64,000 bases of DNA from Rhodothermales bacterium (GTDB lineage: Bacteria > Bacteroidota > Rhodothermia > Rhodothermales > UBA10348), in assembly GCA_040221055.1 (NCBI GenBank), contig JAVJVN010000012.1, positions 236,890 through 300,889 of the forward strand, written 5' to 3'. Shown here piece after piece: positions 1-64,000 of the stretch. Positions within the stretch are counted from its first letter, which is position 1. Each line of letters opens with the position of its first letter. The translations under genes and the position numbers were made by a program. The notes under the pieces were generated by a model, which saw only the letters and a program-made list of their open reading frames with translations, did no database searches and was not told the origin of the DNA.

Positions 1-1
1 C

Positions 2-2416
2 ACGTTCCTTCCGCTGTGGTTCACGGAAGGGTTGGCGGAATACTGGTCGGGACCACCGGACCAGCAGCATGAGATGGTCATCCGGGATGCGGTATTCACG
101 AACTACCTGGTACCCCTGGAGTCCATGTTCCGGATTCGGGGGTCCTACGTGATGTACAAGCAGGGAGAGGCCATCATGCGGTTCATCTCCGAGGAATACG
201 GCGAAGAAAAAATCCTGGGGCTCATAGAGGGATTCTGGAAGGACCGGAAGTTTGATGTGGTCCTCGAAGTCACGCTGCAGGAGCCGTTCGAGGACATCGC
301 TGCCCGATGGCTTGCCTGGGTAAAGCGACAGTATTATCCGGAGATGTCCGACGTGGACGTTCCGTCGCTGATTGCATCCGGTCTGTCGACCGAAGGGTTC
401 AATGCCAAGCCGTCCTTCCACCGGTTTCCGGATGGACGGCGGTTCGTCTATTTCGTGGGCAATCGTGGGGGATACAGCAACGTATTCTCGGTTCAGGTGG
501 ATGCGGAGTACGAACCGTTGGACGACCCTGAAATCCTGATTGAAGGTGAACGGAGCGATGAATTCGAGGCGTTCCACCTGTTCGAATCGCGCATTGCGGT
601 GTCGTCCGGTGGGAAATTGGCGTTCGTCACCAAGAGTGGAAACCGGGACGTCATCCATGTCTGGGACCTGTATGCGAACCGGCTGGAAGACACCTATCGT
701 TTTGAACGGATCATCGCCGCCTATTCCCCGACATGGTCGCCCGATGGAACGGCGTTGGCGTTCACATCCATCGGGGAGAACGGGTTCTCCGACATTCACA
801 TCCTGGATCGTACCTCGGGTCGTCTCCACCCGCTGACGGACGATGCATGGGATGATCGCGACCCCTCGTGGAGCCCCGATGGTCACCAGGTAGCGTTCTC
901 ATCGGACCGGACCGGGGTGGGTCCCATCAGCGCCTACAACATTTTCACGTACGACCTGGAACGCGAACAGATTGACTACGTGACGTATGGGCATCGGGTG
1001 GATCTCTCGCCAACCTGGAGTCCGGACGGCCGGCACGTGGCTTTCATCAGTTCACAACCCGATTCAACGGGTCGGTTCAGCGGGCAGGACATCTGGGTGG
1101 CGGATATGACGGCTCAACCCGCGGGGCCGGACCTGGAACGTCCCCTGGTGCGGTTGACGCGGCTGGCATCTGCCGCGATGGACCCCGTCTGGACGGCCGA
1201 TGACCATCTCGTATTCACGTCGTTCGAGGGCCTGGAATTCTCCATCCGCCACTTGGCCGACGTGGATTCCTTGTTGGCCGACCCCAAGCGGATCCAACGG
1301 ATTGGCTTCACAGATGTGGGCGAACCCTGGACATTCGACCGGATTGAAATCGGAGAGGATGCGACGGCAGGATCGTACAAGACCCGCTATCAGCTGGACA
1401 TCGCGCAGGCCAGCGTCGGACAGAGCTCGGTGCTGGGTACGACCGGTGGAGCCCTGGTGGCGTTCTCGGACATGCTCGGGAACGATTACCTGAATTTCAC
1501 GCTGTTCAACACGGGCACGTCCCAACGGTCCTTCCTGGAAGATCTGTCCTTCCAGGTCGCCAAATACGACTTCGGAAAGCGGGCCAACACGGGCTTCGGG
1601 GCATACCGGTTCTCGGGACTGCGCTACGATGTCACCGATCCGGATGCACCGACCACCTTTCCCCGGTTCCACGAAACCATCTACGGCGGCTTCGGTGCGG
1701 TCAGTTATCCGATCTCCAAATTCCGGCGGCTCGAACTCGGGACGTCCCTGAACTGGAGTCGGAAGGAGATCGGTATCCGGAATATCGATCGGGATGCATG
1801 GTTGTTGTCAAACAGTCTGTCCATCACCCACGATGAGACCCTCTACTGGCTGAACGGTCCGGTAAGTGGTTGGCGGGGAAGGGCAACGCTCGCCTATACC
1901 ACCGACGTGGTGTACTCCAACGTGAGTTACTTCACGCTTTCAGCGGATGTCCGCACGTACATCCGCCTGCATGACCAGGTCACGTTCGCATCCTGGTTCA
2001 TGGGACGCATGAACGAAGGCCGCGAGGCCCGCCTGTTCGTGATGGGGGGCTCCTGGGATCTACGCGGATTCCGGTTCTTTGAGGTTCGGGGTCAGAAAAT
2101 CTGGTTCACGTCACAGGAACTCCGTTTCCCGCTGGTGAACGCACCCTCTGTTTTCCTGCCGTTCCTGGCCCCGTTCGGTGTTGCCAGTCTGCGGGGCGCC
2201 CTGTTCTTCGATGCGGCCCATGCGTGGAATGACGGGTACCGGGACGTTCGTCCGGAAATCAACGCCGGGGAAACCATCGGAGCAGCCGGTCTGGGTTTCC
2301 GAATGAACCTGTTCGGCGCTTTCGTCCTCAGGTATGACATCGGCCGTCGCTATCGGGATGGTTTCCGCGTGCAGGACAAGGTGTTCCGGCAATTCATGTT
2401 CGGGTGGGATTTCTGA
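2..2416 (+). CDS. Outer-membrane TolB-type propeller/beta-barrel protein, 5' truncated
   Basis: The frame is open from the first bases of the window, so the true start lies upstream; 804 residues are visible. The first residues, WFTEGLAEYWS, match the end of a gluzincin (peptidase MA-like) domain, whose downstream Glu is usually the third zinc ligand; the HExxH would be outside the window. The middle has at least four PD40/TolB propeller blades (SPTWSPDG, DPSWSPDG, SPTWSPDG, DPVWTADD). The last ~350 residues look like a BamA/D15-type outer-membrane barrel: a GGSWDLRGF turn, ELRFPL, and a terminal FGWDF ending in Phe. A surface protease or assembly role is inference. The next gene starts inside its stop codon. 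Confidence 0.8.
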   Translation, partial: TFLPLWFTEGLAEYWSGPPDQQHEMVIRDAVFTNYLVPLESMFRIRGSYVMYKQGEAIMRFISEEYGEEKILGLIEGFWKDRKFDVVLEVTLQEPFEDIAARWLAWVKRQYYPEMSDVDVPSLIASGLSTEGFNAKPSFHRFPDGRRFVYFVGNRGGYSNVFSVQVDAEYEPLDDPEILIEGERSDEFEAFHLFESRIAVSSGGKLAFVTKSGNRDVIHVWDLYANRLEDTYRFERIIAAYSPTWSPDGTALAFTSIGENGFSDIHILDRTSGRLHPLTDDAWDDRDPSWSPDGHQVAFSSDRTGVGPISAYNIFTYDLEREQIDYVTYGHRVDLSPTWSPDGRHVAFISSQPDSTGRFSGQDIWVADMTAQPAGPDLERPLVRLTRLASAAMDPVWTADDHLVFTSFEGLEFSIRHLADVDSLLADPKRIQRIGFTDVGEPWTFDRIEIGEDATAGSYKTRYQLDIAQASVGQSSVLGTTGGALVAFSDMLGNDYLNFTLFNTGTSQRSFLEDLSFQVAKYDFGKRANTGFGAYRFSGLRYDVTDPDAPTTFPRFHETIYGGFGAVSYPISKFRRLELGTSLNWSRKEIGIRNIDRDAWLLSNSLSITHDETLYWLNGPVSGWRGRATLAYTTDVVYSNVSYFTLSADVRTYIRLHDQVTFASWFMGRMNEGREARLFVMGGSWDLRGFRFFEVRGQKIWFTSQELRFPLVNAPSVFLPFLAPFGVASLRGALFFDAAHAWNDGYRDVRPEINAGETIGAAGLGFRMNLFGAFVLRYDIGRRYRDGFRVQDKVFRQFMFGWDF

Positions 2417-3567
2417 TGATGCGACTGCTCCCCATATTCATCCTGGTGTTGTCGGGTTGTCAGACCATCCAGTTGGAGCGTCCATACGATGTACCGGACG
2501 ATGCGTGGATCACCGACGGGGGATCCACGCTCAGGCAGCGTGCGGGGTCGGAACGGATCCCGCCACCGCTGGTGGTCGCCTGGCAGTACAATGCGGCGGC
2601 CGGATTCGGCCCGGGCTCGCCGCTGCTTGTCCGTGACCGTCTGTTCGTGGGTACACGTAAAGGGGAAATGCATGCGGTGGATCTGGCGTCCGGCAGGCGG
2701 ACCGGATACCGGGAATTCAACGAGGCCATCGAGGGCACACCCGCGATTTCGGATGGTATCCTGTATGTGACGTCTCCCTGGGGAAATCGGGCCTTGATAG
2801 CCTACGACCTGGAGCGGGCTTCGGTGAAATGGCGCGTGTCGGGCGTACCGGTGGAAGTGGCGCCGGTGGTCGCGGGCAACGTCGTCGTCATTGTGGACGT
2901 GGAGGCCACCGTCCGGGCCTACCGAACCGGAAACGGGGAGGAAGTCTGGCGGCACCACCTCGAAGAACGGACCTCCGTCCATTCCACGCCGCTTCTGCTG
3001 GCTGACGGACGCTTGTTCGTGGCCACCGATCGCGGGGGCTTGGTCATGATGGATGCGTCGAATGGAGACGTACTGTGGCAGACCTCCATCGACCTGCCGG
3101 TCCGTGCCGGAGCCGCGTCTGACGGCGAACGCATATACATTCCCACTACGCGCGGCGTTCTTGTGGCGGTGGATGTCCAGAGCGGGAAGGTGCTTTGGGA
3201 GCATCGGAATCCCAACCGACTGGTGCGCATGGCTCCGCCCGCCGTAAAGGGAGGGCGGCTGATCTTCGGCGCATCGGACGGGACCGTCCGACGCCTGGAC
3301 GCCATCAGTGGCGTCCAGGAATGGACCGTCAACGTGGGAGCGGTCGTGGACGCTCCGCCACAATGGACACACAGCGCCGTCTACGTCGGGACGATGGGTC
3401 GGGAATTGCTTGCACTGGACGCGGAATCCGGGGCGATCTCCTGGCGACACCAACTCGAGGGTCGGATAAAATCGGCCATGGCGGCCGCGGACGGAGCCTT
3501 GTACGTCCTGTCGGAGCCACGTTATGTCGTGAAATTCATTCCCGCAACGGAGGGTGAAGATGAGTAA
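2416..3567 (+). CDS. BamB-like PQQ-propeller lipoprotein
   Basis: 383 residues. The N-terminus MMRLLPIFILVLSGC is a lipoprotein signal peptide with an LSGC lipobox, so the mature protein is probably anchored to a membrane facing the periplasm. The rest is a run of PQQ-like beta-propeller blades, each with a G-x-[LV]-x-A-[LV]-[DN] core (for example GEMHAVDLASG, GVLVAVDVQSGKVLWEH, ELLALDAESGAISWRH). BamB, the barrel-assembly lipoprotein, has this fold and length. I chose the ATG at 2416, which shares one base with the upstream TGA, over the GTG at 2404, because it begins directly with the signal peptide. A gene for a barrel protein lies just upstream. A role as a true Bam subunit is inferred. 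Confidence 0.75.
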   Translation: MMRLLPIFILVLSGCQTIQLERPYDVPDDAWITDGGSTLRQRAGSERIPPPLVVAWQYNAAAGFGPGSPLLVRDRLFVGTRKGEMHAVDLASGRRTGYREFNEAIEGTPAISDGILYVTSPWGNRALIAYDLERASVKWRVSGVPVEVAPVVAGNVVVIVDVEATVRAYRTGNGEEVWRHHLEERTSVHSTPLLLADGRLFVATDRGGLVMMDASNGDVLWQTSIDLPVRAGAASDGERIYIPTTRGVLVAVDVQSGKVLWEHRNPNRLVRMAPPAVKGGRLIFGASDGTVRRLDAISGVQEWTVNVGAVVDAPPQWTHSAVYVGTMGRELLALDAESGAISWRHQLEGRIKSAMAAADGALYVLSEPRYVVKFIPATEGEDE

Positions 3568-4144
3568 ACGAGGGGTTTTGTGGTTCGTGCTGATGAGTGC
3601 ACTCCTGCCGTCCATGGTAATCGCCCAGAGCCGGACGGTCCACGTGGAATCGGAATATCCACAGGCCATTGTCGTCGCGGACGGGAAATACATCGGACGC
3701 ATTTCGGAATCACCGTTCAGGGTGGATGCTTCCGTCCGTCAGATTCTCCTGCGCTCCCCGCGGGTTACCGCATGGAATGCCCAATCCATTCTCCTGGACC
3801 TTCCGGAGGGCGACGACGTCCGGTTGCGGGCGGATTTTTCGACCCTGCGCCCGGCTTTTGACGCACCCATTGCCCAACCTCAGCCGGAGGTCCCGGTTGC
3901 ATACGCTCAGCCCGATGTACGGAAGCGCCGTTGGATTGACGTCGTCTCGCTCTCCGGTGCGGTCGTGGCCGGAGCGCTGGCCGTCCATTACCGTACGAAG
4001 GCCGACAATCGCTTCGAAGATTGGGAAGCAGACAAGCGGCCGCAGCTGAAGCGGGACATCCAACGTCTTGATGTCCTGTCGGGCGTTTCCACGGGGGTCA
4101 TGCAGGTGGGCATAGGCGTCTTCGCCTTCCGGCTCGTGTTCTGA
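3560..4144 (+). CDS. Secreted PEGA-like protein of unknown function
   Basis: 194 residues starting at the ATG at 3560, which overlaps the previous stop by 8 bp. MSKRGVLWFVLMSALLPSMVIAQ is a clear signal peptide. Residues ~25-70 resemble a PEGA surface domain (VHVESEYPQAIVVADGKYIG followed by SPFRV). A Pro-rich linker, QPQPEVPVAYAQP, follows, then two hydrophobic stretches near the C-terminus (VVSLSGAVVAGALAVHY and GVMQVGIGVFAFRLVF). The last residue is Phe, as in many envelope proteins here. Its coupling to the propeller lipoprotein suggests a shared envelope role. I do not recognise a specific family. Confidence 0.6.
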   Translation: MSKRGVLWFVLMSALLPSMVIAQSRTVHVESEYPQAIVVADGKYIGRISESPFRVDASVRQILLRSPRVTAWNAQSILLDLPEGDDVRLRADFSTLRPAFDAPIAQPQPEVPVAYAQPDVRKRRWIDVVSLSGAVVAGALAVHYRTKADNRFEDWEADKRPQLKRDIQRLDVLSGVSTGVMQVGIGVFAFRLVF

Positions 4145-4207
4145 TCCGACGTGGGAGGGAGCGTCGAGTATACGGGATCGGGAGAGCGCCTCCGGAGTAC
4201 GAGCAGC

Positions 4208-4666
4208 ATGATCAAAGAACAACTCGATATCGACCTGAAAGAGGCCATGAAGGCCAAGGATGCCGTTCGGCTGGCAACCATCCGTTCCCTGCGAGCGGCC
4301 ATCATGGAGAAGGAAATCGCCATGCGGCAAGGGGGCGTGGCCCACCTGTCGGAAGAGGATGTACTCACCGTGGTTGGCAAACAGGCCAAGCAGCGCCGTG
4401 ATTCCATTGAGCAATTCACGGCGGCCGGTCGGGAAGACCTGGCAGCCCGGGAAGAAGCCGAACTCGAAATCCTGTCTACCTACTTGCCGGAGCAACTTGA
4501 TGCGGATGCCATCCGTAGGGAGGTGCAAACCATCGTAGAACAGACCGGTGCAACGGGCATGAAGGACATGGGCCGCGTGATGGGAGCGGCAATGACGGCC
4601 CTGAGCGGACGCGCCGATGGGAAGGACGTCCAACAGATCGCCCGCGAGGTTCTTTCAGCAATTTGA
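4208..4666 (+). CDS. yqeY: GatB/YqeY domain protein
   Basis: 152 residues, the usual size of free-standing YqeY proteins. These match the tail domain of the GatB amidotransferase subunit and are thought to bind tRNA-like substrates. Recognisable features are the N-terminal MIKEQLDIDLKEAMKAKD and TIRSLRAAI segments, EVLSTYLPEQL-type spacing (EILSTYLPEQLDADAI), and the C-terminal MKDMGRVMGA segment. I start at the ATG at 4208, where homology begins, rather than the in-frame codon at 4151. It lies 63 bp after the PEGA-like gene and 21 bp before cvpA. Confidence 0.88.
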   Translation: MIKEQLDIDLKEAMKAKDAVRLATIRSLRAAIMEKEIAMRQGGVAHLSEEDVLTVVGKQAKQRRDSIEQFTAAGREDLAAREEAELEILSTYLPEQLDADAIRREVQTIVEQTGATGMKDMGRVMGAAMTALSGRADGKDVQQIAREVLSAI

Positions 4667-4687
4667 TTTCCTGCCGATAAATCCCGT

Positions 4688-5230
4688 ATGGCAACTCTGG
4701 ACATCATCATTCTCGCCATCATCGCTTTCGGATTGATCCGTGGAATGCGGACGGGCTTCATCCGGCAGGTGACGACGCTGGCCGGTATTGTTGTGGCATT
4801 CGTGGCTGCAGCGACCTTCATGGACGATGCAGGCAACCTCTTCGAGCAGTACACAGGGATGGTACCTGAACTTGCTCCACTCGCTGGATTCGTGGCCATT
4901 TTCCTGCTTTGTCGCCTGTTCATCCGGCTGTTCGGCTTCGCGTTGGACGATGTTGCTGAAAAGGCCAAATTGGGTGGACTGAACCGATTGGCCGGTGGAG
5001 CAACCGGTGCGCTCAAGGCCGTCATTGTGATGAGTCTGGCCTTCCTGTTCGTGGGCTTCCTGGAATTGCCCTCGGCCCCCGCACGGGCCTCATCCGAATT
5101 CTACAAGCCCGTGTCGGAGTTTGTACCGGAAGCGTGGCAGTACCTGTCGCGTCAGTCCCCGGCTTTCGAGGACATGCGAAAGGAACTGGAACGTCGCCTT
5201 CGCGAGGGATCCGGAGCGCTTCCGGTCTGA
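4688..5230 (+). CDS. cvpA: CvpA family inner-membrane protein
   Basis: 180 residues with four predicted membrane segments: DIIILAIIAFGLIRG at the start, LAGIVVAFVAAATF, APLAGFVAIFLLCRLFIRLF, and ALKAVIVMSLAFLFVGF. The N-terminal D-x-x-x-[LI]-x-x-[IL]-x-x-x-x-G-x-x-R-G arrangement and the GGLNRLAGGATGALK loop are typical of CvpA. Members are linked to colicin V production, envelope homeostasis and biofilm. The cytoplasmic tail (LSRQSPAFEDMRKELERRLREG) is charged and probably helical. It probably closes a plus-strand run beginning before position 1. Confidence 0.85.
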   Translation: MATLDIIILAIIAFGLIRGMRTGFIRQVTTLAGIVVAFVAAATFMDDAGNLFEQYTGMVPELAPLAGFVAIFLLCRLFIRLFGFALDDVAEKAKLGGLNRLAGGATGALKAVIVMSLAFLFVGFLELPSAPARASSEFYKPVSEFVPEAWQYLSRQSPAFEDMRKELERRLREGSGALPV

Positions 5231-5249
5231 GCCAGATCCTGACACCCTG

Positions 5250-5265
5250 ACACGCCGTGGCGTGT
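5250..5265. terminator. Hairpin between convergent genes
   Basis: ACACGC-CGTG-GCGTGT is a 6-bp stem with a 4-base loop between the ends of cvpA (plus) and the barrel protein (minus). It has no T-run on either side, so it is a weak candidate for a shared terminator. Confidence 0.35.
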
Positions 5266-5267
5266 GC

Positions 5268-6104
5268 TCAGAATCGCACGGCTTGCGGCGTGTAACGGAA
5301 CCGTACGCCTCCGGCTACATCCGTGACGGTTGCATCGTTGCCCGTTGCGCGTACCCATTGCACGGAAATGTCCAGGCGGAGCGTCGGATGCGCGTACCAG
5401 GTCAGGGTCGGCGTCACTTCGGACCAGCGCAGGTCGCCCTTGAAGGAATGGACGGCATGCCAGGCTACTACCGCGACGTCCAGTCCGGGTGTGACCGTGA
5501 TGGATGTGACTCCAAGCGCCCGGGCTTCGATTCCGTTGTGCGTCATCCCGTGCCCCGGAATGTCGGAGAACTGGACGGAGCCCCATTTGCTGGATACCAG
5601 ACCCGTTTCAATGCGGGTTTTCAGGGTAAACTGCCGTCGCCAACTTGTTCGGGAGAGTGCCGGACCGTATCCCAGTCTGGCCCATGTAATGTGGGAATCC
5701 CTGAGTCCGGATCGGTCCACATCCAACAGCGTGACGGAAGCCGATTGTGGCGTACGCTGGATGTCCATGTCCAGCGCGACACCCCGGTACCGGAAATCCG
5801 CGTCCGTGTCTGAAAACCGTACTCCCAGTCCGACATCCAGGAGGCGAATGTGACTGTCCACTGTGGTCTGGGGAAGGATGGTAAACACCGGTACGGCCCT
5901 TCCCACTCCCGCAATCACCGTGGTTGTGGCAGCGTCCCGTGCGTGACCGCCAGCCAAATGCCACTCCAGCGGAGCGAATTCGGTCAGGCGTTGTCCACGT
6001 GCATCAGGTGCCAGGATGCACGTGGCCACGAGGATGAAGGACAAGGACCGGAAAAAGGGCAAAAGCATGGATTTGAAGTCGGTCAAGAAATGACGTATGG
6101 GCAT
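5268..6104 (-). CDS. Small outer-membrane beta-barrel protein, unknown
   Basis: 278 residues. The ATG at 6104 shares one base with the upstream stop (TGATG), so it is translationally coupled to the DMT transporter. A TTG one codon earlier is also in frame. The N-terminus carries a hydrophobic signal segment (MLLPFFRSLSFILVATCILA) and cleavage near DARGQ. The rest is rich in alternating polar/hydrophobic strands (DSHIRLLDVGLGVRF, PTLRLDISVQWVRATG), with a last residue of Phe, which fits a ~10-12 strand barrel. I cannot assign a family. Confidence 0.6.
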   Translation of the reverse strand: MPIRHFLTDFKSMLLPFFRSLSFILVATCILAPDARGQRLTEFAPLEWHLAGGHARDAATTTVIAGVGRAVPVFTILPQTTVDSHIRLLDVGLGVRFSDTDADFRYRGVALDMDIQRTPQSASVTLLDVDRSGLRDSHITWARLGYGPALSRTSWRRQFTLKTRIETGLVSSKWGSVQFSDIPGHGMTHNGIEARALGVTSITVTPGLDVAVVAWHAVHSFKGDLRWSEVTPTLTWYAHPTLRLDISVQWVRATGNDATVTDVAGGVRFRYTPQAVRF

Positions 6105-7045
6105 CAATGCACGCGCGGCGGAACGGTTCTGGGCACGGCCCGCGCCTTTCGCATGAGCACCAATCCTCCGACAATGAGACCCCCCCCGAGTATTTGTCCG
6201 GGGGATGCGGGATCACCCAGGATCAACCAACTCGAGAACAGGGCCACGAACGGGACCAGATTGTTGAATGCGGCCGTGTGGGAGGGGCCAATGGTTCGCA
6301 CGCCCCGATTCCAGAGCACGATGGCGATTCCCGTCGAGAGCGAACCCGACGTGAACACCAGGAGCCAGTGCCACCAGCGCACGGCATTCCAGTCCACGTC
6401 TCCCAGAACGGGTAGAGCGAAAAGGAGCAGTATCGGAAATGCCAGCGCGAGGGCCAGGACGGTCAGGGCCGTGGGGGACATGTGTTGGACCAACGGTCGC
6501 GTCAGTGCGGTGTAGCTTCCCCATAGCATGGCCGCCACAAGGATGATGAGGTTGCCCGTCATTGCATTGGATGCCATTTCAACCGTGGTCGAGCCATAGA
6601 GGACGACCCAGACCGTGCCGGCAATGCTGATGATCAGACCGGTCCAGGCCAACATGGTCAGGCGTTCCACGCGCGTGGAAAGTGCGACCATGGCGGTCCA
6701 CAAGGGTGCGGACGCCATGATGAGGGCGGCATTCCCGGCCGACGTCATGTCCAGGCCGAGGATGAAGGTCAACTGGTAGCAGACCCATCCGACAAACCCC
6801 AATCGGGCAATGGCCCAGCCGTGACTGCACATGGGTTGCCACATGACCTGGACCGATCGACCGGATCGGACCCAGTAGATGTATCCGAGCACGACACCGG
6901 CCGAAAGTATCCGGAGGACGTTCAGGACGTACGGATGAAGTACCACCAGAACGATCTTCATGATCGGGAAATTCAGTCCCCACATGAGGACGACCGTCAT
7001 GAGTTCGAGCTCACCCCTCCACTTGGTCAGGAAGCTGTTGGACAT
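6104..7045 (-). CDS. EamA/DMT-family metabolite transporter
   Basis: 313 residues with about ten membrane helices in two repeated halves, as in the drug/metabolite transporter superfamily. Visible family marks are the start ELMTVVLMWGLNFPIMKI, the end of the first repeat (LGLDMTSAGNAALIMASAPLWTA), and the second-repeat end (RTIGPSHTAAFNNLVPFVALF), which matches the EamA pattern exactly. The substrate cannot be predicted. It is divergent from the MerR gene across 106 bp and coupled to the barrel protein downstream. Confidence 0.87.
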   Translation of the reverse strand: MSNSFLTKWRGELELMTVVLMWGLNFPIMKIVLVVLHPYVLNVLRILSAGVVLGYIYWVRSGRSVQVMWQPMCSHGWAIARLGFVGWVCYQLTFILGLDMTSAGNAALIMASAPLWTAMVALSTRVERLTMLAWTGLIISIAGTVWVVLYGSTTVEMASNAMTGNLIILVAAMLWGSYTALTRPLVQHMSPTALTVLALALAFPILLLFALPVLGDVDWNAVRWWHWLLVFTSGSLSTGIAIVLWNRGVRTIGPSHTAAFNNLVPFVALFSSWLILGDPASPGQILGGGLIVGGLVLMRKARAVPRTVPPRVH

Positions 7046-7151
7046 TCAGCAGGGAAGGGTATGGTCTGGGTACAGGCGGGATCCTGCCATACAAGGCGGA
7101 ACCTCGGGCGCGAGGCGGTGGCAAAGTAACGGAAAGGCCGTACATTGTGGC

Positions 7152-7490
7152 ATGCTCGAAGGCGGAATCACAAAACTTTACTATACCATCAGTGAGGTCT
7201 CAGCCCTGGTAGGGGAAGAGGCCCACGTGCTGCGTTATTGGGAGTCGGAGTTTCCTGTCCTGAAGCCGCGGAAGAATCGAGCCGGAAAGCGCGTCTATAC
7301 GCGCGATGATATTGACGTGGTGTATCGCATCCGTCATTTGCTGAGGGATGAGAAGTTCACGATTGACGGAGCCCGGCAGGCGCTCGAGAAGAAGGACGAT
7401 GGGCTCGAGGAATCCTCGCCCACGGTCCGTGAGCTGAAAGAGGTCAGGGGATTCCTGGAGCGACTCTTGAACCGCATTTCTTCGGACTGA
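7152..7490 (+). CDS. MerR-family regulator, short form
   Basis: 112 residues. Residues ~8-75 form a MerR winged helix: LYYTISEVSALVGEEAHVLR, then YWESEFP and NRAGKRVYTRDDID. The remainder is a short helical tail for dimerisation, with no effector domain. Start at ATG 7152; frames running up to 6960 would cover the divergent gene. Short MerR proteins of this type with a conserved LRYWESEFP motif are common in Bacteroidota. A tRNA gene begins 39 bp downstream. Confidence 0.85.
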   Translation: MLEGGITKLYYTISEVSALVGEEAHVLRYWESEFPVLKPRKNRAGKRVYTRDDIDVVYRIRHLLRDEKFTIDGARQALEKKDDGLEESSPTVRELKEVRGFLERLLNRISSD

Positions 7491-7529
7491 CGGGAACCGT
7501 ACACGGCTCCATGGTTTTCACCCTTCCCT

Positions 7530-7603
7530 CGGGACGTGGCGCAGCCCGGTAGCGCACTTGCATGGGGTGCAAGGGGTCGCAGGTTCAAATCCTGTCGTCC
7601 CGA
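7530..7603 (+). tRNA. trnP: tRNA-Pro (anticodon GGG)
   Basis: A full cloverleaf can be drawn. The acceptor stem is CGGGACG/CGTCCCG with discriminator A, and the D-arm is GCGC...GCGC around AGCCCGGTA. The anticodon stem CTTGC/GCAAG carries loop ATGGGGT, giving anticodon GGG. The T-arm is GCAGG-TTCAAAT-CCTGT. The 3' CCA is not encoded. A strong terminator follows 11 bp later. Confidence 0.95.
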
Positions 7604-7614
7604 CGAGAAGACGC

Positions 7615-7644
7615 AAAAAGGCAGACCTTTCGGTCTGCCTTTTT
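7615..7644. terminator. Bidirectional intrinsic terminator
   Basis: AAAAAGGCAGACC-TTTC-GGTCTGCCTTTTT is a 13-bp perfect stem with a T-run on either strand. It ends the tRNA-Pro transcript on plus and can act as the second stop for ahcY on minus. Confidence 0.9.
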
Positions 7645-7681
7645 GTGTTTCAGCGCATTCCATGGACAAAAAGCCCCGCTC

Positions 7682-7701
7682 AGGGCCTGTTGACAGGCCC
7701 T
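7682..7701 (-). terminator. ahcY 3' hairpin
   Basis: AGGGCCTG-TTGA-CAGGCCCT, an 8-bp perfect stem overlapping the ahcY stop codon. On the minus strand it is followed by nine bases and then five Ts (7668-7672). It is probably a first ahcY terminator ahead of the one at 7615-7644. Confidence 0.55.
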
Positions 7702-9007
7702 AATACCGGTAGTACTCCGGCTTGTACGGGCCTTCCTGCGTGACACCGATGTAGTCAGCCTGTTGGGGCGTCAGTTCTTCCAGCTCCACGCCGATCTTGG
7801 CAAGGTGCAGCCGTGCAACACGCTCGTCGAGGTGCTTGGGCAGGGTGTAGACCTCGTTGTCGTACTTGTCCGCGTTGTGCCACAGCTCCAGCTGCGCGAG
7901 CACCTGGTTCGTGAACGAATTCGACATCACGAACGATGGATGCCCCGTTGCGCATCCCAGGTTCACAAGGCGACCTTCTGCGAGCACGATGACTTCCTTG
8001 CCATCGATCGAGAACAGGTCCACCTGGGGCTTGATCGTGTCGCGGGTGTGACCGTAGTTCTTCTTCAGCCAGGCCATGTCGATCTCATTGTCGAAGTGAC
8101 CGATGTTGCAGACGATGGCCTTGTCCTTCATCGAACGGAAATGCCGCTCCGTAATGACGTTGAAGTTGCCCGTGGCCGTCACGACAATATCCGCCTGCTT
8201 CACGGCATCGTCCATTTTCTTGACCGCAAATCCGTCCATGGCGGCTTGCAGGGCACAGATCGGATCGATTTCAGTGACAATGACGCGTGCTCCAGCTCCA
8301 CGGAGGGAAGCCGCAGAGCCCTTGCCGACGTCTCCATAACCGGCAACCACGGCGACCTTGCCGGCCATCATGATATCGGTAGCGCGCCGAATGGCATCCA
8401 CCAGGGATTCCTTGCAGCCGTACTTGTTGTCGAATTTCGACTTGGTGACGGAGTCGTTCACGTTGATGGCGGGCATCGGAAGCGTGCCTTTCTTCTGGCG
8501 CTCGTACAGGCGATGGACGCCCGTCGTGGTCTCTTCGGAGAGACCTTTGATGCCGGGCACCAGTTCAGGGTACCGATCCAGGACCATGTTCGTGAGGTCA
8601 CCGCCATCATCCAGGATCATATTGAGTGGCTGGCGATCATCCCCGAAGAACAGGGTCTGCTCAATGCACCAGTCGAACTCTTCTTCCGTCATACCCTTCC
8701 AGGCATAAACCTGGATGCCTGCTGCTGCGATGGCCGCGGCAGCCTGGTCCTGTGTGGAGAAGATATTGCACGAGGACCACGTTACTTCCGCACCCAGTTC
8801 CGCAAGGGTCTCAATGAGAACCGCGGTCTGGATGGTCATGTGGAGGCAGCCGGCAATGCGGGCTCCCTTCAACGGCTCCTTGCCACGGTACTCTTCGCGG
8901 AGCGCCATGAGTCCCGGCATCTCGGCTTCCGCCAGGCGGATTTCCTTGCGTCCCCATTCTGCGAGGGAGATGTCTTTGACTTTGTATTTCAAGGTTTCAA
9001 TTTCCAT
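7700..9007 (-). CDS. ahcY: Adenosylhomocysteinase
   Basis: 435 residues, full length. It hydrolyses S-adenosylhomocysteine to adenosine and homocysteine, NAD-dependently, in the cytoplasm, keeping methylation reactions going. Family marks: [32 protein letters not shown], the Rossmann glycine loop [13 protein letters not shown], the substrate-side [19 protein letters not shown], and the C-terminal KPEYYRY. Its length is close to the short form without the ~40-residue insertion seen in many proteobacterial enzymes. A 133-bp gap separates it from the upstream amidohydrolase, enough for its own promoter. I saw no SAM or SAH riboswitch fold there. Confidence 0.97.
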
Positions 9008-9140
9008 GGACTCGGATTCGGATAGCTGGATGAATGGAAAGGTCTTTTGAACCGCATGAACGCATCTTGTTTCCAGTACTTGATGAAGCAGCGGTTAGAA
9101 CGGATGGGCACATGCTCAGGACGTCTTGCCCAGTTCCTGC

Positions 9141-10355
9141 TCAGCGGATCTCTTCGGAAACCACCACGCCGTCAATAATGACGCCCGTGCAGTGCGTGGT
9201 GTACTCGAACGGATCGCCATCGAACAGGGCCAGGTCGGCATCCTTGCCGACTTCAATGGAGCCGACACGCTCCTGGATACCCAGAATCCGGGCCGCATCC
9301 ATCGTGACGGACGCAAGGGCCTCGTCGAACGAGAGACCGTGGGCAGCCGCCACACCGGCCTCGAACAGGACGACCCGAGTCTTCGGCACGTACGCTTCAT
9401 ATCCGCTCTGCAACGCGAACGGAATTCCGGCACCCCGAAGCCGTGCGGGTTGTTCGAAGGTGGCGTTTTCGCGTTCACCGGAGTGTCGGGCCATCGTGGC
9501 GTGCGAAATGACCGGGAATCCGGATTCCTTGATCTCATCCAGGACCAGATGGGCCTCGGCGGCGGAATCCAGGACGAGTCGGATGCCGAACTCCTGGGCC
9601 AGGCGGATGGTCGTCAGGATGTCATGAGCGCGCTCGACCGTGACCAGCAGGGGCATTTCGCCGTCCAGGACGGCCGCCAGGGTCTCCATGCGCAAATCCC
9701 GGGTGAAGGTACCATCGTCCTGGTGTTCCGCACGCTTGTCCGCGTAGGCCCGGGCCTTGATGAGTTCGGCGCGCAACATGGCAACCATCTTGCTCCGGGT
9801 CCCGGGTGCCTTGCCGCCACTCGCGCGCGCTCCATTGCCCAACGTTGCCGCCACCATGGCAGCAGGTACCATGACGGCGTCATCCACGGTCTCACCGGAC
9901 GTCTTGGCTATAAGCGTCTGGCCCGAGATTACTGCGCCGGGTCCGTGGCCCGTATGGATGGTCGTAATGCCGAATCCACGGACCCATTCCACGAGGGCCT
10001 CACGTGGATTGTAGGCATCGATGGCCCGCAATTCGGGTTGGATGGGTGCAGACGTTTCCAGTTGGTCCTGGTCATGGGGTTGATTCAAATAACCGGACAA
10101 ACCGACGACCGAGTGCGCATCGATCAAGCCGGGAGTGACCACCGTCGCTTCCAGCACCCGGTAATTATCGGGTATGCGGATGTCGGACGCTGGTCCGACC
10201 TGGTGGATCTTTCCATCCTGGATGAGGATGACCCCTTGCTCAATGACGGGTCCGGCAGCGGTATGGATTCGTTCGGCACGGACCGCGATCTGCGCGGACA
10301 CATCCAGCGCCGCGAACAGGAAAAGGCAGCAGAGACTTGCACGAATGAAACGCAT
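9141..10355 (-). CDS. Amidohydrolase-fold protein lacking metal ligands (probable pseudoenzyme)
   Basis: 404 residues with a signal peptide (MRFIRASLCCLFLFAALDVSAQ). The fold and many non-catalytic stretches are shared with the next gene upstream (PIQPELRAID against PIQPDIRVLD; FGITTIHTGHGPG; IGSIEVGKDADLALFDGDP). The metal-site positions, though, are changed. The H-x-H after PGLID is H81-S-V83. The HHHTHRHD block is VTVERAHD (238-245). The LHH position is D263-S264. The Asp-bearing HTDD is QSGYE (316-320). An unaltered binuclear amidohydrolase centre seems impossible; it may be a binding or partner subunit. It is coupled to the intact paralogue by a one-base TGATG overlap. Confidence 0.8.
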   Translation of the reverse strand: MRFIRASLCCLFLFAALDVSAQIAVRAERIHTAAGPVIEQGVILIQDGKIHQVGPASDIRIPDNYRVLEATVVTPGLIDAHSVVGLSGYLNQPHDQDQLETSAPIQPELRAIDAYNPREALVEWVRGFGITTIHTGHGPGAVISGQTLIAKTSGETVDDAVMVPAAMVAATLGNGARASGGKAPGTRSKMVAMLRAELIKARAYADKRAEHQDDGTFTRDLRMETLAAVLDGEMPLLVTVERAHDILTTIRLAQEFGIRLVLDSAAEAHLVLDEIKESGFPVISHATMARHSGERENATFEQPARLRGAGIPFALQSGYEAYVPKTRVVLFEAGVAAAHGLSFDEALASVTMDAARILGIQERVGSIEVGKDADLALFDGDPFEYTTHCTGVIIDGVVVSEEIR

Positions 10356-11683
10356 CAGTAGTCCACCTCGCGGGAGAGGATGTGTTCGTGGGAAGCCTGG
10401 TCGTGGCTGGCACCGTATCCGCCGACGGCAATCAATTGATCATCCGGATTGGAACGATCGAATACCCGGACGCCATCCACCCATGTGGACAGGACCTGTG
10501 TGTACACGCTCAGCGGATCGCCGGACAACACGACGAAGTCCGCATCCTTGCCCGCCGTCAGGGAACCGATCCGGTCAGCAAGGTCCAACATCTGTGCACC
10601 GGCCAGCGTCATGCCCTCAAGTGCACCCTCACGGGACATACCCGCACGCACCGCCAGGGCGGCCTGGCGGAGGAAAAAGCGTGAATCGGTTATGCCGTCA
10701 TCGGTATGGAATCCGACGAGGGCACCGGCAGCCTCAAGGGCCGCACCGGATTTCATGTGCACGTCGACGGCTTCCATCTTGCCGCCCGGACTGTCGATCA
10801 CGATCAGCGACACGGGGGCATTCGCCGCTGCAATCTCGTCGGCAACCTTCCAGGCATCGCTGACATGGTGCAGAACCACGCGGAAACCGAACTCATCCGC
10901 AAGCCGGAGGACCGTGAGGATGTCATCGTGGCGGTGGGTGTGGTGATGGATGACCGTCTTGCCCTCGAGGACACCCACGAGCGCCTCGAGTCCGAGATCG
11001 CGGGGGGGCAGCTTGGATGCATCGTCCCCGGCAGCAACCAGTTTTTCCCGATATTCCCGCGCTTTTATAAACTCCGCACGGACCAGTGCGGCCGCCTTCG
11101 CGCGCGTACCCGGAAACGGAGCGGCGCGTCGGGGATTGGTGCCATTGGCCATCTTGATGCCTCCGAGTGGTGCTCCGGAGTCGTCACGCAGCATGATGTC
11201 ATCCAGCGTCCGCCCATCGCGCAGCTTTACGTACTGGGTCTGGCCGGAGAGAAGGTGCCCGGAGCCCGACATGATATTGGCGGTGGTGATCCCACCAGCC
11301 TGGGCCTTCTGGATGCCGGCATCCCGCGCGTTGATGGAGTCCAGTACGCGGATATCCGGCTGGATGGGAGCAGACGCATCGGCGCCTTCTACCTCTCCGA
11401 TATGGCTGTGGGTATCCACGAGGCCCGGCATGATGACGAGACCATCCAGGTCGTGCCGCACGGCACCGTCCGGAATACGGACCGAAGCGGCGTCACCCAC
11501 TTGGAGTATAGTGCCATCCCGCACGATCAGGACGCCGTTCGGGATTTCAGGACCGTCAATGGGGATGATTCGGGCGCCCGTGAATGCCTGGGTCTGCGAA
11601 AAGGCAGGCATTGCAGCCGTTGCAGCCAAAGAAAACCACAGAAGGAGACGCATGCACGACGCACGCAGGCCGGCTGGTTTCAT
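10355..11683 (-). CDS. Secreted imidazolonepropionase-like amidohydrolase
   Basis: 442 residues from ATG 11683; an ATG at 11653 is an alternative and would still keep the signal peptide (MRLLLWFSLAATAAMPAFSQ). Expected metal ligands are all present: PGLVDTHSH with H92 and H94, the cluster HHHTHRHD (246-253), H272/H273 in VVLHHVSDAW, and D328 in GFHTDDG. The family hydrolyses C-N bonds in peptides, rings or amides; the substrate here is unknown. The mature enzyme would be periplasmic or surface-exposed. Paired amidohydrolases of this type are familiar in Bacteroidota and relatives. Here one copy is intact and the downstream copy looks inactive. Confidence 0.88.
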   Translation of the reverse strand: MKPAGLRASCMRLLLWFSLAATAAMPAFSQTQAFTGARIIPIDGPEIPNGVLIVRDGTILQVGDAASVRIPDGAVRHDLDGLVIMPGLVDTHSHIGEVEGADASAPIQPDIRVLDSINARDAGIQKAQAGGITTANIMSGSGHLLSGQTQYVKLRDGRTLDDIMLRDDSGAPLGGIKMANGTNPRRAAPFPGTRAKAAALVRAEFIKAREYREKLVAAGDDASKLPPRDLGLEALVGVLEGKTVIHHHTHRHDDILTVLRLADEFGFRVVLHHVSDAWKVADEIAAANAPVSLIVIDSPGGKMEAVDVHMKSGAALEAAGALVGFHTDDGITDSRFFLRQAALAVRAGMSREGALEGMTLAGAQMLDLADRIGSLTAGKDADFVVLSGDPLSVYTQVLSTWVDGVRVFDRSNPDDQLIAVGGYGASHDQASHEHILSREVDY

Positions 11684-11822
11684 GGTGGGGGATATTGATG
11701 GACAGGAACTGGACAGAATGATACCCCACGCTGCGACGTCATCCCAACCTGGAAAACAAAACCGATCAAATATTAAAAAAAGACGGAAACAAAAGGGGGT
11801 GATGCGCGAATACCGCGTACTG

Positions 11823-11850
11823 TAAACGATCATATAAACGAAATAGACGA
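11823..11850 (+). promoter_or_regulatory. Three direct repeats upstream of the regulator gene
   Basis: TAAACGA (11823-11829), TAAACGA (11835-11841) and TAGACGA (11844-11850) end one base before the ATG at 11852, with spacings of 12 and 9 bp. CarH-type regulators are known to bind direct repeats at their own promoter, so this is a candidate autoregulatory operator. TATAAA at 11833-11838 could be a -10 element. No good -35 is seen. Confidence 0.35.
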
Positions 11851-11851
11851 T

Positions 11852-12742
11852 ATGGAACTGGTCTCATCACGACAGGCCGCCAGCCTTCTGGGTGTTCACG
11901 AGTCGTCCGTGAAGCGATGGTGCAACTCCGAGGAGTTGGCCTGTTCGTACACGGCGGGTGGTCACCGCAGGATCGACCTGGAAGACGTGCTGGACTTCGC
12001 GAGACAGGGTGGCATGGAATGCTCCTTGCTGAAATTCGGGAAGGACGCGGGTCTGGTCTGGAACGGGGCCAATGAATTGCGTCACGGGCGCAGTGCCGAC
12101 ATCCTGGTCCTGAAAATGCGGGAATGGTTGCTTCATGCCGAGGCCAACAAGTTGACCGCGTTGCTGCACCTCTGCAATTCGATGAGCATTCCGTACGCCC
12201 GGTTGTTTGACCAACTCATCGGTCGCGTCATGCAGGAAATCGGCGACTCTTGGGCACGGGGGGCCTTTGAGATCGGAGATGAGCACCGTATTTCAGAAAG
12301 CCTCCTCGACGTCCTTTACGGGCTTTTGGCTGAAATCGGTCGGGAGCAGTCCGATACGCCAACCGGTGTTGCCATTGTCGGTTGTGGACCCAATGAATCG
12401 CATGGGACGGGTGCCATGATGGTCCGTGTACTCCTGTCCGCACGGGGCTGGAAAGTCATCTACCTTGGTCAGAATGTACCGGTGGAAGACCTGCTCTTGT
12501 ATCAGCGCCGCCACCAGGCTACACTGGTGGCCGTGTCGATGTCGAGTCATCGCGAACCTGCGGAAATCCGGCAATTCGTTCGGGACGTGACATCCCTGGA
12601 ACGTGAGGACGTCCCCTTCGACCTGGCCATCGGCGGTTCCGGTGCGCAATTCGCACGGCAGGCGTTCGGCCTGGAACGTGCGTGGGTATTCAACAATGCA
12701 GAAGACTTTGACGACTGGCTGGAGGTCCGCCATGGAAAGTAG
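11852..12742 (+). CDS. carH: CarH/CarA-type MerR regulator with B12-binding domain
   Basis: 296 residues. Residues 5-50 are a MerR-type DNA-binding domain (SSRQAASLLGVHESSVKRWC, TAGGHRRI). Residues ~85-165 form the helical bundle that caps cobalamin, with the family W-x9-EH motif as W134 and E144-H145. Residues ~170-290 are a Rossmann B12-binding domain with the E-x-H-x-x-G motif as E182-S-H184-GTG; H184 is the expected lower cobalt ligand. The His next to the Trp in Thermus CarH, which ligates cobalt after photolysis, is Ala135 here. It should repress carotenoid genes with adenosylcobalamin bound. Whether light releases it is uncertain. Its 3' end overlaps the CruF-CrtB gene by 11 bp. Confidence 0.85.
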   Translation: MELVSSRQAASLLGVHESSVKRWCNSEELACSYTAGGHRRIDLEDVLDFARQGGMECSLLKFGKDAGLVWNGANELRHGRSADILVLKMREWLLHAEANKLTALLHLCNSMSIPYARLFDQLIGRVMQEIGDSWARGAFEIGDEHRISESLLDVLYGLLAEIGREQSDTPTGVAIVGCGPNESHGTGAMMVRVLLSARGWKVIYLGQNVPVEDLLLYQRRHQATLVAVSMSSHREPAEIRQFVRDVTSLEREDVPFDLAIGGSGAQFARQAFGLERAWVFNNAEDFDDWLEVRHGK

Positions 12743-14591
12743 GATGTTGTTCACGGATGGCGGCAGAATGGACCGGACATCGGTCGTGCTGTTGTCTGTC
12801 CTGGGTGTGTTCTCCCTGGTGGCCATTCTGGGGTATTGGTTCTTTGCCCTGAACCCACAGAACTTGGCCCGTTTTCCTGAATCGGCATCGTTTTACGCCG
12901 TCAGCTACCGGTTTTTCGCCCAGGGTCAAGTTTGGCTTTCCGGAATCGTGCTGGCCATCCATCTCGTAAGACGGGCCGGTTTCCGGTGGGTGCTTCCGCT
13001 CGTCGCTGTATATATCCTCAGTCTGACGAGCGAACTCCTCGGCACGACCACCGGATTTCCGTTCGGCGACTATGCCTATACCAGTTTCCTTGGGGTGAAG
13101 TGGTTCGATCACGTTCCCGTTCTCATTCCGTTGAGTTGGTTCACCATGGCCTTGCCGTCCTGGATCATGACCGGACACCTGATTGGATGGGAGTCGAACA
13201 AGCTGGTGCGGTGGTTGCTGACCGGTTTTCTCCTTATGGTGTGGGATCTCGCCCTCGATCCGGCCATGAGCTTTCTGGTCCCGTATTGGGAGTGGGGGGT
13301 TGAGGGGGCCTATTACGGCATGCCGTTCATCAACCTCGTGGGATGGTTCGTTACCGGCGTGGTTCTGGCAGCTGCCCTGGACGCGACCGGCGTACACCGC
13401 TGGCGCAGTCTGCTGAGTGTCCGATGGCTTTCCTTGTATTATGTCCTGCTGTTCATGCTGCCGGTCGGCATGCTGGCGGTGGCCGGAGAATGGCTGGGTG
13501 TCGTGGTTTCCGTGGTCGTTTTCGTAGCCACTGTAGAACTGTATGCCCGTATGGGGCGGAAATCGTCCGGATCCGGCGATACGCCCCCCGGTCATGTCCC
13601 CGTCCTGGAATTCTCGTCGGGGAAGCCCGAACCTGAAGAAATGGATCGGGCCCTGGCAACGGTTGCCGATCGCATGTGGACCTTCTTCCGGCAACACTCC
13701 CGCTCGTTCTCGTTCGCGTCGAATCTGTTTCCCCGAGCGGACAAGCGGAGGGTTGCCCGGTTGTACGCGTTCTGTCGTGTGACGGACGACCTGGCAGATC
13801 GACAGGACCTCGAATCGTCCGTGCGACGTGAATTGCTGGATCGCTGGCGCGAAACCGTAATCCATAGTTTCAACGGCACGGCTTCAGGGATCGCATGGCT
13901 CGATGAGCTCATGGGTCAATTGCGGGAGTCCGGCTTGTCGGAGACCGTGCTGTCGGAGTTGATGGACGGCGTGGAGTCGGACCTTGGCCGCGTTCGCGTG
14001 GAAACGATGGATGATCTCCGATCCTATACGTATCGCGTTGCATCGACCGTAGGGATAATGATGTGTCATTTGTTCAACGAAGCCTCGCCCTGGAAACTGT
14101 CCAGGGCCATCGCTCTCGGTCGCGCCATGCAAATGACCAACATTGCGCGGGACGTCGGTGAGGATTTACGGATGGACCGGATTTACATCCCGAACGATAT
14201 GCTGGTGCGTCACGGACTCGGAGAGCAGGCGTTGCGGGACATGGTGCGGACCGGTGTGATCCTGCCGGCATGGACGGATCTCATGAAGGAGCTCAGGGAT
14301 GTTGCAGACGCCGAATATGACCACGCTTGGTCCGCCATTCCGTCCCTTTCTCCACCGTTCGGTCGCGCCGTTGCCGTGGCGGCCATGGTCTACCGCGGAA
14401 TCCACACGGAGGTCGAGAAATCAGGGTGGAACAGCCTGCAGCAGCGCGTGTGGACCGGACCCGCTCGCAAGATGTGGTTGGCGTGTCGCGGCCTGATGCG
14501 GTACATGCTCTTGCGCCGCCGACTTCACCATTCCGATGAAACGGTTCCGACATCGTCCACGGTGCCATCCACACCCGGGACACGAACGTGA
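12732..14591 (+). CDS. cruF-crtB: CruF-type carotenoid hydratase fused to CrtB phytoene synthase
   Basis: 619 residues. Start ATG 12732 is supported by GGAGG at 12721-12725. Residues ~18-275 are polytopic membrane and match the carotenoid biosynthesis family of CruF (DUF422): SELLGTTTGFPFGDYAYT at 100-117, VPVLIPLSW, and WDLALDPAM at 171-179. CruF adds water to the psi-end of a carotenoid. After a linker (~276-305), residues ~306-590 are a complete phytoene synthase, which joins two GGPP. Both Asp motifs are present: DDLAD (352-356) and RDVGED with D474/D478. The RSFSFAS segment and the YRVASTVG segment are also there. The two enzymes act far apart in the pathway, so the fusion is unusual. 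The next gene starts inside its stop. Confidence 0.88.
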   Translation: MESRMLFTDGGRMDRTSVVLLSVLGVFSLVAILGYWFFALNPQNLARFPESASFYAVSYRFFAQGQVWLSGIVLAIHLVRRAGFRWVLPLVAVYILSLTSELLGTTTGFPFGDYAYTSFLGVKWFDHVPVLIPLSWFTMALPSWIMTGHLIGWESNKLVRWLLTGFLLMVWDLALDPAMSFLVPYWEWGVEGAYYGMPFINLVGWFVTGVVLAAALDATGVHRWRSLLSVRWLSLYYVLLFMLPVGMLAVAGEWLGVVVSVVVFVATVELYARMGRKSSGSGDTPPGHVPVLEFSSGKPEPEEMDRALATVADRMWTFFRQHSRSFSFASNLFPRADKRRVARLYAFCRVTDDLADRQDLESSVRRELLDRWRETVIHSFNGTASGIAWLDELMGQLRESGLSETVLSELMDGVESDLGRVRVETMDDLRSYTYRVASTVGIMMCHLFNEASPWKLSRAIALGRAMQMTNIARDVGEDLRMDRIYIPNDMLVRHGLGEQALRDMVRTGVILPAWTDLMKELRDVADAEYDHAWSAIPSLSPPFGRAVAVAAMVYRGIHTEVEKSGWNSLQQRVWTGPARKMWLACRGLMRYMLLRRRLHHSDETVPTSSTVPSTPGTRT

Positions 14592-15262
14592 ACCCCGAAC
14601 CCGATCCTGAAACGGTTTGGCGGCCAGGAAAAGTCCGGCTCATGCACATGACCGTGCGCCATTCCCTACAACGGCAATTGTCCGGCGTGTTCGCGTCCGG
14701 TTGCCCCGTTCTGGATCCGGCTGCCGTGACGGCGTTCGTATGCAATCACTCCGGACGATGGGATGGCTTCGCCGTCTGGGCGGAACGTTTCAAGGTTCGC
14801 AAGCCGGGAAAACACCTGAGTATTGTCCTGGAAGAAAGCCACGAACGGTACTGGATTTTCCGGGGTGCCGGGGCGGTACCGATTTCTCCCGGGTCGATTT
14901 CGAGTGTGCGGAACGTGACACGGGTGCTCCGGGATGCACTCCGCCCGGGAGATACGCTGGCCCTGTTTCCACAGGGCCGAATCTTTCCCGGGGACAAACT
15001 TCCGCTCGGGTTCAAGAGCCTGACCCGCGTCCTGTCCCATATCGCAGGCCCGGTCATGGTCATTCCGACCGCGCTCGCAACGGAAATGCTGCATCTGAAG
15101 AAACCGGCGGTGTTCATGTCGTTCGGGTCGCCGGTACCCTTTGCCTCCCTGGGGCATCACGTCCATGACGTGGAGGCCCTGGTAACCGGACAAGTCGTGT
15201 CCCTTCGTTCGCGACTGAATGCACTGGGTGAAAATGCCCCCATTCAATTTGAAAATGAGTAA
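14588..15262 (+). CDS. PlsC-like acyltransferase, probable carotenoid-glycoside acylation
   Basis: 224 residues; the GTG at 14588 overlaps the previous TGA (GTGA). It has the glycerolipid acyltransferase (PlsC) blocks: H-x4-D as NHSGRWDGF, the substrate block FPQGRIFPGDKLPLGF in place of the usual FPEGTR, and the later VIPTAL segment. Hydrophobic patches suggest membrane association. Its position between carotenoid genes and the glycosyltransferase in the operon suggest it esterifies a carotenoid-bound sugar, as in salinixanthin-type pigments and the CruD step of green sulfur bacteria. That role is inference. A phospholipid acyltransferase is the alternative. Confidence 0.72.
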   Translation: MNPEPDPETVWRPGKVRLMHMTVRHSLQRQLSGVFASGCPVLDPAAVTAFVCNHSGRWDGFAVWAERFKVRKPGKHLSIVLEESHERYWIFRGAGAVPISPGSISSVRNVTRVLRDALRPGDTLALFPQGRIFPGDKLPLGFKSLTRVLSHIAGPVMVIPTALATEMLHLKKPAVFMSFGSPVPFASLGHHVHDVEALVTGQVVSLRSRLNALGENAPIQFENE

Positions 15263-16748
15263 GAAAACCGTTTCCATCATCGGATCAGGCTTTGGCGGCC
15301 TGGCCCTGGCCGTCCGGCTGCAAGCAGCCGGATACGAAGTCACCATCCACGAAAAACGCCCGCGCATTGGTGGGCGGGCCTACCGGATGGAAGAGAAGGG
15401 CTACGTGTTCGACATGGGCCCAAGCCTCGTGACCGCCCCGTCCATCATCCGTTCCATATTCCAGTCAGCGGATCGCCGATTGGAAGACTATGTGGATTTG
15501 GTGCCGCTCGATCCCTTCTATCGGATTTTCTTCCATGACGGGACCAGCGTCGATTATTCGGGGGACGCCGACCGGATGAAGGCTCAGATGGCACGCTTCA
15601 ACCCGCGGGATGCAGAGAATTACGACCGGTACATGGAAGCGACGCGCCCCATCCACCAGGCCGTCATCACGGATGGCCTCGGGAAGGTTCCGTTCGATAC
15701 CCTGGGCCGCATGGCTGCATTCGTACCCCGTGCCATGCGTTTGGGTGCGTTGATGCCCGTTGCCATGTTTGCCCGTCGGTTCTTCAAGGACTTCCGGCAC
15801 CGGTTCATGTTCAGCTTCCATCCGCTGTTCATAGGGGGGCACCCTTTCCGGGCGCCGGCCATCTATGCCATGATTCCGTATCTGGAGAAGGAAGAAGGGG
15901 TCTGGTTTGCAAAAGGGGGGATGTACGCGATCGTGGAGGCGTTGGGACGGGTTTTCGAGGAACTGGGCGGTCAGATCCGGACCGATCAGGAAGTCCGGCG
16001 GATCCCCGTGGAGGGAGGCCGGGCAACGGGTGTGGAGACGCGCGATGGGTACTACCCGGCCGACCTCGTGGTATCGAATGGGGATGTGGCATGGACGTAC
16101 AAGCACCTCATCGACCCACAACACCGCCGTCGATGGACCGACAAGAAGATCGATTCTGCTTCGTACACCATGAGTTGTTTCCTGCTGTATCTGGGAGTGA
16201 GAAAGACGTATCCGGCCCTCGCCCATCATACGTTGATCCTTGCGGAACGGTACAAAGGGCTCATCGATGACATCTTCCGTCATGAAACCCTTCCGGATGA
16301 TTTCTCGATGTATCTCCATGTACCGACATCCACGGACCCGTCCATGGCACCGGAAGGGTGTGAGAGCATGTACGTGCTGGTCCCGGTTCCGAACCTGCGG
16401 GCGTCCACCGACTGGAAGACGGAGGCGGAGCCCTATGCCGATAAAATCATCAGCTTCCTTGAGGCGTGGGGGATGGACGGACTGAAGGAGCATCTCGAAG
16501 TGTGCCGCATTTTCACTCCTGAGGATTTCAAGTCTGAGCTGAATGCGTTCGAAGGGAACGCATTTTCGGTGGAACCAAAAATCCTGCAAACGGCCTGGTT
16601 CCGTCCACACAACCGCTCGGAGGATGTGGACGATCTGTACATCGTCGGTGCAGGAACGCATCCCGGTGCCGGCGTACCGGGTGTCATGCTGTCCGCCGAG
16701 GCGACCTTCTCATCCATTATCGCCGATCATCCGACGGGCCGATCGTGA
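15255..16748 (+). CDS. crtI: CrtI-type phytoene desaturase
   Basis: 497 residues from ATG 15255, overlapping the previous gene by 8 bp. The N-terminal FAD-binding motif is SIIGSGFGGLALAVRL, followed by HEKRPRIGGRA and the FDMGPSLVT block. The family C-terminal signature is DLYIVGAGTHPGAGVPG and MLSAEAT. CrtI introduces double bonds into phytoene to give neurosporene or lycopene at the membrane, using FAD. Length is normal for CrtI (~490-510). CrtD-like desaturases look alike, so the exact step could differ. It is the only desaturase in the operon, so phytoene desaturation is the simplest reading. Confidence 0.9.
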   Translation: MSKKTVSIIGSGFGGLALAVRLQAAGYEVTIHEKRPRIGGRAYRMEEKGYVFDMGPSLVTAPSIIRSIFQSADRRLEDYVDLVPLDPFYRIFFHDGTSVDYSGDADRMKAQMARFNPRDAENYDRYMEATRPIHQAVITDGLGKVPFDTLGRMAAFVPRAMRLGALMPVAMFARRFFKDFRHRFMFSFHPLFIGGHPFRAPAIYAMIPYLEKEEGVWFAKGGMYAIVEALGRVFEELGGQIRTDQEVRRIPVEGGRATGVETRDGYYPADLVVSNGDVAWTYKHLIDPQHRRRWTDKKIDSASYTMSCFLLYLGVRKTYPALAHHTLILAERYKGLIDDIFRHETLPDDFSMYLHVPTSTDPSMAPEGCESMYVLVPVPNLRASTDWKTEAEPYADKIISFLEAWGMDGLKEHLEVCRIFTPEDFKSELNAFEGNAFSVEPKILQTAWFRPHNRSEDVDDLYIVGAGTHPGAGVPGVMLSAEATFSSIIADHPTGRS

Positions 16749-17350
16749 ACAAGGACCGAGTCATATTGGTGGATGAAAACGATCGTGAACGGGGCACAGG
16801 CGACAAGGAGCTTGTGCACGTGACGGGTGAGCTCCATCGGGCTTTTTCGGTATTCCTGATCGACGCACAGGGACGCCATGTCATCCAGAGGAGAGCGTTG
16901 GATAAATATCATACGGCCGGTCTGTATTCGAATGCCTGCTGCTCGCATCCGGCTCCCGGAGAAACCACGTCAGAGGCCGTGCGTCGGCGTCTCATGGAAG
17001 AGTTGGGTATGCAATGTGACGTGCGTCCGGTGCTGCACATGCGATACCGATGCGAATTGGAAAATGGACTCATCGAGCATGAATACGATCATGTCTTCGT
17101 GGGTACGTGCTCTCGGACCTGGACGCCCAACCCCGATGAAGTGGCCGAGGTGGCCGTACTGGAAGAACCCGAGCTGCTGACGTGGATGGCTGACGACCCG
17201 ACCGCCTTCACGCCCTGGTTCCGGTTGGCTCTTCCTGAGGTCATCCAGCTGTTGGGAAATCCAGGGACGATCCGATCGCCCAGACTGGATATCCAGGCCG
17301 ACGGTACGGTGGCAGCATTCCTGCCGGTAGCCCGCAGGTCAGACCCATGA
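16745..17350 (+). CDS. idi: Isopentenyl-diphosphate delta-isomerase, type 1
   Basis: 201 residues; GTG 16745 overlaps the crtI stop (GTGA). A Nudix-fold enzyme interconverting IPP and DMAPP, the starter units for GGPP and carotenoids. The catalytic Cys is C66 in SNACCSHP. The metal/acid Glu is in HEYDHVF (E113). The Nudix-like helix is EAVRRRLMEELGM. Placing idi in a carotenoid operon links precursor supply to pigment synthesis under one regulator. The C-terminal ~35 residues extend past the core and look unstructured. The next gene overlaps its stop by 4 bp. Confidence 0.95.
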   Translation: MNKDRVILVDENDRERGTGDKELVHVTGELHRAFSVFLIDAQGRHVIQRRALDKYHTAGLYSNACCSHPAPGETTSEAVRRRLMEELGMQCDVRPVLHMRYRCELENGLIEHEYDHVFVGTCSRTWTPNPDEVAEVAVLEEPELLTWMADDPTAFTPWFRLALPEVIQLLGNPGTIRSPRLDIQADGTVAAFLPVARRSDP

Positions 17351-18444
17351 TGGCCCCCGATTCGACTCTGGACTGGATGGCCCTCGTGGCGGTTGTCGTA
17401 TTCCTGGTCGTGCTTTTCAACACGCTTGCCAACGTAGTATATCTGCGTCGCCAACGTCGTTTAACGGCGAGTGGACCCTTGCCGAGCGTGGCCGTCCTCG
17501 TGCCGGCCCGCAATGAAGAACGGAACGTGGGTCGCTTGGTGGAGTCGGTCCTGGCCCAGGATTATCCCTCCCTGTCGTTGCACGTGTACGATGATCAGTC
17601 CGAGGACCGAACATCACAGATTCTTGCGGCATATGACGATGTCCGTCTGCGCGTCATGCACGGGGATGGTCCGCCCCCCGGATGGATGGGGAAAGTCCAC
17701 GCGCTGTATCGGCTGACCCGGGGTGTACGGGAGGACGTATTTCTCTTCCTGGACGCAGACACGGAACTGACGGATCCGAAGGCGTTGAGGCGAATGGTGG
17801 CCCGGTTCCAGGGTATGGACCTTGAGGTAGGCACCGGCGTGACCGGCCTGAAAGGAGGGGGGACGTTGTTGGTGAGCCTCATTGGAAGCATCATCCTGTC
17901 TGCCATGCCCTGGTGGGTCGGGAAGCGGATTCCGGCGTCATCCATGGCCGGCGTCAATGGACAATGCTGGATGGTCCGTGCATCGGTGTACAGGACGTTC
18001 GAGCCGCATGACCATGTCCGTGGTCAAGTATTGGAAGACATCCACATCGGCCGGTACCTCCATCGTCAGGGCGTCCGACCCGTCTTGATGGATGTACAGC
18101 ACGACGTGCTTGTGCACATGTACGCCAACCTTGAGGAAGCCTGGTCGGGTTTCCGGAAGAACGCGTACGACATCGCGGGTGGCTCTCCCGTGCGACTGGT
18201 GGTCGGATTGGCCGTCTACGTCACCGGTCTTCTTGTCCTGCCCATCATGTATCCGGTGTTGTTGCTTCCCCTTTTCGGCATAAAATGGGTGACCGACCGG
18301 TTTCTGGGTGTTCCACTCCGGATTACTTTGGCCGCGCCTGTTTCATGGGTCCTGGGAGCCGCCGTGCTCATACATTCGGCGTGGGCCAATTGGACCGGAA
18401 CGAACGAGTGGAAAGGGCGGATCCTGACGCGTCAGTCCGGGTGA
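17347..18444 (+). CDS. Membrane GT2 glycosyltransferase (CruC/CruG-like)
   Basis: 365 residues; ATG 17347 overlaps the idi stop (ATGA). An N-terminal membrane helix (ALVAVVVFLVVLFNTLANVV) is followed by a GT2 catalytic domain: PSVAVLVPARNEERNVG, YDDQSEDRT, the metal-binding DxD in FLFLDADTEL, a GVNGQCWM acceptor-site motif and VLEDIHIGR. Three C-terminal hydrophobic stretches follow. With the acyltransferase and CruF domain in the same operon, it most likely adds a sugar to a hydroxylated carotenoid, as CruC or CruG do. The sugar is unknown. Its 3' end overlaps the convergent PIG-L gene by 13 bp. Confidence 0.8.
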   Translation: MMAPDSTLDWMALVAVVVFLVVLFNTLANVVYLRRQRRLTASGPLPSVAVLVPARNEERNVGRLVESVLAQDYPSLSLHVYDDQSEDRTSQILAAYDDVRLRVMHGDGPPPGWMGKVHALYRLTRGVREDVFLFLDADTELTDPKALRRMVARFQGMDLEVGTGVTGLKGGGTLLVSLIGSIILSAMPWWVGKRIPASSMAGVNGQCWMVRASVYRTFEPHDHVRGQVLEDIHIGRYLHRQGVRPVLMDVQHDVLVHMYANLEEAWSGFRKNAYDIAGGSPVRLVVGLAVYVTGLLVLPIMYPVLLLPLFGIKWVTDRFLGVPLRITLAAPVSWVLGAAVLIHSAWANWTGTNEWKGRILTRQSG

Positions 18445-19325
18445 GGAGCCGCAAGAATCCGGTCGAACAGGTCCTGCACGAGCTCTGCCGCCCCGGCTGC
18501 GTTCAGGCTGTATGACCAAAAGCGTTCGATTGCGGGTTCACTCTGCATGAACAACTGCATGGTACCCTGCGACTTGTGCTCGGCGATCAACCAGTTGGCG
18601 ACGATGCCATAGTGGAGCCGTCCGTCCGTTCCGAACGGCGTAGCCCGGTCGAACGTCCAGGGGCCCCGGGTTCGATCAATGCGGGTAACGGGATAGCCGT
18701 CCAGGACCTCGAAAGCGGCTACGACATCGTCCATGCCTCCGGTCGGAAAGCTGCCCAGGATGACGGGACGCTCGGCCGGCGCCATCCTGGAAATGGCTTC
18801 CAGTGCAAGGATGGTGGCGGCTTTGTGGTGGGCGTGGAATGGCTGGATGGGAAGATGCGTAAAGACAAAGTCATAGTCGCCATCTGCCAATATGCGATCC
18901 AGCCGGGCCGAAACCGCTGGCACATCCCATACGAATTGAAGAATGGAGTCGGCCCGCTCCGTTTTACCTTCATCCGGTTCGTCCAGGAAGAAGTAATCAG
19001 CAATGCCAATGATCTGTCCTCCGGCCATCAGTTCCTGCTTGCGGATGGCTGGCAAATGACGTCGGGCGATCTCCGGATCGGTCAGATCCAGATTGTAGAT
19101 CCGGTTGGCAAGTGTCGAGAAGCGATATCCGCCCGCTCCATTGGTCACGAGCGCAAGATCCACGGTACCATCCAGTGCGTGCGCAATACGATAGACCGTT
19201 GCCGCGAACATGGCTTCATCGTCCGGGTGCGCCGTCACAATGAGCACTCGGGGGCCGTCGGTGGCCGACGCACCGATTGGACAGAAGGTCAACAGGGTAA
19301 TCAGGGCTAGCAGTCGGAGGATCAT
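18432..19325 (-). CDS. Secreted PIG-L family deacetylase
   Basis: 297 residues from ATG 19325, with a signal peptide (MILRLLALITLLTFCPIGASA). The catalytic zinc motif of LmbE/PIG-L deacetylases is AHPDDE, just after VLIVT. A second zinc His lies in PFHAHHKAA, and the substrate segment VTNGAGGYR is seen. Family members remove N-acetyl groups from GlcNAc-containing compounds. An export signal suggests an envelope or extracellular sugar substrate. It is convergent with the glycosyltransferase and divergent (117 bp) from the RodZ-like gene. Confidence 0.85.
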   Translation of the reverse strand: MILRLLALITLLTFCPIGASATDGPRVLIVTAHPDDEAMFAATVYRIAHALDGTVDLALVTNGAGGYRFSTLANRIYNLDLTDPEIARRHLPAIRKQELMAGGQIIGIADYFFLDEPDEGKTERADSILQFVWDVPAVSARLDRILADGDYDFVFTHLPIQPFHAHHKAATILALEAISRMAPAERPVILGSFPTGGMDDVVAAFEVLDGYPVTRIDRTRGPWTFDRATPFGTDGRLHYGIVANWLIAEHKSQGTMQLFMQSEPAIERFWSYSLNAAGAAELVQDLFDRILAAPHPD

Positions 19326-19442
19326 ACCGGTTGGTAGGGAATGGATGGGGGTGTAAAGGGCGTCCATGCGCCCCAGTATACCGCAAGTGGATCATTCCGT
19401 TCGTGCGGCGTAGTTTGGGACCACTTTCCCCGAAGCCAGCGA

Positions 19443-22582
<3,140 letters not shown>

Positions 22583-22583
22583 C

Positions 22584-24098
22584 ATGCTGACCTTCCTCGA
22601 TGCCGCCGTCCTGGTGGTCTATCTGGCTGCGGTGGTCATTTTCGGGATACGCATTGCCGGGAAACAGACCAGCACCAAGGACTATTTCATGGGCGGCAGG
22701 CAGATGCCGTGGTGGGCCATCTGTTTTTCAATCGTCGCCACGGAAACGAGCACGCTGACCATCATCGGCATTCCGGCCGTGGCCTATGCCGGTACGCTGA
22801 CCTTCTTCCAGATCACGTTTGGTTACCTGCTGGGTCGCGTCTTGGTATCGCTCTACCTGTTGCCGAGGTACTATTCGGGAGAAGTCGGCACGGCATACGC
22901 GTTCCTGGGCACACGTTTCGGACCGCGTCTCCAGGGCGTGGCATCGGTGACCTTCCTGGTGACCCGGCTGCTGGCAGACGGGGTACGATTGTTCGCGACC
23001 GCCATTCCGATCAAGGTCATCGCAGCATCGGCGGGCATGGATTTAGGATATCCGATCATCATTCTGGGTATTGGTATCCTGACGGCCGCCTACACGTACG
23101 TCGGTGGACTCAAGGCCGTTGTCTGGATGGATGTGGTCCAGATGTCGGTGTACCTTCTGGGTGCGATCCTGACGCTCGTATTGGTCGGCGGCGCAGTCGA
23201 TGTGCCTGTATGGGAAACCCTGAAGGCAGCGGGAAAAACCGATTTGTTCTTCCACAGTTTGGATCCTTTCGTCCTGCTCTCGCAGCCATACGTCACCATC
23301 ACGGCGGTAATTGGAGGTGCTATTTTCTCCATGGCCTCCCATGGCACGGATCAACTGATCGTTCAACGTCTCCTGGCATGCCGGAGTCTTGCTGACGCGA
23401 GGAAAGCACTGATCGGAAGTGCGTTATTCGTAATGGTGCAGTTTGCGGCGTTTCTGGCGGTTGGTGCCATGCTGTGGCTGTATTATGATGGCGCGTCCAT
23501 CGGCGATCTGGGGCTGACGCGAGCGGACGAGGTCTTTCCGAAATTCATCGTGGAGGGTCTGCCGACCGGGCTCGCCGGATTGGTACTCGCCGGCATCATC
23601 GCGGCGGCCATGAGTACCCTCTCGTCCAGCCTGAATGCTTTGGCGTCGTCGTCCGTACTGGATCTGTTCACGGAACGATTCGCGCGCTTGACCGAGGACC
23701 GGAAGCTGCGTGTATCACGGCTGTTGACGCTGGTTTGGGCACTCGTCTTTGTCTTCTTTGCCACGTTGTTCGAGAATCAACAGAACCCCGTGGTCGAACT
23801 GGGACTGTCCATTGCCAGCTTCACGTATGGAGCCCTGTTGGGTGGATTCCTGCTGGGCCTGTGGACGAGCCGGCCCAATGAGGGGGATGCCATTGCCGCA
23901 TTCCTGGTGTCCGTCGGGGCCATGGTGGTCATTATTTTCGGCGTGTGGATGACTCCGGATGGATCCTTCGTGTTTTCCTTGTTTCCCGATGCGACAGAAA
24001 AGGCGGGATTGGTGGCCGTTGCATGGCCGTGGTATACGGCCATAGGAGCCGGCATCGCCCTGCTCACCGGATCAACCCTCTCATTGCGGCATAGGTAG
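22584..24098 (+). CDS. Sodium:solute symporter (SSS family)
   Basis: 504 residues with about 13 membrane helices. Family marks: TSTKDYFMGGRQMPWWAICF, SIVATETSTLTIIGIPA, YTYVGGLKAVVWMDVVQM, SMASHGTDQLIVQR and AGIIAAAMSTLSSSLNALAS. The last contains the Ser/Thr-rich sodium-site segment. The substrate (sugar, amino acid, carboxylate or other) cannot be read from sequence. It starts one base after the ligA stop and ends 6 bp before the PgpH-like gene, so ligA-symporter-pgpH probably share a transcript. Confidence 0.9.
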   Translation: MLTFLDAAVLVVYLAAVVIFGIRIAGKQTSTKDYFMGGRQMPWWAICFSIVATETSTLTIIGIPAVAYAGTLTFFQITFGYLLGRVLVSLYLLPRYYSGEVGTAYAFLGTRFGPRLQGVASVTFLVTRLLADGVRLFATAIPIKVIAASAGMDLGYPIIILGIGILTAAYTYVGGLKAVVWMDVVQMSVYLLGAILTLVLVGGAVDVPVWETLKAAGKTDLFFHSLDPFVLLSQPYVTITAVIGGAIFSMASHGTDQLIVQRLLACRSLADARKALIGSALFVMVQFAAFLAVGAMLWLYYDGASIGDLGLTRADEVFPKFIVEGLPTGLAGLVLAGIIAAAMSTLSSSLNALASSSVLDLFTERFARLTEDRKLRVSRLLTLVWALVFVFFATLFENQQNPVVELGLSIASFTYGALLGGFLLGLWTSRPNEGDAIAAFLVSVGAMVVIIFGVWMTPDGSFVFSLFPDATEKAGLVAVAWPWYTAIGAGIALLTGSTLSLRHR

Positions 24099-24104
24099 AC
24101 CACC

Positions 24105-26486
24105 GTGGCTGATTTCCCATTCATATCCTTCCTTAAGCCCCGTTCGAAGCCCGTCGGCTCCAATCTGGAACGAGGCGACCAGGACGGACGCAAGCGCGTT
24201 CGTCGGCACTGGATGGTCAAAGGGGGGCTCATGGTCATGGTGGTCGTCGCCGCAATGATTGTTTTCCCGAGGGCACAGGTGTACGAATACACCGCCCAGG
24301 TCGACGACATCTGGCGTCAGGACAATCTGCATGCACCGTTCCGATTTCCGATCCTGAAAACGGAACGGACCATGGCCTCGGAACGAGCCCGGATCCGGAC
24401 GGAAATACCGCCGATTTTCCGGGACAACCCCGACGCCGGGCAGGAGACGCGGGCGAGAGTTGCCGATCTGGAGCGGATGTTCGAGGATCTTTTCACGGCA
24501 TATGCCGCCTTCCAGTCCAACAGACTCCGTGGTAGGGATTCTCTCGCGACCCAGGATTCCGTGACGTTCCGGGCTGTCCAGTCGAACATGGATATTTCGC
24601 TCCGGCCCGCTGAATGGCAGCGGCTCCTTGACTCCTATGTTGCGACCGTCCCGGGTCTCGTCACGCGAACCCGAACCACCGAGGTAGAGCGCGTGGACAG
24701 GCGTCTTCTGAGGGATGTCCTGCGACTGACCACCGAGCTGCAGGGAACCGGCATCCTGGATGTCGTGAAGGATTCGGTTTCATCAGAAGCAATTACGGTA
24801 CGCAGTGATCTGACCCGGCGGCAGTCCGAAGTACCCAAGCGCAATGTGTGGGGACGGAACGAAGCACTTCGGGAGATCCAGACACGGCTTCAGAGCCTGT
24901 ACGTGGCGGATTCGGAACTGCAATCCATGGGTCTTTCCGTCTTCAACCAGATTGTCCAGCCGAACCTGATCTATGACGAACGGGCTACGTTGGAGCGATG
25001 GAGCGAGCAGGAGAACCTCATCATCCCGAATCAGGATATCGTTCGACAGAACGAGGTGATTGTCCGACGCGGGGACATCATTACGGAGGATGTGCAGCGT
25101 AAACTGCTTTCGCTTGAGGCGGAATTGCGTGAGCGTTCAGGCGCCCAATTGCAGTGGCGACGGTTGCTGGGCCAATTCATCATGACGCTGGGCACGTTCC
25201 TGATCTTTTTCCTCTACCTGTACTTCCTTCGCAGGCCGATTTTCGATGACAACCGATTGATCCTGCTCATCACGCTGCTGATGACGGGCATCATTGGCCT
25301 GTTTGGTGTTGCGCTTCGGTTGGCACTCGTCGATATGTACATCGTACCCGTAGCGGTCGTGTCCATCCTGCTCACGGTGATGTTCGACTCCCGGGTTGCG
25401 CTCTTTGGTACGATTACCCTCGGTTTGTTGGGTGGGCACCTGCTGAACTCCGATTTTTCCTACGCATTCGCAACGATTTTCGCGGGTACCCTCGGTATTT
25501 TCAGCGTTCGGGACATCCGGAACAGGAGTCAGTTCTTCCTGAGCGCAGGCCTGGTCTTCCTGGGTTACCTGGCCGTGCTGTCTGCAGGGTTGCTGCTCGT
25601 GAGCAAGCCACTGGACCGGTTCACGGATGAGTTGTTCTTTGTGACCATCAATGCCATACTTCTGTTGCTTGCCTACCCGCTGTTGTGGGTCTTCGAGCGT
25701 GCGTTCGATGTCACGACCGATCTCACGCTGCTTGAACTCTCGGACACGAACAGACCGTTGCTCAAGGAACTCAGCCTTCGTGCACCGGGCACGTTCAACC
25801 ATGTCTTGCAGGTAGCCAACATGGCAGAGGCGGCGTCCATGGCCATAGATGCGAATGCCTTGTTGACGCGTGTAGGAGCACTCTATCATGATATCGGGAA
25901 AATGCTCAAGCCCGAGTATTTCGTTGAAAACCAACGGTCCGGGGTAAATCCGCACGATGCATTGAAGCCACGAATGAGTGCGCTGATCATTGCTTCGCAT
26001 GTCAAGGAGGGGATTGAGTTGGGCAAGCAGTACAAGCTGCCCCAGGCCGTGCTCGACTTCATCCCCATGCATCACGGGACCACGCGGATGGAGTATTTCT
26101 ACCGTCGGGCACTTGATCGGCAGAAAGCCGGTGAATCGGAAGTCTCGGAAGCAGAATTCAGGTATCCTGGCCCCAAGCCCAATTCCAAGGAAACCAGCAT
26201 TCTCATGTTGGCCGATTCTGTGGAGGCAGCCAGCCGAACGCTGGAAAATCCGACGCACAAGCGCCTGGAGAATCTGATTGAGGCCATCGTGGAAGCCCGA
26301 CGCGAGGATGGGCAGTTGGACGACACGGAATTGACGTTCGCCGATCTGCGCGTCATCAAACAGTCATTCCTGTCCGTGCTGCTCGGAACGTACCACGTCC
26401 GTGTGCGCTATCCCGGTGACGAATCGGAAGACGGCGCCGCTCCAGGCCGTTTACCGGACCAGATTACGGATGCGCTCAACGGTTGA
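24105..26486 (+). CDS. pgpH: 7TM-HD cyclic-di-AMP phosphodiesterase (PgpH type)
   Basis: 793 residues from GTG 24105. Architecture: a first membrane helix (~39-56), a large extracytoplasmic 7TMR-HDED domain (~60-345), a cluster of membrane helices (~346-555), and a cytoplasmic HD domain (~560-770). HD residues: FNHVLQVANMAE, HDIGK at 595-599, HHGT in MHHGTTRMEYF, and ADSVEAASR. PgpH enzymes degrade cyclic di-AMP, linked to wall, potassium and osmotic control. The last 36 bp overlap the convergent GntR gene. Confidence 0.92.
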   Translation: MADFPFISFLKPRSKPVGSNLERGDQDGRKRVRRHWMVKGGLMVMVVVAAMIVFPRAQVYEYTAQVDDIWRQDNLHAPFRFPILKTERTMASERARIRTEIPPIFRDNPDAGQETRARVADLERMFEDLFTAYAAFQSNRLRGRDSLATQDSVTFRAVQSNMDISLRPAEWQRLLDSYVATVPGLVTRTRTTEVERVDRRLLRDVLRLTTELQGTGILDVVKDSVSSEAITVRSDLTRRQSEVPKRNVWGRNEALREIQTRLQSLYVADSELQSMGLSVFNQIVQPNLIYDERATLERWSEQENLIIPNQDIVRQNEVIVRRGDIITEDVQRKLLSLEAELRERSGAQLQWRRLLGQFIMTLGTFLIFFLYLYFLRRPIFDDNRLILLITLLMTGIIGLFGVALRLALVDMYIVPVAVVSILLTVMFDSRVALFGTITLGLLGGHLLNSDFSYAFATIFAGTLGIFSVRDIRNRSQFFLSAGLVFLGYLAVLSAGLLLVSKPLDRFTDELFFVTINAILLLLAYPLLWVFERAFDVTTDLTLLELSDTNRPLLKELSLRAPGTFNHVLQVANMAEAASMAIDANALLTRVGALYHDIGKMLKPEYFVENQRSGVNPHDALKPRMSALIIASHVKEGIELGKQYKLPQAVLDFIPMHHGTTRMEYFYRRALDRQKAGESEVSEAEFRYPGPKPNSKETSILMLADSVEAASRTLENPTHKRLENLIEAIVEARREDGQLDDTELTFADLRVIKQSFLSVLLGTYHVRVRYPGDESEDGAAPGRLPDQITDALNG

Positions 26487-27368
26487 CGTCGACAACCGGA
26501 TGTCCAGCATCCGGTGGGATCGGGCCCGGTCCAGGAAGGGTCGGATTCGGCGATGCGCCCCAGCCGTGTAAATGAGCAATTCGCAGGATTTGACGAGGGG
26601 ACCGAGATTGGTTTCGCCTTCCTCCACGGACATGGCCATGACCTGTCCACTGAACCGGGTCAAGGCCCTCAGTTCCGAGGTGAGCGGCCCAATGGCGTCC
26701 ACATGACGCGTGACCAGTCCCAGGGTCTCATTTTCCAGCAGTCGCGAGATGGCGGAGAGGGCGTGGTCATCCATTTCGTATTGAATGCCGATCACGTCGG
26801 CCCCTGTCAGCCGGGACATGGCCGAGCGCATATTCCTGAACGGGACCAGGAGGAAGTCGGCATCGGCGTGGGCATCCAATTCGGAAAGCAGGACCCCGTC
26901 ACAGGTACGCTGCAGGAGGACGGATGCCGATTCAGCACAGGCCAAGGCAAGTTCCCGGTACGACGCGGCCACAACCACGCGCACCTGTTCCTCATCCGTT
27001 TCGAGGAGTGCCTTCTGCTCTTCCATCAGATAATCGATTTCCGACTCATCCAGTCCGAGACCAACCAGCAGTTGCAAGGCGTCGTTAAGGATGCGTGCAC
27101 CTCGCTCCATACGATCCGACTTGCCCAAAGGCGACGGATCCAATACCGTGAAGCCGCTGCCGGCCCGGGATTCGACCATACCGTCGGCGGCCAGATCCTG
27201 ATAAGCCCGTCTGACGGTGTGGAAGGATATTCCGAGTTGACCCGCCAGGGTCCGTGTAGCGGGAAGTCGCTCCCCTTGACGGATGTCACCATTGGCAATG
27301 AGGTAGCGGATCCGGGTGGCCAACTGGACATGGACCGGAACGTCCGAACGGGAATCTATCCGGATCAT
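26451..27368 (-). CDS. GntR-family regulator with uncharacterised sensor domain
   Basis: 305 residues. Residues 8-75 are a GntR winged helix (VPVHVQLATRIRYLIANGDI, LPATRTLAGQLGISFHTVRR, YQDLAADGMVESRAGSGF). The remaining ~225 residues match neither the FCD, UTRA nor aminotransferase domains of the large GntR subfamilies. They read as alternating beta/alpha, possibly a periplasmic-binding-like fold (DADFLLVPFRNMRSAMSRLT, IGIQYEMDDHALSAISRLL). It is last in the pruA operon and joined to the small membrane gene by an ATGA overlap. It may regulate that operon. Its stop lies inside the pgpH coding region on the other strand. Confidence 0.8.
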   Translation of the reverse strand: MIRIDSRSDVPVHVQLATRIRYLIANGDIRQGERLPATRTLAGQLGISFHTVRRAYQDLAADGMVESRAGSGFTVLDPSPLGKSDRMERGARILNDALQLLVGLGLDESEIDYLMEEQKALLETDEEQVRVVVAASYRELALACAESASVLLQRTCDGVLLSELDAHADADFLLVPFRNMRSAMSRLTGADVIGIQYEMDDHALSAISRLLENETLGLVTRHVDAIGPLTSELRALTRFSGQVMAMSVEEGETNLGPLVKSCELLIYTAGAHRRIRPFLDRARSHRMLDIRLSTSTVERIRNLVR

Positions 27369-27814
27369 GGCGACGTGGGCAAGGACGTGAACAAATCATC
27401 CGCGTGCGCCCAGTCCGACCGGAACAGGCGGAACTCTTCGTGTCCAAGGGTCACGATGAGTTTGGTTCCTCCCTCCATACGGGCATCCAGCAGCCGACGC
27501 CACGACAACGGGGCCTGGGGCTCGGCAGCGTCCATCAAGGACCGCACGGCCACGGCATCGTCTGTCAAATGGATTTCCACGATCACGTCCCGGACGCGGA
27601 TCCACGTCCATGCACCGGCGACGGCTAACGCCACGGGAAACCAGACATACAAGGCCGAAAGGACAGGATTGCCCTGAAGCATGGCGGCCAACGTAATGAG
27701 CATGACGGGCATCATGCAGACGCCGAGAGGACGTACAAGCGCCGCCGTGAACACCATCGGTCTGGAGCGTCCGTCGGGATGGCGCCTTGACCGGATGGTG
27801 CGTACGGGATTCAT
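27365..27814 (-). CDS. Small membrane protein, PH-like
   Basis: 149 residues. Two hydrophobic segments (AALVRPLGVCMMPVMLITLAA and VLSALYVWFPVALAVAGAW) are followed by a soluble ~80-residue tail (IRVRDVIVEIHLTDDAVAV, then TKLIVTLGHEEFRLFRSDW) that resembles a bacterial PH-type domain. No function can be assigned. The stop overlaps the GntR start (ATGA), and the start is 8 bp after the dehydrogenase, so it is firmly in this operon. Confidence 0.65.
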   Translation of the reverse strand: MNPVRTIRSRRHPDGRSRPMVFTAALVRPLGVCMMPVMLITLAAMLQGNPVLSALYVWFPVALAVAGAWTWIRVRDVIVEIHLTDDAVAVRSLMDAAEPQAPLSWRRLLDARMEGGTKLIVTLGHEEFRLFRSDWAHADDLFTSLPTSP

Positions 27815-27822
27815 GTCAGGCC

Positions 27823-28839
27823 CTATTTCGGTGTGGTAGCAAAGGCCCTCAGAAGGGGGACATCCTTGACGGTCTTGAGTCCAGGGCCCGCATCCGCAAC
27901 CAGCGGGATGCCATTGACCAGGGCGGCGACGGTCGCCGTATCCCCGAATATACCGCCTTTGACTTCCAGTTCAATCGGAGGGTTTCCTGTCACACTGACA
28001 GCATCCCGTGGATTTTCGGCTCCGACAAACATGCGCAGATCCAGGGTCAGGACCTCCTGTCCGTTCACGAAGCCATGTGCGTGGTGGTGGATGCCGGCGA
28101 CCTGGCCCGGTTCTACGGTGAGGAACGGCGTCACCACCTGTCTTCCCGAAACGACGGGCTCCAGTTCTTCCGTCATCTCGTCGATTTCCCAGCCGAGGCC
28201 AGCCGCGACCATGTACAGGGACTCAACGAGTCCGATGTGGCCGAACTGTCCCGTGGCTTTCTTGGCTTCGAATTCAGCGGTGGTGATGCCGGCGCCTACC
28301 TTTCGTTGAAGCGGCAGACGTCGTTTTCCGGCATCGACTTCGCGATGGACGGCTACCCGGTGTACGTCGGAGCAAACGCCTGTGGCCATGAGAGCGAGGG
28401 CATCCATGGCATACCCGGGATTGACGCCCGTGCCAAGCAGCGTCACGCCATTCTCCCGGGCGACGGTGTCCAATTCGGCAGAAATGGCGGGGTGGCGACG
28501 GTAAGGGTACGCCAACTCCTCCGTGGACGATACGACGTGGGCGCCTGCACGGGCACACAAGAGCAGTTGGTCGTACATGGAGGCGAGGAACGACGACGTC
28601 GTATGGACGACGACATCCGGTTTCGTTTCCGCCAGGCACGCTGCGGCGTCGGCTTGCACAATCACACCAGTCGGCTCGGAGAGCCCCAGTAAATCGGCTA
28701 CATCTTTTCCGGCCTTCGCCGGATCGATGTCGATGGCACCGACCAGTTCAATTCCGTTGCTCTTGGCAAGCAGGGTCCGGACGCATTCCAGTCCGATGGG
28801 GCCGAGTCCGAACTGGACTACGCGATAAGTCGTTTTCAT
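27823..28839 (-). CDS. DapB-like NAD(P)-dependent amino acid dehydrogenase
   Basis: 338 residues. The N-terminal Rossmann motif is VVQFGLGPIGLECVRTLL; the middle has VVVHTTSSFL and VVSSTEELAYP; the catalytic-domain region has LLGTGVNPGYAMDALAL. This is the dihydrodipicolinate-reductase-like family that includes 2,4-diaminopentanoate dehydrogenase of oxidative ornithine degradation. It lacks the DapB lysine-pathway signature, so a catabolic amine dehydrogenase is more likely. Its start overlaps the pruA stop (ATGA), tying it to glutamate-semialdehyde metabolism. The substrate is unknown. Confidence 0.75.
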   Translation of the reverse strand: MKTTYRVVQFGLGPIGLECVRTLLAKSNGIELVGAIDIDPAKAGKDVADLLGLSEPTGVIVQADAAACLAETKPDVVVHTTSSFLASMYDQLLLCARAGAHVVSSTEELAYPYRRHPAISAELDTVARENGVTLLGTGVNPGYAMDALALMATGVCSDVHRVAVHREVDAGKRRLPLQRKVGAGITTAEFEAKKATGQFGHIGLVESLYMVAAGLGWEIDEMTEELEPVVSGRQVVTPFLTVEPGQVAGIHHHAHGFVNGQEVLTLDLRMFVGAENPRDAVSVTGNPPIELEVKGGIFGDTATVAALVNGIPLVADAGPGLKTVKDVPLLRAFATTPK

Positions 28840-30488
28840 GTGATGGGAGAGTCACCGGCATCCGCTCCATGGAACGGATAGGCAAAATGGGTGGGTGGAT
28901 TGAAGTTTTCCTTGATGGACCGGGCCGATACCCAGCGCACGAGATTCAGATAGGAACCTGCTTTATCGTTCGTGCCCGAGGCACGGGCACCACCGAATGG
29001 CTGTTGCCCGACTACGGCTCCCGTCGGCTTGTCATTGATGTAGAAATTGCCGGCGTTGTCTCCCAGTGCCTCCGTGGCACGGGCGATGACGGCACGATCG
29101 CGGGCGAAGATAGCACCGGTCAGCGCGTAGGGGCTCGACGTATCGATCAATGTCATGGTTTCTTCGAACTTCGCGTCGTCATACACGAAAACCGTGACGA
29201 CGGGCCCGAAGATTTCCTCACACATGGTCCGATAGCGCGGATCCGTCGTGAGCAGCACGGTAGGCTCGATGAAATAGCCTTCCTTGTCCGAATAAGAACC
29301 CCCGGCCACGATTTCCACGTCGGGTGATTGCTTGGCGTGATCAATGTATCCCGTAATGCTGTCGAAGGCTTTTCGGTCGATGACGGCATTCACGAAGTTC
29401 GTGAAGTCCTCGACCGGTCCCATCTTGACTTCCGCCAACTGGGCCGTCATGCTTTCCCGGACTGCGCCCCAGCGGGACTTGGGGATGAAGACACGGGATG
29501 CGGCCGAACACTTCTGTCCCTGATACTCGAATCCGCCGCGAACGATGGCGGTCGCGACCTCCTCAGCGCCCGCGCTGGGGTGCATGAGGATGAAGTCCTT
29601 GCCACCGGTCTCACCGACAATCCGGGGGTACGAACGGTAGCCGGCAATATTGGTACCGATCGTTTTCCACATGAACTGGAACGTACCGGTCGATCCGGTG
29701 AAGTGGAGTCCAGCAAGGTGTTCGCTGGCGAACACGTGTTGCCCCACCGTCGGACCAGGACCCGGAATCATGTTGATGACCCCAGGCGGCAAACCGGCGG
29801 CTTCAAGGAGTTTGTAGATGTACCACGAGCTCAGGATGGATGTGCTGGCCGGTTTCCAAAGCACCGTGTTGCCCATGAGGGCCGGTGCCGCGGCAAGATT
29901 GCCGGAGATCGACGTGAAGTTGAACGGCGCCACGGCAAAGACGAAACCCTCGAGGGCGCGATACTGGGACCGATTCCAGATACCGGCGTCGGAAATGGGC
30001 TGATCCTGGTAGATCTGCTCCATGAAATGAACATTGAACCGGAAAAAATCGATGAGTTCGCATGCCGCATCGATTTCCGCCTGCATAGTGTTCTTGCTCT
30101 GGCCGAGCATGGTGGCGGCATTGATGGTGTCGCGCCACGGCCCCGCAAGCAACTCGGCGGCACGCAGGAAGACGGCCGCTCGATCCGTCCAGTGCATCCC
30201 GGCCCAGTCGGCACGGGCCGACATGGACGACGCGATGGCCGACTGGATTTCGGGGCCATCGACCTCATGGGCCACACCCAATTTCAAGGCGAGGTCATGC
30301 GGTGCCACGACGTCATGGGTCTTTCCCGTATGGATTTCCTTGCCCCCGATGACGGCTGGAATATCAAAGGTTTCCTTCCGCATGGAAGCCAACCGGGCAC
30401 GCAAGGCGACACGATCCGGCGAACCGGGCTCGTAGGTGCGGACCGGCTCGTTCACGGGATATGGAGGGGTGGCAATCTGGTTGTTCAT
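28836..30488 (-). CDS. pruA: L-glutamate gamma-semialdehyde dehydrogenase (P5C dehydrogenase)
   Basis: 550 residues from ATG 30488. It oxidises glutamate semialdehyde, the open form of pyrroline-5-carboxylate, to glutamate with NAD+, the last step of proline and ornithine/arginine catabolism. It is the stand-alone form without a PutA proline dehydrogenase. ALDH marks: FAVAPFNFTSI, the NAD loop FTGSTGTF, catalytic Glu293 in VGETGGKDF, catalytic Cys327 in YQGQKCSAASR, and the C-terminal QQPFGGARASGTNDKAG. It leads a four-gene operon, with a palindrome 43 bp upstream of its start codon. Confidence 0.95.
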   Translation of the reverse strand: MNNQIATPPYPVNEPVRTYEPGSPDRVALRARLASMRKETFDIPAVIGGKEIHTGKTHDVVAPHDLALKLGVAHEVDGPEIQSAIASSMSARADWAGMHWTDRAAVFLRAAELLAGPWRDTINAATMLGQSKNTMQAEIDAACELIDFFRFNVHFMEQIYQDQPISDAGIWNRSQYRALEGFVFAVAPFNFTSISGNLAAAPALMGNTVLWKPASTSILSSWYIYKLLEAAGLPPGVINMIPGPGPTVGQHVFASEHLAGLHFTGSTGTFQFMWKTIGTNIAGYRSYPRIVGETGGKDFILMHPSAGAEEVATAIVRGGFEYQGQKCSAASRVFIPKSRWGAVRESMTAQLAEVKMGPVEDFTNFVNAVIDRKAFDSITGYIDHAKQSPDVEIVAGGSYSDKEGYFIEPTVLLTTDPRYRTMCEEIFGPVVTVFVYDDAKFEETMTLIDTSSPYALTGAIFARDRAVIARATEALGDNAGNFYINDKPTGAVVGQQPFGGARASGTNDKAGSYLNLVRWVSARSIKENFNPPTHFAYPFHGADAGDSPIT

Positions 30489-30806
30489 CGGTACTCGGGT
30501 CAGGTAAAGATCAAACCTCAATGTACTCACTCAAACGGGCCGTTTGAACCCTTTCATTCAAACTTCCAAAGGCATGGAATACCCTTGGATACGGCAATTC
30601 TTTCCGTCGAAGTGCACAAGTTTCCGGCGTACGTGCCCATGCAGGTCCGCTCCGGAAGAACGCCCTATGTCATGCGTTCAGTAGGGAAAAACGCCTCATT
30701 CACGCATTCAGGGCCATCCTTTCGGACGAATCCTGTCTGAATCGTCCACGCGCCGGAATCAGGCACAGCATTCGCATGCACCGAGGATGAACAAACCCGA
30801 ACGACC
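30489..30806. other. 318-bp divergent intergenic region
   Basis: It lies between pruA (minus) and the GvpL/F fusion (plus). It contains a 17-bp perfect palindrome (30531-30547) and two further TCAAAC copies at 30511 and 30558. The right two-thirds (about 30570-30800) shows no convincing RNA fold, ORF or repeat to me. Promoters for both genes must be here, but I cannot place -10/-35 boxes with confidence. Confidence 0.7.
30531..30547. promoter_or_regulatory. Palindromic operator candidate upstream of pruA
   Basis: TCAAACGG-G-CCGTTTGA is a perfect 8-bp inverted repeat around one base. Extra TCAAAC half-sites lie at 30511-30516, 20 bp away, and at 30558-30563. A GntR regulator is encoded at the end of the pruA operon and is the natural candidate ligand. 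No binding evidence. Confidence 0.45.
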
Positions 30807-33683
30807 GTGAATCAATCTACCCAAATGGACGAGGCCCGCAAGGCGGTCAAGAAGCAGTTGCTTCAGACGCTCATGCAACAGGCCGTTGAAGATCTGGCCT
30901 CGGAAAGCGACGACGCCATCAAGGAACAGATACAGTCTGTTTCCATCGATCTCGAACCCCTTCGACTGCGGATAGAGCAGGTCGCACAGGAGCAGGTCCA
31001 GCGCGCAACGCGCATTGACGACGCCGTCCTGACCAATATGGTGCACGGCTGCATCGAGAACGTGGATCTGGAGGTCTATCGGAAGGCGGTGGATCACACG
31101 GTTGGATCCGTCCTGCATTCCCACATAGAGGACATTGCCCGCTCGGTCGCTGAGGAGCAGTCGGAACGCTTGGTAGCGGCATCTGATGTGGAGTCCCTGG
31201 CGACGGCCGCCATGCGTTCGCGGGTGACAACCATCATGAGTGGTCTGGACGTGGATATCCATGCGTTGATGGACGCTGAGGCCGAACGCCGGGTGGATAC
31301 ACAATCAGCGCTGGTCGCCCAGGCAACGGAGGTCGTCCGTGATCTGCTCGTAACCAAGGCCGTCGATGCAGCCATGACCCACCTGGACGAAGATGCCATT
31401 CATCAACAGATCCAGGCCGAAGCCAGCCGACGGACCGACCATGCGTCGCCGTTGGTGGAACAGGTGTCAAGCCAACTGCGGGACGCTCTGGTACAAAAGG
31501 CCGCCGACGTCGCCATTGCCCGTCTGGATGATGTGGATCAGGTGGCGCGCGAGGCGCGCGAACTGGTGTCATTCGACAATGATGCCATCGTGGCGGCATC
31601 CACGCAGCTGCGTGGTCGCATACTTCAGGACATTGCTCGGCGCACGACCAAATCATTCGGGGATGCGGATGATGTGGCCAGCGATGCTGCGGATTGGATT
31701 GACGTTGACCAGCCGGAACTGGTGGCCGCGGCCGAACGCGTCCGGGTCATGGCGCTTGGCATGGTCCGTACCAATGTTGAAGAAATGATTGCCCGGACCG
31801 ACGAAATGGCCGAGGATGCCGGATTGCCGTTCACGGACCAGCACGAATCGGTCCAGGCCGCGGTCCAACTGACCCACGACAGGATTGTTCAGTCCGTGTC
31901 CCGCATTGTCAAGGAACGTCTCGCCGACACCAAACAGATTGCAGCGGCAGCAGCCGACACCATCCCGGCCGAATCCGATGCCATCCAGCGCATTGTCAAG
32001 GCCACCCTGTCCCTGATTGTCGGCGACGTCATCCAGATTACACAGGACCGTCTGAGCCAGGTGGAGAAGCTCTCTTCCGACGCCAGGACTCGCATGCCGG
32101 AGCGGCTTTCGGAGGTTCAATCCGCGGCGTCCATCCTCGAGAACATGCTGCTCCAGGAGGTCTCCGAAGAGGCTGTTTCCTATCTGCATGATATTGAACG
32201 TACGTGCAATGCGGCCCGTGGGAAAGTGACCGACGAGTCACCCATCATGGTCGCTGCTGCCGCGATGGTGGACAGGCTCCAGCAGGAAGTTGCCGCCGTG
32301 GCCGTGAAAGACCTGGCGTCCATCGATGCCCACGCAGACGCTGCGATCTCGTTGGTGCCGTCCGACCATCCGAATTTGAACGCCATTCACCAGGAGGTAC
32401 AGACCAGGTTGGTGGCACGTGTTACGGAATCAGCGCTCGATGCGATCATGGAAACGGATGTCCAGGAATGGGTCCGCTCCGACGATGCACGGCTCGAGTC
32501 CGTAAGGAACGTTCTTCGCGAACGGATCATCGGCCGGATCCTGGCCGATACACTGGGAGGCCTCGGGCAACAGGCCAACCAGTCGTCGGATCTCGAAGAA
32601 CGTGCACTTTTCCAGGAGGCCATGCATGCCGTGGCCAAGCAACAGACCGGGTGGAAGCCCCTGTCGGACATCTCCGACCATGTCGCAGCACCGGTCGCCG
32701 AGCCCGAGCCGGTAGCCACGCCGGTGCCTGAACCCGAGCCCGAGGCTGTAGCCACGCCTGAGCCTGAGCCGACACCGGTCGCCAAGTCATGGGAGGTTTC
32801 CGAGATCTTTGCCCGTGCAGGTGACGGCCACGATGTGGTCCTGGATGTACCGGCCTATGAGGACCACATTTATGTCTATGGCATTGTGGATGTGGACGAG
32901 CTGCACGATCAGGACCTGGACGGGCTGGAAGGCATTGAGACCGGATCGGATGTATACATCTGTTCCAATGGTGACCTGAGTGCCATCGTTTCTTCCGTGC
33001 CGGCGGCCATATACGGCAAGAAACAGCTCGATCAAGGCATGAACGACGCGGCCTGGGTCAAGGAACAGGTACGGCGCCATGCGGCGGTCCTTTCCGCCAT
33101 AGGCGCTCCACGATCCATCGTGCCCCTCAAGTTCGGCGTGGTCCGTGCTTCGATGGAAGACGTCAAACACTATCTGGACAGTCACAGCACGGTATTCCAT
33201 GAAACGTTGGGACGGTTGTCCAACAAACAGGAGTTCAGCGTACGGATCCGGGTGGATCTGCACCGCCTGGGTGAACATGTGCTCGAATCCGATGCGCGGA
33301 TTGATGCCTCCTTGAACGACATGTCCAGCGGTGTGGCCGGTTTCATCCGGGACGAATTGAAGCTCAGGAATCAGGATCCTGACGAGCAGGAAATGGCGAC
33401 CATCATCCAGAACGTCGTTGGCCAGGCTCATGCACGCTTGCAGGATCTGTCCTCCGAGAGTGTGTTCATGAACGCGCCGCCGGCCGGTCCCAAGGATGTC
33501 CAGCGGGTGGTCCTGAATGCCACCTACCTGGTTTCGACGGCCCGGGATGCCGCTTTCGATGCCGAGGTCAATGACATGGCCAACCAGTTCCGCCATTTGG
33601 GTTTCGAAATCCAGGTCAGCGGTCCGTGGGCGCCCTATCACTTTGTTCATCTCAACGATGAATCCCAGGAAATCCCTGCCTGA
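30807..33683 (+). CDS. Giant helical-repeat protein with C-terminal GvpL/GvpF domain
   Basis: 958 residues from GTG 30807; an ATG at 30825 is an alternative. No signal peptide or membrane helix is evident. Residues ~1-146 are helical, with less regular repeats. Residues ~147-585 hold about ten tandem ~44-residue helical units. Residues ~630-660 are a Pro/Glu-rich linker (AEPEPVATPVPEPEPEAVA and on). Residues ~687-948 match the GvpL/GvpF gas-vesicle family: HIYVYGIVD, DLSAIVSSVPAAIYG, RRHAAVLSAIGAPRSIVPLK, FGVV, LNATYLVSTARDAAF, and VSGPWAPYHFV at the end. GvpF/L proteins bind GvpA and help vesicle assembly. No gvpA, gvpC, gvpN or gvpK is nearby. The gene stands alone, bounded by a divergent region and a strong hairpin. 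Function unknown. Confidence 0.85.
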   Translation: MNQSTQMDEARKAVKKQLLQTLMQQAVEDLASESDDAIKEQIQSVSIDLEPLRLRIEQVAQEQVQRATRIDDAVLTNMVHGCIENVDLEVYRKAVDHTVGSVLHSHIEDIARSVAEEQSERLVAASDVESLATAAMRSRVTTIMSGLDVDIHALMDAEAERRVDTQSALVAQATEVVRDLLVTKAVDAAMTHLDEDAIHQQIQAEASRRTDHASPLVEQVSSQLRDALVQKAADVAIARLDDVDQVAREARELVSFDNDAIVAASTQLRGRILQDIARRTTKSFGDADDVASDAADWIDVDQPELVAAAERVRVMALGMVRTNVEEMIARTDEMAEDAGLPFTDQHESVQAAVQLTHDRIVQSVSRIVKERLADTKQIAAAAADTIPAESDAIQRIVKATLSLIVGDVIQITQDRLSQVEKLSSDARTRMPERLSEVQSAASILENMLLQEVSEEAVSYLHDIERTCNAARGKVTDESPIMVAAAAMVDRLQQEVAAVAVKDLASIDAHADAAISLVPSDHPNLNAIHQEVQTRLVARVTESALDAIMETDVQEWVRSDDARLESVRNVLRERIIGRILADTLGGLGQQANQSSDLEERALFQEAMHAVAKQQTGWKPLSDISDHVAAPVAEPEPVATPVPEPEPEAVATPEPEPTPVAKSWEVSEIFARAGDGHDVVLDVPAYEDHIYVYGIVDVDELHDQDLDGLEGIETGSDVYICSNGDLSAIVSSVPAAIYGKKQLDQGMNDAAWVKEQVRRHAAVLSAIGAPRSIVPLKFGVVRASMEDVKHYLDSHSTVFHETLGRLSNKQEFSVRIRVDLHRLGEHVLESDARIDASLNDMSSGVAGFIRDELKLRNQDPDEQEMATIIQNVVGQAHARLQDLSSESVFMNAPPAGPKDVQRVVLNATYLVSTARDAAFDAEVNDMANQFRHLGFEIQVSGPWAPYHFVHLNDESQEIPA
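31245..32561 (+). repeat. Coding repeat array: ~10 units of ~44 codons
   Basis: Unit starts by residue: 147, 193, 240, 284, 331, 372, 416, 460, 503 and 548. Unit lengths run 41-47. A rough consensus is L-x-x-[VI]-x-x-[AI]-[AS]-x-x-A, a polar gap with Asp or Glu, then [VI]-x-A-A-x-x-[VL] and a second helix ending in A-x-x-x-[LV]. Examples of unit starts: LDDVDQVAREA, LADTKQIAAAAA, LSQVEKLSSDA, LHDIERTCNAA, LASIDAHADAA. DNA identity between units is low, so this is an old array rather than a recent expansion. Confidence 0.7.
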
Positions 33684-33709
33684 GCATTGCTCGGGGCGGG
33701 TTTGTTCAG

Positions 33710-33743
33710 CACGGGGCGGCGGACGGAAGTCCGCCGCCCCGTG
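33710..33743 (+). terminator. Strong hairpin after the GvpL/F fusion
   Basis: CACGGGGCGGCGGAC-GGAA-GTCCGCCGCCCCGTG is a 15-bp perfect stem with a GGAA loop, followed by TGTTTGTG rather than a pure T-run. It very likely ends the 30807-33683 transcript. It finishes 14 bp before the next possible start codon. Confidence 0.75.
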
Positions 33744-33757
33744 TGTTTGTGTAAGGT

Positions 33758-35026
33758 ATGGATCCATTGTCCGGGGAAATCGTCAACACGCCCACCATGG
33801 CCTCATTCCGCACATATATGGCATTGCGCTACCTCCGGGGGGCGGAGGGACAGGCCGAGGGCCGGAAATTCCTTCGCCTGGTCATCCGGATCGCAATCGG
33901 AGGAGTGGCCGTCGGCGTGACGACCCTGATTCTGGCACTGGCCGTGGTCCGGGGTTTCAGCGACGAGATCACACGCAAGATCGTGGGATTCGGTGCGCAT
34001 ATCCAGGTGGAAAGCCTGAGGGATGCCCCTCTGGAAGGCGTTGCGGACTTGATGGCGACGGTTTCGGCGCATCCGCAAGTAGCCACCGTGCAGCCGGTCA
34101 TCCAGGAGTTCGTATTGGTTAGATCGTCCAAGACCCACATTGACGGCGTATCCATCTGGGGCACCACACAGGTTCCGGATTACCTGGATGCCTCCATCAT
34201 TGAAGGTTCGGCCCGATTGTCCCCGAATGCATCGGGGATTCCCGTGGTCGTTATCGGCGCTCCACTGGCCAGGACGCTCAACGTTCGAACGGGTGATGTC
34301 CTTACGGCTTTTTCCGTTCCCTCAACCGGGGAGTCCCGCCCTCCCCGGGTAGCCCAGTTCACGGTGGGGGGGATCTATGAGACCTCGCTGGCGGACTTCG
34401 ATGCGCTCTACGTATTTGCAGATGCGGAGCGGGTGCGCAATCTGGTCAGCTACGGGTCGGACCAGGTCACGCGCCTTGATGTGCGGGTCCGGGAGGGGGC
34501 GGATTTCGAACACGTGGCCAATGATCTCGATACCACGTTGGCATTCCCGGCCATGGCACGTCCCATTTCCGAGATCTACCGGAGTCTGTTTGCATGGGTC
34601 GCACTCCAGCAAAGCATCATCCCGCTTGTATTGTCCATCATCGTGTTCGTGGCAGCCGTCAACATCATCGGAACATTGCTCATGCTTATCCTCGAAAAGA
34701 CGGTTGAAATCGGGGTTCTGGGCAGTATGGGCGCACGCGGCAAGGACCTGACGGGCATCTTCATGCGCGTCGGTCTCGGGATCGGGGCCACGGGTGCCGT
34801 AATCGGTTCGCTTCTGGCAATCGTGCTGGCGGTCCTGCAAATCAAGTATGGCATCATTCCGCTTCCGGCCGATGCCTATTACATGAGCAAAGCGCCGATG
34901 GCACTTCGTGTGGAAGACTTCGTCGTCGTATCTTTCGTTACCATTGTCCTGTGTACGGCAGCCGCATGGATTCCCGCACGGTATGCTTCGCGGATCCTGC
35001 CCATAAACGCCATTCGTTCCAGATAA
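33758..35026 (+). CDS. LolC/LolE-type ABC transporter permease
   Basis: 422 residues from ATG 33758, or 409 from ATG 33797, which begins MASFRTYMALRYLRG as LolC/E proteins usually do and may be the true start. Four membrane helices in the FtsX/LolE pattern: one at ~45-65 (IRIAIGGVAVGVTTLILALA), a large periplasmic loop (~70-275), then three at the C-terminus (LVLSIIVFVAAVNIIGTLLM, GATGAVIGSLLAIVLAVL, VVSFVTIVLCTAAAWIPA). LolCDE extracts lipoproteins from the inner membrane. No ATPase (LolD) is adjacent. Confidence 0.85.
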   Translation: MDPLSGEIVNTPTMASFRTYMALRYLRGAEGQAEGRKFLRLVIRIAIGGVAVGVTTLILALAVVRGFSDEITRKIVGFGAHIQVESLRDAPLEGVADLMATVSAHPQVATVQPVIQEFVLVRSSKTHIDGVSIWGTTQVPDYLDASIIEGSARLSPNASGIPVVVIGAPLARTLNVRTGDVLTAFSVPSTGESRPPRVAQFTVGGIYETSLADFDALYVFADAERVRNLVSYGSDQVTRLDVRVREGADFEHVANDLDTTLAFPAMARPISEIYRSLFAWVALQQSIIPLVLSIIVFVAAVNIIGTLLMLILEKTVEIGVLGSMGARGKDLTGIFMRVGLGIGATGAVIGSLLAIVLAVLQIKYGIIPLPADAYYMSKAPMALRVEDFVVVSFVTIVLCTAAAWIPARYASRILPINAIRSR

Positions 35027-35041
35027 CCGCCTCATTACGTC

Positions 35042-35503
35042 ATGATCAAGCCCGGAGATACGGCTCCAGATTTCACCCTTTACAGCCACGAAAAAGAGCC
35101 TTTCCAGTTGTCCGCGCAACGCGGAGTGGTTGTCCTGCTGTTCTTTCCTGGTGCCTTTTCGAGTGTATGCACCACAGAATTGAATGACGTGAACAACGAC
35201 CTGGCGGGTTTCGGCGATGCAACGGTGGTCGGGATTTCCACGGATTCACCGTTTACATTGAATGCGTTCGCGGAACAGAACGGATTCTCGTTCAGACTCC
35301 TGAGTGATCACGATGCCGAGGTGTGTGCCGCGTATGACGTGAAGTACGATCGGGACTTCACGCCCATGCAGCTGGACCGGATTGCCAAACGGGCAGCCTT
35401 CGTGGTTGACAGGGACGGCGTTGTGCAACACGTCCAGATCATGGAACATGCGGGTAAGATGCCCGATCTGGATGCCATAAAGCAGAGTATTGCATCCCTG
35501 TGA
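35042..35503 (+). CDS. Peroxiredoxin (AhpE/BCP-like)
   Basis: 153 residues, thioredoxin fold. The peroxidatic Cys is C43 in FFPGAFSSVCTTE; the usual PxxxTxxC motif has Ser for Thr. A second Cys (AEVCAAYDV) lies in the central region, so a one-Cys AhpE-like or an atypical two-Cys mechanism are both possible. It reduces peroxides with a thiol partner in the cytoplasm. The stop overlaps the moaD start (GTGA), an unusual pairing. Confidence 0.88.
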   Translation: MIKPGDTAPDFTLYSHEKEPFQLSAQRGVVVLLFFPGAFSSVCTTELNDVNNDLAGFGDATVVGISTDSPFTLNAFAEQNGFSFRLLSDHDAEVCAAYDVKYDRDFTPMQLDRIAKRAAFVVDRDGVVQHVQIMEHAGKMPDLDAIKQSIASL

Positions 35504-35745
35504 AGGTCCGTGTATTGTACTTCGCACGCGTAAGGGAAGAAGCGGGATTGGATTCCGAGGAGGTTGAAATGGCGGACGGAGCCACGGTGCAGGACCTGTT
35601 GGATGCCTTGGCCGTCCGGCATCGGATTGTCCGGATCATGCTGCCGTCGCTTCGAACCGGTGTGAATGATCGCTACGCCGGACGGGGAACCACCCTCCAC
35701 GATGGCGATGAGATTGCACTGCTGTCACCGGTGAGTGGAGGATGA
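35500..35745 (+). CDS. moaD: Molybdopterin synthase sulfur-carrier subunit
   Basis: 81 residues, ubiquitin-like fold, GTG start. The C-terminus is GG, the site adenylated and then thiocarboxylated so that MoaD can donate sulfur to the molybdopterin precursor. Core segments: VRVLYFARVREEAGLDSEEV, TVQDLLDALA, HDGDEIALLSPVSGG. It is coupled to moaE downstream by an ATGA overlap, its natural partner. Confidence 0.93.
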   Translation: MKVRVLYFARVREEAGLDSEEVEMADGATVQDLLDALAVRHRIVRIMLPSLRTGVNDRYAGRGTTLHDGDEIALLSPVSGG

Positions 35746-36248
35746 GTACGCCTGCAGACCTCACGGACATGGATATCCGGGTGGGAGAGACCATCCCCGG
35801 AGCGTCGGATGCGGTCGCGTTGTTGGCAGCGCTCGAAGGAGGCGGCATTGCCCTGTTTGCCGGTACGACCCGCCGGTTCACGCGCGGACGGGAGACCGTC
35901 CGGCTTTCCTATGAAGCCCACGTGCCGATGGCGATTGCCGAGTGCCGTCGGCTGGGTGCAGAAGCTGCGGAGCGATGGCCTGTACTGAAAGTGGTCCTGT
36001 GGCACCGCATTGGTGAGGTACCGGTCGGGGAGACCAGCGTCCTGATCGGGGTTGCAACGGCCCACCGTGCCGAGGCCTTCGAGGCGTGCCGATTCCTGAT
36101 CGATGCGCTGAAGGAACGCGTGCCGATCTGGAAGAAGGAGCACTTTGCGGATGGCGGAACGGAGTGGGTCGAGACCGGATGGACGGACTCAGCCGGAAGC
36201 AAGGGCGGCGTCGATGTTCCGCTCAATCCGGGAGATGGGATCGACTGA
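35742..36248 (+). CDS. moaE: Molybdopterin synthase catalytic subunit
   Basis: 168 residues. It converts cyclic pyranopterin monophosphate to molybdopterin with thiocarboxylated MoaD. Family marks: GGGIALFAGTTRRFTRGR, LSYEAHVPMA, VLWHRIGEVPVGETSV, and the active-site lysine region LKERVPIWKKEHF. About 20 residues follow the core (TGWTDSAGSKGGVDVPLNPG) and are encoded within the 60-bp antisense overlap with purC. No other molybdenum-cofactor genes are in the window. Confidence 0.93.
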   Translation: MSTPADLTDMDIRVGETIPGASDAVALLAALEGGGIALFAGTTRRFTRGRETVRLSYEAHVPMAIAECRRLGAEAAERWPVLKVVLWHRIGEVPVGETSVLIGVATAHRAEAFEACRFLIDALKERVPIWKKEHFADGGTEWVETGWTDSAGSKGGVDVPLNPGDGID

Positions 36249-37154
36249 GGTATCGGGTTCGAAGACGTTTCCGGTAATGATCTCATACAGCTCGATGTAC
36301 CGGAGGGCGACTTGCACCCGGAAGTCATCGTCCAGATCCGGCAACTGTTGTCCCGGGAGGCCCTGGAAGTCGTGATCCATCAGCCATTCCCGGACGAACT
36401 CCTTCGAAAGCTGTCGTTGCGGTGCATTGCGTTCCAGTAGTGACGCGTACGTATCGGCATGGAAATACCGGGACGAGTCCGGGGTATGGATTTCGTCTAT
36501 GGCAACAAAGGCACCATCGGGGCGGCGGCCGAATTCGTATTTCGTATCGACCAGGATCAGACCGCGCTCCGCGGCACGTTCCGTCCCGCGGCGGAACAGG
36601 GCCATGGCCATATCCTCGAGGGCATCGAACTCCTGCGCCGTGAGGATGCCTGAAGCCAGGATCAGTTCACGGGTCGTGTCCTCATCGTGTCCCTCCACGG
36701 CTTTGGTGGCCGGGGTGAGGATGGGGGACGGGAGCGGGCTGTTCTGGACCAGTCCCTCGGGAAGTGGTTTTCCGCACAGCACCCGGTGACCGTCACGGTA
36801 GGTCCGCCAGGCATGCCCGGCAAGGTAGCCCCGAACGACGAATTCGACAGGAACGGGTTCGCATCGTACAGCCAGGGATACGTTGGGGTCCGGTATCGAA
36901 AGCAGGTGGTTCGGTACGATGTCCGAGGTTTGCTCGAAGAACCAGGCGGCCAGTCGATTCAAGACTTGGCCCTTGAAGGGTATGGTCTGGCGCAGGATGT
37001 GATCGAATGCACTGATCCGATCGCTCGTGACCAGGATGAGATGATCTCCAAGGGCGTACGTGTCCCTCACTTTGCCCGCGTAATGGGCTCCGAACCGGGT
37101 GAACGAGGTGCCCGGGACGGTATGGTCCAACTGGGCACGGACAAGATCCCTCAT
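36189..37154 (-). CDS. purC: SAICAR synthase
   Basis: 321 residues, the longer (~300-residue) class rather than the ~240-residue E. coli type. It joins aspartate to CAIR with ATP in purine synthesis. Marks: AGKVRDTYALGDHLILVTSD, RISAFDHILRQTIPFKG, VPVEFVVRGYLAGHAW, and the ATP-site ILVDTKYEFGRRPDG. The start codon overlaps the stop of a LacI regulator (ATGA), so the two are cotranslated. Its last ~20 codons overlap moaE on the opposite strand. Confidence 0.95.
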   Translation of the reverse strand: MRDLVRAQLDHTVPGTSFTRFGAHYAGKVRDTYALGDHLILVTSDRISAFDHILRQTIPFKGQVLNRLAAWFFEQTSDIVPNHLLSIPDPNVSLAVRCEPVPVEFVVRGYLAGHAWRTYRDGHRVLCGKPLPEGLVQNSPLPSPILTPATKAVEGHDEDTTRELILASGILTAQEFDALEDMAMALFRRGTERAAERGLILVDTKYEFGRRPDGAFVAIDEIHTPDSSRYFHADTYASLLERNAPQRQLSKEFVREWLMDHDFQGLPGQQLPDLDDDFRVQVALRYIELYEIITGNVFEPDTSVDPISRIERNIDAALASG

Positions 37155-38176
37155 GCTGATTTCCTGGATGTTCTTCGGATGTTCAGGGTCGGAGAAACCA
37201 CGATGGTCCGGGCAGGGCCGGGCTCCAGCCCGGAAATCCGGGCCAACAGGCGTTCTGTAGCAGAAAAGCCGATTCTTTGCATGGATTGATCCACGGACGA
37301 GAGCCCAATGTACCTGCTGGTCTTGATGTCATCGTATCCCACCAGAGCCACGTCATCGGGCGCGGAAAGGCCCCGGTCGTTCAATGCGGCCAGGGCTCCG
37401 ATGGCTTGGACATCCGAACTGGCAAAAACCGCCGTGACGTCCGGCCGCTCGGTCAAGAGCCGCTCCATGGCGTCGTATCCATCCTCTTCGGAAAAACCAC
37501 CGTGCTTTCCGACATGTCCCATGACGATGAGCGATTCATCCACCGAGCGCCCCTGTTCGCTGAGTGCGGCACGATACCCTGAAATCCGTTGCCGCTGTAA
37601 TTCACCATCTCCACTCGCACGGATCATGGCTACGTGCTCGTGCCCTTCCTGCAGCAGATGTTGAACGGCCTGACGGGCACCTGCGGCATCGTCCCATCGG
37701 AACCCGTCGAACGCGTCGTGGCCATGTCCGATCAATACGGTCGGGGAGTGCATGGTCATCAGCTCCCTGCGTACGGATTCCGTTATCGGGACACCGCACA
37801 AAAGCAGTCCGCGGACCGCGCCACGCTGGAGGAAGTCCACCAGGGCACGTTCGGGATGACTGGATCCGAGATCGCAGATCAACAGGTCCAGTGCATGCTC
37901 ACGCAGAACCGTACGGATACCCTTCAGCAATTCGTTCTGGAAGGGCGCCGTGAACGAGGGAAGGGCCACGGCCAACGAGTTGTATTCCTGCTGGGCCAAT
38001 GATCGTGCGGTGCGATCGGGACGGTACTGGAGCTCCTCGATGGCCTGCTCGACCCGTGCCCGTGTGGGCTCGGCCACCTCCGGAGACTGGTTCAGCACAC
38101 GGGATACCGTGGAAATGGCCACTCCGGCACGTTCCGCTACATCGTAAATCGTGATTCTGGTCTTTTCTCTGCTCAT
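37151..38176 (-). CDS. LacI-family regulator coupled to purC
   Basis: 341 residues. The LacI helix-turn-helix and hinge are at residues 7-60 ([20 protein letters not shown], then [15 protein letters not shown]). The rest is a periplasmic-binding-type effector domain ([51 protein letters not shown]). The effector is unknown; the coupling to purC suggests a purine-related signal, as in PurR, which belongs to the same family. It is divergent from copA by 79 bp. Confidence 0.88.
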
Positions 38177-38255
38177 GGATGGGAAGATACCTCAAGCGGG
38201 CAACATGCGACGCTGGAGAGTTCGAAGAAATGACGATCAGCGAACCTGTGGCCCC

Positions 38256-40694
38256 ATGCGACGTGCCATGTCCATGGCACACACAGAAATGTCGGTTCCG
38301 GTTGACGGTATGACGTGTACCGCGTGCGCGTTGCGCATAGAGCGCAAGTTGGGCAAGGCGGATGGCGTGGACCGGGCCGTGGTGAATTACGCCACGGAAG
38401 AGGCCGTGGTGCGGGGAAGTGACCTCAATCTGCGTGACGTGGTGGACGTCATCGAGCGCACCGGATATGCCGTTCGGACATCTCTTGCCGAGGCGGTTTT
38501 TGATCAGGAGGACGTAGCGTCCAAGGCAAGGGAACACTTGCTGTCGACGAACGGAGTCGTCAAGGTCCAAGCAACGACCGTGGGCGATGCAGCCGGTCTG
38601 GTCATCCACTACATTCCGGGTATGCTCCCCGGACGGGACCTGCAAGAGATCCTGGACGGGTACGACAGTTCCTCGTCCGTTCCGGCCGGCGCGTCGGAGG
38701 AAGGGCGGAAGAGTGCCCGTCAAGGAAAATTACGCAGCCGGTTGATCGTGGCCGCGGTATTGTCCGTGCCTCTTGCGGTTCTTGCCATGAGTCACGGCGC
38801 CTGGCACATCCCCGGAGATGCCTGGATCCAGTTCCTGCTGGCCACTCCGGTCGTTTTCTGGGCGGGTTTGCCCTTCTTCAGAGGGGCGTGGACGGCATTG
38901 CGGCACGGCGCAACCGACATGAACTCGCTCGTGGCGCTCGGTGTCGGTGCGGCGTGGTTGTACTCCACAGCCGCCCTGCTGGTACCGGGGTTTTTCCCTG
39001 AAACCGCCCATCCTGACGTGTATTTCGAGGCGGCGGCAGTCATCGTGACCCTCATCCTGCTGGGACGATGGTTGGAGGAACGGGCCAAAGGAAAGACAGG
39101 AGCGGCCGTCCGTCACCTCATGGAGTTGCAGCCGGATCGCGTCCGGCGAGTGGATGCCGCAGGCGATGTATGGGTGGATGGAGCCGACATCGTCCTGGCC
39201 GATCGCGTGCGGGTCCTGCCCGGAGAGCGGATACCGGTGGATGCACGGATCATTGAAGGGTCATCCCATGTCGATGAGAGCATGCTGACCGGGGAGGCCC
39301 ATCCTGTGACCCGGAGCGTCGGAGATCGCGTAACGGCAGGTACGCTGAATGGAAACGGCCCATTGTTGCTGGAAGTCATCCGGACGGGATCCAACACCCT
39401 GTTGGGACAAATCGTGGACCGCGTTCAGAAAGCCCAGGCCTCCAAGGCGCCCATCCAACACCTGGCCGACCGGATTGCTGCGATATTCGTTCCGGTGGTC
39501 ATGGTCATCTCGGCCATCACGGCCGTGGTATGGTACGTCGCCGGTCCCGAGCCGGCCTTCAACCATGCCCTTCTGCGAGCAGTGACCGTATTGATTATTG
39601 CCTGTCCATGTGCGCTGGGACTGGCCACACCGACAGCCATCGTGGTGGCGACCGGACGATCGGCCGCACGCGGTATCCTCATCCGGGATGCAGCCGCCCT
39701 GCAACGCGCCGAAAGCGTATCCGTGGTCGCCATGGACAAGACGGGCACCATTACCGAAGGCCGTCCGCGTGTGACCGGTATAACCGGAGTGGAAGACGGC
39801 ACTGCCGTGGAGGAGGCACAGGCACGGACGATGACCCTGGCCGCTGCGCTCGAGGCCCACTCCGAGCATCCCCTGGCGTCAGCCGTCAATGCCGAGGCCA
39901 AGCGAACGGGACTGCATGTCCCAATGGCGTCGGAGGTGGCGTCCGTGACCGGCCGAGGCATGATTGGAACGGTTAACGGCCAGCAGGTACGCGTCGGAAG
40001 CAGATCCTTCCTGAACGAGGCCGGAATTGCTGTACCGGAAGTCAATCCGGAGCACGCTGCATCGGCCGAAATCCATGTGTCCCGGGACCGTGAATGGGTC
40101 GGAGCCATTCATGTCAGTGATCGCATCCGTGATGATGCCGCAGCCACCATCCGTGCACTCCGGCAGCGTGGCATCCGGGTGGTCATGCTGACGGGCGATC
40201 ATGAAGCAAGCGCACAAGCGACTGCGGTGATCGCCGGGGTGGATGACGTTGAATCCGGGTTGTTGCCGGGTGGCAAAGCCGATGCCATACAACGCCTCCA
40301 GGCCGAAGGATACGTGGTCGCCATGGTGGGAGATGGAATCAACGATGCTCCCGCATTGGCTCAGGCCGATATCGGGATTTCCGTGCGGAGTGGCACGGAC
40401 ATTGCCATGGAGGCCAGCGACATCACGCTCATGAGCAATGATCTTGATCGCATTGCCCAGGCGCTGGATCTCTCCCGCCGCACCATGCGCACCATCCGTC
40501 AGAACCTGTTCTTTGCGTTCATCTACAATGTCATATTCATTCCTGTGGCCGCCGGGGTACTGTACCCGGGACCAGGATGGTTGCTGAGTCCGATCATGGC
40601 ATCGGCAGCCATGGCGCTATCCAGCGTATCCGTTGTATCAAACAGTCTCCGCCTGGGACGCTCGTTCCGGTCGGAGGGAACCCCTGAATCATGA
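38256..40694 (+). CDS. copA: Copper-exporting P1B-type ATPase
   Basis: 812 residues from ATG 38256; ATGs at 38268 and 38274 are alternatives. The N-terminal metal-binding domain has GMTCTAC (C21, C24). A second HMA-like segment (residues ~85-140, [19 protein letters not shown]) has lost its CxxC. Eight membrane helices, the transmembrane CPC (C450-P-C452) of copper pumps, phosphorylation site D494-KTGT, an HP motif (EHPLASAV), TGD and [10 protein letters not shown] are all present. Exports Cu(I) from the cytoplasm. A CopZ-like gene follows by ATGA overlap. Confidence 0.94.
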
Positions 40695-40900
40695 AAAAAA
40701 CCATTGAAATATCCGGAATGAGCTGCGGGCACTGCGTGCACGCCGTCCGGGACGCCTTGTCCGGGCTGGCCTCTGTGCAAGTGGAAGACGTTGCCATCGG
40801 GAAAGCGGTCGTTCTCGCCGAACCCTCGGCTACCGACGACGAAATCCGTGCAGCCATCGCGGAGGAGGGCTTTACGGTCACGTCCGTTCACACCGAATAG
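40691..40900 (+). CDS. copZ: CopZ-like copper chaperone
   Basis: 69 residues, a single HMA ferredoxin-like domain. The copper-binding loop is GMSCGHC with CxxC. The ends IAEEGFTV are typical. It carries Cu(I) to the ATPase. Its start overlaps the copA stop by 4 bp, and its stop is 2 bp from the end of the convergent reductase gene. Confidence 0.93.
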
Positions 40901-40902
40901 TC

Positions 40903-42285
40903 TCAGGTTCGTCCGAGAACGGCCAGCATCTCGGCCGTACGTGTGAACTTGAGGCGCGGACGTCCCTGGGATAGACCGCGTTCACGCTCCATTTCGTCCA
41001 GACGAAGCCAATCGGCATAACTGATCCACGGGACCCTGCGTTCGTCCAGCAATGACCGGATGTCGCCGGCAGCGGGATGGAAATGGATGCCGGACCGCCA
41101 GTCTTCCAACATGCATTCGGCGGTCTCCACGGCATCGGGCTTGTTGGTCCCGATGACGCCACTGGGGCCTCTCTTTATCCAACCTGCCGCATAGACGCCG
41201 TCTACGCGCGCGCCATCGGGCAACACCACGCGTCCCTTGTCGTTGTGGATGACCCCCCAATCGTCCCGGAAAGGAACATCCGGGAGGGCGACCCCCATGT
41301 AACCCACAGACCGGAACACCAAGCCGGCCGGCCAGCTTTGGAACTCGTCGGTCGGCACGGCCGAGATTCGACCGCCTCGGCCGGGCTCCAGCCGATTCCG
41401 GACGAGTTTGATGGACGATACTCCGCCGTCGTCTCCCGGAATCAGTTCGACCGGTGACAGCAGGAATCGGATTTGGCACTCCCGCTCCGCTCCGGGTCGG
41501 GAGCCCCCCACGTAGGATTGGAGCACATCCAGGATGGATGTCGTGGCCCGATCAGGATTGGCTTCGAGCGCAGCCGCTGAATGCGGGTCCAAGGTGACTT
41601 CTTCGGCCAGGGTCCGGGCCGATGCCGTCTCCAACTCGCCCATTTCCTTGATCTCTGGCAAGGTGAAGGCCGCTTGCGCCGGACCTCGCCGACCCACCAT
41701 CATGACTTCGCGGACCCGGCTCTCCGCCAGCGCGTCCAGAGCGTAATCGGCAATGTCGGTCCGGCGGAGCTCATCCACGGTGCGGCACAGGATGCGCGCG
41801 ACATCCACGGCCACGTTTCCGACGCCGATGACGGCCACCCGCTCCTGCGAAAGATCGAACGTCAGATCCCTGAAGTCCGGATGACCGTTGTACCACGCGA
41901 CGAACTCCGTAGCAGAGTGGCTGCGCGGGAGATCCTCGCCCGGGATGCCCAGGGAGCGGTCTACCTGGGCTCCGGTACAGAAACACACGAAGTGATAGTG
42001 CCGGGCCAGATCGGCGAGTGCGAGATCGCGACCGAATTCCACATTCCCGAAGAACCGGAAACCGTCCCTGGCCGCGGTCTTGTCGAAAACGCGTGTCACG
42101 TTCTTGATTTTTTCGTGATCGGGCGCGACGCCAGCCCGCACCAACCCGTGGGGTGTGGGCAACCGATCGAAAAGGTCCACCTCCACGGTAATATCGGATT
42201 GTTTGAGCAGGTGCTCGGCGGCATAGAAACCGGCGGGGCCGGCACCTACAATGGCAACGCGGACAGTGGAATCCGTCTGACCCAT
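40903..42285 (-). CDS. FprA-type ferredoxin/adrenodoxin-NADP reductase
   Basis: 460 residues. The FAD motif is VAIVGAGPAGFYAAEHLL; PHGLVRAGVAPDHEKIKN is the typical substrate loop; the NADPH motif is VAVIGVGNVAVDVARIL; VGRRGPAQAAFTLPEIKE and the C-terminal AGWIKRGPSGVIGTNKPDA complete the adrenodoxin-reductase-like signature. It moves electrons between NADPH and ferredoxin. The ferredoxin partner is not in the window. It is convergent with copZ and divergent from the giant outer-membrane gene. Confidence 0.9.
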   Translation of the reverse strand: MGQTDSTVRVAIVGAGPAGFYAAEHLLKQSDITVEVDLFDRLPTPHGLVRAGVAPDHEKIKNVTRVFDKTAARDGFRFFGNVEFGRDLALADLARHYHFVCFCTGAQVDRSLGIPGEDLPRSHSATEFVAWYNGHPDFRDLTFDLSQERVAVIGVGNVAVDVARILCRTVDELRRTDIADYALDALAESRVREVMMVGRRGPAQAAFTLPEIKEMGELETASARTLAEEVTLDPHSAAALEANPDRATTSILDVLQSYVGGSRPGAERECQIRFLLSPVELIPGDDGGVSSIKLVRNRLEPGRGGRISAVPTDEFQSWPAGLVFRSVGYMGVALPDVPFRDDWGVIHNDKGRVVLPDGARVDGVYAAGWIKRGPSGVIGTNKPDAVETAECMLEDWRSGIHFHPAAGDIRSLLDERRVPWISYADWLRLDEMERERGLSQGRPRLKFTRTAEMLAVLGRT

Positions 42286-42469
42286 GACTTTTCGAAGGAA
42301 TAGTGAACGTGGCAGACCAATGTACTTTCTGTCGTCAGGTCAGGCAAGCAGGAATCCACCATGTGGTCGTAGGGAAACTGCCCACATCACCGTGGGTACG
42401 CCATTCGTGAACCATCCTGAACGCATGCATTTCCGTTCGACCTTCCACTGTATGATCCGTATCGGTCCG

Positions 42470-45400
42470 ATGGGATGGATGTGTGGTAGGGTGTTCACCA
42501 TGGCTTGGGTCCTGGTCCTTCTCGCCGCGCCACCCGGGGCGGCAGCGCAGGACGCGGAACCGTCGTGGACGGTCGGTCACGATACGTTGAAGGTCTCAGG
42601 TGTCGGCCCCTTCCTGTTGAAGCCGTGGCTCATAAAGGGCACGTTGCAGTTGCGGGATGCCGGCAGGGACGAGCCCATCCAGGCATCTGGCGTGGACTGG
42701 GAGCGCGGCCTGGTTTCGTTCCAGGGACTTGTTGCCGACACGGCTTCGTGGGTGCTGGTCGCCCGGTACCAGTACATCCCGCTGTCTGTGGGCACCGTTC
42801 GATCGGCTTGGTCGTCCCAGGCGGGAAGTCCTCCGGACGCCGGGGAACGCGGGAACGTTCATGTGCAGGCATCTGCATCCAGACTGGTTCAGTCCGGGTC
42901 CATCACGCGTGGTGTGGTCGCAGGATCCGGACGCGACGCAAGTGTCGAGTCGGCGCTCAAGTTCGAATTGGAAGGGGAGATAGCGCCAGGAGTGCAGGTC
43001 ACGGCATCCCTTACCGATGAGGATACGCCCATCCTGCCCCAAGGCACGACACGCCGGCTGGACCAATTGGACCGGGTCTTCATCCGGATCGCCTCCCGTC
43101 AGGGCATGGTGGACATGGGGGACATCGAGGTACGCTCGGACGCTGGTCAATTCGGCCGTGTCCGCCGCAATTTACAGGGCGTAAAATTCCAGACCGGAAG
43201 TCCACGCTCGTTGGCACAGTTCGGGGCGGTCGGAGCGGTCTCCAAGGGGCGTTTCCGGTTCCAGCAACTGGATACCGCGGATGGTGTGCAGGGGCCGTAC
43301 CGGTTGCGGGGGGATCAAGGGGAGCCGTTCATCCTGGTCGTACCCGGATCGGAACGGGTCTATCTGGATGGCACCCTTCTCGAACGGGGTGAGCTGGCGG
43401 ATTATACCATGGATTACCACACGGCCGAGATCATGTTCACGGCACGGCATCTCATTGGCAGGGAGACCCGTATCCGGGTTGAGTTCGAGTATTCAGTGAA
43501 CCAGTTCACCCGTACATTCCTTCTGTCCGATGCCACCGTTCGACTCGGATCCGAAGGCAGGTTGGGGACGGCCGGCGTGACCTGGATCCGGGAAGCGGAT
43601 GGATCGGCCTTCACCCAGGAACTCGCGTTCACGGCAGCGGACTCATTGGCCGTCATGGAGGCAGGGGATGAACGGGCGGTTCGGTCGGGGGCTCGCGTGG
43701 TGGCGTACAATCCGGAAGCCCCGTACACCCAGTACGTTAAGGAAACGGCAGCCGATGGCACGGAGCAATTCCGCGTACTCACGTCAACGCCGGACCCTGG
43801 AACGGACGTGTATCGCGTGATCTTCTCCCGGGTGGGTCCCGGAAATGGGAACTATGAGCGGACCGGATTGGCCGTGAACGGTGTCGTATATACGTATGCG
43901 GGTCCCGGACAGGGCGAATATGATCCTGTTGTACCCTTGTCCGCGCCGACGGCACAGGACCTCCTGGTCCTGAGGACTACGCTGGATGGCATTCCTGGCG
44001 TGCGGGTGTCGGGTGAAGTGGCAACCTCCCGTCGTGACCTGAATACGCTTTCGTCCCTCGACCATGAAGATGATAACGGGCTGGCATGGCGGGTGGACGT
44101 GCACTCCCGACGCATGCACATGCGCTCATTCTGGTCCTCCTTCCGCCTGGAATCCTCCCGGCGGAGCGCCCATTTTGCCTCCTTTGCGCGCACCCGGGAC
44201 GTGGATTTTGCCTACATGTGGAACCTGGACCCGTCCGACCTGCTTGGGAATGCCCTGGTTGGCGTCCCTGAGCACCTTTCGAGTGCTGAGGTGATGGTCG
44301 GCCGGGGGGACAGTACGCGACTCGCCGTCGGGTTCGACCGGTTGGATCTGGGTGCCGTCTTCAACGGGAGCTCGGTTTTCGCTGAACTGGGTTCCGTGGA
44401 GTCCAATCGACCCGAAATGGCCTTCCGCGCCGAACAGACGGAAACGCATCGCGTGGATCAGGATCTGGAGGGCAGGTGGAGACGGTATTCGACACGTCTG
44501 GGGGCACCTGCCGAGTGGCGCATACGGCCGTTCGTCACGTGGAAATCCGAACACCTGGACACGGAAAATGCCCGGCCCATGCTGTCCGCCGCGCCGGATT
44601 TCCTTCAATACACGGGTGGACTCACGGCCCGGTCCGGTTCCTGGTCGGGCCAGGTAACCACTACCATCCGCGACGAAACCCGCTGGATACAGGGCCCGTC
44701 CGGCGCAGCGGTGTCCTCGGGTTCGGATGCCCGGATCTGGATGGTCCAGACGGGTACGGCGTACCAGGGAAGTCGGGGTCAGTGGACCATGGATGTCGGC
44801 AGCCGGAGAACGACGGTGGCGGGCGCCGAAGCAGACCACGCCCTGTTGCTTGGGCTGTCCACGAACACGCGGCTCAACGACCGTATCCGACTGCTTGCGA
44901 CCTACAATGCCCGGTCGGAGCGGTCGGCCGTGCTGCAGGAGATATTCGTCCGGACCGGCGCAGAGCGCGGCGAATACGTATGGGATGATTTCAATGGGGA
45001 TGGCATCATCCAGGTGGATGAATTCCTTCCTGAAACCAACCCGTCGGAAGGCGAATATGTCCGGGCATTGTTGCCGGCCGATTCGTTGGAAGCCGTCACC
45101 TCTGTACAGGCCCGGGTTCGTCTGGATCGTGAAGTCGGAGGAGGAAGCCTGTTGCGCCGCATGGGACTGTCAAGTACGATAGAGGTCATGGAGAACAGCC
45201 GCTCCGCGGACAGGCGAGCCATTTATACTCTGCAGCCGTCGGCCCTGCGGATTCCGGGCGAAACCATCCAGGGGCGGTTGAGGCTGGTCCAACGGGTATC
45301 CTTCTTTCCGGCTGCACACATTCTTGGACTGGATCTTCTGGCTCAGGTGGTCCGCTCCCTGAATGGTTTGTCTACCGGCTCCGAATCCCGTACGGCATCG

Positions 45401-45913
45401 ATCGTGCAGGCGTCATTCCGCTATCGGCCCGTCACACACTTGGAATGGGGACTTAGACTGGCGCGTGAGGTGGAGGCGTCTGAAAGCAGTGCCTTTGTCA
45501 CACGCTCCTATGATATCCTGGGGCGTGAGGTTGAGCCGTCGCTCCGATATCGTTGGCCCGAGGGCTGGACGGTCAAGGCGGCACCTTTGTTGGCGTGGAA
45601 ACGGGAAAAACGATTCAAGAGTACCGCCCGGGTCCTTCAAATCCCGCTGGAAGTGGTCCGGGAATGGGGGCCGAAGGCCCGTTCCACCGTCCGAATCGAA
45701 CATGCCAGGAACAACCTGGACGCCGCCCGTGCCGGACTGGTTGCCTGGGAATTGACGGACGGCCGGGGAAGCGGGAGCTCCTGGTTGTGGCGACTGGGTA
45801 TCCAGGCCGAACTGAACGAATCCCTTACGGCCCGACTGGGATACGACGGCCGAAAACCATCCCGGGGATCGACCATCCATACCGGGAGATTCCAGTTGAC
45901 CGCGTTTTTCTGA
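42470..45913 (+). CDS. Giant outer-membrane protein of unknown function
   Basis: 1,147 residues from ATG 42470, chosen because it starts a plausible signal peptide (MGWMCGRVFTMAWVLVLLAA, cleavage at GAAAQ). Upstream ATGs at 42425 and 42284 are in frame. Segments such as ILPQGTTRRLDQLDRVFIRI, VRSDAGQFGRVRRNLQGVKF, PFILVVPGSERVYLDGTLLE and YTMDYHTAEIMFTARHLIG recur in a family of large uncharacterised envelope proteins of Bacteroidota, Chlorobiota and Gemmatimonadota. The C-terminal half is strand-rich and ends in AFF, suggesting a large barrel. An EF-hand-type loop, DFNGDGIIQVDE, is encoded at 44987-45022. Confidence 0.75.
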   Translation: MGWMCGRVFTMAWVLVLLAAPPGAAAQDAEPSWTVGHDTLKVSGVGPFLLKPWLIKGTLQLRDAGRDEPIQASGVDWERGLVSFQGLVADTASWVLVARYQYIPLSVGTVRSAWSSQAGSPPDAGERGNVHVQASASRLVQSGSITRGVVAGSGRDASVESALKFELEGEIAPGVQVTASLTDEDTPILPQGTTRRLDQLDRVFIRIASRQGMVDMGDIEVRSDAGQFGRVRRNLQGVKFQTGSPRSLAQFGAVGAVSKGRFRFQQLDTADGVQGPYRLRGDQGEPFILVVPGSERVYLDGTLLERGELADYTMDYHTAEIMFTARHLIGRETRIRVEFEYSVNQFTRTFLLSDATVRLGSEGRLGTAGVTWIREADGSAFTQELAFTAADSLAVMEAGDERAVRSGARVVAYNPEAPYTQYVKETAADGTEQFRVLTSTPDPGTDVYRVIFSRVGPGNGNYERTGLAVNGVVYTYAGPGQGEYDPVVPLSAPTAQDLLVLRTTLDGIPGVRVSGEVATSRRDLNTLSSLDHEDDNGLAWRVDVHSRRMHMRSFWSSFRLESSRRSAHFASFARTRDVDFAYMWNLDPSDLLGNALVGVPEHLSSAEVMVGRGDSTRLAVGFDRLDLGAVFNGSSVFAELGSVESNRPEMAFRAEQTETHRVDQDLEGRWRRYSTRLGAPAEWRIRPFVTWKSEHLDTENARPMLSAAPDFLQYTGGLTARSGSWSGQVTTTIRDETRWIQGPSGAAVSSGSDARIWMVQTGTAYQGSRGQWTMDVGSRRTTVAGAEADHALLLGLSTNTRLNDRIRLLATYNARSERSAVLQEIFVRTGAERGEYVWDDFNGDGIIQVDEFLPETNPSEGEYVRALLPADSLEAVTSVQARVRLDREVGGGSLLRRMGLSSTIEVMENSRSADRRAIYTLQPSALRIPGETIQGRLRLVQRVSFFPAAHILGLDLLAQVVRSLNGLSTGSESRTASIVQASFRYRPVTHLEWGLRLAREVEASESSAFVTRSYDILGREVEPSLRYRWPEGWTVKAAPLLAWKREKRFKSTARVLQIPLEVVREWGPKARSTVRIEHARNNLDAARAGLVAWELTDGRGSGSSWLWRLGIQAELNESLTARLGYDGRKPSRGSTIHTGRFQLTAFF

Positions 45914-45922
45914 GCCTGTCCA

Positions 45923-47224
45923 TCATGCGCCCGGGTCGGCCCACTCGTCGTACGTTTCGCGTCGGATATCAATGCCCGCGTTGGCCAGCTTGACTTCCAG
46001 CCGCTCATATCCACGGTCAAGATGGTACACGCGCTGGACGTGCGTTTCCCCATCCGCGATCATGCCGGCCAAAACGAGACTCACGCTGGCGCGCAGGTCG
46101 GTACTCATGACGGACGTGCCCTGGATGTGGTGGCCTCCTTCAATGACCACCTCGTTTCCGACGACAATCGCATTCACGCCCATCCGACGGAGTTCCGGAA
46201 TGTGTTTGAAACGGTCCGGATAGATGGTCTCCAGCACCTTGGCATTCCCGTTGCTGCGTGCAAGGAGAACGGTCCACTGCGCCTGCAGATCGGTGGGAAA
46301 GCCCGGATACACATCGGTGGCCACACTGACGGGCGTCAGCTCGTCCGGAGCCGTGACCGTCATGATGCCGTTGGCGGTTTCGAATGCTGCACCGGTCTGG
46401 CCGAAGGCCTGGATGAACGCGCGGCCCAGCTGGTCGGCATTGGCATTGGTCAGGGTAACCGGCTCACCGGGAACGCCGCACATGGCCGCGGCAATCATGA
46501 ACGTACCCAGTTCAATGCGATCCGGACAATTCGCAAATGACACGCCGCTGAGGGAATTGACCCCCTCGATTTCCAGGGTGCGGGTCCCGACACCCGACAT
46601 CCTCGCACCCATGCGGGTCAGCATGTCGCAGAAGACCACCACGTCCGGCTCCGTGGCCGCATTCTTGAGCACGGACGACCCGCTCGCGGTCACCGCTCCG
46701 AGGATGAAGTTGATGGTGGCACCGACGGAGGATGGATGCAACGTGTAGGATCCGCCGGGAAGGCGACCGCCGGGTGCGGTTGCCACCACATATCCGGCAT
46801 CCAGGTCGATAGATGCCCCGAGTGCCCGCATCCCCTCAATGTGCAAGTCGACCGGACGCGGTCCCCAGGCGCATCCGCCGGGCAGGGATACCTTGGCTTT
46901 CCCCATCCTGCCCAACAACGCGCCGAGCATGTAGAACGACGCCCGCATCCGTTTGACCAGCTCATACGGAGCTTCGGCACGGTTCATGCCTTCAGGGTGG
47001 ATGGACAGACGATTCTCCGCCGGGGACCAGTCAATGCGGGCACCGGTCACACCCATGACCCGGCTGAACGTCTGGATGTCCTTCAAGTCCGGAATGTGTG
47101 CCAATTCCACCGGACCATCGGCCAGCAGCGCTGCGGCCATGAGCGGCAGGGCCGTGTTCTTGGATCCGCTGACGGGAATGGTGCCACGCAGCGGATTGCC
47201 GCCTCTGATGACCAATTTTTCCAT
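45923..47224 (-). CDS. murA: UDP-N-acetylglucosamine 1-carboxyvinyltransferase
   Basis: 433 residues from ATG 47224. The first committed step of peptidoglycan synthesis, moving enolpyruvate from PEP to UDP-GlcNAc. EPSP-synthase fold: VSGSKNTALPLMAAALLADG, the catalytic/fosfomycin-sensitive C118 in PGGCAWGPRPVDLH, SVGATINFILGA, FPTDLQAQW and DLRASVSLVLAGMIADG. The active-site Cys is retained, so fosfomycin sensitivity would be expected. Longer N-terminal frames to 47323 are not conserved in the family. Confidence 0.96.
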   Translation of the reverse strand: MEKLVIRGGNPLRGTIPVSGSKNTALPLMAAALLADGPVELAHIPDLKDIQTFSRVMGVTGARIDWSPAENRLSIHPEGMNRAEAPYELVKRMRASFYMLGALLGRMGKAKVSLPGGCAWGPRPVDLHIEGMRALGASIDLDAGYVVATAPGGRLPGGSYTLHPSSVGATINFILGAVTASGSSVLKNAATEPDVVVFCDMLTRMGARMSGVGTRTLEIEGVNSLSGVSFANCPDRIELGTFMIAAAMCGVPGEPVTLTNANADQLGRAFIQAFGQTGAAFETANGIMTVTAPDELTPVSVATDVYPGFPTDLQAQWTVLLARSNGNAKVLETIYPDRFKHIPELRRMGVNAIVVGNEVVIEGGHHIQGTSVMSTDLRASVSLVLAGMIADGETHVQRVYHLDRGYERLEVKLANAGIDIRRETYDEWADPGA

Positions 47225-47312
47225 GATGGGGATGCCGGAGGGTGTTAGGGGATGCAGGATGTCGAGGGTTCGGGTACAGGATCTGTCCTGCTCCGCACGC
47301 GTTCGCGTGAGC

Positions 47313-48455
47313 ATGGATGCCATTTACCTGGACCACGCCGCTACGACACCGCTCCGGGACGAGGTGTTCCGCGCCATGCTCCCGTTTCTTCGGGACCATT
47401 GGGGGAATGCATCGTCGGTGCATGCGCGGGGTCGCGCTGCCCGTCATGCGGTTGAAACGTCGCGGGAACGGATAGCCGCGATGCTCGGCGTAGAGCCCTC
47501 GGAGGTGGTATTCACCAGCGGGGGAACGGAGTCGAACAATACGGTCATCCGGACAGGAGCTGCAGGGATGGTCACGTCCCGGACGGAACACGATGCCGTG
47601 TTGGCGCCGGTGGAGCGCCTTTCCCGTTCCGGTACGCACGTCCGCTTTGCCGACCCGGGTGCGGGCGCCCGACTGGATCTGACGGCCCTCGCGGCCCTGG
47701 CTCGCCCCGGAGATCTCCTTTCGCTCATGCATGTCAACAATGAAACGGGCGCCCGCAACAGTCTCGACGCGTCCCCGGCGGGGCTTCCAGCAGGGTGCAT
47801 GGTCCATTCGGATATGGTTCAGAGTGCGGCATGGTACCCGCTGAAGCCACTCGTGGCAGAATGCGATTTTGTCACGCTTTCAGCACACAAACTGGGTGGA
47901 CCGAAAGGCGCAGGCGTGCTTGTGGCCCGGCGGAACGGCTGGTTTGAACCCTTGGTGGTGGGAGGCGGACAGGAACGCGACCGGCGCTCCGGTACGGAGA
48001 ACGTGGCTGCCATCGTCGGCATGGCCGAGGCCCTCGACCGTGCGCAAGTGGACGTATCGGGGACCGCGCGGCGCATCGGTGTGCTGAGGGAGGCGTTGTG
48101 GAGCGGTCTGTACGCCGAGTTGGGCAACGAGGTGGAGCGCATCACCCCCCATGATCCTGCCCTTTGCGCACCACACATCCTGCAGGTATTGACCTTCGCA
48201 CAGGATGGTCGGGGCCTGGACGGGGAGATGTTGCTGCTCGGACTCGACATGGCCGGTGTCCAGGTATCGGCAGGTTCGGCATGCAGCAGTGGATCACTGA
48301 AGCCGAGTCATGTCCTTGCCGCCCTGGGGATAACCGGCGATAAAGCACGTGGGGTCGTCCGGTTTTCCCTGGGGCACGCAACCACTGCGGAGGAAATCGA
48401 CCTGGCCGTGGACAGGACAGTCGCGGTCATCCGTCGCATGCAGCGCCAGGCATGA
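47313..48455 (+). CDS. Cysteine desulfurase (NifS/IscS-like)
   Basis: 380 residues from ATG 47313, where homology begins (MDAIYLDHAATTPLRDEV). A PLP enzyme that takes sulfur from cysteine for iron-sulfur clusters and thio-modification. Marks: FTSGGTESNNTVI, H93 in TEHDAVL, PLP-lysine K193 in SAHKLGGPKG, GGGQERDRRSGTENV, and catalytic C324 in SAGSACSSGS. It could serve MoaD sulfuration as well as Fe-S assembly, but no isc/suf scaffold is adjacent. It is divergent from murA (88 bp) and its stop overlaps the next start (ATGA). Confidence 0.92.
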   Translation: MDAIYLDHAATTPLRDEVFRAMLPFLRDHWGNASSVHARGRAARHAVETSRERIAAMLGVEPSEVVFTSGGTESNNTVIRTGAAGMVTSRTEHDAVLAPVERLSRSGTHVRFADPGAGARLDLTALAALARPGDLLSLMHVNNETGARNSLDASPAGLPAGCMVHSDMVQSAAWYPLKPLVAECDFVTLSAHKLGGPKGAGVLVARRNGWFEPLVVGGGQERDRRSGTENVAAIVGMAEALDRAQVDVSGTARRIGVLREALWSGLYAELGNEVERITPHDPALCAPHILQVLTFAQDGRGLDGEMLLLGLDMAGVQVSAGSACSSGSLKPSHVLAALGITGDKARGVVRFSLGHATTAEEIDLAVDRTVAVIRRMQRQA

Positions 48456-49105
48456 CGCGGACGCGATTGGTGATCATCATGGGAAAGGCTTCGGAGCCCG
48501 GTCGGGTGAAGACCCGCCTGGTTCCGCCACTTCGCCCGGAAGAAGCCGCACGCCTGAATGGTGCGATGATCCGTGCGACACTGCGCCGGATGGCGGGTCC
48601 CGACTGGGACGTCGAGCTTCATCTGGCGGGCAACCCTCGCGTCGGGGACGGTTTGTTGGGCATTCCGGTGATCGCCCAGACGGGACAGGACCTGGGGGAG
48701 CGAATGTCGGCCGCCGTGACCCACGGATTCGCTCAGGGGTACTCTGCCGTGGTCCTGATAGGGAGTGACCATCCAACCGTTCCGGTGGCCCATCTGGAAA
48801 CGGCATTCCGTGCGCTCGAAGCATCGGGTGATATGGTTATCGGGCCTTCGGAAGACGGAGGATACTACCTGCTGGGCATGACACGACTGGTGCCCGACGT
48901 ATTCGAGGACATGGAATTCTCGGTGGACACGGTGTTCGACGAAACCCTGCGCCGCGTGAAAGGAATCGGGATACCGGTCGTAGTACTGCCGGAGTGGTAC
49001 GATATCGATCAGGCCCCGGACCTGGCCCGATTGCGGCACGAGCTTGCACGATCCCCGGACGGCGATGCCGAACTGCAGACGGTCCTTGAGGACATCGGCC
49101 CCTGA
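48452..49105 (+). CDS. TIGR04282/DUF2064-type glycosyltransferase-like protein
   Basis: 217 residues. N-terminal LVIIMGKASEPGRVKTRLVP plus VVLIGSDHPTVPVAHLETAF and IGPSEDGGYYLLGM are the hallmarks of the rSAM/selenodomain-associated transferase-1 family. This has a nucleotidyl/glycosyl transferase GT-A fold with acidic S-D-x-P. The reaction is not settled for most members. Its genomic partner, a radical-SAM protein, is not in the window. It is coupled to the cysteine desulfurase by ATGA. Confidence 0.85.
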   Translation: MTRTRLVIIMGKASEPGRVKTRLVPPLRPEEAARLNGAMIRATLRRMAGPDWDVELHLAGNPRVGDGLLGIPVIAQTGQDLGERMSAAVTHGFAQGYSAVVLIGSDHPTVPVAHLETAFRALEASGDMVIGPSEDGGYYLLGMTRLVPDVFEDMEFSVDTVFDETLRRVKGIGIPVVVLPEWYDIDQAPDLARLRHELARSPDGDAELQTVLEDIGP

Positions 49106-49147
49106 GTGTGTATCTTCACCATCAACAGCCAACAATCCAGTTATTTC

Positions 49148-50206
49148 ATGTCATCGGATCGTCGTCAGTTCGAGATGGGGGCGTTCAAGACGCTCGAGCA
49201 GTTCATCATAGAGCGTCAGGAGCAGGTCAGTGAGTCAACGGGTGCCTTCTCGCGCCTGCTGCGCGACATCAGCGTGGCAGCCAAGCTGGTGAACTGGCAC
49301 ATGCGCCGGGCCGGTATTGTCGATGTTTTCGGGGCAACGGGTGAGATCAATGTCCAGGGCGAGACGCAGCAGGTCATGGACTCCCTGGCGCACAAGGAGT
49401 TCGTCCGGGCACTGAAACGAGGAGGGGAGTGCTGCCTGATCGGGTCGGAGGAGCACTCGGAGGCCATCCCCATTCGTGCAAATGGAAACAGCGACGGTCA
49501 ATATATCGTGCTCATGGATCCACTGGACGGCTCATCCAACATCGAGGTGAACGTATCGGTGGGTACGATATTCAGCATCTACCGCCTGTCGGAAGAGTTT
49601 CCGGAACCCACGCTGGAAGCCGCTCTGCAGCCGGGCTCGGAACAGGTTGCCGCAGGATACATCGTCTATGGATCGTCCACGATGCTGGTGTACACGACCG
49701 GGCACGGGGTCAACGGCTTTACACTCGATCCGGCCATCGGCGAATTCCTCCTCAGCCACCCGGATATAACGACGCCGCGCGACGGCAAGATGTATTCCAT
49801 CAATGAAGGCAATTACAACTCGTTCGAGGATGGTCTGAAAGCCCACATCAAGTGGATGCAGAACGAAGACGCCGGGCTGGGTCACCCCCTGAGTACGCGA
49901 TACATTGGATCGTTCGTTGCCGATTTCCATCGGAATCTGTTGATGGGTGGGCTGTACATCTATCCGGCTACGCACAAGAATCCCGATGGCAAGCTGCGTT
50001 TGATGTACGAAGCCAATCCTTTGGCTTTCATCGTGGAGCAGGCAGGTGGCGCCGCATCCACCGGTCGCGAACGGATCCTGGACGTGGTACCGAGGAAACT
50101 GCATCAGCGGACGCCCCTGTACATCGGCAGTCTGGACATGGTGCGTACGGCCGAGGAATTCCTGTCCGGCAAGCGGACCTACAAGCCTGAATCGCTGGCC
50201 AAGTGA
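49148..50206 (+). CDS. fbp: Class I fructose-1,6-bisphosphatase
   Basis: 352 residues from ATG 49148. Hydrolyses fructose-1,6-bisphosphate to fructose-6-phosphate in gluconeogenesis. The metal motif is D124-PLDGSSN, with VNVSVGTIFSIYR after it, the active-site loop GSEEHSEAI, and substrate motifs ARYIGSFVADFH-like (TRYIGSFVADFHRNLLMGG) and KLRLMYEANPLAFIVEQAGG. It is in a plus-strand run, 42 bp after the transferase gene and 4 bp overlapping thrB. Confidence 0.96.
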   Translation: MSSDRRQFEMGAFKTLEQFIIERQEQVSESTGAFSRLLRDISVAAKLVNWHMRRAGIVDVFGATGEINVQGETQQVMDSLAHKEFVRALKRGGECCLIGSEEHSEAIPIRANGNSDGQYIVLMDPLDGSSNIEVNVSVGTIFSIYRLSEEFPEPTLEAALQPGSEQVAAGYIVYGSSTMLVYTTGHGVNGFTLDPAIGEFLLSHPDITTPRDGKMYSINEGNYNSFEDGLKAHIKWMQNEDAGLGHPLSTRYIGSFVADFHRNLLMGGLYIYPATHKNPDGKLRLMYEANPLAFIVEQAGGAASTGRERILDVVPRKLHQRTPLYIGSLDMVRTAEEFLSGKRTYKPESLAK

Positions 50207-51141
50207 GGACCGCGTGTACAGCGCTGGCGCCGGCGTCCCTTTCGAATCTGGGACCGGGCTACGATTGCCTGGGTATGGCCATCGAGGGATGGGGAGATCG
50301 CGTGTCAGCGGAGAGGCAGTCTGAGCCGGGGGTCGTGGTCGATCACGCTCCCGACAGCATCTGGACAGGCCCGTCGGCCCCTGACATGAATACCGCAGCC
50401 GTGGCTGCCGCACACGTTCTCAATGCCTGTGGCAGCTTGCACGGTGTCCGTTTGACCATCCGGAAGGGCATTCGCGCAGGAACGGGGCTGGGCAGTTCTG
50501 CTTCGAGTGCCGTGGCCGGTGCGCTGGCTGCTGCGGGGCTCATGGGCCTGGAATCGGAACATGCGCTGGTCCTTGAAGCCGCCCTGGCCGGTGAAGCCGT
50601 GGCATCAGGCGCGCGTCACGGGGACAACGTACTTCCGTGTTTGCTTGGAGGTACGGTATTGTCCCATTCCGACAACCCGTTCGTCTACGAGCGGCTAAAT
50701 CCCGGCTATGATCTTCATTTCGCGGTGCTGCTTCCGGACGTGGAGGTCACGACCCGTTCTGCACGCTCAGAACTGCCTGCGTCCATTCCGTTGGCTCATG
50801 CTGTCCGGCATGCCAGTCGATTGGCCATGCTCGTACAGGCCCTCACCGCCGGGAGCCCGGAATCGTTCGGGAAGGCCATCATGGAGGATGCACTGATCGA
50901 GCCGGTTCGTGCGCGGATGCTTCCGTTCTTCGGGACCGTGAAACAGCGGGCATTGTCCGAAGGTGCATTCGGATGCGCCCTTTCCGGTTCCGGCCCGTCC
51001 ATGTTTGCGGTATGCCGGGATCCTGCCCATGCGGCGGGTGTCGCACAGGCCATGCTCGGCGCCGCCCGGGAAATGGGGGCTGACGGTCATGTACGGGTGT
51101 CCCGTCCGGATGAACGTGGCGCACGTCTCGAAGGACCATGA
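50203..51141 (+). CDS. thrB: Homoserine kinase
   Basis: 312 residues from GTG 50203, overlapping the fbp stop (GTGA). A GHMP kinase phosphorylating homoserine for threonine synthesis. Marks: the early APASLSNLGPGYDCLGMAI, the ATP loop GTGLGSSASS (residues 93-102), and the C-terminal GCALSGSGPSMFAV. Its product is used by the next gene, thrC, joined by ATGA. Confidence 0.95.
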   Translation: MRTACTALAPASLSNLGPGYDCLGMAIEGWGDRVSAERQSEPGVVVDHAPDSIWTGPSAPDMNTAAVAAAHVLNACGSLHGVRLTIRKGIRAGTGLGSSASSAVAGALAAAGLMGLESEHALVLEAALAGEAVASGARHGDNVLPCLLGGTVLSHSDNPFVYERLNPGYDLHFAVLLPDVEVTTRSARSELPASIPLAHAVRHASRLAMLVQALTAGSPESFGKAIMEDALIEPVRARMLPFFGTVKQRALSEGAFGCALSGSGPSMFAVCRDPAHAAGVAQAMLGAAREMGADGHVRVSRPDERGARLEGP

Positions 51142-52424
51142 TCCGGTATGTATCCACACGGTCAAGCGGGGGAGTGGGCGTGACGTTCCGCGAGGCGCTC
51201 CTGCAAGGACTTGCTCCCGATGGCGGTTTGTATCTCCCCACACGCATACCTGAACTGCCGCTCGGGCTCCAGCACGACGATTTCAAAAATACCGCGCGGG
51301 AGGTGCTGGGAGTATGGCTGGACGGCGTCCTTGATGGCAACAGGCTCGGGGATCTGATTGAAGATGCGTTCAACTTCCCGGTCCCCCTGATTCCTGTGGC
51401 TGAAGAGGAGGGCCCGCTCTTGCTTGAACTGTTCCATGGTCCGACGCTGTCGTTCAAGGATTTTGGCGCCCGGTTCCTCGGGAGGATGCTGGGCGCGCTT
51501 GCGGCAGAACCCGTGACCATCCTGGTAGCCACGTCTGGCGATACGGGCAGTGCGGTTGCAGATGGATGTTCAGGTATTCCTGGCGTGCGCGTCGTATTGC
51601 TTTTCCCGAAAGGGCAGGTCAGCCCCGTGCAGGAGCGGCAATTGATCATCAAGCGCCCCGGCGTCACCGCCGTCCGGGTCCGCGGTACCTTCGATGACTG
51701 TCAACGCCTGGTCAAAGGCGCTTTTTCACATGCCGGTTTGAAGGAGCACAGCCTGACGACAGCCAACTCCATCAACATCGGTCGCCTTCTGCCGCAGATG
51801 CTGTACTACATCCATGCGGCACTGGCGTGTGATCGACCGCCCATGTTCTTCGTACCGTCGGGCAATCTGGGAAACCTGACGGCCGGTGTGCTCGCAGCGG
51901 TTTCAGGCATGCCAGTCTCCGGATTCGTGGCGGCCCATAACGAGAACGACTTTTTCCCCCGTTGGCTGGACAATCCCTCAGCCGGATTTGCACCGTCCGT
52001 ACAGACATTGTCCAATGCCATGGACGTCGGTGCGCCTTCCAATTTCGAGCGTTTGGCATCCCTGTTCCGGTCACGCCGCGTACGGGAGACGGTCCGGGGA
52101 GCCCGGATTTCAGACGAACGTACCCGGGAAATCATGCGCCATGTCTGGGAAAGGCACGGATACCTGGCCGATCCCCATACGGCCGTCGGACTTGCGGCCG
52201 CCCAGGATGCCATACGTTCCGGGAAAGCTGGTCCGGTCGGGACGCCGGCGGTTGTCTTGTCCACGGCCCACCCGGCCAAGTTTCCCGAAATCGTGGAGTC
52301 CGCGACGGGTCATGTGCCGGACGAACCTTCCCGGCTGGCCTTGCTGGATGGGGCTGCCATTTGCGTGCACGAAATGGCAGCGGACGACGATGAGCTCGCT
52401 GAACTCATTCGGACTGCGGAGTAG
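51138..52424 (+). CDS. thrC: Threonine synthase
   Basis: 428 residues. Converts O-phosphohomoserine to threonine with PLP. The PLP lysine is K107 in HGPTLSFKDFGARFL. The N-terminal MIRYVSTRSSGGVGVTFREA, the ATSGDTGSAVADG phosphate-binding loop and FVPSGNLGNLTAG are all typical of the short (type II) class. It is coupled to thrB by an ATGA overlap, matching consecutive pathway steps. It ends 47 bp before the convergent M23 gene; no terminator is obvious there. Confidence 0.95.
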   Translation: MIRYVSTRSSGGVGVTFREALLQGLAPDGGLYLPTRIPELPLGLQHDDFKNTAREVLGVWLDGVLDGNRLGDLIEDAFNFPVPLIPVAEEEGPLLLELFHGPTLSFKDFGARFLGRMLGALAAEPVTILVATSGDTGSAVADGCSGIPGVRVVLLFPKGQVSPVQERQLIIKRPGVTAVRVRGTFDDCQRLVKGAFSHAGLKEHSLTTANSINIGRLLPQMLYYIHAALACDRPPMFFVPSGNLGNLTAGVLAAVSGMPVSGFVAAHNENDFFPRWLDNPSAGFAPSVQTLSNAMDVGAPSNFERLASLFRSRRVRETVRGARISDERTREIMRHVWERHGYLADPHTAVGLAAAQDAIRSGKAGPVGTPAVVLSTAHPAKFPEIVESATGHVPDEPSRLALLDGAAICVHEMAADDDELAELIRTAE

Positions 52425-52471
52425 TTGGAACGCGGGGACTCCACGGGTTGAACAGCCTTCCAGGGAGTGTC

Positions 52472-54220
52472 CTATCGGCTGAAGGGGATTTCCATCCGGT
52501 TCTCGTTTCCCTTGTTGTCCACGGCCCGAATGGTCAGAACGTGCGAACCGGGTGCCGTGCGCTCATCGAAATGGTGGGTAAACAGGGCGTTTTTGGCGTC
52601 GTATTCGAACAGGCGCCACTCCCCGTCAATGCGTCCCTCGAACAGTGCCAGGCCAGACAACGAATCGCGCACGCGCAGGGCCACGTTGCTCCTGCCCCGC
52701 ATGGACGCCCCGCGCGTGATGTTCAGCGGGCGGATGGAGGGTGCTGTCGTATCGGCCACAATTCCATAAACGCCGAACGAACGCACATTCGCTGCTACGT
52801 TCCCTGCCGACCAGCCACCACCGGCAGACGACACATTGCCCTCACCGTCAAAACGCCCGAGAAGGACCTTGGACCGCAGTCGTGGCGGGATGTGGTCGGC
52901 TGCAATCCGTACGTTCACGGAACTGTGAATGGGCTCGCCGGAATGGTGGATGCGATGGCGCGCGGACAGCGATTGAGAACCGGGCGGGAGGGCGGCATAG
53001 TCCAGTTCAAAAGAGTCATATACGGCGCCTTCCGGAACGCGGACGGCGAGATCGGGCGTCGCTAGGGTGAACGGGAATCGCCAGTCCACCCATCGGTCCT
53101 GGTCGACACGCGGAGCGGGCGCAGGCTCCTCATCCAGGCCATGGATGGTGAATACGAGCCGACTGGTGTTTCCGGCCACGTCCTCAACGACGTAGGTCAT
53201 TTCCGTGAATCCATCCGAGGGGACATTCACCCACCCGTTGTTGTGTGCTTCGTAGAGAGGGAGTCGATTGCCCGGGAGGACGTGGCTACGTTGTACCCAG
53301 CGCCGGGACGACTGATATTCGGCATAGTCCACGTGAGCATTCAGAAAACGGGTGTCGGAAAACGAGAATCGCTGGAGTTCCATGTCGAACACCGTTGTCA
53401 GGTTGGCATCCAGCCGGATCCGGTACGGACCCAGATGATTGTTCGAGCCGTCATGATAGTCATGGGTCTGGATTCCGAATCCGACAGGGCCGGACGCCTC
53501 AATCCGACCTATCCGATCGAAACGGAGACCGGAAGGGGAGGCCACAACATCGATCATGGCGGATTCACCGGGGCCCAGTCGCCGCCATCCACCACTCCGC
53601 GTGTCTTCAAGGCGGACCGAACTTCCCGTGCTGGCCGCATAGATCTTCACCCGGAAGATCCGGGGTGCGGTGCTGTCTATCACAGGCAACCCGAACAACA
53701 TCGGGTTCAGGGGTTCAGCCGTGGCGGCATCGCGGATTTCAAAATGCAGGTGCGGGCCGCCCGAACCACCGGTGTTGCCGGACCACGCAATCAGATCTCC
53801 CTGGCGTACCGGAAAACGGTCTTTTTCCGGAAACGTCTGGATATCGAACGATTCATTTCCGTACTGGAGTTCCTTTGCGTAGGCCTGTATGTCATCCGAG
53901 AACCGGTCCAGATGGGCATATACGGTCTGATACCCGTTTGGATGATTGACGTACAACGCGTTTCCATAGCCGGTCGGGCTTACGTTTATGCGGGACACCC
54001 ATCCGTCTGCGGAGGCGCGGACGCGGTGTCCTGTTCGCCCCTCGGTCTTGATGTCGAGACCGGCGTGGAAATGATTGCTGCGCATTTCGGCGAACCCGCC
54101 GGAAAGCAGCAGTGGAATTTCCAGCGGTGATTGAAAATAATCCTTGGGAAACGGATCCGTATGAGCGCTGCCCGATAGAACGAGCACTGCCACGGCCAAA
54201 ACAGGAAGGAGTCCACGCAT
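52472..54220 (-). CDS. Secreted M23 metallopeptidase with C-terminal Ig-like domains
   Basis: 582 residues with a signal peptide (MRGLLPVLAVAVLVLSGSA). Residues ~35-180 are an M23/LytM domain: NHFHAGLDIKT supplies H52 and D56, and GGPHLHFEIRD supplies the H-x-H. This is a zinc-ligand set fit for peptidoglycan or peptide cleavage. The ~400 C-terminal residues contain beta-sandwich-like segments (ESAMIDVVASPSGLRFDRIG, GSHVLTIRAVDNKGNENR) that probably target it to wall or surface. Its start codon is 8 bp from the divergent AI-2E gene. Confidence 0.88.
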   Translation of the reverse strand: MRGLLPVLAVAVLVLSGSAHTDPFPKDYFQSPLEIPLLLSGGFAEMRSNHFHAGLDIKTEGRTGHRVRASADGWVSRINVSPTGYGNALYVNHPNGYQTVYAHLDRFSDDIQAYAKELQYGNESFDIQTFPEKDRFPVRQGDLIAWSGNTGGSGGPHLHFEIRDAATAEPLNPMLFGLPVIDSTAPRIFRVKIYAASTGSSVRLEDTRSGGWRRLGPGESAMIDVVASPSGLRFDRIGRIEASGPVGFGIQTHDYHDGSNNHLGPYRIRLDANLTTVFDMELQRFSFSDTRFLNAHVDYAEYQSSRRWVQRSHVLPGNRLPLYEAHNNGWVNVPSDGFTEMTYVVEDVAGNTSRLVFTIHGLDEEPAPAPRVDQDRWVDWRFPFTLATPDLAVRVPEGAVYDSFELDYAALPPGSQSLSARHRIHHSGEPIHSSVNVRIAADHIPPRLRSKVLLGRFDGEGNVSSAGGGWSAGNVAANVRSFGVYGIVADTTAPSIRPLNITRGASMRGRSNVALRVRDSLSGLALFEGRIDGEWRLFEYDAKNALFTHHFDERTAPGSHVLTIRAVDNKGNENRMEIPFSR

Positions 54221-54228
54221 AAATTCTG

Positions 54229-55305
54229 ATGGTTATCGAGTCCAAGAATAGTAATCTCTATCTCGTGTTCCTGGGCGCGATCGCTGTATTTGTTCTCGGC
54301 GTCACGCTGCTCCAATTGAAGGCGGTGCTCATGCCGTTGGTCATTGCGTTCCTTTTGTCCATCATCTTCAAACCGGCCATCCTGTGGCTTCGAGGCAAGC
54401 GGGTTCCCATGCCGATTGCCTTGTTCGGCGTGCTCATCCTCTCGTCTGCCGTGTTGTTCCTCGTAGGGTGGGTCCTGTTCTCCAGCACGCAGTCCTTCCT
54501 TGAGGAATTGCCCAAGTATGAGGCCAAGGCCACGGTAATAGCCGCTGACCTCGAAGCCGCGCTGCTCCGTGCTGCATCGCGCTTCGATGTGGACGTGGCT
54601 GAATTCCAATGGAGCGATGCGTTCCAGTGGTCGAACGTGACGAATGCAGTCACGACGGGAGTGGGTTCGTTCCTGTCCTTTGTCAGCACCACGTTCCTGG
54701 TTTTGCTCTTCATGCTGTTCATCCTGGCGGGCAGTGGGGAGATGGCCGAAAAAGTGCGCGTCGCGTTCCCGCCCATGTACGCGGAGAAAATTGCAGACCT
54801 GGTCTCCAACGTGGATGGACAGGTCCGACGGTATCTGGTAACCAAAACCGTCATTAGTCTGGCAACGGGTGTACTGACCTGGTTGGTCCTGTCCCTCCTG
54901 GGCGTGGACTTTCCCCTCATATGGGGATTCCTGGCCTTTCTTCTCAATTACATTCCCAACATCGGCAGCACAATCGCCGTCCTGTTTCCGTTCGCCGTGT
55001 CGTTGCTGCAATTCGAAACACTGGTCATCCCGTTTGTGGTCATTTTCGGTCTGGGCACGGTCCAGCTTTCGTTGGGCAACGTCGTGGAGCCTCGTGTCAT
55101 GGGATTCCGCCTGAACTTGAGCCCTCTTCTCATTCTGGTTTCCCTCATCCTCTGGGGATGGCTGTGGGGCCTCTGGGGAATGATTCTGGCCGTTCCCATC
55201 ACGTCCACGCTCAAGATCCTCTTCGAGAACATGGAGCCGTTGCGGCCCATATCCATCCTGATGAGTGGAAAGGTGGATACGCCGCCGGTGGATCCGAGTA
55301 CCTGA
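54229..55305 (+). CDS. AI-2E family transporter
   Basis: 358 residues with about eight membrane helices in the AI-2E exporter (PerM/TqsA) arrangement: N-terminal pair (LVFLGAIAVFVLGVTLLQLK; MPLVIAFLLSIIFKPAILWL), a soluble middle segment (~85-150), then the conserved LLGVDFPLIWGFLAFLLNYI followed by PNIGSTIAVL, and the closing WGWLWGLWGMILAVPITSTLK. Members export signal molecules or act as sodium/proton-linked transporters. The substrate is unknown. Confidence 0.87.
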   Translation: MVIESKNSNLYLVFLGAIAVFVLGVTLLQLKAVLMPLVIAFLLSIIFKPAILWLRGKRVPMPIALFGVLILSSAVLFLVGWVLFSSTQSFLEELPKYEAKATVIAADLEAALLRAASRFDVDVAEFQWSDAFQWSNVTNAVTTGVGSFLSFVSTTFLVLLFMLFILAGSGEMAEKVRVAFPPMYAEKIADLVSNVDGQVRRYLVTKTVISLATGVLTWLVLSLLGVDFPLIWGFLAFLLNYIPNIGSTIAVLFPFAVSLLQFETLVIPFVVIFGLGTVQLSLGNVVEPRVMGFRLNLSPLLILVSLILWGWLWGLWGMILAVPITSTLKILFENMEPLRPISILMSGKVDTPPVDPST

Positions 55306-55328
55306 TTGGCCGGCGCGGGGCGTCCGCC

Positions 55329-55352
55329 GGTGTTGACCGGTGGCTCAACACC
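55329..55352. terminator. Hairpin at the convergent hutF/AI-2E 3' ends
   Basis: GGTGTTGA-CCGGTGGC-TCAACACC is an 8-bp stem with an 8-base loop spanning the hutF stop codon. It has no T-run. It is a weak candidate for a shared terminator. Confidence 0.3.
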
Positions 55353-56601
55353 CGCCAACATACGTGGCACGGATACGACTACGATCTCCGTAGATCCAGG
55401 CCCCAAGCACATCGTCGGGATCACCATTCCCGGACAGGTCAAGGAAATCGGCCCAATCACCCGGAACCAGGCGTCCGGTATCGGTACCGGCTGCGCTTCG
55501 ACCACCGCGAAGCATCTGCTGGTACAGCCACGTGCCCGATGCAGTGCCTGCCGGAACCTGGAAGGCGTTCCTTCTGCGCGTCTCCAGGCGATTCTGATAG
55601 TCCAGGAAGCGGATTTCCTCGGCCGCATCCGTACACACATTGCTATCCGATCCGATCGCGATGGATCCCTTGGATGCCAGGAACGGACGAAGCTGGAAGC
55701 GGCCATCGCCCAAGTCCGCTTCGGTCGTCGGACACAGCCCCACAGTGGCTCCACATGAGGCCAGTCGCCGGCGCTCCCCGTCATCCATATGGGTAGCGTG
55801 AATCATGCACCAATGGACGTCGGGCTTGAAGCGGTCCAACAAGAACTGGACCGGTCGCATGCCCAGCGCAATGACACATTCGTTGACCTCACGCATTTGT
55901 TCTGCCACATGAATGTGCACCGGAGCGTTTGGATGAGAAGCTGCACGGTGGGCGAGCAGCGTCCGGATGTCATCTTCCGATACAGCGCGGAGAGAGTGGG
56001 GAGCATACCCAACCGTCCCGTAGCCGTCAGACACCGCATCGAACAACTCCAGATATGTCGTGGTATCCAGGATGAACGGACGCTGCTCTGGACGCGGCGC
56101 ACGGGACCCGAACCCGGAGTACCGATACAGCACCGGAAGCAGCACCAATCGAATACCGGCACTGCGGGCCGCAGCCTGGATGGCGCGGGCCATGAGAAGG
56201 GGCAGGTCGGCCCCGACATGCGCTCCATGTACATAATGGAACTCGCAAACGGTCGTATATCCCGATCCCCTCATCTCCGTATAAAGCCGCTCGGCAATGC
56301 GGAAGAGGGCATCGGGGCGCATTTCACCGGCCGTCCGGTACATGGATTCGCGCCATGACCAGAAGTCGTCATCGGGACCCTGGAATCGACTGGTTCTTCC
56401 ACGCAAAAGGACCTGGAATGCATGGGAATGGACATTCACGCATCCTGGAACGAGTACATTGCAGTCGTAGCGGCGGGGAAGAACGCTACCGTCATTTTGT
56501 TCAATACGGACAATCCGTCCGTCCGCCACATGGATGACGGCGTGTTCAAGCCAACCGTCCGGGGTCAGGGCAAAACGGGCTTGGAACCACGCGTCCGACA
56601 T
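55345..56601 (-). CDS. hutF: Formimidoylglutamate deiminase
   Basis: 418 residues from ATG 56601; a GTG at 56610 is possible. An amidohydrolase that deiminates N-formimino-glutamate in five-step histidine degradation. Family marks: LVPGCVNVHSHAFQVLLRGR, RGSGYTTVCEFHYVHG, H in HIHVAEQMREV, H in MIHATHMDDGE and Asp in AIGSDSNVCTD. All expected metal ligands are present. No hutH, hutU, hutI or hutG is in the window, so it is an isolated member at the end of a folding-factor/MoxR operon (12 bp after MoxR). Confidence 0.9.
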   Translation of the reverse strand: MSDAWFQARFALTPDGWLEHAVIHVADGRIVRIEQNDGSVLPRRYDCNVLVPGCVNVHSHAFQVLLRGRTSRFQGPDDDFWSWRESMYRTAGEMRPDALFRIAERLYTEMRGSGYTTVCEFHYVHGAHVGADLPLLMARAIQAAARSAGIRLVLLPVLYRYSGFGSRAPRPEQRPFILDTTTYLELFDAVSDGYGTVGYAPHSLRAVSEDDIRTLLAHRAASHPNAPVHIHVAEQMREVNECVIALGMRPVQFLLDRFKPDVHWCMIHATHMDDGERRRLASCGATVGLCPTTEADLGDGRFQLRPFLASKGSIAIGSDSNVCTDAAEEIRFLDYQNRLETRRRNAFQVPAGTASGTWLYQQMLRGGRSAAGTDTGRLVPGDWADFLDLSGNGDPDDVLGAWIYGDRSRIRATYVGGC

Positions 56602-56613
56602 GACCGGCACCGG

Positions 56614-57603
56614 TCAGACCGAATGTTCGAGCAACCGGTTGATGACATCCACGCCGCTGACACTTTCGGCCTCGGCGGTGAAATTCGTCACAATCCGGTG
56701 CCGGAGAACAGAGACGGCAATGGTATTGACGTCCTGGATGGAGGGGGTCATCCGACCGTCGAGGGCGGCCATTGCTTTGGCACCGAGGATGAGATACTGG
56801 GAAGCCCGGGGGCCGGCGCCGTAGCTCAGATACTCCTTGACAAAGTCGGGGGCCAACTCACCGTTCGGGCGTGTTTTTCCCACGAGCCGGACCGCGTGTT
56901 GGATGACGTTGTCCGCCACCGGGATCTGGCGGATGAACGACTGGTAGCGAAGGATGTCATCGGCCCGCATGACGGTCTGTACGTGGGCCTTGTGGGCACT
57001 TGTGGTTTGCCGTACGACATCGACTTCCTGATCGAATGTGGGGTAGTCCAACCACAGATTCAACATGAAGCGGTCCAACTGCGCCTCCGGCAGTGGATAG
57101 GTACCTTCCTGCTCAATCGGGTTCTGGGTTGCCAGGACAAAGAACGGCTCCGGCAGGGAGTAGGTATGGCCAGCGGCCGTTACCCGATGTTCCTGCATGG
57201 CTTCCAGAAGGGCTGCCTGGGTTTTCGGAGGGGTTCGGTTGATTTCGTCAGCCAGTACGACGTTGGCAAAAACGGGTCCCTTGACAAACTTGAACTGCCG
57301 CCCGCCCGTTGTCTGGTCCTGTTCAATGATTTCCGTCCCCGTAATGTCGGAAGGCATGAGATCAGGCGTGAACTGGATCCGATTGAAATCCAGTTCAATG
57401 GCATCGGCAATGGTGTGGATGAGCAGCGTCTTGGCCAAGCCCGGTACGCCGATCAACAACACATGGCCCCGGCAAATAATGGAAACCAGGATCTGGTGAA
57501 TGATGTCGTCCTGTCCGACAATGACTTTCGAAATCTCTTGCCGCAACTTGCGGTAGCTTTCGTGGAGTTCGTCCAGTGTGGCCGGCGAGGTCTTCAGTTC
57601 CAT
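56614..57603 (-). CDS. MoxR-family AAA+ ATPase
   Basis: 329 residues. Walker A is GVPGLAKT (52-59), Walker B is VVLADEIN with D119/E120, the sensor region is FFVLATQNPIEQEGTYPLPE, and the lid includes GAGPRASQYLILGAKA. MoxR ATPases act as chaperones for metalloenzymes or envelope complexes, usually with a VWA-domain protein, which is not seen here. It lies 41 bp after the SurA-like gene, in the same operon. Confidence 0.93.
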   Translation of the reverse strand: MELKTSPATLDELHESYRKLRQEISKVIVGQDDIIHQILVSIICRGHVLLIGVPGLAKTLLIHTIADAIELDFNRIQFTPDLMPSDITGTEIIEQDQTTGGRQFKFVKGPVFANVVLADEINRTPPKTQAALLEAMQEHRVTAAGHTYSLPEPFFVLATQNPIEQEGTYPLPEAQLDRFMLNLWLDYPTFDQEVDVVRQTTSAHKAHVQTVMRADDILRYQSFIRQIPVADNVIQHAVRLVGKTRPNGELAPDFVKEYLSYGAGPRASQYLILGAKAMAALDGRMTPSIQDVNTIAVSVLRHRIVTNFTAEAESVSGVDVINRLLEHSV

Positions 57604-57644
57604 GAGGCTAAGCGTAGTTCAGTATGGGATGACGTCCTGGGTCT

Positions 57645-58997
57645 TCAATTGGTTGCAGCCGCAAGATCGGAAGCTCGTCCCCGGTATTCGATGTGAACCG
57701 TTCTTTTCAGGCGGTCCATCCACTCGGATAAAACGGTTGCCTGCTTTTCCTGCAAAGCAAGTTGCTCGATCAAGGCATAGTCGGTCTCCAGGTTGACCGT
57801 GTGTTCAGGCACGCGCTCGTGCAATTGGACAATGTGATACGCCTGTCGGCCATCCAGAAGTTGCACTTCGGAGGGTTCGGAGATGTCACCGGGCTCCAAT
57901 CCCGCAAGCGTTTGCTGCCAGAGGGGGCCGAGTGCATCGATATACAGATTCTGCTCTCCCGACTGGGGATCCGAGACGCGTCCCCCACGTGAGCGGGACA
58001 TTTCTTCCTGGGAAAACTCGCGTGCAAGCACTTCGAACCGCGCGCCGTGGGTGAGTATGGAATCCCGCAAGGTTGTAAGCAGCGAAATGGCCTTGTCCGG
58101 GTCGGACTTCCGCTCGTCGAAGGCAATAAGGATGTGATTGTAATCAATGCGCTCCCCGCGTCGTGCATTGACTCGCAGGAAGTGCAGTCCGAATTCGGTT
58201 TCGAAGACCGGCGAGAACACCCCCACCGGAGAACGGGAGGCGACCGCCGCGAACTCCGGAACGACATCGGACAACGCCATGTCCTCATACAGGCCACCGT
58301 TGGAGGCGGAACCAGGATCGTCGGAGAACAACTCCGCCATCTCTTCAATGGTCAGTCGGCCTGCGACGACGGAATCCCGGATGGCCGAAATGATTTCCAT
58401 GGCTTCTTCGCGGGCTTCGTCCGTGACTTCAGGCAGCCGTACGATATGGGACACCTGGACAATATCCGGAAGCGTGGGCAATGAATCGGTCGGGAACCGG
58501 GAGAACCAGGCGCGGACGTCGGACGGCGTGGCCTTGATGGAGCGGAGTTTTTGCCCGCGGAATTGATCGGCCAACAGCTGGTCCCTGAACTCTTCCCGGA
58601 AGTCTGCCTTGATTTCGAGCACCGTCTTTCCATACATCTCTTCCAGGACAGCTTCTCCACCGACGCGGCGGGACATCTGGCCAATACGCTGGTCCAGCAT
58701 CTGTTCGACTTGCTGGTCGCTGACGACCAGATTGGTATCCCGCTTGGCGTGATTGACCAGCACCTTGTCATTCACCAGCTGTTCCAGAGCCTGTCGCCAA
58801 AGATCGTCTGTATACGGAATCTGTTGCTGGTTCATGGTTGAAATCACGTACCCGTCCACGTCCGAAGCCAGAAGGATGTCGTTTCCTACGACGGCCACGA
58901 TTTCATCAATGACGCGCTCATCCTGTGCCGTGGCTGTTGTCCATCCCGTGAGAGACAAGGCGACTACCAGGATGGACGATCGCAGAATGCGGTACAT
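57645..58997 (-). CDS. SurA-like periplasmic peptidyl-prolyl isomerase
   Basis: 450 residues from ATG 58997, with signal peptide (MYRILRSSILVVALSLTGWT, cleavage at ATAQ). The N-terminal SurA chaperone segment (VIDEIVAVVGNDILLASDVD, LWRQALEQLVNDKVLVNHAK) is followed by two parvulin-like domains: ~205-305 (VSHIVRLPEV...NGGLYEDMALSDVVPEF) and ~310-420 (YNHILIAFDE...SRGGRVSD). It aids outer-membrane protein folding in the periplasm. It lies in a three-member parvulin run with the next two genes. Confidence 0.9.
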   Translation of the reverse strand: MYRILRSSILVVALSLTGWTTATAQDERVIDEIVAVVGNDILLASDVDGYVISTMNQQQIPYTDDLWRQALEQLVNDKVLVNHAKRDTNLVVSDQQVEQMLDQRIGQMSRRVGGEAVLEEMYGKTVLEIKADFREEFRDQLLADQFRGQKLRSIKATPSDVRAWFSRFPTDSLPTLPDIVQVSHIVRLPEVTDEAREEAMEIISAIRDSVVAGRLTIEEMAELFSDDPGSASNGGLYEDMALSDVVPEFAAVASRSPVGVFSPVFETEFGLHFLRVNARRGERIDYNHILIAFDERKSDPDKAISLLTTLRDSILTHGARFEVLAREFSQEEMSRSRGGRVSDPQSGEQNLYIDALGPLWQQTLAGLEPGDISEPSEVQLLDGRQAYHIVQLHERVPEHTVNLETDYALIEQLALQEKQATVLSEWMDRLKRTVHIEYRGRASDLAAATN

Positions 58998-59083
58998 GTT
59001 CAAAACAGTATGGTTGATGGGTCCCGTAAGAACGAACAAAGGCGGGCGCTCAATGCGTCCGCCGGGTGGGGGAGATGGCAGAA

Positions 59084-59926
59084 TCACTTGATTTCCAGTC
59101 CTTCACGTGCAAGAGCCTGGGTCCGGAGGCGTTGAACCTGTCGTGCGAACAACTGTTTCCTGGATTCAATCTGGACGCGTTGGACGATTTCCGGACGTAT
59201 CATCTCCAACTCGGGGAGCGTTCCCGAGGCGACACGGTCCATCAATTGGATGACGTGGAACAGCGAGTCCTGTTCAACCGGTCCCCAGGTGTCGCCCGGT
59301 CGCAGGGTCAACAGGACACTCCGCAGTGCCGGATTCCGGGAGAACAATTGTGAGACCGGAAAATAGGCATCGGCCAATGCCAGGGACGTCTCCGGATCGG
59401 TGGAATGGTCCATGACCAGTCGTTCGAAGTCCGGCGGCTCCAGGGACCGGTCCAGGGAGTCTCGGACCGATACCGCCTCTGCAATACTCCGGACCGGAAT
59501 GTAGCGGACCTGCGCATAGGGCTCCCGAAGGACCAGTTGATCGCGGTGCTGCTCGTAATAGGTCTGGATGGCGCCTTCCGAGAGCGCATCTTCCTCATCC
59601 GAATACAGCTCATTGACAAGGGCACTGATCAGGACGGAACGCTCGTTCTCCGCGAGCAGCCTAACCACGTCAGGATCGGTGCGAAGACCACGCTGTAGCG
59701 CTTCCTGGTACAGCAGCTCATTCGTCGTCCACTGCTCGACAATCTGCGACGCGGCTTCCGTGCTGTCCAGTGAATACGTCCTGCGATCCAGGATCCTGGC
59801 CAATTCGTCACGCGTGAGTGTGGCATCGCCGACGCGCGCAACGAAGTCTCCATAGTCCGGTTCGGGACGACAGCCGGTGCCGAGCAACAAGAGGAACAGC
59901 CCGGGATATATGAGGGACCGGATCAC
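59084..59926 (-). CDS. Parvulin-family lipoprotein, PPIase site degenerate
   Basis: 280 residues from GTG 59926, which overlaps the upstream TGA (GTGA). The signal peptide VIRSLIYPGLFLLLLGTGC ends in a lipobox. A SurA/PpiD-type N-terminal domain (VARVGDATLTRDELARILDR, IVEQWTTNELLYQEALQRGL) is present. The rotamase region (~170-245) is recognisable only weakly (VRYIPVRSIAEAV, DHSTDPETSLALADAYF). It is probably a chaperone-like partner of the two PPIases flanking it. Confidence 0.72.
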   Translation of the reverse strand: MIRSLIYPGLFLLLLGTGCRPEPDYGDFVARVGDATLTRDELARILDRRTYSLDSTEAASQIVEQWTTNELLYQEALQRGLRTDPDVVRLLAENERSVLISALVNELYSDEEDALSEGAIQTYYEQHRDQLVLREPYAQVRYIPVRSIAEAVSVRDSLDRSLEPPDFERLVMDHSTDPETSLALADAYFPVSQLFSRNPALRSVLLTLRPGDTWGPVEQDSLFHVIQLMDRVASGTLPELEMIRPEIVQRVQIESRKQLFARQVQRLRTQALAREGLEIK

Positions 59927-61980
59927 CGTGCTTCCGTGGTCCGTTCGGGCCACGTCTGCACGGCATATTTGGTGCGCAGGCGTTGGACAAGCCGTTCTTC
60001 CAGGACCTGCTGATAGTCGTTCACCAATTCCGCGCGAGCCTCTTCGAAGGTCTTCGGCCGGGCCGGCTCCATTCCGAGATGCTCCAGCATGAGGAATCGG
60101 TTGTTGTACTGGATGACGTCTGTGGTCTGCCCCTCCGACAGGTGCAATACGGCATCGAAGACCGAGCCTGTCTCGGACTCCACCCACGTGGTATCCAAAC
60201 GGACGCTGAGCGTGGTATCGGAAACGATCGCGTCCCTTCCGGAATTCATCCTGAGCGATTCCCTCACCGTTTCCAGATCCGTGCTGCGCGGACTGGACCA
60301 GGACGCGACACGAACACGATCCGGCCAGCGGTAGGCGTCGCCCCGCTGTTCGAACAGGCGTAAAAGCCCCGTGGAATCGCCTGACGCCGCGGTCCAGACG
60401 GAGTCTTCCATCAACTTGAAGAGGACGAGACCATCGCGGAACTCCTGCATCGTGCGGCCGAAGTCCGGATCGGTGAATTCCAGGCGTGCCACTTCATAGT
60501 CCACGGCACGGTCATCCAGGAAGGCCGTAAGTGCGGTCAGCAATCCTTCCCGGGCGTCGCCGGATCGGGAGGGAATCCGACGGGTCCGGAAGTCTTCGAC
60601 GAACCGGGATACCGTCCAAGTGGAGTCCCCGAGGAAAACGATGGGCAGCTGGCCTGTTTCCGGCTCGAACTCCGACTGGACCAACCAGCGATAGAGGGAA
60701 TCGGCAGACATGTTCCGTGTCCAGGAATCCACGAGCGCCGTATCGACCCGCGCCCCCAGTTCCCGCTGCAGGGATCGTGCAAAGGCCGTCTGGGCAGCCG
60801 CTGAACGGGGAAGTTGTCCGACCTGCGCTTTCAGGGATTCATACTCGTCTTCGAGCGCCCCGAGAGGAGATTCCGATACGAATTGGATGATGTGTTTCCC
60901 GAATTGGGTTTCCACGGGTTCCGAAACATCCCCCGGTTCCTGAAGGGAGAATGCGGCATCGCGCATGGCTGGCGGCAGTCCCTGGTCGAAGGAGAGCGTT
61001 CCGATGATGCCTCCGTTGCGGGCTGAGTTCCGATCGTCCGAGAGGGCTTCGGCAACTTCAGCGAACGATTCACCCGAATTCAGGCGTTCCAGGGCCTGGG
61101 ACAGGCGGTTGTCGGCCTCGGCGGAGTCTGCTGCCGAAGGTCCACGGGGCTGGAACATGATATGTGCCAACTCCCGTGCGGCCGGCATGGGCATGCGGTC
61201 TTCCACCATGAGGATGTGGTATCCGAACGGAGAACGGAAGACCGGTGATACGTTACCGGGCTCCGTCGAAAATGCCTGGTCTTCGAAGGCTTTGACCATG
61301 CGTCCGCCACCGAACCAGCCCAGCGCTCCACGCGCTCCGGGTTGACCGGGCTCGCGCCGCGCCGACGGATCCATGGAATGCCGGCTGGCCACGTCCCCGA
61401 AGTCGGCACCGGCCAGGACGGAGTCCCGGAGCATGGAAATCCGGCTATATGCCCGCATGGTGTCAGCGGGTGGGGCATTCTCGGGAACGGTCAGGAGGAT
61501 GTGCGAAGCCTCGACGGCTGTACTTCGGCGATCATACAATTCACGCACCAATGGATCGGTAACCTCCTGCCCGAGCAGATACGGGCGTGCCAATTGCTCC
61601 CGATAGGAGAGCATCTCTGTCCTCAGGTCTTCTCGTTCATGATATCCGAGCGCCTTTGCTTCCAGGACTTTGAGGCGGAAATTGACGTACCGTTCCAGGA
61701 ATTCCGAACGGGATTCCGCAGTGTCCGCACCGGATGTGCCACTGGAAGAGACGCTTCGTTCATATTGCTCGTCGAATTCCTGGGCAGTCAGTACCTGGTC
61801 GCCGAATACGGCAACCACATCTCCATCCGGAACGGGTGCATCCCGTGGCACAACGGTGGACGCGGTGTTGCCGCATCCGCCAATCAACAGCGTCATGGCC
61901 AGCGCAAAGGCCACGGCGGAGGTGGAAGTGGCAAAGGCAGAAGAAGATCTGGGCATGCAGGTAAGATCCGTTGGATTCAT
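59923..61980 (-). CDS. Large PpiD/SurA-like lipoprotein with two parvulin domains
   Basis: 685 residues from ATG 61980; the ATG at 61956 is an alternative. The signal peptide ends in a lipobox (AMTLLIGGC). After an acidic linker, a chaperone region (VAVFGDQVLTAQEFDEQYER, FLERYVNFRLKVLEAKALGY) precedes two rotamase domains: ~155-260 (ASHILLTVPENAP...ALGWFGGGRMVKAFEDQAF) and ~265-365 (LAHIMFQPRGPS...GGIIGTLSFDQGLPPAM). The C-terminal ~300 residues are helical. First gene of the minus-strand folding-factor operon. Confidence 0.88.
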   Translation of the reverse strand: MNPTDLTCMPRSSSAFATSTSAVAFALAMTLLIGGCGNTASTVVPRDAPVPDGDVVAVFGDQVLTAQEFDEQYERSVSSSGTSGADTAESRSEFLERYVNFRLKVLEAKALGYHEREDLRTEMLSYREQLARPYLLGQEVTDPLVRELYDRRSTAVEASHILLTVPENAPPADTMRAYSRISMLRDSVLAGADFGDVASRHSMDPSARREPGQPGARGALGWFGGGRMVKAFEDQAFSTEPGNVSPVFRSPFGYHILMVEDRMPMPAARELAHIMFQPRGPSAADSAEADNRLSQALERLNSGESFAEVAEALSDDRNSARNGGIIGTLSFDQGLPPAMRDAAFSLQEPGDVSEPVETQFGKHIIQFVSESPLGALEDEYESLKAQVGQLPRSAAAQTAFARSLQRELGARVDTALVDSWTRNMSADSLYRWLVQSEFEPETGQLPIVFLGDSTWTVSRFVEDFRTRRIPSRSGDAREGLLTALTAFLDDRAVDYEVARLEFTDPDFGRTMQEFRDGLVLFKLMEDSVWTAASGDSTGLLRLFEQRGDAYRWPDRVRVASWSSPRSTDLETVRESLRMNSGRDAIVSDTTLSVRLDTTWVESETGSVFDAVLHLSEGQTTDVIQYNNRFLMLEHLGMEPARPKTFEEARAELVNDYQQVLEERLVQRLRTKYAVQTWPERTTEAR

Positions 61981-62136
61981 GTCGGCAGGGAGCCGTCCAC
62001 GCGAGGGGAATACAGTTGGTTCCAAAAAAATCCGAATTGTGAAGCAACTTTGAATTGGTATGACGGTCTACACATCGAACACCGATTCCGGAAGGGCCGG
62101 CACCCAGGCACCAATCCTGCGGGGATAAATGCGAAC

Positions 62137-62712
62137 ATGGATGAATTCGAACTGATCGAATCCTTCAAGAACGGCGATGAGTTCGCCTTCGTGGGACTGT
62201 ACAATCGATTCAAAGGGCCGGTATTCGCCTTTTGCTTCAAAATGCTCATGAGTCGTGAGCAGGCCCAGGATGTCATGCAGGAGACCTTCCTTCGGGTGTA
62301 CGAAAACCGTGATCGCCTGCTCAAGACCGCATCGTTCCGATCCTGGTTGTTCACCATTGCACGCAATCAATGCCTGAACCAGATCCGGACCGGTGGACGT
62401 CAGGTGAACGTCGAACAGGAGGTACTGGAGCGTACGGCCACGACGGAGACGCCTTTCACGCGCATGGACAAGAGCGAACAGGTCGAGTTCGTGTCCAATT
62501 TCCTGGCCATGTTGAAGCCGGAGTACCGCGAAGTGCTCGTCTTGCGGGAATACCAGAATCTTTCCTACGAGGAAATCGCAGCGGTCACGCGTAATTCGCT
62601 CAGCTCCGTGAAGTCGCGTCTGTTCAAGGCCCGGAAAAAGCTCGCCGATGTCATGCAGGAGAATATGCGCGAGGAAACCCACGTGTTCGCGACGCGGGAG
62701 GGGCTGGCATGA
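62137..62712 (+). CDS. ECF-subfamily RNA polymerase sigma factor
   Basis: 191 residues from ATG 62137, chosen where homology starts. Region 2 (FAFVGLYNRFKGPVFAFCFK, QAQDVMQETFLRVYENRD, FRSWLFTIARNQCLNQIR) and region 4 (LKPEYREVLVLREYQNLSYE, VKSRLFKARKKL) are both complete. The next gene encodes a zinc-type anti-sigma factor, joined by ATGA. It is divergent from the folding-factor operon (156 bp), so envelope stress is a reasonable but unproven signal. Confidence 0.93.
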   Translation: MDEFELIESFKNGDEFAFVGLYNRFKGPVFAFCFKMLMSREQAQDVMQETFLRVYENRDRLLKTASFRSWLFTIARNQCLNQIRTGGRQVNVEQEVLERTATTETPFTRMDKSEQVEFVSNFLAMLKPEYREVLVLREYQNLSYEEIAAVTRNSLSSVKSRLFKARKKLADVMQENMREETHVFATREGLA

Positions 62713-63221
62713 GCTGCACAACTGTCAACCAGGAAGAACTGAACCTGTACCTGGACGGGGAACTGCCGTTTTCGAGGCAACAGGCACTTTTCTCGCACAT
62801 GACGAGCTGTGAGGAGTGCCGGTCGGTCATGGAGGCGGTCCTGACGTTCCGTCGCATGAGTCGTCAGGAATACATCAATCTGCCGCCTGCGGCTGATGAC
62901 CGGTTCTTCAAGCGCCTGGCTGAAATCAAGACGGCCGGGGATCAACGGGACCGTACTTCGGAGCGTGCACCCTTGTGGCACGCGCGACGATCCATTTCCG
63001 TACGTGCCGGGGTTTCCGCCATTGCGGCCGTATTCCTCATTGGCTTCCTGCTTCCCGTCGTGTCGCCCGGTGCGGGTCCAACCGTGCATTTCGAGGCCGA
63101 ACGGGTCAACCTGACCGACCCGGTGACGTGGGCTCCTCCGGAAATCAAGGAGTCCTATGTCCATGTGTTCTACCCGGGCCTTACGATCGAAGCCGACTCT
63201 TCGGACGCATCGACCAACTGA
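62709..63221 (+). CDS. Zinc-binding anti-sigma factor
   Basis: 170 residues. The N-terminal ZAS-type zinc domain has H-x3-C-x2-C as HMTSCEEC, with LNLYLDGELPFSRQQALFS before it. One membrane helix follows (~101-117, VSAIAAVFLIGFLLPVV) and then a short ~55-residue outside tail. It should hold the upstream sigma factor at the membrane until a signal is received. Confidence 0.88.
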   Translation: MSCTTVNQEELNLYLDGELPFSRQQALFSHMTSCEECRSVMEAVLTFRRMSRQEYINLPPAADDRFFKRLAEIKTAGDQRDRTSERAPLWHARRSISVRAGVSAIAAVFLIGFLLPVVSPGAGPTVHFEAERVNLTDPVTWAPPEIKESYVHVFYPGLTIEADSSDASTN

Positions 63222-63293
63222 CAGTCTTTTCACGTCCCGGGCGCGGCATGCGTCGTATCATGCGGGTTTCCCGCCATCACGCATCGTTCGTCA

Positions 63294-64000
63294 ATGCCCG
63301 CATCCCATCCTTCGTCTGCTCCCGTTCGTGTACGATTCGCACCGAGTCCGACCGGCTACCTCCACATAGGGGGGCTCAGGACGGCGCTTTACAACTGGCT
63401 GTTCGCTCGCAAGGAGGGAGGCCGGTTCCTGCTCCGGATTGAGGATACCGACCGATCGAGGTTCGTGGAGGATGCTGAGAAGGATATCCTGGATGCGCTT
63501 GCCTGGGCAGGCATTGATTTCGATGAAGGTCCCGGAAAGGGCGGCCCGGTCGGACCTTACCGGCAATCCGAGCGCATGGACATCTACGCATCGCACGTGG
63601 ATGCGTTGTTGGCTTCGGGACACGCGTATGTGGCGTTCGACACACCAGAGGAAATCGATACCATGCGTGAACGGCTGGTTTCGCCTGAGAATCCGATGCC
63701 CCGGTATGATGCCACGACGCGGACTTCCATGAGGAACAGTCTGGCCCTGCCTGCGGCCGAAGTGGACCGGCTGATGGGAGAGGGCGTCCCCCATGTCATC
63801 CGGTTGAAGGTCGAGCCTGGCCACAGGATCACGTTCCTGGATTCCGTACGTGGTGAAGTCACGTTCCTGTCCGAGTCGGTGGATGATCAGATCCTGCTGA
63901 AGTCGGACGGTATGCCAACGTACCATCTGGCCAATGTCGTGGATGACCACGAAATGGGGATTACCCACGTGATCCGAGGGGAAGAATGGCTGCCATCAAC
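63294..64000 (+). CDS. gltX: Glutamyl-tRNA synthetase, 3' truncated by window end
   Basis: The first 235 codons are visible from ATG 63294. Class I synthetase marks: [20 protein letters not shown] (HIGH-type motif HIGG), [32 protein letters not shown], and [19 protein letters not shown] then [10 protein letters not shown]. It charges tRNA-Glu with glutamate. The KMSKS motif and anticodon-binding domain lie beyond position 64000. It starts 72 bp after the anti-sigma gene. Confidence 0.95.

Follow-up and report, generated by a model that had tools for sequence, protein, structure and literature searches.

An orphan GvpL/GvpF domain on a long helical-repeat arm in Rhodothermales, with a possible role outside gas vesicles

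The window, by which we mean the whole 64,000-nucleotide stretch analysed here (Rhodothermales bacterium, assembly GCA_040221055.1, contig JAVJVN010000012.1, positions 236,890 to 300,889 of the forward strand), contains a true orphan GvpL/F gene. It codes for a C-terminal GvpL/F domain, the head, behind a long array of helical repeats. To our knowledge, GvpF and GvpL have been studied only as gas-vesicle assembly factors. The initial annotation had noted that no other gvp gene lies within 64 kb and had named a gvp cluster elsewhere in the genome as the finding that would speak against a reuse of the module. We looked for such a cluster and it is absent: the genome (3.32 Mb, 22 contigs, 99.5% complete) contains one GvpL/F match, with no match across it to PF00741 (gvpA and relatives) or to the gvpK model, and no second GvpL/F. 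These negative results are meaningful because both models do match in the f13 genomes that carry gvp clusters. The orphan genome and the strong domain match described below agree with the earlier suggestion that a GvpL/F module is reused on a repeat arm without gas vesicles. We consider it quite possible, if somewhat short of probable, that a GvpL-type domain has been taken over in Rhodothermales for a cytoplasmic scaffold or chaperone-like adaptor, the head of which acts on a client other than GvpA.

The gene (30807..33683, plus strand), delimited by the open reading frame list and its Pfam match, is an open frame of 958 amino acids with a GTG start that aligns with the ATG of L078, the closest named relative (MNQSTQMDEAR / MNQQPQMDEAR). 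Four parts follow one another from the N-terminus. The first is a conserved amphipathic helix, unit 1 ('MDEARKAVKKQLLQTLMQQAVEDL'; 30816..30899, plus strand), matched by the unit profile at residues 6-31 with 20 bits; the equivalent segment was aligned in the long forms of the protein and identified by eye in the short ones. The helix opens the helical-repeat arm (~residues 4-612; 30816..32642, plus strand), the regular part of which lies at 31446..32576 (plus strand), with profile-matched units starting at ~residues 214, 258, 302, 346, 390, 434, 477, 521 and 560. The Pro/Glu linker seen earlier could be placed at ~residues 613-684 (32643..32858, plus strand); it is rich in Pro, Glu and Ala and predicted to be disordered (AlphaFold2 pLDDT <50). 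The GvpL/GvpF head completes the chain (residues 688-948; 32868..33650, plus strand). The highest 19-residue mean hydropathy of the protein is 1.36 and no segment reaches the level of a membrane helix, from which the protein looks cytoplasmic. Usual GvpL and GvpF proteins are single domains of ~200-300 residues, and ordinary GvpL/F open frames span ~250-365 residues in the 394 genomes that we sampled from the phylum, whereas relatives of the window protein range from 680 to 1918 residues where the frame is intact.

The assignment of the head is firm. The initial annotation had taken the lack of a significant profile match as grounds for giving up the assignment; instead, PF06386 (GvpL_GvpF) covers residues 688-948 over profile positions 2-245 of 245, with an E value of 6.9e-46 and 157.7 bits against a curated cut-off of 23.6. 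The best Foldseek matches of the head model are the GvpF crystal structures 6l5d (E 2.5e-11) and 4qsg (E 4.5e-11), both with a target TM score of 0.71, and the sequence profile also retrieves both structures. The signature residues Y689, H758, P773, F776, E809, G939-P940 and F946 are kept, and the same residues are conserved in the orphan long forms, in their sister group and in other GvpL/F proteins. By curated cut-off, fold and signature residues, the head is a member of the PF06386 family, while the protein falls outside the functional class of gas-vesicle GvpL/GvpF by equivalog score, gvp gene context and size: the NCBIfam equivalogs give 63.3 of the 200 bits required for GvpL and 35.1 of the 350 bits required for cyanobacterial GvpF.

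In gas-vesicle assembly, GvpA has its primary partner in GvpF, which behaves like a chaperone; GvpL interacts with many accessory proteins, and a platform role has been proposed for it (PMC7688916, PMC11445434). We propose that a GvpL-type assembly domain was recruited in Rhodothermales to work outside gas vesicles. By analogy, the head, held on a flexible acidic linker, would most likely bind a hydrophobic or self-assembling client together with other proteins, and this client would be something other than GvpA. As fold and signature residues are kept while GvpA is absent, an adaptor or chaperone with another client appears to be the most economical reading. The 44-residue helical units would derive from amplification of the N-terminal helix, and the acidic array that they form would probably act as a multivalent scaffold or tether, which concentrates or spaces clients.

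The arm of ~610 residues ahead of the linker is strongly periodic, as had been proposed from about ten units of ~44 residues. Matched against itself, the arm scores best when shifted by exactly 44 residues, and harmonics appear at 88 and 132; the combined score of these three lags was attained in 0 of 20,000 residue shuffles, and the best lag scored above the best at any lag in all 1000 shuffles. A unit profile built from relatives recognises 11 units in the window protein, spaced by 43-44 residues (~residues 214-521), the array being less regular before residue 214, and finds 2 to ~21 detectable units in the long relatives, mostly spaced by exactly 44 residues; L084 has the most regular array. 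Averaged over 239 units, the repeat pairs an amphipathic helix ~26 residues long with a shorter one of ~11, is rich in Ala, Leu and Glu, and has a net charge of ~-3. An AlphaFold2 job with 14 sequences modelled the head confidently but the arm as low-confidence helices, and a second job on five in-register arm units stayed at a pLDDT of 46.6, so that prediction of the whole chain bears out a head with a GvpF fold but is too uncertain in the arm for the rod that had been suggested. The sequence periodicity of the arm, rather than its model (pLDDT ~46), suggests that it probably serves as a scaffold.

A Pfam scan of seven arms yielded chance-level matches and no curated repeat family, and in the genomes with clear matches the arm profile found this gene alone. 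Among the sequences examined, the 44-residue array occurs only in Rhodothermales. Searches with the arm against plasmids and with the whole protein against phages returned no hits and hence no sign of a mobile origin, and PADLOC and PHROGs matched neither an anti-phage defence nor a phage protein. We also considered reading 44 as four times 11, as in apolipoprotein- or GvpC-type repeats, which fits the hydrophobic moment of the long helix poorly.

The most serious rivals of the adaptor proposal both concern the arm. One is that the arm is an amphipathic array that binds membranes or lipid surfaces in the manner of apolipoproteins, the head recruiting proteins there. The recurring amphipathic helices, with their high content of Ala, Leu, Val and Glu, would suit such a role, and their profile resembles apolipoprotein E weakly and without significance (E 0.08), but that profile also picks up designed helical bundles. 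Moreover, the long helix has its peak hydrophobic moment at ~91-94 degrees, whereas ~98-100 degrees is expected of 11-residue surface helices, and a net charge of ~-3 per unit would be unfavourable on acidic membranes. We therefore regard a lipid-binding arm as unlikely, though worth keeping in mind.

The second concerns the weight given to the head: the arm might be a structural rod or filament-forming part that stands alone, with the head as a dispensable cap. The clearest cases in its favour are G005 and G006, which retain the arm and linker in a frame that ends ~10 residues before the head, this head-less end recurring in the two genomes with nearly identical sequence. Only part of the head is present in G050 and in members of genus g47 of family f13, and G009 retains 259 residues. 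In G018 and G019, the P5C-dehydrogenase-like (P5CDH-like) and LolE-like genes, between which the orphan gene would lie, are adjacent with nothing between them. All these gains and losses were read from draft genomes, in which single cases could be assembly errors. Going by the head-less and partial-head relatives, the head is not always essential, and since the arm is kept where the head is lost, it either has a role of its own or decays later than the head. That the arm profile finds no other gene would also suit a rod. Against it, the head is better conserved than the arm within genera, and in Rhodothermus and f8 short forms keep the head with the arm almost absent, which makes a stand-alone rod rather improbable.

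The short forms occupy a second conserved locus in f8, f10 and f11 (Rhodothermus), which adjoins genes for succinate dehydrogenase subunits and a LysM-transglycosylase (L065, L067, L060, L068-L071). Long and short forms have in common an N-terminal helix that can still be recognised (in the shortest forms, by eye), and we saw no genome with both forms. By eye, this helix also seemed related to the N-terminus of L091, the gas-vesicle GvpL of an Anaerolineae bacterium, but the score was no better than that of shuffles, and we do not claim homology. In genus g3, three loci (L179 1-1541, L181 1-2426, L180 2996-3772) encode the arm without the GvpL/F head, or the first part of the arm only. Genus g47 of f13 has, besides the protein at the usual locus, a second orphan protein of 475-483 residues (L196 7229-8653, L077 7764-9212), made up of repeat units and the C-terminal half of the head only.

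The variable arm length also invites more far-reaching ideas. One might speculate that an undescribed protein assembly or compartment, other than a gas vesicle, is built in Rhodothermales and perhaps elsewhere in the phylum: the head derived from GvpL would chaperone or dock a client that self-assembles, and the arm, variable in length, would set spacing or size; we hold this to be doubtful. A related idea is that the repeats line the rib-like surface of a non-GvpA shell like a GvpC coat, while the head couples to shell assembly. GvpC likewise has helical repeats and a C-terminal globular part, its repeat number affects vesicle shape (PMC9501494), and repeat number varies widely here too. However, the GvpC Pfam model matches neither this protein nor the arms of its relatives at E values up to 1 and the period is 44 instead of 33, as the initial annotation had recognised in calling the repeats unlike those of GvpC; in addition, no gas-vesicle-type shell protein was found in the genome. 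A GvpC-like coat is thus quite improbable.

A survey of gene neighbourhoods, as had been called for, showed that the architecture occurs throughout the lineage and is syntenic, that array length is highly variable and that the head is sometimes lost. The orphan gene lies between a divergent gene for a P5C-dehydrogenase-like aldehyde dehydrogenase and a gene for a LolE-like FtsX/MacB permease (identities from Pfam on the window genes), and this locus recurs wherever the contig is long enough in the window's family, f4, f5, f6 and genus g47 of f13; families f1, f4, f5, f6 and part of f13 have the orphan gene at one locus. Peroxiredoxin, MoaD and MoaE genes follow further downstream in most loci, and PurC is also a neighbour. 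We considered a function in common with the flanking genes. Together, the P5CDH-like enzyme, the LolE-like permease, peroxiredoxin, MoaD/MoaE and PurC point to no pathway, and the neighbourhood is a broadly conserved context that stays together without the orphan gene in several genomes, which makes it weak evidence of a common function. As a separate observation, the P5CDH-like gene and a gene for a protein with a 2,4-diaminopentanoate dehydrogenase C-terminal domain (together 27826-30530 of the window) are adjacent in most loci of the family and are possibly an amino-acid degradation pair.

The divergent promoter region claimed for the gene stands as a gap of 276 bp (30531..30806, by the coordinates of the open frames), shared with the P5CDH-like gene (28839-30530, minus strand), from which the orphan gene is presumably transcribed by its own promoter; no sigma-70 consensus site was found in this region. 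The hairpin noticed 3' of the gene is present, with 16 pairs (33709..33744, plus strand) and a T-rich tail, and resembles an intrinsic terminator. As it precedes the LolE-like permease gene, the orphan gene is probably transcribed alone. Because the scan expects 2.4 sites of any kind by chance in the region, the case for a terminator leans on the comparable hairpins with T tracts that were read by eye 3' of many relatives. An element of 11 bases, GTTTGTTCAGC (33700..33710, plus strand), lies just 3' of the gene in the window and in L021, L029, L030, L033 (one change), L036, L179, L180 and L181, and in several genera directly precedes the GC-rich hairpin, even where the head is lost.

Evolutionary evidence bears on whether the gene is simply decaying. 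Within genera, dN/dS is ~0.06-0.13 for the head and ~0.14-0.20 for the faster-evolving arm (simple NG86 estimates with dS near saturation). In a tree of 95 rows, one branch, with an SH-aLRT value of 71 (quick tree), has every orphan head on the same side; the heads lie inside a group with one GvpL-type paralogue of Chloroflexota and Hyphomicrobium-type gas-vesicle clusters (support 97), and do not group with the gas-vesicle GvpL/F proteins of their own order. A decaying relic of a lost gas-vesicle cluster might look like a gene in a genome without gvpA or gvpK, the head of which is lost or shortened in some relatives and which is missing elsewhere between adjacent P5CDH and LolE genes. However, a relic would hardly show such low dN/dS in the head, intact signature residues, an arm expanded to as many as ~21 detectable units, and a locus, apart from any gvp cluster, that several families have conserved, and we consider this explanation very improbable. 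Because the heads form one GvpL-type branch, keep the signature residues and have low dN/dS, we conclude from the sequences that the domain has been put to a new use and is not a relic. In the simplest scenario, the protein would descend from a gas-vesicle GvpL that lost its association with gas vesicles, and its N-terminal helix would have grown into the array, which we infer to have proceeded by amplification of that helix.

The orphan state extends well beyond the window genome. In the order, GvpL/F is present in 44 of 114 genomes and gvpA in five of the 114, all from family f13; in the window's family, 19 of 27 genomes have GvpL/F, one gene each, and none of the 27 has a gvpA match. A scan of named genomes with an alignment query gave 80 GvpL/F loci. 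Each of the 67 loci outside Rhodothermales includes gvpA, whereas the 13 from Rhodothermales encode long proteins without gvpA, on contigs that in some cases are only a few kilobases long. It is scarcely credible that the protein is an ordinary GvpL/F of gas vesicles and that its cluster escaped notice in an incomplete genome of 22 contigs, given 99.5% completeness, the family-wide lack of gvpA, a single GvpL/F per orphan genome where cluster-bearing genomes have several, and single-contig genomes of f4 (G045) and f10 (G061) without a gvpA match.

Neither GvpL/F proteins outside gas vesicles nor this architecture turned up in our searches of the open-access literature (subscription journals and preprints being outside this scope), in line with the initial annotation, to which the architecture was new; databases probably already label these proteins 'GvpL/GvpF family'. 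A domain under strong selection in a lineage without a detectable shell protein points to a use outside gas vesicles, and the orphan lineage could also reveal what the GvpL/F domain recognises in general. As short forms occur in Rhodothermus, this question is testable in a cultured relative.

Among known systems, the GvpL-type paralogue of gvp clusters (L091, L094, L096, L107, L120, L138) resembles the window head in its full-length domain, fold and signature residues. Unlike this paralogue, the window gene is present in a single copy outside a gvp cluster, without gvpA or gvpK, and its product adds ~600 residues of helical repeats in front. With GvpC, window-type proteins share a variable number of helical repeats and a C-terminal globular part, but differ in period, in the C-terminal domain, in lacking a sequence match and in the absence of gas-vesicle genes. 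The short orphan GvpL/F proteins of Rhodothermus and relatives (L068-L071, L065-L067, L060) belong to the same head group, likewise without a gvpA match, and have an N-terminal helix, 'ARxxLKQWWLxAILxQ', that resembles unit 1 of the window; they differ in their frames of 312-581 amino acids, the lack of a repeat array and their other locus, conserved in f8, f10 and f11. Lastly, among the 394 genomes sampled from the phylum, five that lie outside the order each encode one weak GvpL/F-like domain. These single-copy proteins from other families (L203-L207) also combine an N-terminal helical segment, a low-complexity linker and a C-terminal GvpL/F-like head without gvpA, although their heads are weak (E 1e-12 to 3e-7) and a 44-residue array is lacking. 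Orphan GvpL/F proteins may therefore represent a broader class that reaches beyond Rhodothermales.
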